Of a stretch of 26,385 nt of DNA, positions 1 through 26,385 are shown one piece after another (the stretch's first letter is position 1; the number at the start of each line of letters is the position of its first letter). Source of the stretch: Acidobacteriota bacterium. Lineage in GTDB: Bacteria; Acidobacteriota; Terriglobia; Terriglobales; Acidobacteriaceae. The notes beneath the pieces are model-generated. The model made no database searches, was not told where the DNA came from, and worked only from the letters and a program-made list of their open reading frames with translations. The position numbers and the translations under genes were made by a program. The stretch is taken from positions 1-26,385 of the forward strand of contig JAJZIF010000005.1 of the NCBI GenBank assembly GCA_021810735.1. The letters run 5' to 3'.

Positions 1-559
1 AAAGACTGTGTGGAAGGAGGACGATCTCCGGCGGGATGGCCGGGACAGCGTCGTATTCGTACTGGCCGAGCGCGCAGAGGTAAATCTTGGTGAAAGTATT
101 GCACTCGGTGACGCCGCCATGGGCCAGGATCCACTCCCGCGCCTTCGCGAGAATGGGATCGTCGGCGCTCATGCCCATGAGCTTTCCGGCAAAGTAGCAT
201 TTGACCGAAAGACTGATGTTGCCGGGGCCGCCGGGATAGAGGCTCCAGCTGCCGTCTTCGTTCTGGTAGCGCAGAATCTCGGTCATGGCCCGGCGCAGCT
301 TGCCTGCGTCCCCGGTGCCAAGGAGGGTGTGGAGAAAGATATAGTCAGCCTCAAGCATGGCGTCGGCTTCGAGTTCGCCGCACCACCAGCCCTCTGCATC
401 CTGGAGCGAGAAGAGGTGATTCCTGGCGCGTTCAATCGCAGCCTTGACGTCCTGCAGCGCCGCATCGAGGCGGCCGAATTTTAACTTAGAGGAACTAGGG
501 GCAGTTCCGGCGGTTGGTGTGCCCTGCCGACCGTCTTTTGCCGTCTGTGAAGTACTCAT
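1..559 (-). CDS. shc: Squalene-hopene cyclase, N-terminal part (cut by window edge)
   Basis: The frame from an ATG at 557-559 stays open for 186 codons to the window start, so only the N-terminal part is present. Squalene-hopene cyclases fold squalene into pentacyclic hopene at the membrane, the entry step to hopanoids. Visible family marks are a Q-W-type repeat at residues 53-60 (QDAEGWWC), a second at about 99-105 (QNEDGSW), the following LYPGGPGNISLSVK stretch, and PAIPPEIVLLP at 173-183. The first 25 residues are a poorly conserved Ser/Thr/Gly-rich extension. The catalytic DxDD motif would lie beyond the edge and cannot be checked. An AGGGA ribosome-binding site lies just upstream of the ATG. 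ispH ends only 39 bp upstream on the same strand, which suggests co-transcription of isoprenoid and hopanoid genes. Identification is by recognised motifs; activity is inferred. Confidence 0.9.
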   Translation of the reverse strand, partial: MSTSQTAKDGRQGTPTAGTAPSSSKLKFGRLDAALQDVKAAIERARNHLFSLQDAEGWWCGELEADAMLEADYIFLHTLLGTGDAGKLRRAMTEILRYQNEDGSWSLYPGGPGNISLSVKCYFAGKLMGMSADDPILAKAREWILAHGGVTECNTFTKIYLCALGQYEYDAVPAIPPEIVLLPHSL

Positions 560-598
560 GCTTCCCTGGGTGCCTTCCGAAAGAAGTCTGAAACTGCG

Positions 599-1615
599 TT
601 AGACCGCCGCGGGAGCCGATGGAGCCGCCTGGATCGCCTGCACGATTTCCGGTGGCAGACCAAACCGGACGTTCTCCGGCATCACTTCTACTTCTTCCAC
701 CTGACCGAAGCCCTTGGAGCGCAGGAAGGCAATTACGTCTTCGACGAGCACTTCCGGCGCTGAAGCACCGGCCGTGACAGCGACCGTGGAGACGTCTTGC
801 AGCCAGGCGAGATCGATCGCCTTTGAGTTGTCGATTAAAAAGCCCTTCGTCCCGAGATTGCGCGAGACTTCGACGAGGCGATTGGAATTCGAGCTGTTGT
901 TGGAGCCTACCACCAGAACCAGGTCCGCCGAATGGGCCACATTCTTGACGGCGACCTGACGATTTTCCGTGGCGTAGCAAATATCCTGCGAGTGCGGCCC
1001 GACGATGTTGGGGAACTTGTGCTTGAGCGCGTCGATGATGTCGCGAGCTTCGTCGAGCGAAAGCGTGGTCTGCGTGAGGTAGGCGACGCGGTCTGGGTCG
1101 GGAATTTCGAGCGCAGCCACCTCAGCAGCGCTGGAAACGACGGTGGTGGCATCGGGCGCTTCGCCGAGCGTGCCTTCAATTTCGTCGTGGTCGCGATGAC
1201 CGATGAGGATCAGCGAATAGCCCTGCCTGGCAAACTTGACTGCCTCCACATGCACCTTGGTGACGAGCGGGCAGGTGGCGTCAATGACCCGCAGCTTGCG
1301 GTCCTTGGACTGCTGGCGCACAGCCGGAGAAACGCCATGTGCGCTGTAGATGACGCGGCTGCCCTGGGGCACCTGATCGATGTCTTCGACGAAGATGGCG
1401 CCTTTTTCCGCCAGTTCGTTGACCACAAAACGATTGTGAACGATCTCCTTGCGCACGTAGATGGGCGCACCGAAGGTTTCGAGCGCGATTCGTACGATAT
1501 CAATGGCGCGGACGACGCCCGCGCAGAAACCACGGGGCTTTAGCAGGAGCACTTTGCGTTCCTGAGCATTATCGCGGACGGCGCTGGAGGAGAGCGAATC
1601 AGTGTGTACGGTCAC
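599..1615 (-). CDS. ispH: 4-hydroxy-3-methylbut-2-enyl diphosphate reductase (IspH/LytB)
   Basis: Last enzyme of the MEP pathway: an iron-sulfur protein that reduces HMBPP to IPP and DMAPP in the cytoplasm. The 338 residues match the family length. The three cluster cysteines are present: Cys31 in PRGFCAGV, Cys115 in DATCPLV and Cys213 in CYATENRQ. Substrate-binding motifs are also visible: IVHNRFVV (58-65), SAHGVSP (91-97), HRDHDEIEGT (140-149), SNNSSNS and TAGASAPE. The start is a GTG at 1613-1615. No spaced Shine-Dalgarno is visible, but a TATACT box lies only 6 nt upstream, so the message may be leaderless. shc follows 39 bp downstream, coupling precursor supply with hopanoid synthesis. 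The C-terminus has a short Ala/Pro-rich tail. Confidence 0.96.
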   Translation of the reverse strand: MTVHTDSLSSSAVRDNAQERKVLLLKPRGFCAGVVRAIDIVRIALETFGAPIYVRKEIVHNRFVVNELAEKGAIFVEDIDQVPQGSRVIYSAHGVSPAVRQQSKDRKLRVIDATCPLVTKVHVEAVKFARQGYSLILIGHRDHDEIEGTLGEAPDATTVVSSAAEVAALEIPDPDRVAYLTQTTLSLDEARDIIDALKHKFPNIVGPHSQDICYATENRQVAVKNVAHSADLVLVVGSNNSSNSNRLVEVSRNLGTKGFLIDNSKAIDLAWLQDVSTVAVTAGASAPEVLVEDVIAFLRSKGFGQVEEVEVMPENVRFGLPPEIVQAIQAAPSAPAAV

Positions 1616-1621
1616 CCTGTA

Positions 1622-1627
1622 AGTATA
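1622..1627 (-). promoter_or_regulatory. Candidate -10 element of ispH, implying a leaderless transcript
   Basis: On the minus strand the sequence TATACT ends 6 nt before the GTG start of ispH, so initiation at the usual distance would fall at or next to the start codon. No ribosome-binding site with normal spacing is visible. A -35 match is weak (ATGCCA with a 19-nt spacer). The match to the consensus -10 is 5 of 6; everything else is inference. Confidence 0.4.
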
Positions 1628-1741
1628 TCGTGGAGGGTCGTTTTTATGGCATTTTTCGGCATTTTCCGGGTTGCCTGAAGAGGCAAATTATCGCACTGAC
1701 TCTTCTTGATTCAGCTGACGATCAACGCACCCGGAAAATGA

Positions 1742-1972
1742 TTGGAGAGAGCGTTGATTCATCATGGACTTGTGGGCGACTTGCGTCAGCTCGATCGAAG
1801 TGAGAGCATCCCTGCCATCGCTGCTCCAGAAAAGGAATTGCCTCGATCTCGGAATTATGCCCTGTCAGGGTGGGGAACAATGGTTGGAATTGTCATTGTC
1901 GTCCTCCTGATTTTCTATGCGGGCAACCACCCCCCCACAGTCTTTCAGGCGAAGCTCTCAAGTTCCTTTTAA
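1742..1972 (+). CDS. Possible small single-pass membrane protein (doubtful)
   Basis: The 465-bp space between ispH and infB contains one open frame of 76 codons starting at TTG. It has an in-frame ATG at 1880-1882 preceded by GGGGA, which would give a 30-residue peptide. From that ATG the sequence begins with a clear hydrophobic segment (MVGIVIVVLLIFYAG) followed by a short polar tail. Codon third positions are less GC-rich than in neighbouring genes, which argues against strong coding selection. I recognise no family. If real it would be a membrane peptide or membrane-anchored protein; it may equally be chance. Apart from this frame the gap holds the ispH -10, a short hairpin at 1671-1686 and the infB terminator. 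Confidence 0.28.
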   Translation: MERALIHHGLVGDLRQLDRSESIPAIAAPEKELPRSRNYALSGWGTMVGIVIVVLLIFYAGNHPPTVFQAKLSSSF

Positions 1973-2032
1973 GCTCTTGATTCTGTTGAAATTTCCTTTG
2001 TGTCGACCCCTCAGAGCCAATGGCAAAATAGC

Positions 2033-2059
2033 AAAGGCCCCGGTGCGTGACCGGGGCCT
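2033..2059 (-). terminator. Rho-independent-type terminator of infB
   Basis: Positions 2035-2044 and 2050-2059 form a perfect 10-bp, GC-rich stem (core GGCCCCGGT/ACCGGGGCC) with a 5-nt loop, 22 nt after the infB stop codon. On the minus strand the stem is followed by a broken T-rich stretch (TTTGCTATTTT), so termination in the infB direction is the better fit. Confidence 0.75.
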
Positions 2060-2080
2060 AGTGTTTCCAGAAGATTGCGG

Positions 2081-5000
2081 TTAGCGTGCCGTGAGTTCGG
2101 CGGCGACGCGCTCGGTGACGAAGGCTTCAACGGTATCGCCGACCTGGATGTCGACGGTGTTGAGCCCGACGCCGCACTCCATGCCGTTGGTAACCTCCTT
2201 CACGTCATCTTTGAATCGCTTGAGCGAAGTCAGCTTGCCCTTGAAGACCTGCTCGCCGTCGCGCATGAGGCGAATGTCCGCGTCGCGCCGGAGAACACCA
2301 TCGGTAACGCGGCAGCCGGCGATCGTACCCACCTTGGGAATGCGGAAGACGTTGAGGACTTCTGCGCGGCCCAGGTAGTTCTCCTTGAAGACGGGTTCGA
2401 GGAGACCGAGCATGGCCTTGTGAATCTCGTCCTGCAGCTCGTAAATGATAGAGTGCAGGCGGATCTCGACGTTCTCCTGCTCGGCAAGGTCGGCAGCTTT
2501 GCGCTCCGGCCGCACATTGAAGCCAATGATAATGGCGTTTGATGCGGAGGCGAGGAGCACATCACTCTCAGTGATGGCGCCGACGCCGGACCGGATGACC
2601 TTGATGCGCACCTTTTCGGTGGACATCTTCTGAAGCGAGTCGGCGAGGACTTCGACCGAACCGGTGACGTCGCCCTTGAGGATGAGCGGAAGCTCTTTGA
2701 CGCCGGCCTGCTTGATCTGCTCGGCCAGGCCTTCGAGCGAGACGCGGGACGACTTGGCAAGCTGGGCTTCGCGCTCCTTCATCTTCCGGTACTGAGCGAT
2801 GCCCTTGGCCTTGTCGCGGTCGGCGACCACCAGGAAGGTATCGCCGGCATCAGGCATGCTTTCGAGGCCGAGAATTTCGACCGGGGTGGATGGGCCCGCA
2901 TCCTCGATGGCGCGTCCGCGATCGTCAAACATGGCGCGGATCTTGCCAAAGGTATTGCCGACAATGAAGCTGTCCTGCGCGCGGAGGGTACCGTTCTGGA
3001 CGAGCACGGTGGCCACGGCGCCGCGGCCGCGATCGAGCTTGGCCTCGATGACGGTGCCGACGGCGGAGCGTCCGGGTTGAGCCTTGAGGTTGCCGAGGTC
3101 GGCGACCAGGCAGATCATTTCGAGCAGCAGATCGAGATTGAGCCGCTGTTTGGCCGAGACGTCCACGAAGACGGTATTGCCGCCCCAGGCTTCCGGCACG
3201 AGGCCGCGATCGCCGAGCTGTTTCTTGACGCGGTCGGGCTGGGCATCGGGCTTGTCGATCTTGTTCACGGCCACGATGATGGGCACGCCCGCAGCCTTGG
3301 CGTGATCAATGGCTTCCACGGTCTGCGGCATGACGCCGTCATCGGCAGCGACCACCACGACGACAATGTCAGTGACCTTGGCGCCGCGGGCACGCATGCG
3401 AGTAAAGGCTTCGTGGCCAGGCGTATCGAGGAAGACGATTTCGCGGCCGAAGGCGGGCGAATCGGGCTTGCCGATGCGCACCTTGTAAGCGCCGATGTGC
3501 TGGGTGATGCCACCGGCCTCTCCGCCGGCTACGTCGGTTTCGCGAATGGCGTCGAGCAGCGAAGTCTTGCCGTGGTCGACGTGGCCCATGACTGTGACAA
3601 CCGGAGGACGCGTGAGTTCGAGCTCGTCAGGATTCTCCTGCGCGAGCATGCTCTCAAGCGCTTCGTTGGCCAGCTCGTCTTCGAAGCTGATGAACTGTGT
3701 GTCGGCGCCGAACTGGCGGGCGACATCCTTGACGAGGTCGGCATCGAGGGACTGGTTGACGGTGACCATGACGCCACGCATGAGCAGCGTTGCGATGAGA
3801 TCTTTGCCGCGAACGCCGAGTTTTTCAGCCAGATCCTTGACGCTGATGCCCTCTGTCACGGTGATGGTGCGCGTGATGGGCAGGGGCTCGGCAGGAACCT
3901 GCGCTCCGCCGAAACGGGATGGCGGAGCAAAGCCCTTCATCGGGCCTTCTTTGGTCTTCGGGTACTGATCGCTGCGTCCGCGGCGTGGCGCACCGGGGCG
4001 TTGCGCACGCGGAGCTTCACCGGGGGGCGGCACAAGGCCAGCCGCACCCATGCCCGGGCGCGGCCCGTTGAATCCACCGCCGGGACGCTGGCCGAAGCCG
4101 GGACGTGGGCCACCAAAACCGGGACGGCCGCCGGGGCCGCCGGGCTGGCTGCGAGTGGGATGCATCGGGCGTCGGCCGCCAGGGCCGGATTGCGGGCGCT
4201 GGCCGGGGCCACCCGGACGGCGATCGAAAATGGGTTTGCCGCGCTGAATGCCGCCAGGACTGGAAGCCGGGGGCGCCGCGGCCGCACGAGGCGGCGCCGT
4301 GTAGACCGGACGCGGTCCAGTTTGCGGCATAATGACGCGGCGTTGAGGCGCAGCTGGAGCCGCAGGGGCAGCAGGCTTTGGCGCTTCCTCCACTGCCACC
4401 GGCGCAGCTTCAGGTTCTACGGGAGCTAAAGGTGCAACTGGTGCTGCGGGCAACTGGGGCGCGGCAGAAGCAGCGGCAGGAGCAGCGGCAACAGGAACTG
4501 GTGCGGACGGCTTTTCCGCCACCGGCGGAGCGGGCGCTGGAGCAGCAGCCGGAACGGCTGGCGACTTAATGGGAACTGGGATTTCCGGAGCGCCGCCGAG
4601 GGGTGACCTGGGCTCCTGCTGCGCAGGCGGCTGCAGTGGCGGAGGAGCAGCCACTACTGCCCGCACTGGCGGCTTTGAAGCGATCGCCGGCTTGACCGGG
4701 GGCGGAGCAATGACGTTGGGTGCCTGGCGAGGCTGGGGAACAATGCGGCGCGGAGCCGGCTTCTGCGGTGCAGCGGCCGAAGCCGAAGCTCTGGAAGCCC
4801 CGGGTGCTGTCGAACGTGGCGGAGCAGGCGGGCGAGCGACTACGGGCCTGGCTGCTGCCGGGGTGGAGGGTGAGGCGGGGTGCGCAGCTCGCGCCACAAC
4901 CGACTCCTGCTCCTTCCGCTCCTGTATGGCTTTCAACACGTCTCCAGGCTTGGAAACACGCGACCAGTCAATTTTCGGCTTCGGCTCTTCCTGCCGCTGC

Positions 5001-5188
5001 GCCGCCGTCTGTGAAGCTCCGCGGCCGCCGCGCCGGATATAGGCGCGCACACGCTCCGCCTCGTCCAGCTCAATGGAGCTGGAGTGCGTCTTTTTCTCGG
5101 TTACTCCGCATTCTTTCAGCGCATCCAGAATGGCTCTACTCTTTACTTCCAGTTCACGCGCTAGATCGTTGATTCGAACTTTACTCAT
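2081..5188 (-). CDS. infB: Translation initiation factor IF-2
   Basis: GTPase that brings initiator fMet-tRNA to the 30S subunit and promotes subunit joining. The 1,035 residues exceed the E. coli protein (890). An IF2 N-terminal domain occupies about residues 1-52. A long low-complexity Pro/Ala/Gly/Arg linker runs from about 60 to 430, with PGGPG- and RPG-type repeats in its second half. A second IF2 N-like domain follows at about 440-495. The G domain has GHVDHGKT (545-552), DTPGHEA (598-604) and NKID (652-655), and domains II, III and the tRNA-binding C-terminal domain follow. The ATG is preceded by AAGGGG. It lies 157 bp downstream of nusA in the classic rimP-nusA-infB order; rbfA and truB, common next partners, are absent here. 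A terminator follows. Confidence 0.97.
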
Positions 5189-5345
5189 CCGCCCCTTAGT
5201 CTTCCGCAGCTTAGCCCACGCACTCAGAACGTCATAGATAACCTCTCGAACGCGGGATTGCCTTTGTCTATTATCCCCGGATTTGCGACGAATTGCTCGC
5301 TCATCTCAGAGATACCCATGCAGCTCTGCAACGGGAACGGGCGCA

Positions 5346-7004
5346 TTACGCACCCTTTCCCCCTTCCGTCTCTGTCTCTGCCGTATCGGCAAATGCTTCT
5401 TCTTCCACTTCGCCGGCAGCCACACCCTTGGCATGCCGCTGGTGCCGGGCGATGGTGCGGCTCGTATCCTCGGCGCCGGCAGACATCGGCTCAGCGCCAT
5501 CGGCATCCATCGCGGAGCCGGACTCGGTGAATGCGGCGATCGCCTCCTCGGCGATTTCGTTATGGATGACGCCGGAGCTATCCTCGGGCTCGAATTCCTG
5601 GCCGGCCTGCGTGAAATCCTGCTGGAGCGCCGCGATTTCTTCAGCAGCCTGCGCGTCGGCCTGCGCTTCCAGCTGCGTGACATCCTCCGCGGCGGGTTCA
5701 ACTGGAGCAGACGCCGGACGCTCTTCGCCGGGCTCATATTGACCGAAGTAGTGGCGGACGGCGACGCTGATCTTCTCGAGCGTCTTTTCGCCAATACCCG
5801 GAATTTCTTCCAGCTGCTCGGGAGTCATATCCGCAAGCGCCTCGACGCTGGTGACGCCGGCAGCAACAAGCTTCTGAATGATGGACTCGCCGAGTTCCTT
5901 GACTTCCTCGATGGCAGTCGCCGTACCAGCGAAGCCGGCCATCTGCTGTTCGAGCTCCTGTCGCTTCTCTTCTTCGCTCTTGATGTCGATCTTCCAGCCG
6001 AGCAGCTTGGCTGCAAGGCGGACATTCTGCCCCTTCTTGCCGATCGCCAACGAAAGCTGGGTGTCATCGACGATGACCTCGATCTGCTTTTCGGCAAGAT
6101 CAGTGATGCTGACGCGACTGACCTTGGCCGGCTGCAGTGCACGCTCGGCAAAGGTAGTGATCTCGTCACTGTACTCAATGATGTCGATTTTTTCGCCGCG
6201 CAGTTCACGAATGATGGACTGCACGCGCATGCCCTTCATGCCGACGCAGGCGCCGACGGGGTCGACATCCTTGTCGCGCGACATGACGGCGATCTTGGTG
6301 CGCTCACCGGCTTCACGGGCGATGGCGCGGATCGAAACCGTGCCGTCGTAAATCTCGGGGACCTCGCCCTGAAAGAGGCTCTGCACGAGTTCCGGCGCGG
6401 CGCGCGAAACAATGACCTGTGGACCTTTGGCGGCGCGATCGACGCGCAGCAGCACAACGCGGACGCGCTCGCCGACGGCAAACTGCTCGAGACGCGACTG
6501 CTCGCGGCGCGGCATGCGAGCCTCGGCCTTGCCGAGGTCGAAGATGACGTCCTGCATTTCGACACGCTTCACGGTCGCCGTAAGAACTTCGCCGATGCGA
6601 TGCGCGTACTCGTTGAATACCGTGTCGCGCTCGGCTTCCCGCACCTTCTGGAAGATGACCTGCTTGGCCATCTGCGCGGCGATGCGCCCGAGCACATCCG
6701 TGGGCTTGTAAAAACGAATTTCACCGCCGACCTCTACGCCGGGCGCCAGCTGGCGCGCTTCCTCAAGTGTGATCTGATTGAGGGGATCGTCAATTTCCTC
6801 GGCTGTGGCGACCACGGACTTGTAGATATAGGCGCGAATTTCGCCGGTCTCGCGATCCAGCTCGGCGCGCATGTTTTCCTGCGTCTTGTAGGACTTGCGG
6901 GTTGCCAGGGCGATCGCGTCTTCGACCGCGCTGACGACAATCTCGGGATCGATGCCTTTATCGCGGCTGAGTGCTTCAATGCTTTGGTAAAGAGGACTTG
7001 CCAT
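5346..7004 (-). CDS. nusA: Transcription termination/antitermination factor NusA
   Basis: Binds RNA polymerase and nascent RNA, stimulates pausing and intrinsic termination, and takes part in rRNA antitermination. The 552 residues contain the N-terminal polymerase-binding domain (about 1-130), an S1 domain (about 135-200, with GEVLTATVKRV), and KH1 and KH2 domains (about 230-375, including VGACVGMKGMRVQ and LSLAIGKKGQNVRLA). A helix-hairpin-helix segment follows near 385-445 (EEIPGIGEKTLEKI), then an acidic, Ala/Glu-rich tail. The HhH region is a single unit rather than the two acidic repeats of E. coli. Its position between rimP and infB supports the call. Two hairpins precede it in the rimP-nusA space, and the ATG has only a weak GAGAG-type ribosome-binding site. 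A longer antisense frame over this gene is a shadow. Confidence 0.97.
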   Translation of the reverse strand: MASPLYQSIEALSRDKGIDPEIVVSAVEDAIALATRKSYKTQENMRAELDRETGEIRAYIYKSVVATAEEIDDPLNQITLEEARQLAPGVEVGGEIRFYKPTDVLGRIAAQMAKQVIFQKVREAERDTVFNEYAHRIGEVLTATVKRVEMQDVIFDLGKAEARMPRREQSRLEQFAVGERVRVVLLRVDRAAKGPQVIVSRAAPELVQSLFQGEVPEIYDGTVSIRAIAREAGERTKIAVMSRDKDVDPVGACVGMKGMRVQSIIRELRGEKIDIIEYSDEITTFAERALQPAKVSRVSITDLAEKQIEVIVDDTQLSLAIGKKGQNVRLAAKLLGWKIDIKSEEEKRQELEQQMAGFAGTATAIEEVKELGESIIQKLVAAGVTSVEALADMTPEQLEEIPGIGEKTLEKISVAVRHYFGQYEPGEERPASAPVEPAAEDVTQLEAQADAQAAEEIAALQQDFTQAGQEFEPEDSSGVIHNEIAEEAIAAFTESGSAMDADGAEPMSAGAEDTSRTIARHQRHAKGVAAGEVEEEAFADTAETETEGGKGA

Positions 7005-7023
7005 GCGTTTCTCTCAATTCATT

Positions 7024-7080
7024 CAGCAGATACTGCTGCGTTGCTGTCTGTGACGGGCCGCACTCGCGGCGCGTCACAGA
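7024..7080 (-). promoter_or_regulatory. Two strong hairpins between rimP and nusA
   Basis: The 79-bp gap after rimP is mostly inverted repeat. The first, 7047-7080, pairs nine outer bases (TCTGTGACG with CGTCACAGA), then after one mismatch five more (GCCGC/GCGGC) around a 4-nt loop. The second, 7024-7038, is a perfect 6-bp stem (CAGCAG/CTGCTG) with a 3-nt loop. No T-run follows either on the minus strand. They therefore look more like processing, pausing or leader structures than full terminators. Function is not established. Confidence 0.55.
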
Positions 7081-7083
7081 TGC

Positions 7084-7674
7084 TTACAATTCCGGAACCA
7101 GGTTCGCCTTTTCGACGTTGGCCAGATCGATCTGAATGGCCGCCTCGACCGCCTTCTTCTGCTTTCCCTTGCCTTGCTTGCTTGCCGTAAGGTCCAGGCT
7201 GAGAATGTTGTCCTCGATCCTGGTGAGCCTGCCCTGCCAGTGCCGGTTGCCGTTGACCGGTTCAAAGGTCCGAATCTTGACCAGGCTGCCGGCAAACCGT
7301 TCGAAATCAGCCCGCCCCGTCAAACGCCGATCAAGGCCCGGAGATGAAACTTCCAACGTGTATTCCGCCGTGCCTGGAATCAGGTCTTCCACATCGAGCA
7401 GCGCACCAAAGTCGGCGCTGAAAGCCTGGCAGTCTTCATGTGTAATGCCTGCCAGATGTTCCGGATTCACGCTGCCGGGCAGAGGCTCGGGTACTGCTCC
7501 TTCCGACTTCAGCCTGTCGGCCAGTTTGGCGCGACCAGCGGCATTCTTCTCGATAAAGATGCGCAGCAGACGGTGCTTCGCTCCGCCCTGGAACTCGATA
7601 TCGACGACATCGAGGCCATGCGAAGTGGCGACGCGCTGAGCCGCCAAGCGAATCTGATCGAGATCAAAGGCCAT
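7084..7674 (-). CDS. rimP: Ribosome maturation factor RimP
   Basis: Cytoplasmic factor needed for maturation of the 30S subunit. From the ATG at 7672-7674 the protein has 196 residues and begins MAFDLDQIRL, as usual for the family. Family marks are GLDVVDIEF near the N-terminus, LLRIFIE, the central ITHEDCQAFS, and YTLEVSSPGLDRRL at the end of the N-terminal domain, followed by a small SH3-like C-terminal domain (FAGSLVKIRT to the end). A Lys-rich stretch (KQGKGKQKK) lies in the C-terminal domain. A longer reading to GTG at 7710 would translate the hairpin of the leader and is rejected. No strong ribosome-binding site precedes the ATG. nusA and infB follow on the same strand. Confidence 0.92.
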   Translation of the reverse strand: MAFDLDQIRLAAQRVATSHGLDVVDIEFQGGAKHRLLRIFIEKNAAGRAKLADRLKSEGAVPEPLPGSVNPEHLAGITHEDCQAFSADFGALLDVEDLIPGTAEYTLEVSSPGLDRRLTGRADFERFAGSLVKIRTFEPVNGNRHWQGRLTRIEDNILSLDLTASKQGKGKQKKAVEAAIQIDLANVEKANLVPEL

Positions 7675-7685
7675 AACATTGCAGC

Positions 7686-7711
7686 AAATAAAAAGTGGGC
7701 TCTCGCCCACT
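7686..7711 (-). promoter_or_regulatory. rimP leader: terminator-like attenuator hairpin
   Basis: On the minus strand a perfect 7-bp stem (AGTGGGC/GCCCACT, 7705-7711 with 7694-7700) with loop GAGA runs directly into TTTTTATTT, ending 11 nt before the rimP start codon. This has every mark of an intrinsic terminator but lies before the first gene of the operon. Short terminator-like leaders before rimP are known in other bacteria (a rimP leader family exists in Rfam). Premature termination controlling rimP-nusA-infB is therefore plausible, and NusA itself stimulates such terminators. It might alternatively be the end of an unseen upstream transcript. Confidence 0.7.
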
Positions 7712-7850
7712 CCACCTCCGCGCCAAGTACTGACACGCTGGATGAACCTGTTCGCTCTTATAGATTACCGCTGCAGGGACAAAGATTCAAACGAGTTCTC
7801 CCTTCGGCACACCTGACAATGGCAATTCGCGGTGGCATGACAGGGCCTGT

Positions 7851-10800
7851 TTACCAGAGCAATTTGGCGCCGAACTGCACCTGTCGTGCCGTGGTGGAGG
7901 TGCTGGTGATGACTCCGGCAGTGGGCGACAGGCCAGAGGGGGTAAAGACAACCAGATTCGGCGTGTTGAAGTTGGCGCGGTTGAGCAGGTTGAAGATTTC
8001 CACCCGGAACTGGAGGTGGAGGCGACCGCGGAGAGCTGTGTCCTTGAGGGTGGAGAAATCCCAGGTGGCGAGGCTGGGGCCGCTGAGCGAGTCCCGGCCG
8101 AGATTACCGTAAAAGCCGCTGCCGGGCGGCGGAGCGAGGAAGGCCGCCGGATGGAACCATTGGCTGGGTCTACCGGTGATGACCCGGCCATGGAAGACAG
8201 GGTTGACGAAGGGACGAACCGGATTGGTGGCATCGCCATTGTTGGAAGGGTTGTAGCTGAGTTCGGGTGTAAATGGAAAACCGGACTGGAGGGTAACGAT
8301 GGAGGTGGCCGTCCAGCCGGAGGCAAGGGCGTTGGCAAAACCCCGGAGATGCGCCAGATACCGCTGACCATGGCCCAAGGGCAACTGATAGAGCGTGTCG
8401 GCGGTAGCCACGTTGCGGACATCATAGGTGGCGGGCCCCCAGTCGGCGCGAATGTCAAAGGGATTCGAGACAAGGCCGGGAGCGTTTCCGGAGGCCGTGG
8501 CGTTGAGGGAGTCGCCATCGTCCAGAGCCTTGGACCAGGTATAGACGCCGCGAAGCAGGAGACCGTGGGTGAGACGGTGATGGAAGTCTAGCTGGAGCGC
8601 ATTGTAGGAGCTGCTCCCCAGCGAGAACCATGCCCATGCCGCACCCAGATTGGGGTTGGCGAGTGGCGTTCCGGCGGGAATGTAGTTCGCACCGTCTGGA
8701 ACGGCTGAGCCGGCAAGCGGCGTGGGGAAACTGGCAGGATATGCGGCCGGGCAGGATGCCGAGGGGCAGACCGCGGGCGTCGGTTCGTTGTCGTCGAGAC
8801 TGAGCATCTCGTGATAGCCGTGCGAGCCGATATAGCCCACGGAGAAGTAGGTATTCGGCGTGAGCTGGCGATCGACACGGAGCGACCACGAGACCAGGGT
8901 TGGGGTCTTCATGTTGGGCTGGACGCCGGCGGGAGCGATCTTTGCGCTGGCCGGAAGCGTGCCTGCCGACACGGGGAGACTGGCCACCGGCAAATGGAGG
9001 ACATGATAGGTGGGATTGAAGGGCGCGTTCTGGTCCATGCGGTAGCCGAGGGCGTCCTGCATGTCGTAGTACATGCCGAAGCCGGCGTGAATGACAGTGT
9101 GCGCGACGGGCTGCCACGCGAGACCGATGCGGGGCTGCGGCAGGAATTTCGCATGATTGACAGTAAATATCGAGTGACCGATGCGGGGCTGCGTCTGGAT
9201 GACGCCGTTCTGGAAGACGAAGTTGGCGGCGCGATTATGGGCTTCGTTCCAGCCGTTGGTGAAGCCGTCGCGGAAGCCAAGCGATAACGTGAGGCGCGGC
9301 GTAACGCGGACGACGTCTTGCGCATACCAGGCGCCCATGAGCATGCGCCAGTTCATCTCAGTGGGCGCGGGATCGTAGCCCAGGTTCGCGATGGTTCCCT
9401 CAAGAAATTGTTGAAGCCCGGCAAAAGTGGCCTGGCCGGCTTGCAGAAGGGCCAGATCCTCATTGGACTGCAATGGCTCAACCCACACACCGGCGGAGAT
9501 ATTTTGGCGGCCGCGGGTAAGAGTGAGGCGGTCCTTGTAAGTGAAGAGATTGCGTGCGATATGGAGGTTGGTGCCAACGTTGCTCCCGGCGAGGCTGATT
9601 TGCGCAGCGGGATTGGCCGCTGCGCTGCCTCCGACCACGACTTGTCCAACGGCGTGATCAGCGACAAAGCCGGGGACGCTCGCGGCGGGTGTTCCGGGAG
9701 TGGGCTCGCCGGTGTAGTAGTAATAGGCGCGCGAGAAGCCGATGCGGACAACGTTGAGCAGCGAGGGTGAGAAAATGTGGGTCTCTTCGAGGCTGGCAAC
9801 GTGTTCGGTAAGGTTTTCAAGGTCAGTGCTGTAGAGGTTGGTGCTGGTGGGCGTGAGGTCGGAGCTGGCATCGATGGTGTAAACGCCGCTGAACGTGTCG
9901 CGAGCGGAAAAGATGCGGTCCAGGCGGGCGGTGCCGAAGTCGTCCTGGATGATTTGTAGCGGACTGTTGAAGGCCTCGGAGATACCGCCAAAGTCCGGCG
10001 CGCCGGGGCTGGGCATGGGCCACAGATGGAGCAGCGGTGCGACGCCGGGAGCGATGCCGACACGGACGAGGCCGGACGCCGGGCACGGATTGGGCGTAGG
10101 GCTGACGAGCCTGCACGGGAGCAGGCCAAGACGCGCGTTGGCATCAGGGACAAGATCGACGCCGGTCTGGTGCAGGTGCTGGCGGAAACCCTCGTAATTG
10201 CCGAAAAGGAAGGTCCTGTTGCGCTGGAGCGGTCCGCCGAGCGCCGCGCCGAACTGGTTGCGCTGGAATGGCGGCGCGGAGCCTCTGTCAAAGTAATTGG
10301 GCGCGTCAAGGACGTTGTTGCGGAGAAACTCATAGACGCTGCCGTGGAAGTGGTTGGTACCGCTCTGGGTGACGATCAGGACCTGCGCACCGGGACGCTT
10401 GCCGTACTCGGCCCCGTAATTATCGCGGAGGACATTGAATTCGCGAACAGCGTCCACGCCGAGGAGTTCCTCGCTGACCCCGCCGGGTTGCATGTTCACC
10501 TCGGCAGCGCCGGTGAACTCGATGCCATTCAGGAGATAGAGGTTCTGTTGCGGACGATTGCCGGAGACGGCAAAGTTGTTGCCGACGGTGGAGTTGGAGA
10601 CGCCGATCCCGCCGGTCTTTTGCGACGTGTAGTTGACGATGCCCGGGTCGAGCGTCATGAGTTCGTCATAACTGCGTCCGTTGAGCGGCAGGTTGCGGAC
10701 CTGGCGCTGGCCGACGAGGCCGGAGATGTCAGAGGTGGTGAGGCTGATGGGGGATGCGTCGGCGTGAACAGTGACCTGCTGGCGAACGCTGCCGATGTGC

Positions 10801-11153
10801 AGGATGAGATTCGCCGTGGCGGACTGGCCGACGGCGAGATGGATGCCGGTGCGAACTTCCCGCGCGAAGCCATGCTTGCGGGCGAGGATGCGGTAGCGTC
10901 CGGCAGACAGCGAAAGGACTTCATATTGGCCCTCACGACCGGAAACCGTGGTGCGTCTGGCTCCTGTACCGAGGTTCTGGACGGTGATATGAGCACCGGA
11001 GATAGCCGCACCCGAGGCATCCGTCACGGTGCCGATTAGGCTCGACGCTTCCTGGGCCTGCACGAAGGTCGCTGTCATCAGCAGCAACAGAACCAGCACC
11101 AGTTTTGCCAGTCGAAGAATGCGCAAGAGACGAAGCGGGAGCTGCGCAGACAT
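7851..11153 (-). CDS. TonB-dependent receptor, Oar-like, with carboxypeptidase-regulatory-like domain
   Basis: Large outer-membrane protein of 1,100 residues. A signal peptide spans about residues 1-34 (LVLVLLLLMTATFVQAQ). A carboxypeptidase-regulatory-like beta-sandwich lies at about 37-118 (SLIGTVTDASGAAISGAHI). A plug domain follows at about 135-285 (RQVRNLPLNGRSYDELMTLD, NGIEFTGA, AQVLIVTQSGTNHFHGSVYE). The remainder is a long beta-barrel rich in alternating aromatic residues, ending FGAKLLW with the C-terminal aromatic expected of barrel proteins. Such receptors are numerous in Acidobacteriota and are usually assigned to uptake or surface handling of large substrates. The ligand cannot be read from sequence, and no sugar-degradation genes lie nearby. 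An AGGAG box precedes the ATG. It appears to be transcribed alone from an AT-rich upstream region. Confidence 0.9.
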   Translation of the reverse strand: MSAQLPLRLLRILRLAKLVLVLLLLMTATFVQAQEASSLIGTVTDASGAAISGAHITVQNLGTGARRTTVSGREGQYEVLSLSAGRYRILARKHGFAREVRTGIHLAVGQSATANLILHIGSVRQQVTVHADASPISLTTSDISGLVGQRQVRNLPLNGRSYDELMTLDPGIVNYTSQKTGGIGVSNSTVGNNFAVSGNRPQQNLYLLNGIEFTGAAEVNMQPGGVSEELLGVDAVREFNVLRDNYGAEYGKRPGAQVLIVTQSGTNHFHGSVYEFLRNNVLDAPNYFDRGSAPPFQRNQFGAALGGPLQRNRTFLFGNYEGFRQHLHQTGVDLVPDANARLGLLPCRLVSPTPNPCPASGLVRVGIAPGVAPLLHLWPMPSPGAPDFGGISEAFNSPLQIIQDDFGTARLDRIFSARDTFSGVYTIDASSDLTPTSTNLYSTDLENLTEHVASLEETHIFSPSLLNVVRIGFSRAYYYYTGEPTPGTPAASVPGFVADHAVGQVVVGGSAAANPAAQISLAGSNVGTNLHIARNLFTYKDRLTLTRGRQNISAGVWVEPLQSNEDLALLQAGQATFAGLQQFLEGTIANLGYDPAPTEMNWRMLMGAWYAQDVVRVTPRLTLSLGFRDGFTNGWNEAHNRAANFVFQNGVIQTQPRIGHSIFTVNHAKFLPQPRIGLAWQPVAHTVIHAGFGMYYDMQDALGYRMDQNAPFNPTYHVLHLPVASLPVSAGTLPASAKIAPAGVQPNMKTPTLVSWSLRVDRQLTPNTYFSVGYIGSHGYHEMLSLDDNEPTPAVCPSASCPAAYPASFPTPLAGSAVPDGANYIPAGTPLANPNLGAAWAWFSLGSSSYNALQLDFHHRLTHGLLLRGVYTWSKALDDGDSLNATASGNAPGLVSNPFDIRADWGPATYDVRNVATADTLYQLPLGHGQRYLAHLRGFANALASGWTATSIVTLQSGFPFTPELSYNPSNNGDATNPVRPFVNPVFHGRVITGRPSQWFHPAAFLAPPPGSGFYGNLGRDSLSGPSLATWDFSTLKDTALRGRLHLQFRVEIFNLLNRANFNTPNLVVFTPSGLSPTAGVITSTSTTARQVQFGAKLLW

Positions 11154-11269
11154 GAGGAGTCTCCTGGGGGTTCGCGCTGTGGATCAGTTGACGGACAGAT
11201 TCCGGCAAAATGTGTTCTGGACCGCCGCAGAGGCTGTGGCGATGAATACGATTAATGACGATTCAATTC

Positions 11270-11275
11270 ATTATA
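11270..11275 (-). promoter_or_regulatory. Candidate -10 element of the TonB-dependent receptor gene
   Basis: Perfect TATAAT on the minus strand inside an AT-rich patch. The -35 match is poor (TTATCG with a 16-nt spacer gives 3 of 6). It would give a leader of about 110 nt before the receptor start codon. Confidence 0.4.
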
Positions 11276-11441
11276 TCCATATGATTTAGTCCGATAAGAC
11301 GCGCGGCCTCGCCTCCGCGCCGACAGCGTGGCGGGCACTGGCACAGCCAGAAATATCCCGACCTGTCAGCGGGCGAGACTGTCGCTGGAAATCGAAATTC
11401 GCCCGAGTCCTCGCAGAGCGATGCCCGCTCAAGGGTTTACG

Positions 11442-11463
11442 CCCCCGAGAATCGAACCGGGGG
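11442..11463 (-). terminator. Hairpin after the outer-membrane protein gene, weak terminator candidate
   Basis: CCCCCG/CGGGGG stem of 6 bp with a 10-nt loop, 25 nt downstream of the preceding stop codon. No T-run follows on the minus strand, so factor-independent termination is doubtful. The loop resembles a tRNA T-loop by chance. Confidence 0.35.
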
Positions 11464-11488
11464 ATCGGCTTGAGCCCGTGCCAAGCTG

Positions 11489-12223
11489 TTACCGGTGCCG
11501 GGCGAGGATATTGCCACCGAAATGCACCGTCGGGCCGAATGCATATTGCACCGTCCAATTGCCATCCAGCAGATCGTTGAAAAGGTGCCAGTAGACCAGA
11601 TCCATCTGGGTACGGAGCGCGACGTGCCGGGTGAGGTTCCAGTCGATGCCGCCGCCAAAGCCGTAGAAGCCCTGCCAATCCACCTTTTTGCCGGAAGGCG
11701 CCAGCATCGCCGTGACCGCGACAGCAAAGGGATCGGCGGGATTCGGGTGTGGCGTCGCGGTCTGGTGCACGGCGCCGAGCGACGGTCGTACAAAGAGCGT
11801 GACGAAGCTCCAGCGACGGTAGGAAAACTGCGGTCCGGCCGCAAAGGTCTGCGTGGTGGAGTCAGTAGGAACGGCCAGCATGTATCCCGGCGGCAGTTGC
11901 TGCGCAGCCTCCAGCGCGGCGATTTCACCATTGATCTCCGCGGCCAGGGACGGCTTGAGCATGCTCGGCGTCAGCGAGCTGTGCCCGGTGACGTAGTCAA
12001 AGTCGAAACCCGTCGCAAGCCAGCTGCGCCAGTTGACTCCGGCCTGAAAGTTATAGCCACGTTCGGTAAGGTTGAGGTGCGGGGTGCTGAAAGCTGTGAA
12101 TCCGCTATAGAGATCGTAGCGGTTCACTTCGCGTTGCTGCCCGTGCAGCGGAGTCACGAGCCCGATGACTGCGAGCGCAGCCATGAAATAGAAGAAGCGA
12201 ACCAGACACGTGAGGCGATCCAC
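11489..12223 (-). CDS. Outer-membrane beta-barrel protein, function unknown
   Basis: The 244-residue protein starts at a GTG (12221-12223) preceded by AAGGGGG. This start is chosen over an upstream ATG because it puts a clear signal peptide at the N-terminus (FFYFMAALAVIGLVTPLHGQ). The mature part shows repeated short amphipathic strands with alternating aromatic residues, such as GYNFQAGVNWRSWLATGFDFDY, FAAGPQFSYRRWSFVTLFVR, GFGGGIDWNLTRHVALRTQM and WTVQYAFGPTVHFGGNIL. This fits a small 8-stranded OmpA/OprF-like or acidobacterial porin-like barrel. No peptidoglycan-binding domain follows. It is divergent from guaB, and a good TTGACA at 12311-12316 (minus) might be its -35, though no -10 stands out. 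The specific role is unknown. Confidence 0.72.
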   Translation of the reverse strand: MDRLTCLVRFFYFMAALAVIGLVTPLHGQQREVNRYDLYSGFTAFSTPHLNLTERGYNFQAGVNWRSWLATGFDFDYVTGHSSLTPSMLKPSLAAEINGEIAALEAAQQLPPGYMLAVPTDSTTQTFAAGPQFSYRRWSFVTLFVRPSLGAVHQTATPHPNPADPFAVAVTAMLAPSGKKVDWQGFYGFGGGIDWNLTRHVALRTQMDLVYWHLFNDLLDGNWTVQYAFGPTVHFGGNILARHR

Positions 12224-12391
12224 GGTGGCCCCCTTTCGCGACGCCTGCCTGGCCTGACCGCAGCCAAATGGGCCGCATCCGCATGTAAGAGACCTCGCAA
12301 CACGCTCAATTGTCAAGAAAAGATGCAAGAGCGGGCCCGCATCGGTCACTCCCTCAGGACGGTGAGGTGCACAAGGGTTAATCTGCAAAGG

Positions 12392-12420
12392 TTGATCAGG
12401 GGTTGCGATGACCCTACAAT
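12392..12420 (+). promoter_or_regulatory. Sigma-70-type promoter of guaB
   Basis: TTGATC (12392-12397) and TACAAT (12415-12420) are separated by exactly 17 bp; the -35 matches 4 of 6 and the -10 5 of 6. Expected initiation near 12427 gives a leader of about 63 nt. That leader contains the 6-bp complementary pair AAGCTG (12427-12432) and CAGCTT (12470-12475). No purine-motif riboswitch was recognised. Confidence 0.65.
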
Positions 12421-12489
12421 ATGGCAAAGCTGGTCCCGCCTACCCATTTCCATTCACGTAGACCCCCGACAGCTTGACCGATTCGACCT

Positions 12490-14010
12490 ATGATTGACGG
12501 ACCTATTCCTGAAGCGCTGACTTTTGACGATGTGCTGCTGGTACCTGCCTACAGCGAAATTGTTCCTGCCCTGGTGCGAACCGACACCCAGCTGACAAAG
12601 CGGATTCGGCTGACGACACCGCTGCTGAGCGCGGCAATGGACACAGTGACCGAGTCGCGCATGGCGATTGCGATGGCGCAGCAGGGCGGCATTGGCATTG
12701 TGCACCGTAACCTGACGATTGAAGAACAGGCAGGCGAAATCGACAAGGTGAAGCGGTCAGAAAGCGGCATGATTGTGGACCCGGTGACGATGGCGCCGGA
12801 GCAACTGATCTCGGACGCGCTGGAAGTGATGCGGCGCTACAAGATCAGCGGCGTGCCGGTGACGCGGAACAAGAAGCTGGTGGGCATCCTGACGAATCGC
12901 GACCTGCGGTTCGAGACACGGACAGACATTCCGATCAGCGAAGTGATGACGAAGACGAATCTCATTACCGTACCGGTGGGTACCACGCTTGAACAGGCCG
13001 AGGAAATTCTGCACCAGCACCGCGTCGAGAAGCTGCTGGTGGTCAACGATCAGTACGAACTGAAGGGCCTGATCACGGTCAAGGACATCCAGAAGAAGCT
13101 GAAGTATCCCAACGCCTCAAAGGACGAGCAGGGGCGGCTGCGCGTGGGTGGCGCGATTGGCGCCACGGGCGACTTCATGGAACGCGCGGCGGAGATGGTA
13201 AAGAATCGCGTGGATGTGCTCTCGATTGATTCGGCGCATGGGCACTCATCGCGAGTGCTGGAAGCGATTCGAGAGGTGAAGACGCGCTTCCCTGACGTGG
13301 ATTTGCTGGCCGGAAACGTGGCGACCTACGAAGGCGCAAAAGCGGTGATTGAAGCCGGCGCGGACGGCGTGAAGGTCGGCATCGGGCCGGGATCGATCTG
13401 CACGACGCGCATGGTAACCGGCGCGGGCATGCCCCAGATTACAGCCATTATCGAAGCAACGCGTGCGGGCCGGGAAGCGGGAATTCCGATCATTGCCGAT
13501 GGCGGCATCAAGTATTCGGGCGACGTGGTGAAGGCGATTGCGGCGGGATCCAGTGCGGTGATGATTGGCTCGCTGTTTGCGGGCGTGGACGAGAGCCCGG
13601 GCGAGACGATTCTGTACCAGGGCCGGTCGTTCAAGGCGTATCGCGGGATGGGTTCGTTGAGCGCGATGGCGCAAGGCTCGGGCGAGCGCTATTTCCAGGG
13701 GCCGAGCGACGGCGTGGACAGTTCGAGCGTCGAAGGAGTGGTGGCGCGCGAGCGCAGCAGCCAGAACCGGCTGGCGAAGTTTGTGCCCGAAGGCATTGAG
13801 GGCCGCGTACCGTATCGCGGACCGCTCGAAGCAAACGTGTACCAACTGGTGGGCGGATTGCGGTCTGGCATGGGCTACCTCGGCTGCTCCAGCATCGAGG
13901 AAATGCACGCGAAGGCGAAGTTTGTAAGGATTTCCAGTGCCGGATTGCGCGAAAGCCATGTGCATGACGTGATCATTACGCGCGAAGCGCCGAACTACCG
14001 CGTGGAGTAA
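12490..14010 (+). CDS. guaB: Inosine-5'-monophosphate dehydrogenase
   Basis: Oxidises IMP to XMP with NAD+, the committed step of guanine nucleotide synthesis. The 506 residues and domain order match the family: a TIM barrel split by a pair of CBS domains (about 95-210, with [10 protein letters not shown] and [10 protein letters not shown]). The catalytic loop [18 protein letters not shown] carries Cys304, and the phosphate-binding [10 protein letters not shown] and the flap region SEGVVARE-like segment follow. The C-terminal [15 protein letters not shown] is also typical. The start [17 protein letters not shown] is the conserved one, although no clear ribosome-binding site precedes it. It is transcribed from its own promoter and ends in a hairpin terminator; guaA is not in the window. 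Confidence 0.97.
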
Positions 14011-14029
14011 GCAAAATCTGTGAATCACG

Positions 14030-14057
14030 GGGCGGCTGCGGCCGCCCATTTGCTTTT
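14030..14057 (+). terminator. Rho-independent-type terminator of guaB
   Basis: A 7-bp GC stem (GGGCGGC, 14030-14036, with GCCGCCC, 14041-14047) and a 4-nt loop lie 19 nt after the guaB stop codon. They are followed by ATTTGCTTTT, an interrupted T-run. Confidence 0.7.
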
Positions 14058-14174
14058 CCGGGGCGATTTCCGGATTGGGTGGACTGGTTCAGAGTGCAGT
14101 GGATGAGCCGCGTGAGTTGACAGGCGCGCCGCGGAAGATGATGCTAGAGAGTTTTCGTCCGGGAGTAGAAGAGC

Positions 14175-14930
14175 ATGGCCAGCACATCGCATCCAACGTT
14201 GACCGTTGCCGAACCGTATCTGATTCAACAGGATTATGCCGCGTACACGCCGGAACAGCACGCCGTCTGGCAGGAGCTGGTAAGCCGCCGCATGCCGCAG
14301 CTGCGCGAGCACGCCTGCCAGGAATACCTGGACGGCTTTGAGCAGATTGGGCTCCGGGCCGACTCGATTCCCAACCTCGCCGAGGTAAACCAGCGGCTGG
14401 AGCCCCTGACGGGCTGGAATGCGACGCCAGTGAGCGGTTTTCTGCCGCCGGATGCCTTCTTCGAGATGCTGGCGGCGCGGCGCTTTCCGACTACGACGTG
14501 GCTGCGCAGCCGGGAGTCGATGGAATACACCCCGGAACCGGATATCTTCCACGACGTGCTGGGCCATGTGCCGATGCACGCGCATCCGGTGTTTGCGGAT
14601 TTCCTGCAGCACTACGGCAAAGTGTGCGCCACGATCATGGGCGATAAGGACAAGCTGGAACGGATGGGGCGGCTGTTCTGGTTCACGGTGGAGTTTGGCG
14701 TGATTCGCCAGAACGGCGGAATCAAGCTCTATGGCAGCGGGCTGATCTCGTCGCATGGCGAGTCGACGTACGTGATCAAGGGCGGACCGGAGATTCGCGA
14801 CTTCAATCTGGAGCAGGTGCTGGAACAGCAATTCAAGGTCTCAGAGATGCAGAAGGTGCTGTACGCCGTGGAGTCCTTCGACCAGATTTATGAGGCCGCG
14901 AAGGAAGCCGAAGCGCGGCTCTGCCGTTAG
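14175..14930 (+). CDS. phhA: Phenylalanine 4-monooxygenase (phenylalanine hydroxylase)
   Basis: Iron- and tetrahydropterin-dependent hydroxylase converting phenylalanine to tyrosine. The 251 residues fit the short bacterial type lacking the regulatory ACT domain of animal enzymes. The iron site is complete: His126 and His131 in PDIFHDVLGHVPM and Glu173 in FWFTVEFGVI. The pterin-side segment SGFLPPDAFFEML and the later GGIKLYGSGLISSHGE are also recognisable. The ATG at 14175 is preceded by purine-rich GGGAGTAGAAGAG. No pterin-4a-carbinolamine dehydratase gene (phhB) is near. The gene follows guaB across a terminator, so it probably has its own promoter in 14058-14174. It is tail to tail with the polyketide synthase gene, 14 bp away. 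hppD lies 6.5 kb downstream. Confidence 0.95.
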   Translation: MASTSHPTLTVAEPYLIQQDYAAYTPEQHAVWQELVSRRMPQLREHACQEYLDGFEQIGLRADSIPNLAEVNQRLEPLTGWNATPVSGFLPPDAFFEMLAARRFPTTTWLRSRESMEYTPEPDIFHDVLGHVPMHAHPVFADFLQHYGKVCATIMGDKDKLERMGRLFWFTVEFGVIRQNGGIKLYGSGLISSHGESTYVIKGGPEIRDFNLEQVLEQQFKVSEMQKVLYAVESFDQIYEAAKEAEARLCR

Positions 14931-14944
14931 AGCGGATTCGCCGC

Positions 14945-15997
14945 TTACCACTCGATCAAAAGCATTTCGCAGCAAAAGCCGGGCCCCATGGCGGCGAGGA
15001 TGCTTTTTGTCCCGGGCGCGGGGCGATGCTGCTTCATGACGTCATCCAGAACAACCAGAACCGATGCGGAGGAAAGGTTGCCGACGCGGCGGAGAGCCTG
15101 CCACGAAACGGCGAGCGCGCCGCGCTCCAGTCCGAGCGCGTCTTCTGAGGCTTCCAGCACTTTGGGTCCGCCGGTATGCATGATCCAGCAGCCAATGTCA
15201 GCGCGGGTAAGGTGGTGCGCGGCGAGAAACTGGTCGACATCGCGGCCGAGGTTGTCGCGGATGACGCTGGGAACATCGGGCGAGAGAACGATCTGGAAGC
15301 CCTTCTCGGAAATATCCCAGCCCATGACATCTTCGGTGTCGGGATAGAAGACCTGGGCGTGGTCAAGGATACGAGGGCCGGATTTTGCATCCGGAGTCTC
15401 TTCGCCGGCGATGAGTACGGCTGCCGCACCGTCGCCGAAGAGGCCCGTGGAGATGAGATTGGCGACGGAGACATCGCCGCGCTGCCAGGTGAGCGAGCAG
15501 AGTTCGACGGCAAGCAGGACGGCGTACTGATCTGGGTAGGCCTTGACGTAGTCGGCAGCGCGGGCCAGGCCTGCGGCTCCGGCGACGCAGCCGAGACCGA
15601 AGATGGGATTGCGGCGGATCCGCGGCGAGAGCTTGAGGCGGTTGACGAGGCGTGCATCAATGGACGGGCTGGCGACGCCGGTGACGGAGACGAAAAAGAT
15701 GGCGCCGATCTGGGCGCGGTCGATGCCGGACTGCTGGATGAGGCATTCGATGGTGCGCTCGCCGAGGTCGAGGGCGGTTTCGATCCAGACGTTATTGGCT
15801 TTGCCCCAGGTGTCAAGAGCGCGATAGTCGGCCAGCGGGCGCGAAAAGTAGCGGCCATCGACGCCGGTGCGCGAGTGCAGGCGCTCGAGGATGGCCGTAT
15901 CGACCGAGTGCTGCCAGTAGCTCGCAAGTTCGTCGGCGATCTGGCTTTGCGTAAAGTAGTACGGCGGATAGGCAGTTGAGGTGGTAATGATTCGCAT
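14945..15997 (-). CDS. Type III polyketide synthase (chalcone synthase-like)
   Basis: Homodimeric ketosynthase that extends an acyl-CoA starter with malonyl-CoA and cyclises the chain; bacterial members often make alkylresorcinols, alkylpyrones or naphthalene derivatives. The 350 residues match the family. The catalytic triad is visible: Cys137 in GLGCVAGAAG, His274 in MHTGGPKVLE and Asn307 in GNLSSAS. The glycine-rich C-terminal loop reads AMGPGF, a variant of the GFGPG signature. KAS III (FabH) is less likely because of the HTGGPKVLE/GNLSSAS form and the GPG loop. The usual partners (O-methyltransferase, flavin monooxygenase, isoprenylcysteine methyltransferase-like protein) are missing, so the product is undefined. 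The start MRIITTSTAYPPY is plausible, with only a weak purine-rich upstream sequence. Confidence 0.92.
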   Translation of the reverse strand: MRIITTSTAYPPYYFTQSQIADELASYWQHSVDTAILERLHSRTGVDGRYFSRPLADYRALDTWGKANNVWIETALDLGERTIECLIQQSGIDRAQIGAIFFVSVTGVASPSIDARLVNRLKLSPRIRRNPIFGLGCVAGAAGLARAADYVKAYPDQYAVLLAVELCSLTWQRGDVSVANLISTGLFGDGAAAVLIAGEETPDAKSGPRILDHAQVFYPDTEDVMGWDISEKGFQIVLSPDVPSVIRDNLGRDVDQFLAAHHLTRADIGCWIMHTGGPKVLEASEDALGLERGALAVSWQALRRVGNLSSASVLVVLDDVMKQHRPAPGTKSILAAMGPGFCCEMLLIEW

Positions 15998-16133
15998 TCG
16001 CAGTTCGCTTCGATGTTAGTCCTTCAGGAGGTTGGCCATCAGGCAGAGTGCCGAAATGACAACCATTGTTTTGCTGCGATGAACAGTGTGATGCGCTTGA
16101 CGGCGCGGCGCGCATCGGAGAAGCTGATTGCAG

Positions 16134-16240
16134 GGCGGTGGAGTTCGCCTCAATCCAACCGTTGCCGGTTCCGGCAGCCAATGACTCCTGACACTTTATG
16201 ACGATGGTGGCTGCGCTTGCAGCCTGAAGTGCCAAGGAGG
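16134..16240 (+). ncRNA. Fluoride riboswitch (crcB motif) with translational expression platform
   Basis: Upstream of crcB, P1 is GGCG (16134-16137) with CGCC (16146-16149). Its loop GTGGAGTT contains GGAGT (16140-16144), which pairs with ACTCC (16184-16188) as the defining pseudoknot. A 6-bp stem (16161-16166 with 16173-16178) lies between them, and the conserved AATGACTCCT follows at 16180-16189. This arrangement and these bases closely match the known crcB motif, for example that of Bacillus cereus. Downstream, CTCCT (16185-16189) is also complementary to the AGGAG (16235-16239) of the ribosome-binding site, CACTT (16192-16196) to AAGTG (16227-16231), and GGCTGC (16209-16214) to GCAGCC (16219-16224). 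A ligand-free fold could therefore hide the ribosome-binding site. Aptamer identity is strong; the switching mechanism is inferred. Confidence 0.86.
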
Positions 16241-16253
16241 ATTTTCGACTCGT

Positions 16254-16628
16254 ATGAAATTTCTGTGGATTGCGCTCGGCGGGGCGCTGGGAGCACTTGC
16301 CCGCTATGCAGTGGGTGTGTGGGTGTACGAGCGTATGGGAACACGATTCCCATACGGTACCCTTCTCATCAATGTCACCGGCTGCTTTTTGATGGGCCTG
16401 GTGCTGGCCATTCTGGACGCACATCTGGAGTTGAATCCGGCATGGAGATATGCGGTTCCGATCGGATTTATCGGGGCATATACAACCTTCTCCACCTTTG
16501 AGTACGAAACGCTGCACGCGATGCAGAACGGGCAGGCGGCCACGGCGCTTCTGTACTTTGGCAGCAGCCTGGTTTTGGGCTTCATGGCTGTTTGGCTGGG
16601 GATGCAGAGCGGGCGGGTGTTTGCGTAG
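16254..16628 (+). CDS. crcB: Fluoride channel CrcB/Fluc
   Basis: Small inner-membrane protein that exports toxic fluoride as a dual-topology dimer. The 124 residues and four hydrophobic segments (about 3-23, 34-55, 66-88, 96-117) are typical. Recognisable motifs are GGALGALARY (9-18), GTLLINVTGCFLMG (35-48) with the pore Asn40, and GFIGAYTTFSTFEYE (71-85) carrying the two pore phenylalanines Phe79 and Phe82 of the TTFSTF box. The ATG follows an AGGAGG with a rather long 13-nt spacing. A fluoride riboswitch immediately upstream supports both identity and regulation by fluoride. A hairpin beginning at the stop codon ends the unit. Confidence 0.96.
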   Translation: MKFLWIALGGALGALARYAVGVWVYERMGTRFPYGTLLINVTGCFLMGLVLAILDAHLELNPAWRYAVPIGFIGAYTTFSTFEYETLHAMQNGQAATALLYFGSSLVLGFMAVWLGMQSGRVFA

Positions 16629-16649
16629 GAGGCTCTGCAAAGAGCCTCC
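16628..16649 (+). terminator. Terminator-like hairpin after crcB
   Basis: Perfect 9-bp stem GGAGGCTCT/AGAGCCTCC with a GCAA tetraloop, starting at the last base of the crcB stop codon. No T-run follows, so it may stabilise the 3' end rather than terminate efficiently. Confidence 0.5.
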
Positions 16650-16747
16650 GCCGCATGGACCAGAAGGATGGCAAGCAACGATCCGGCTGGACCCTTGAGC
16701 CGGTAACGTAGGCTGCATTTGGAAGCCGTGCTAGGCTGGCGTCAGTT

Positions 16748-17473
16748 ATGCTTCGCCGTTTGACTTCTTTTCTTTTTACGCTGGCTGTGGCGGCGATAAT
16801 CGTTGCTCTCTTCTGGGGCAGAGTTTCTTTCTTCCACCGAAATGGCGACGGGGCGTTCTGGTCTTCGCGGCATGAGCGGCGCACAGCTTATGGAAAACGC
16901 TCAAGCTGGAAAGTTCGTGAGCAGCAGTACTGCGCACAATTTGATTTGACGTACATCTCGGAATACTTTGCTCACTGGCGCCGTCCGGCAGCCGGAAGCT
17001 GTTCCACGCGGATGCGCGATGGCTATCCGGTTCCTGATCCGCGCTGCACCCCGGGCGGAATCAACCCAAGCGTGACGGTGGCAATGCTGAGGAATCCCGC
17101 CTGGAGAACTGGATGCATCCGGAATCACGAATCCAGTGAGAGGGAAAAGCACAAGGCCTACCATTGGTACGGCATTCGCGAACCACGCGGAAACTACGAT
17201 GAAACGCAGGTTTGCGAACTGGATCACCTGGTACCGCTGGAACTGGGTGGTGCCGACGGGCTGGGCAACATCTGGCCGGAATGCGGGCCTTCGGGCGTTG
17301 CTCTGGAGAACCGGTACTTCAAGATCAAAGACCGGGTCGAGGATTACCTGGCCTACGAAGTGAAGTCCGGGCAAATGACGCTGCGGGAGGCGCAACGCGG
17401 CATTGCGGAAAACTGGACGCAGTACCTCGACGCGGCGAATCGCTATTGCGCAGCCACCGGCGGATGCGGCTGA
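16748..17473 (+). CDS. Membrane-anchored or secreted HNH-type nuclease-like protein
   Basis: The 241-residue protein has an N-terminal hydrophobic segment (about 6-23, SFLFTLAVAAIIVALFWG) that could be a signal anchor or signal peptide, so the catalytic part probably lies outside the cytoplasm. The C-terminal half carries an HNH-like core: CELDHLVPLELGG (156-168) with Asp159-His160, then GNIWPE (173-178) with Asn174. KIKDRVEDYLAYEV and AQRGIAENW follow. The preceding TPGGINPSVTVAML segment (101-114) also occurs with this core in proteins I know as HNH endonuclease-like. Cysteines at 62, 85, 100, 123, 156, 179, 234 and 240 could form disulfides or bind metal. Substrate is unknown; nutritional DNA degradation or defence are possibilities. 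It lies 119 bp after crcB and converges with folD. The start lacks a clear ribosome-binding site. Confidence 0.72.
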   Translation: MLRRLTSFLFTLAVAAIIVALFWGRVSFFHRNGDGAFWSSRHERRTAYGKRSSWKVREQQYCAQFDLTYISEYFAHWRRPAAGSCSTRMRDGYPVPDPRCTPGGINPSVTVAMLRNPAWRTGCIRNHESSEREKHKAYHWYGIREPRGNYDETQVCELDHLVPLELGGADGLGNIWPECGPSGVALENRYFKIKDRVEDYLAYEVKSGQMTLREAQRGIAENWTQYLDAANRYCAATGGCG

Positions 17474-17487
17474 TCAGAGTCCAGGCC

Positions 17488-18336
17488 CTAATTCCCGGCA
17501 GCTTTTTCGGCGGCTTCGACGGTCTGGGCGATGAGCGTCGCGATGGTCATGGGGCCGACCCCGCCGGGTACGGGCGTATAGGCCGAGCAGCGGTCGATGA
17601 CCTTGGAAAGCTCGATGTCTCCGACGCCGCCCGGGTGGTAGCCAGCGTCGATGACAACGGCTCCGTCGCGGATCCAGTCAGCCTTGATGAACTCAGGCTT
17701 GCCAACGGCTCCGACGAGGATTTCCGCGCGACGGACGACTTCCGCCAGATTTTTGGTGCGCGAGTGGCAGATGGTGACGGTGGCGTTGGCGCCGAGCAGC
17801 ATCATGGCCATGGGCCTGCCAAGGATGGGGCTTCGGCCGACGACGACGGCTTCCCTGCCCTCGACGGGAATCTTGTAGTGGCGGAGCATGCGCATGATGC
17901 CGCCGGGCGTGGCGGAGCCGTAAACGGGCTCGCCCATCGCCATGAGGCCAAAGCCGAGGGCGGTGACGCCATCCACGTCCTTGGCGAGGGCGATGCGGTC
18001 GAAGCAGGCGCGCTCGTCGATCTGCTTGGGCACGGGGTGTTGCAACAGGATGCCCTGGACGCGGGGATCCGCATTCAGCTCGTCGATCTTCACCAGCAGC
18101 TCGGCGGTGGAGGTTTCCTCGGGGAGATGAACGGCGAGCGAATCCATGCCGACGCGGCGGCAGGCGTTGCCCTTCATGCGGACATACGTCGCCGACGCCG
18201 GATCTGCGCCCACAAGGATGGTGGCGAGGATGGGCGTTTCGCCGCCGGTTTTGACGCGGAGCGCTTCCACGCGGGTGAGAAGTTCCCCTTCCAACTGCTT
18301 TGCATAGGCCTTACCGTCGAGTACGAGAGCGGACAT
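17488..18336 (-). CDS. folD: Bifunctional methylenetetrahydrofolate dehydrogenase/cyclohydrolase
   Basis: Interconverts 5,10-methylene-, methenyl- and 10-formyl-tetrahydrofolate, supplying one-carbon units for purines and initiator tRNA. The 282 residues match the family. Key residues are Tyr51 and catalytic Lys55 in [14 protein letters not shown], the QHPVPKQID loop (often QLPLP in other species), DVDG in [10 protein letters not shown], the Rossmann phosphate loop [11 protein letters not shown], and the C-terminal [11 protein letters not shown] signature. The ATG is preceded by a short AGG. It is the downstream neighbour of phoU on the same strand with a 115-bp gap, and it is tail to tail with the HNH gene, 14 bp apart. 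Confidence 0.96.
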
Positions 18337-18451
18337 GCACCTAGTCTAATCCGCATGCGGGGCGAGTGGTGCGTGACGAAAATCACTGGGCGTTACACCG
18401 GGGATCCAAAGACCGGATCCGGGGAGTCCCAGGATTTCCGCCTGCTGATGC

Positions 18452-19126
18452 TTATTCCGCTTCGGCCAGGCTGAGCTGGTGGCGGAGATCGGCGCCGCGG
18501 ACCCAGAAGATAACGTCAGTGGCGATGTTAGTGGCGTGGTCGGAGATGCGTTCAAGGCTGCGCGAAATCATGATGGCGAGCAACGCGTGAGCCGCGGACT
18601 CGGGCGACTTCTGGATGCACTGCACAAGCGCGGCCTGCGAGTCCCGGTTGAGGTCGTCGATTTCGTCGTCCATGGCGATGACGGATTCGGCGATCTGGGC
18701 GTCGCCGTCGAGGAGAGCCAGGATGGCGGTGCGGATCATTTTACCGGCGAGGGCGCCCATGCGGGGTATATCCGCGGGCAGTTTGGGACGGTTTTCTGCG
18801 AGTAGCTCGCTAGTACGGCTGGCGATGCCGACGGCCTGGTCGCCAATGCGCTCGAGGTCAGCGTTGATCTTGATGACGGCGAGGATGAAGCGGAGGTCGA
18901 CGGCCATGGGCTGCTCCTTGGCGAGCAGGTCGTAGGCCATTTCATCGACTTCGCGCTGAGCGAGGTTGATGGCGGTTTCGTTTTCGCGCACGTACTGGCA
19001 GAGCTCAAGGTCAGAGTTGACGTAAGCGTCCACAGCGGCTTCAACGGCCTGCTGGGCAAGCGCGGCCATGGCGAGCAGGCGGTCCTTGAGGTCGGCAAGT
19101 TGCTGATGAAAGTGAATGCGCGGCAA
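18452..19126 (-). CDS. phoU: Phosphate signalling regulator PhoU
   Basis: Cytoplasmic all-helical protein linking the Pst phosphate transporter to the PhoR/PhoB two-component system. The 224 residues contain the two expected three-helix repeats. Metal-binding acidic motifs are seen in both halves: LAQREVDEMAYDLLA and NADLERIGDQAVGIA, then MDDEIDDLNRD and SRSLERISDHATNIATDV. The start is a TTG at 19124-19126 preceded by GAGGG. It is preferred because it gives the family N-terminus xPRIHFHQQLADLKDRLL, whereas the first internal Met would cut into helix 1. No pst or pho genes are in the window, so this copy stands alone beside folD. It is divergent from the metalloprotease gene. Confidence 0.95.
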   Translation of the reverse strand: MPRIHFHQQLADLKDRLLAMAALAQQAVEAAVDAYVNSDLELCQYVRENETAINLAQREVDEMAYDLLAKEQPMAVDLRFILAVIKINADLERIGDQAVGIASRTSELLAENRPKLPADIPRMGALAGKMIRTAILALLDGDAQIAESVIAMDDEIDDLNRDSQAALVQCIQKSPESAAHALLAIMISRSLERISDHATNIATDVIFWVRGADLRHQLSLAEAE

Positions 19127-19247
19127 AGAATTTCCCTCTTTCCTTCATATTGCAACAGCAAATGTAACAGCGCGACGAAAATTGCATGAAGACGGGCTGC
19201 GGAGGGACTGACAAAAGTGCGCAGGAGGTAGTCCCGACCTTTCGCAG

Positions 19248-19271
19248 GGAGACTGATTTGGAGTAGTCTCC
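19248..19271 (+). promoter_or_regulatory. Hairpin presenting the ribosome-binding site of the metalloprotease gene
   Basis: GGAGACT (19248-19254) and AGTCTCC (19265-19271) form a perfect 7-bp stem. The only GGAG-type ribosome-binding site sits in the 10-nt loop and the start codon follows 5 nt after the stem. It could modulate translation; no regulator is known. Confidence 0.35.
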
Positions 19272-19276
19272 TCGCC

Positions 19277-21211
19277 ATGCGGAAGGTTTTCGGGGCGCTG
19301 CTGGTGATGCTGGCGATGGTTTGCCAGGCGCATGCGGGCGAACGATGGGTGGAGGTCAGTAGCCCACACTTCAAGGTGCTCACGGATGCAGGCCAGGCGG
19401 AGGCGATGGCGCTGGCCGAGCAGTTTGAGAAGATGCGCGAGACCTTCTCGGCGCTGCTGCGCGCGCACCCGAGAGATGCCGCGCCAATGCTGGTGATCGC
19501 GGTGCGAAACCGGAAGGAGTTCCGCAAGATTGAGCCGGCGCCGTATCTGGGCAAGGGCGAGCTGGACCTGGCCGGGTATTTTATGCACCGTGGCCCGCGG
19601 AACTATATCCTGCTTCGTCTGGACGTGTACGGCCCGCATCCCTATGCAACGGTTTACCACGAGTACACGCACTACCTCTTGCGCGATGACTACACGTGGA
19701 TGCCGCTGTGGCTGAATGAGGGGCTGGCCGAGTTCTACCAGAACACCGATATTCACTCGGGTGAAGTGGACCTGGGCCAGCCGGACATGAGCGACCTGAT
19801 GTATCTCCGGATGCACAGCCTGATTCCGGTGGCGACGCTGGTGCAGATTACGGCGAGCTCGCCGTACTACCACGAGGAGCAGCAGGGGACAATTTTCTAC
19901 GCCGAGTCATGGGCGCTGGTCCATTACCTGATCGTGACGGACCGGAAACACGGCACACCGCAACTGGAGAATTACGAGAGGTATCTGCAGGCGCGGGAAG
20001 ATTCGCTGACGGCGGCGAGGCATGCGTTTGGCAGCCTGCATCAATTGGACCGCGATCTGAGCGACTACCTGAATCACTTGTCGTACACGTATTTCCGGCT
20101 GAAGCTGAAGATGCGAATCAACAAGGCAGAATTCCACGCGCAGGCGGTGCCGGAAACCGAAGCGGATGCGATCCGCGCAGGCATCCTTGTGGACAACCGC
20201 CGGATGGACGCGGCGCGAGCCCTGCTGAAGTCCGTATTGAAGCGGGATCCCAACAGCGCGATCGGCAACCGGATGATGGGCTACCTGGAAATGAATGCCG
20301 GCCACCTGCGAGCCGCGGAGAATTGGTATGCCGGAGCGCAGCAACTGGATCCGGGAAGCTACGAGGCCAACTACCGGTTTGCCGAATGTGCGATGCGCAA
20401 CGGGGACGAAATCGAGGACGCCAGAGTGGAAGCCAGCCTGCGGAAAGCGATTGCGCTGAATCCACAATTTGCACCGGCGTATGACTTGCTGGCGCAGTTT
20501 TACAACGTGCACCAGGAGCACGAGCACGAGGCGCACATGCTGGAAGCGCAGGCGATCTCCCTGGAGCCGGAGAATGTGCAGTTCCGGTTGAATGCAGCCG
20601 TGGGGCTGGCAAACCAGCAGGACTATGCGAACGCACTGATGGTGCTTGATGCGGCGCGGCACGTGGCGAGAAGCCATGCTGCCATGGCGATGATTGAAGA
20701 AGAAGCGCAGCGGATCCGCATGGCGCAGGCGATTGTGGCGCGCGAAAAAGAAGAGCAGCAAGCCGCGATGAGGGCCCAGCGTCCCACGTATTCGCCGGAG
20801 ACGGCGCCGGGGCCGGTTGGGTCGACTCATAGTCGATTCCAGACGCAGCGGATTCAGGCCGCGGTCACCACGAAGGATGGATCGGGACCGGTGGTGAACC
20901 TGGGCCAGAAAGTGCCGGATTATCCGAGCGGGCCGCCGAGTGGACCAGAGCATGTGGCAACAGGCGTGGTGAAAGAGTCGACCTGCTACAGTCCGACGAT
21001 GCTGGTGCTGACGCTCGACGTTGGCGGAAAGAGCCTGACACTGTACCGGCGTAACTACTTCGACGTAAGGTTTTCGGCGATTGGATTGGAGATCCGGGGC
21101 GAGTTGCATCCGTGCACGGACCTGGTGGGCAAACACGCGCGGATTACGTATGCGGCGGTGAACAACTCCGCGGCTGCGGGCCAGATTCTTACACTACAGC
21201 TGAGCAAGTAG
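19277..21211 (+). CDS. Secreted gluzincin-type metalloprotease-like protein with TPR repeats
   Basis: The 644-residue protein begins with a signal peptide (about 1-20, KVFGALLVMLAMVCQAHA), so it is exported. The N-terminal third is a DUF1570/peptidase MA-like domain: WVEVSSPHFKVLTDAG, then the zinc motif HEYTH (His128, Glu129, His132) and WLNEGLAEFYQ with Glu148 as the likely third ligand. Residues about 305-480 are helical and TPR-like, for example AARALLKSVLKRDPNSAIGNRMMGYLEMNAGHL-type units with Ala/Tyr/Pro spacing. A Gln/Pro-rich linker (about 490-560) leads to a small C-terminal domain of predicted beta strands with two cysteines. The substrate is unknown. The ribosome-binding site (GGAG, 19260-19263) lies in the loop of a 7-bp hairpin 13 nt before the ATG. 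It converges on nothing and is followed by hppD after 231 bp. Confidence 0.8.
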   Translation: MRKVFGALLVMLAMVCQAHAGERWVEVSSPHFKVLTDAGQAEAMALAEQFEKMRETFSALLRAHPRDAAPMLVIAVRNRKEFRKIEPAPYLGKGELDLAGYFMHRGPRNYILLRLDVYGPHPYATVYHEYTHYLLRDDYTWMPLWLNEGLAEFYQNTDIHSGEVDLGQPDMSDLMYLRMHSLIPVATLVQITASSPYYHEEQQGTIFYAESWALVHYLIVTDRKHGTPQLENYERYLQAREDSLTAARHAFGSLHQLDRDLSDYLNHLSYTYFRLKLKMRINKAEFHAQAVPETEADAIRAGILVDNRRMDAARALLKSVLKRDPNSAIGNRMMGYLEMNAGHLRAAENWYAGAQQLDPGSYEANYRFAECAMRNGDEIEDARVEASLRKAIALNPQFAPAYDLLAQFYNVHQEHEHEAHMLEAQAISLEPENVQFRLNAAVGLANQQDYANALMVLDAARHVARSHAAMAMIEEEAQRIRMAQAIVAREKEEQQAAMRAQRPTYSPETAPGPVGSTHSRFQTQRIQAAVTTKDGSGPVVNLGQKVPDYPSGPPSGPEHVATGVVKESTCYSPTMLVLTLDVGGKSLTLYRRNYFDVRFSAIGLEIRGELHPCTDLVGKHARITYAAVNNSAAAGQILTLQLSK

Positions 21212-21237
21212 CGGCAAGGAATAGATAGCTGCCATCA

Positions 21238-21301
21238 CCCGCTGCAAGTTGCCTTGTAATGAGTCTTTTACACGGTTTGTGATATTCCCGGGAGCAGCGG
21301 G
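21238..21301. repeat. Widely spaced 8-bp inverted repeat upstream of hppD
   Basis: CCCGCTGC (21238-21245) and GCAGCGGG (21294-21301) are perfect inverted copies separated by 48 bp, in the 231-bp space before hppD. They could be arms of a structured leader or the end of the preceding transcript. No promoter here is convincing (TTGCCA at 21346-21351 with a poor -10). Confidence 0.4.
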
Positions 21302-21442
21302 ATAACCGATCTGGTATGGGGTGTCACTTGTGAGTCCCGGCCCCTTTGCCAGTCGTTGTGCTTTGGCGTTAGTTTATAGGGTCGCAATGGGATTTCGGCC
21401 GATAGCGAACCCGTAGCGAAAAATCTGTGGAGTGTAGAAGTT

Positions 21443-22582
21443 ATGTCAACCCTTGTTCACCCGGAAGTGCAAACCCAAAAGGATTATCTGCCGCTGAACG
21501 GCACCGACCACGTGGAGTTCTACGTCGGCAACGCGCGCCAGGCCGCATTTTTTTACCGCATGGCCTTCGGCTTCAGCCTGGTGGCCTACGCCGGGCCGGA
21601 GACGGGCGTGCGGGATCGCGCCTCGTATGTGCTCCAGCAGGGAAAGATTCGGTTTGTGCTGACAACCCCGCTACGTCCGGACGGAGAAATTGCAGCCCAC
21701 GTGCACCTGCACGGCGACGGCGTGCGCGACATCGCGCTTTGGGTGGACGATGCGCGCCAGGCGTGGAAAGAGACGACCAGACGCGGCGCGAGGAGCATTC
21801 GCGAGCCGATGGAATTGAAGGATGAGTCCGGCGTGGTGAAGCTGGCCTCGATTGCGACCTACGGTGATACGATTCACACCTTTGTGGAGCGCGACAACTA
21901 CAACGGCGCCTTCATGCCGGGTTATCGCCCCGAGGTGGGCGCGAATGGCGGGGTGGATCCGCTGGCGCGGCCCGTGGGCCTGAAGTACGTGGACCACATG
22001 GTCGGCAACGTGGGCTGGAACGAGATGAACCGCTGGGTGGATTACTACGCGGATATTCTTGGCTTCTCTCTCTACCAGCACTTTGACGATAAGGATATTT
22101 CGACGGAGTATTCGGCACTGATGTCGAAGGTGATGGCGAACGGGAACGGGCGCGTGAAGTTCCCGATCAACGAGCCGGCCGAGGGGCGCAAGAAATCGCA
22201 GGTGGAAGAGTACCTGGAGTTTTACCACGGACCGGGTGTGCAGCACGTGGCCATGGCCACGGACGACATTCTGGACACGGTGACGAAGCTTCAGGAACAG
22301 GGCGTGCCCTTCCTGAAGGTTCCGCACAGCTACTACACGGAACTGGAAGGCCGCGTGGGCAAGATTGACGAGCCGATCGATGAACTGGAGAAGCTGGGCA
22401 TCCTGGTGGACCGCGACGATGAAGGCTACATGCTGCAGATCTTTACCAAACCGGTGGAAGACAGGCCAACGCTGTTCTACGAGATCATCCAGCGCAAAGG
22501 GAGCCGGAGCTTCGGCAAGGGCAACTTCAAGGCGCTCTTCGAAGCCATTGAGCGCGAGCAGGAGCTGAGAGGAAATCTGTAG
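21443..22582 (+). CDS. hppD: 4-hydroxyphenylpyruvate dioxygenase
   Basis: Non-haem iron enzyme converting 4-hydroxyphenylpyruvate to homogentisate in tyrosine breakdown. The 379 residues show two vicinal-oxygen-chelate modules. The first begins at GTDHVEFYVGNARQAAFFY (20-38). The catalytic one carries the iron ligands His185 (YVDHMVGNV), His268 (GVQHVAMAT) and Glu347 (LFYEIIQRKG). ALMSKVM and the C-terminal FGKGNFKALFEAIEREQ are also typical and close the active site. The ATG has GGAG 10 nt upstream. It ends at a strong hairpin shared with the convergent HAD gene. Homogentisate dioxygenase (hmgA) and later steps are not in the window, so homogentisate may be degraded or used elsewhere. Phenylalanine hydroxylase is encoded 6.5 kb away. 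Confidence 0.97.
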   Translation: MSTLVHPEVQTQKDYLPLNGTDHVEFYVGNARQAAFFYRMAFGFSLVAYAGPETGVRDRASYVLQQGKIRFVLTTPLRPDGEIAAHVHLHGDGVRDIALWVDDARQAWKETTRRGARSIREPMELKDESGVVKLASIATYGDTIHTFVERDNYNGAFMPGYRPEVGANGGVDPLARPVGLKYVDHMVGNVGWNEMNRWVDYYADILGFSLYQHFDDKDISTEYSALMSKVMANGNGRVKFPINEPAEGRKKSQVEEYLEFYHGPGVQHVAMATDDILDTVTKLQEQGVPFLKVPHSYYTELEGRVGKIDEPIDELEKLGILVDRDDEGYMLQIFTKPVEDRPTLFYEIIQRKGSRSFGKGNFKALFEAIEREQELRGNL

Positions 22583-22610
22583 GACTGTTCTTGTTCCCAC
22601 ACAAATGATG

Positions 22611-22642
22611 TAAGAAGCCGCTCCGGATGGAGCGGCTTCTTA
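22611..22642. terminator. Bidirectional terminator between hppD and the HAD gene
   Basis: A 14-bp perfect stem (22611-22624 with 22629-22642; core GAAGCCGCTCC/GGAGCGGCTTC) with loop GGAT lies 28 nt after hppD and 17 nt after the convergent HAD gene. T-residues at the end of either arm allow it to serve both strands. Confidence 0.75.
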
Positions 22643-22659
22643 CTGCGTGGATGGCGAAT

Positions 22660-23355
22660 CTAGTTTGCCACGGCGACGGCGGTTTCGCGGTCGACGGGTG
22701 TAAATTCGAGTTCGATGAGGCCGTCGTGGATTTGCAGCGAGACATCTTGGAGGGAATTCACGATCCAGTCAGCGGCAGCCAGGCTTTCGATGGGATAGGA
22801 AAAGAGCGTGGCGAGGACTTTGCATCCGGCGGCGTGGCCAGCCTGGACGCCGGCAGCTGAGTCTTCAATGACGAGGCAGTCGGCGGCCGCGAGGCCGAGG
22901 AGTTCCGCGCCCTTGAGGTAAGGCTCGGGATGGGGTTTGCCGTTCTGGACGAGTTCGGCAGTAATGAAGCGCTCGGGCACGGGGATACCGCCGTTTTCGA
23001 GACGGACACGGGCGAGGCGCTCGGTGGCCGAAGTGACGACGGTCCAACGCCTGGAGGCATTGGCGCCAGCATGGAGTTTTGCGAGGAATTCGGGGACGCC
23101 TGCGAGGATTTCGAGGTCTTCGTTGTCTTCAACCTCGAGGTCTTCAATGCGTTGGAGACCAGCCATGGCGTCGATGTCAGGACGCAGAAAGCGGACCGTA
23201 TCCAGGGCGCGACGACCATGCGCCAGGCGGACAGCGAGTTCGGGATCAACATCGTATTCGATAGCCCAGCGCCGCCAGCTGCGCTCGACGGAGCCGAGGG
23301 AGCTGACGAGCACGCCGTCCATGTCAAAAAGAATGCCGCGGGTTTGAATCTTCAC
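22660..23355 (-). CDS. HAD-family phosphatase, sugar-phosphatase/beta-phosphoglucomutase-like
   Basis: The 231-residue cytoplasmic hydrolase has all four HAD motifs. Motif I is LFDMDGVL (Asp11, Asp13), motif II is VVTSAT (Ser109), motif III is Lys140 in NGKPHPEPYLKGAELLG, and motif IV is VIEDSAAGVQAG (Glu164, Asp165). The helical cap lies between motifs I and II (about 17-85). The GKPxPEPYLKGAELLG plus EDSxAGVxAGxAAG pattern is that of small-sugar phosphatases and beta-phosphoglucomutases; the substrate cannot be told. The start is a GTG at 23353-23355. The AAGG before it is too close to be a normal ribosome-binding site, so the start or a leaderless message is open. It is divergent from the beta-lactamase-like gene with a 90-bp gap. 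Confidence 0.87.
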   Translation of the reverse strand: MKIQTRGILFDMDGVLVSSLGSVERSWRRWAIEYDVDPELAVRLAHGRRALDTVRFLRPDIDAMAGLQRIEDLEVEDNEDLEILAGVPEFLAKLHAGANASRRWTVVTSATERLARVRLENGGIPVPERFITAELVQNGKPHPEPYLKGAELLGLAAADCLVIEDSAAGVQAGHAAGCKVLATLFSYPIESLAAADWIVNSLQDVSLQIHDGLIELEFTPVDRETAVAVAN

Positions 23356-23445
23356 CTTTCAAGGGTAGCAGTTTTGACATGCCGCGATGGCGCGCCAGCC
23401 CGGCTGGTGTACGGTGGTTGAATCGAGATTCGCGCGGAGGAAACG

Positions 23446-24459
23446 ATGCATCGATGGACCAGGCTGTGGGCGGTGGCGGTGATTTTCGCGGGGACGGCTC
23501 TGCTGGCTACAGGGACGCCGCTGCGCGCGCAGGACGACTCTTCGCTGCAGGCAACGGTGGACGCCATCGCGGCGGCGCATCACGGCAAGGTAGCGCTGTT
23601 TGCCGAGGACCTGAAGACCGGGCAAACGGTGGCGCTCGACGCGAACACGCCGGTGCCGACCGCATCGGTGATCAAGCTGACGATTCTGTACGAGGCGCTG
23701 GAGCAGATTCGCGAGGGCGAAACAAGCCTTGAGGCGCCGGTGATGCTGACAAAGGCGAACCAGGTGCCGGGCTCGGGCGTGCTGCAATTTTTTGACACAC
23801 CGCAGACGCTGACTCTGAAAGATGCGCTGTCGATGATGATGATCCAGAGCGACAACACCGCGACGAACGTAGCGATTGACAAGCTGGGGCTCCAGAAGAT
23901 CAATGCGCGGATTCGTGAGCTCGGGCTGAAGCACACGCACCTGTTTCGGAAAGTCTTTATGCCTTCGCCGGAGCCGGAAACCCCAGAAGCAAAGAAGTTT
24001 GGACTGGGCGAGACAACGCCGCGCGAGATGGCAGAAGTGATGCGGAAACTGGTGACCTGCCAATTGGCGACACCGGGACATCCATCTGCTGCGGGCGATG
24101 CGGCGTTATGTAACTTTGCGCTGCACATTCTGGCCTGCCAGTCGGATCGGGATGGAATTCCGCGCTACCTGGAGGCGCTGGACACGGGGACGACGAACTC
24201 GGACATCGCCAACAAAACGGGCGCGGAGAACGCAGTGCGGAATGACGTGGCCGCCATATCGACAAAGAATGGAATTGTGATTCTCTCGTTCTTCACTTAC
24301 GACAACGAGGACCAGAGCTGGACAGCGGATAACGAGAGTTACATCACGATGGCGAGGTTGGCCAAGGCGATTGTGGATGCATGGTCGCCGCAGGGACTGG
24401 AGAACTGGACCGGGTTGAGCGAGCGGGAGAAGTATGGGAAGGTCGAGGCAGGAAAATAA
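23446..24459 (+). CDS. Class A beta-lactamase-like serine hydrolase
   Basis: The 337-residue exported protein has a signal peptide at about 1-28 (AVAVIFAGTALLATGTPLRAQ). The serine penicillin-recognising fold is marked by SVIK (Ser74, Lys77), SDN (135-137) and KTG (257-259). In the omega-loop region, by hand alignment to TEM, Glu176 in EPETP takes the place of Glu166. Asn170 is replaced by Pro180, and the loop has extra residues before GETTPREMAEVMRKL. Class A enzymes hydrolyse penicillins and cephalosporins in the periplasm; with this loop the activity spectrum is uncertain, and a D-Ala-D-Ala peptidase-like role is possible. GGAGG stands 5 nt before the ATG. No regulator (AmpR/BlaI) is adjacent. 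The stop codon overlaps the T-tract of the convergent aminotransferase terminator. Confidence 0.85.
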   Translation: MHRWTRLWAVAVIFAGTALLATGTPLRAQDDSSLQATVDAIAAAHHGKVALFAEDLKTGQTVALDANTPVPTASVIKLTILYEALEQIREGETSLEAPVMLTKANQVPGSGVLQFFDTPQTLTLKDALSMMMIQSDNTATNVAIDKLGLQKINARIRELGLKHTHLFRKVFMPSPEPETPEAKKFGLGETTPREMAEVMRKLVTCQLATPGHPSAAGDAALCNFALHILACQSDRDGIPRYLEALDTGTTNSDIANKTGAENAVRNDVAAISTKNGIVILSFFTYDNEDQSWTADNESYITMARLAKAIVDAWSPQGLENWTGLSEREKYGKVEAGK

Positions 24460-24496
24460 ACATCCCCGGCTGCGCATGCGCGTCGGGCCGGGGATG
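24453..24496 (-). terminator. Rho-independent-type terminator of the aminotransferase gene
   Basis: CATCCCCGGC (24461-24470) and GCCGGGGATG (24487-24496) form a perfect 10-bp stem around a 16-nt loop that contains a further GCGCATGCGC palindrome. Read on the minus strand, the stem is followed by TTTATTTT (24460-24453). The polarity therefore fits the minus-strand aminotransferase gene, and the T-tract overlaps the stop codon of the convergent beta-lactamase-like gene. Confidence 0.7.
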
Positions 24497-24561
24497 ATGG
24501 GCGAATCAAAATTGCGTTCAGCGAGCCGCGATTTGGGTCCTCGCGTTTGCCGCCTATGGTG

Positions 24562-25752
24562 TTACAACTTCGCGAAGAAGTTCTTCATGCGGGTGACGCC
24601 TTCCTCGACATCCTCGTGGGAGATGGCGTAGGTGAGGCGGATGTGCTCGTTGGTACCGAAGGCTTCGCCGGGAACGGTGACGACGTGCGCCTCATGAAGC
24701 AGGCGCGAGGCGAGTTCCATCGCGGTTTGTGCGCCGGGGCGGCCCAGGTAGGCGCTGACGTTGGGATAGACGTAGAACGCGCCCTCGGGTTTGGTGCAGG
24801 TGACTCCGGGAATCTCCGCCAGGCGCCCAAGGATGCGGTCACGCAGGCGGATGTAGTCGGCGCGCATCTCGGTGACGCACTCCTGCGGGCCGGCGACGGC
24901 GGCGAGAGAGGCCTTCTGCACGAACGACGCGGTGGACGAAGTGGACTGGCTTTGCAGCTTGCTCATGGCCGAGATAACGGTCTTGGACCCGAGCGCGTAT
25001 CCGGCGCGCCAGCCGGTCATGGCGTAGGTCTTGGACAGCGAGCCGAGAACGACGACGTGTTCCTTGGCCTCAGTGAACGAAGCGCCGCTGATGAGGGCTC
25101 CGGTGTAATTCAGGTAGATGTAGCACTCGTCGAGGAGCACGAAGATGTTGCGCTCGTGCGCGAGGCGGACGATGCGTTCGAGATCTGCCGCGGAGACGAC
25201 GGAGCCGGCCGGGTTGGACGGCGAGTTGAGGATGATGGCCTTGGTGCGCGGCGTGATGGCCGCCTCGATGGCATCGGCCGTGATGCGGAAATTTTCCTTT
25301 TCGTCCGTGGGCAGGTAGACGACCTTGCCGCCTGCATACTGGATGATGTCCTTGAAGGAAACCCAGTAGGGCACGGGCAGGATGACTTCATCGCCGTGGT
25401 CGACGAGCACCTGGATGGCGTTGAAGAGCGCAAGCTTGCCGCCGGTCGTGAAGACGCACTCGTCGGGCGCATAGTCGGTGGCGAAGTCGGCGGCGTGACG
25501 CTCCACGATCGCCTTGCGCAGCTCGGGAATCCCCGAGACGACGGTATAGCGGGTGAAGTTGTCCTGGATGGCCTGGATGGCAGCATCCTTGATGTGCTGG
25601 GGGGTGGAAAAATGGGGCTCGCCGGCGCCAAAGTTGACGAGCTTGTGGCCCTGGGCGCGCAGCTTGGCTGCCTCGGCGGTGACCGCCATGGTGGCGGAAA
25701 CCTCGATGCGGCCGATGCGGTCGGAGAGGACGCGGGTGGCAGTAGTGGACAT
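24562..25752 (-). CDS. Pyridoxal-phosphate aminotransferase, aspartate aminotransferase class I-type
   Basis: The 396-residue fold-type I aminotransferase resembles the Ib subgroup of aspartate aminotransferases, which transfer amino groups between aspartate or related acids and 2-oxoglutarate. Visible residues are GEPHFSTP near the N-terminus (substrate loop), Asn180 in NSPSNPAG, Asp208 and Tyr211 in LLDECYIY, the Schiff-base Lys241 in GSLSKTYAMTGWRAGY with Arg249, and the substrate-carboxylate Arg in HIRLTYA near residue 370. Some Ib enzymes also accept aromatic amino acids or prephenate. That would fit with phhA and hppD nearby, but it cannot be decided from sequence. There is no clear ribosome-binding site; the ATG follows an AT-rich stretch. 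coaD ends 137 bp upstream on the same strand. Confidence 0.9.
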   Translation of the reverse strand: MSTTATRVLSDRIGRIEVSATMAVTAEAAKLRAQGHKLVNFGAGEPHFSTPQHIKDAAIQAIQDNFTRYTVVSGIPELRKAIVERHAADFATDYAPDECVFTTGGKLALFNAIQVLVDHGDEVILPVPYWVSFKDIIQYAGGKVVYLPTDEKENFRITADAIEAAITPRTKAIILNSPSNPAGSVVSAADLERIVRLAHERNIFVLLDECYIYLNYTGALISGASFTEAKEHVVVLGSLSKTYAMTGWRAGYALGSKTVISAMSKLQSQSTSSTASFVQKASLAAVAGPQECVTEMRADYIRLRDRILGRLAEIPGVTCTKPEGAFYVYPNVSAYLGRPGAQTAMELASRLLHEAHVVTVPGEAFGTNEHIRLTYAISHEDVEEGVTRMKNFFAKL

Positions 25753-25889
25753 GGGTTTATTTTTTCAGATTTTGAAGAAACGGTGGAAAGAATCAGAGGT
25801 CCGCTGCGAGGAGAGATAAGCTCTCCCGCCGGAACAGGCCATTTTCAGGGGTTGGTTGCAAGCCTGTGAGAGACTGCGCGGGCGATTCC

Positions 25890-26378
25890 CTATATCTTGG
25901 GCATGCGCTGACGGAGGCGCTCGACAACAAACTGAGGGACGAGCCCTTCGACCGAGCCGCCCAGCTCGAAGACCTGCTTGACGAGGCGCGAACTGACAAA
26001 GGAATACTTGGCGTCAGGCATGAGGAAGATGGTTTCGAGTTCCGGAGCAAGGCGGCGGTTCATGAGGGCCATCTGGAACTCATATTCGTAATCGCTGATG
26101 GCACGAATGCCGCGGATGACGGCCTGCGCCTGCTGCTCGCGGGCGAAATCGACGAGAAGGCCGTCGAAGGTGGCAACGGAAACGTTGTCGAAGGGGCGGG
26201 CGCCCTCGGTAAGCATTTCGACGCGTTCCGAGGCAGAAAAGACAGGGCTTTTTGAGGCGTTCTGGAGGACGGCGACGACGAGATGGTCAAAGAGCTTTGC
26301 GCCGCGCGCGATCAGGTCAAGGTGGCCGTTGGTGAGCGGGTCGAAGCTGCCGGGATAGATGGCTTTGATCGAGTGCAC
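25890..26378 (-). CDS. coaD: Phosphopantetheine adenylyltransferase
   Basis: Adenylates 4'-phosphopantetheine to dephospho-CoA, the penultimate step of coenzyme A synthesis. The 162 residues match the family. Motifs are YPGSFDPLTNGHLDLI with the nucleotidyltransferase TNGH (16-19), VIRGIRAISDYEYE (87-100), NRRLAPELETIFL and YSFVSSRLVKQV (125-136). The start is a GTG at 26376-26378. Only 7 bases lie beyond it in the window, so the ribosome-binding site and a slightly earlier start cannot be checked, but the length suggests that the gene is complete. A short hairpin (25810-25826) lies between it and the aminotransferase gene, which may or may not be co-transcribed. Confidence 0.95.
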   Translation of the reverse strand: MHSIKAIYPGSFDPLTNGHLDLIARGAKLFDHLVVAVLQNASKSPVFSASERVEMLTEGARPFDNVSVATFDGLLVDFAREQQAQAVIRGIRAISDYEYEFQMALMNRRLAPELETIFLMPDAKYSFVSSRLVKQVFELGGSVEGLVPQFVVERLRQRMPKI

Positions 26379-26385
26379 AGCAAGG

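What the first reader, a model, noticed from the sequence alone, without database searches (positions are those of the whole stretch)
16134..16256. Fluoride riboswitch before crcB that appears to hide the ribosome-binding site
The sequence shows a complete crcB-type aptamer. Its pseudoknot strand (ACTCC/CTCCT, 16184-16189) is also exactly complementary to the crcB AGGAG (16235-16239). Two further nested pairings (16192-16196 with 16227-16231; 16209-16214 with 16219-16224) would build a continuous ligand-free hairpin with the ribosome-binding site in its base. Fluoride-stabilised pseudoknot and hidden ribosome-binding site would therefore be mutually exclusive, a compact translational ON switch. 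No T-run is present that would suggest transcriptional control.
Basis: partly seen in the sequence, partly recalled or inferred. Interest (0 to 1): 0.75.

Follow-up and report, generated by a model that had tools for sequence, protein, structure and literature searches.

The report
Fluoride riboswitch with swapped tertiary pair
An RNA switch in front of a fluoride-export gene in an acidobacterium is real and probably works by hiding the ribosome-binding site, and it carries a swapped base pair, at a spot usually treated as fixed, that varies in matched pairs among bacteria.

Summary
The window (Acidobacteriota) holds a fluoride riboswitch aptamer at 16134-16189 ahead of crcB (16254-16628). Translational fluoride switches are already known, so that part is ordinary; complementarity of ACUCCU to an RBS is nearly automatic.

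It scores 31.9 bits against Rfam's cut-off of 34. The published long-range reversed Watson-Crick pair A6-U38, whose formation fluoride promotes, is here G6-C38 (16138, 16179), with A at 39.

This looks compensatory. Pattern searches that left both positions free gave 78 distinct sequences in Acidobacteriota plus 22 matches in three other phyla: 80 A-U, 10 U-A, 10 G-C, 0 other (5 of the G-C lie in genomes chosen for carrying one). On gene trees, 11 of 12 supported independent contrasts at position 6 change position 38 too. A looser parse found 5 non-Watson-Crick cases in 212; no C-G. The G-C aptamer precedes crcB in three related species.

Seven literature searches listed no report of this variation, but the founding papers could not be read. 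Verdict: new variant of a known kind. Fluoride binding and translational control remain inferred.

The parts
16134..16149 (+). P1 hairpin of the aptamer: GGCG / CGCC around loop GTGGAGTT
   Evidence: RF01734 alignment; fold
16138..16138 (+). Position 6 (T. petrophila numbering): G instead of the consensus A
   Evidence: alignment; numbering of A6-U38 and A40-U48 from PMC11586693, placed on the window by spacing
16140..16144 (+). Pseudoknot 5' strand GGAGT
   Evidence: complementary to 16184-16188
16161..16178 (+). P3 hairpin (7 pairs, loop GTTC)
   Evidence: fold
16179..16180 (+). Position 38: C instead of U (partner of 16138); position 39: A instead of G
16181..16181 (+). A40, linchpin base, conserved; partner U48 at 16189
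   Evidence: linchpin A40-U48 in PMC8752731 and PMC11586693
16184..16189 (+). Pseudoknot 3' strand ACTCC plus U48; CTCCT (16185-16189) is also the anti-RBS strand
16185..16239 (+). Ligand-free hairpin: 16185-16189 with 16235-16239, 16192-16198 with 16225-16231, 16209-16214 with 16219-16224
16234..16240 (+). Shine-Dalgarno sequence AAGGAGG, 13 bases before the ATG
16254..16628 (+). crcB, fluoride exporter family, 124 aa
   Evidence: Pfam PF02537, E 2e-31

Best explanation
A fluoride-sensing riboswitch that turns on translation of crcB. Without fluoride, the strand CUCCU pairs with the ribosome-binding site in a long hairpin. With fluoride and magnesium that strand is held in the aptamer pseudoknot and the ribosome-binding site is free. 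The aptamer belongs to a natural variant in which the long-range reversed Watson-Crick pair A6-U38 is replaced by G6-C38, together with A instead of G at position 39; the two bases changed together and so keep the contact that fluoride promotes. Shown here: sequence, homology, gene context, predicted folds, covariation across genomes. Inferred: fluoride binding, the geometry of the G-C pair, translational control.
For: Full-length RF01734 alignment, 31.9 bits, E 2.7e-7, directly before crcB. The same-genus leader of G002 scores 36.8, above the cut-off, that of G003 32.0; both, and G177 of the same family, carry G6-C38-A39 before crcB. The window's fold sequesters the RBS; in shuffles of the intervening bases the window's RBS/pseudoknot-strand pairing is reached in 0 of 100, G002 1 of 100, G177 3 of 100; two-sided changes keep one apical pair (G002) and one lower-stem pair (G003). 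Covariation 6-38: 78 of 78 distinct pattern matches Watson-Crick, 100,000 shuffles average 52.5, maximum 64; 22 of 22 further matches in three phyla (counted by eye); reversed-pattern control 0 in every genome listed; 11 of 12 independent supported contrasts concordant, 0 opposite. No terminator-like site in the leader.
Against: Below Rfam's cut-off. G003: RBS pairing with the pseudoknot strand only 0.22, 90 of 100 shuffles reach it. Over the 14 of 49 crcB leaders that could be analysed, the mean pairing is below shuffles (0.38 against 0.47), so the device is not general. Five non-Watson-Crick combinations exist among 212 loosely parsed aptamers. The gene-tree test assumes that aptamers travel with their genes; no single tree is significant alone. 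The link of A39 to G6-C38 is weaker once phylogeny is considered. RBS to ATG spacing of 13 bases is long.
Confidence: 0.78

Rival explanations
1. A decaying aptamer: the changes at 6, 38 and 39 are degeneration and crcB has lost fluoride control; other switches in the genome do the work.
For: Score under the cut-off; the nearest genome G001 has two higher-scoring fluoride aptamers elsewhere (59.0 and 40.6 bits).
Against: The same three letters are kept in G001, G002, G003 and G177 while the rest of the leader diverges; P1, P3, pseudoknot and linchpin are intact; the two changes are complementary, and G-C recurs in several phyla.
Confidence: 0.07
2. Fluoride switch that controls transcription: the hairpin is a weak terminator or a Rho-dependent site, and RBS pairing is incidental.
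For: TTTT stands just after the hairpin (16242-16245); many fluoride switches control termination (PMC13273304, abstract and passages).
Against: No terminator-like site in the leader; the tail in G002 and G177 lacks a run of four T; the hairpin ends inside the RBS in the window, G002 and G177.
Confidence: 0.12
3. The pair swap changes the ligand: G6-C38 aptamers sense something other than fluoride.
For: Changes at conserved bases have altered specificity in other riboswitch classes (recalled, no call).
Against: 24 of 42 G-C aptamers with a downstream frame precede proteins that cluster with those behind A-U or U-A aptamers, CrcB among them (6 of 42) (recounted from its cluster list); the other 18 sit in G-C-only clusters or alone. 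The fluoride site is built of Mg2+ and phosphates (PMC11586693, passages).
Confidence: 0.03
4. Position 6 and 38 look coupled only through shared descent of a few aptamer lineages.
For: Pair types cluster on gene trees; A39 travels with G-C.
Against: At least 21 changes of pair type over seven gene trees and 11 of 12 independent contrasts concordant; three different Watson-Crick types and 0 mismatches in 78 distinct sequences.
Confidence: 0.05

Closest known systems
Fluoride riboswitch (crcB motif, RF01734)
   Same: P1, P3, pseudoknot, linchpin A40-U48, position before crcB
   Different: G6-C38-A39 instead of A6-U38-G39; below the Rfam cut-off
Translational fluoride riboswitches such as that of Pseudomonas syringae (named as translational control in PMC13273304, passages)
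   Same: ON switch by RBS access is the proposed logic
   Different: Here the anti-RBS strand is the pseudoknot strand itself, with two nested stems; the detailed platform of the P. syringae switch was not seen in a call
Levitt (reversed Watson-Crick G:C) pair of tRNA (PMC3902895, abstract and passages)
   Same: Long-range reversed Watson-Crick G:C contact joining distant parts of an RNA (for the aptamer: inferred geometry)
   Different: Here near a fluoride/Mg2+ site, and also found as A-U and U-A

Membership tests
Fluoride riboswitch RF01734 | Score at or above the curated cut-off (34 bits) | tested here: not met
   31.9 bits. The same-genus homologue in G002 meets it (36.8), that in G003 does not (32.0). 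The cut-off is a curator's threshold, not a structural feature.
Fluoride riboswitch RF01734 | P1, P3 and H-type pseudoknot | tested here: met
   (5 of 5 pseudoknot pairs, 4 of 4 P1 pairs)
Fluoride riboswitch RF01734 | Linchpin bases A40 and U48 | tested here: met
   A 16181, T 16189
Fluoride riboswitch RF01734 | Long-range reversed Watson-Crick pair 6-38 | tested here: inconclusive
   Complementary bases present but G-C, not A-U; geometry not testable
Fluoride riboswitch RF01734 | Position before a fluoride-response gene | tested here: met
   crcB
Fluoride riboswitch RF01734 | Binds fluoride | not testable with these tools
   Needs in-line probing or similar
Translational ON riboswitch | RBS hidden in a fold exclusive with the ligand-bound fold | tested here: met
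   Predicted only; weaker in G003
Translational ON riboswitch | No terminator in the leader | tested here: met
   Consensus scan only
Translational ON riboswitch | Ligand raises translation | not testable with these tools
   Needs reporters

The most novel reading that the evidence does not exclude
The identity of the reversed Watson-Crick pair (A-U, U-A or G-C, with the residue at 39) is a natural tuning knob: it sets how strongly or how fast fluoride locks the aptamer, so that genomes with several fluoride switches have graded thresholds. A G-C pair in this geometry would be steadied by the neighbouring Mg2+ cluster, which might explain why C-G was not seen.
Probability: 0.25. Interest if true: 0.65.

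Novelty: new variant of a known kind. Interest (0 to 1): 0.45.

Why it matters
The fluoride aptamer is a model for RNA folding and for how RNA binds an anion, and this pair is one of its two long-range contacts that respond to fluoride (PMC10687018, passages). Covariation gives evolutionary support for a contact so far known from crystals and probing. It offers natural double changes for testing how that contact sets the response. It also shows that a family model with a fixed A and U scores some real members too low: the window copy falls below the cut-off.

Tried and rejected
The rteR match at 16226-16298 (34.4 bits, cut-off 72) is rejected: it overlaps the crcB start and has under half the cut-off. 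The P10 match (15.5 bits, cut-off 37) is rejected as chance.

In the scan, 41 of the 83 matches in the 80 displayed loci lack pseudoknot pairing and were dropped: 30 C-C, mostly one recurrent stretch in Proteobacteria taken by eye as coding, 3 C-G, 4 U-C, 2 G-C, 1 G-A, 1 G-G. The three dropped C-G matches have no pseudoknot.

Variation of position 6 as a by-product of a longer P1 was rejected by reasoning: its would-be partner is a fixed T in the search patterns while position 6 varies A/G/U.

The first aptamer parser had a wrong index; its counts are discarded and replaced. MAFFT misaligned the platforms of G003 and G177, so pairs were checked by set coordinates. Quick trees differ between runs (44-row tree 8 changes, 6; 17-row tree 5 and 4); the lower set is used. 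One search was cut in the output and its tests were rerun shorter. The RBS test shuffled single bases, not dinucleotides, and could use only 14 of 49 crcB leaders.

Literature: searches list no paper that announces natural variation of A6-U38. Some listings were capped (30 of 78 papers, 10 of 18). Two founding papers (doi 10.1038/nature11152, 10.1126/science.1215063) are not held, and supplements could not be read, so the variation may be visible in unread alignments. PMC13273304 (section 33 read) gives P1, pseudoknot and P3 as the covarying regions of RF01734; PMC7657543 (passages) adds the pseudoknot.

Full report
WHAT IS THERE. The leader of crcB (16254-16628; Pfam CRCB, E 2e-31) holds a fluoride riboswitch aptamer. 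Rfam finds nothing at gathering score in the window, but 16125-16197 aligns to RF01734 over its whole length at 31.9 bits (cut-off 34; E 2.7e-7 for the 301 bases searched). P1, P3, both pseudoknot strands and the linchpin bases are intact.

THE PLATFORM. The fold puts AGGAG of the ribosome-binding site (RBS) against CUCCU of the pseudoknot strand, so the two folds exclude each other. That complementarity is nearly automatic for an aptamer ending in ACUCCU (it resembles the 16S rRNA tail; recalled). The nested stems are the better evidence. Homologous crcB leaders from G002 and G003 (same genus) and G177 (same family) fold alike in outline (z -2.0, -2.4, -2.6; window -1.9). G002 keeps the lower stem, changes one apical pair from U-A to C-G and loses the outermost apical pair; G003 changes one lower-stem pair from A-U to U-A and two others on one side, all still paired. 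G177 has an unrelated hairpin between the same two end strands. The mean probability that the RBS pairs with the pseudoknot strand is 0.80 in the window (0 of 100 shuffles of the intervening bases reach it), 0.80 in G002 (1 of 100) and 0.83 in G177 (3 of 100), but 0.22 in G003 (90 of 100). In G003 the longer fold pairs the RBS, the shorter one prefers a shifted register. Of 49 crcB leaders held then, 16 passed the start-motif filter and 14 had a usable RBS; their mean is below shuffles (0.38 against 0.47), so this is a feature of the window's lineage, not of crcB leaders at large. No terminator-like site is in the leader. Translational fluoride switches are already described (PMC13273304, passages).

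THE VARIANT. The Rfam consensus has A at position 6 and U at 38; the window has G (16138) and C (16179), and A instead of G at 39 (16180). Published work names A6-U38 of T. petrophila as a reversed Watson-Crick pair (PMC11586693, passages), A5-U35 in one B. cereus numbering (PMC8004769, passages). Fluoride promotes its formation (A10-U38 in PMC10687018, passages). So the two changes are complementary at a tertiary contact.

COVARIATION. Pattern searches with both positions unspecified and other conserved bases fixed gave 32 matches in 396 Acidobacteriota genomes and 60 in 200 genomes of the window's family. The pattern does not require the pseudoknot 3' strand, but the same pattern read backwards matched nowhere in the genomes listed. 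The union is 81 matches, 78 distinct: 63 A-U, 10 U-A, 5 G-C, none of the other 13 combinations; 100,000 shuffles of one position average 52.5 Watson-Crick and never exceed 64. Three further phyla, each centred on a genome chosen because it carries a G-C aptamer, add 7 matches in 299 genomes (6 A-U, 1 G-C), 4 in 140 (1 A-U, 3 G-C) and 11 in 118 (10 A-U, 1 G-C); all five of these G-C lie in genomes already known to carry one. Altogether 100 of 100 are Watson-Crick. A looser parse of all sequences then held, with ascertainment bias, gives 212 distinct aptamers: 108 A-U, 55 U-A, 44 G-C and 5 others (A-C twice, one of them doubtful; C-C; G-U; U-C); no C-G.

INDEPENDENCE. Downstream proteins were clustered; ten clusters have four or more members and seven of these vary in pair type. 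Their trees need at least 21 changes of pair type. Twelve contrasts on supported branches differ in A6: in 11 U38 changes with it, in none the opposite way, in 1 it does not. Single trees have too few contrasts to be significant alone, and the count assumes that aptamers travel with their genes. On the crcB tree the window, the G002 homologue, G003 and G177 form one supported G-C group.

POSITION 39. A39 goes with G6-C38: 5 of 5, against 5 of 66 for A-U and 1 of 10 for U-A in the 81 matches; 39 of 44 against 16 of 163 in the biased set. Across gene trees the link is less clear (on average 5.8 concordant, 0.1 opposite, 3.1 unchanged), so it may be partly descent.

LIGAND. 24 of 42 G-C aptamers with a downstream frame precede proteins that cluster with those behind A-U or U-A aptamers, 6 of them CrcB; two precede an enolase-like protein (name by eye, no family search was run on clusters other than the window's own genes). 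The other 18 stand in G-C-only clusters or alone. Fluoride is therefore the likely ligand.

HOW IT LIKELY WORKS. Fluoride and Mg2+ stabilise the pseudoknot and the long-range pairs, hold CUCCU, and free the RBS. G:C pairs in the reversed geometry are weak alone and are steadied by divalent metal on the guanine or by further contacts (PMC3902895, abstract and passages). A place beside three Mg2+ could supply that; this last step is conjecture.

LIMITS. No structure or binding data for a G6-C38 aptamer were found. The window's own genome is not held; the nearest, G001, shares 83% of sampled words and has the same aptamer. The founding papers and supplements could not be read, so novelty rests on seven literature searches, some with capped listings.

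Noticed in passing
L109 3955-4136: A U6-A38 and a G6-C38 aptamer stand back to back within about 180 bases, a natural side-by-side comparison.
   Followed up: no
L253, L254 (Eoetvoesiella caeni contig, genome G585) and genomes G583, G584, G587: Some genomes carry 9-11 RF01734 matches each; in G585 all nine lie on one contig between 36.8 and 59.1 kb.
   Followed up: partly
L060, L066, L095, L121, L134, L144: A recurrent G6-C38 form with P1 AGCG/CGCT whose link to P3 lacks the usual AAC, near other fluoride aptamers.
   Followed up: no
L032 (nearest genome G001): Two diverging fluoride aptamers (59.0 and 40.6 bits); one precedes an enolase-like protein (name by eye).
   Followed up: partly
window 14945-15997 (-), 17488-18336 (-), 23446-24459 (+): Neighbours by Pfam: a type III polyketide (chalcone) synthase-like gene divergent from crcB, a folD-like gene, and a beta-lactamase-family protein (Beta-lactamase2).
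   Followed up: no
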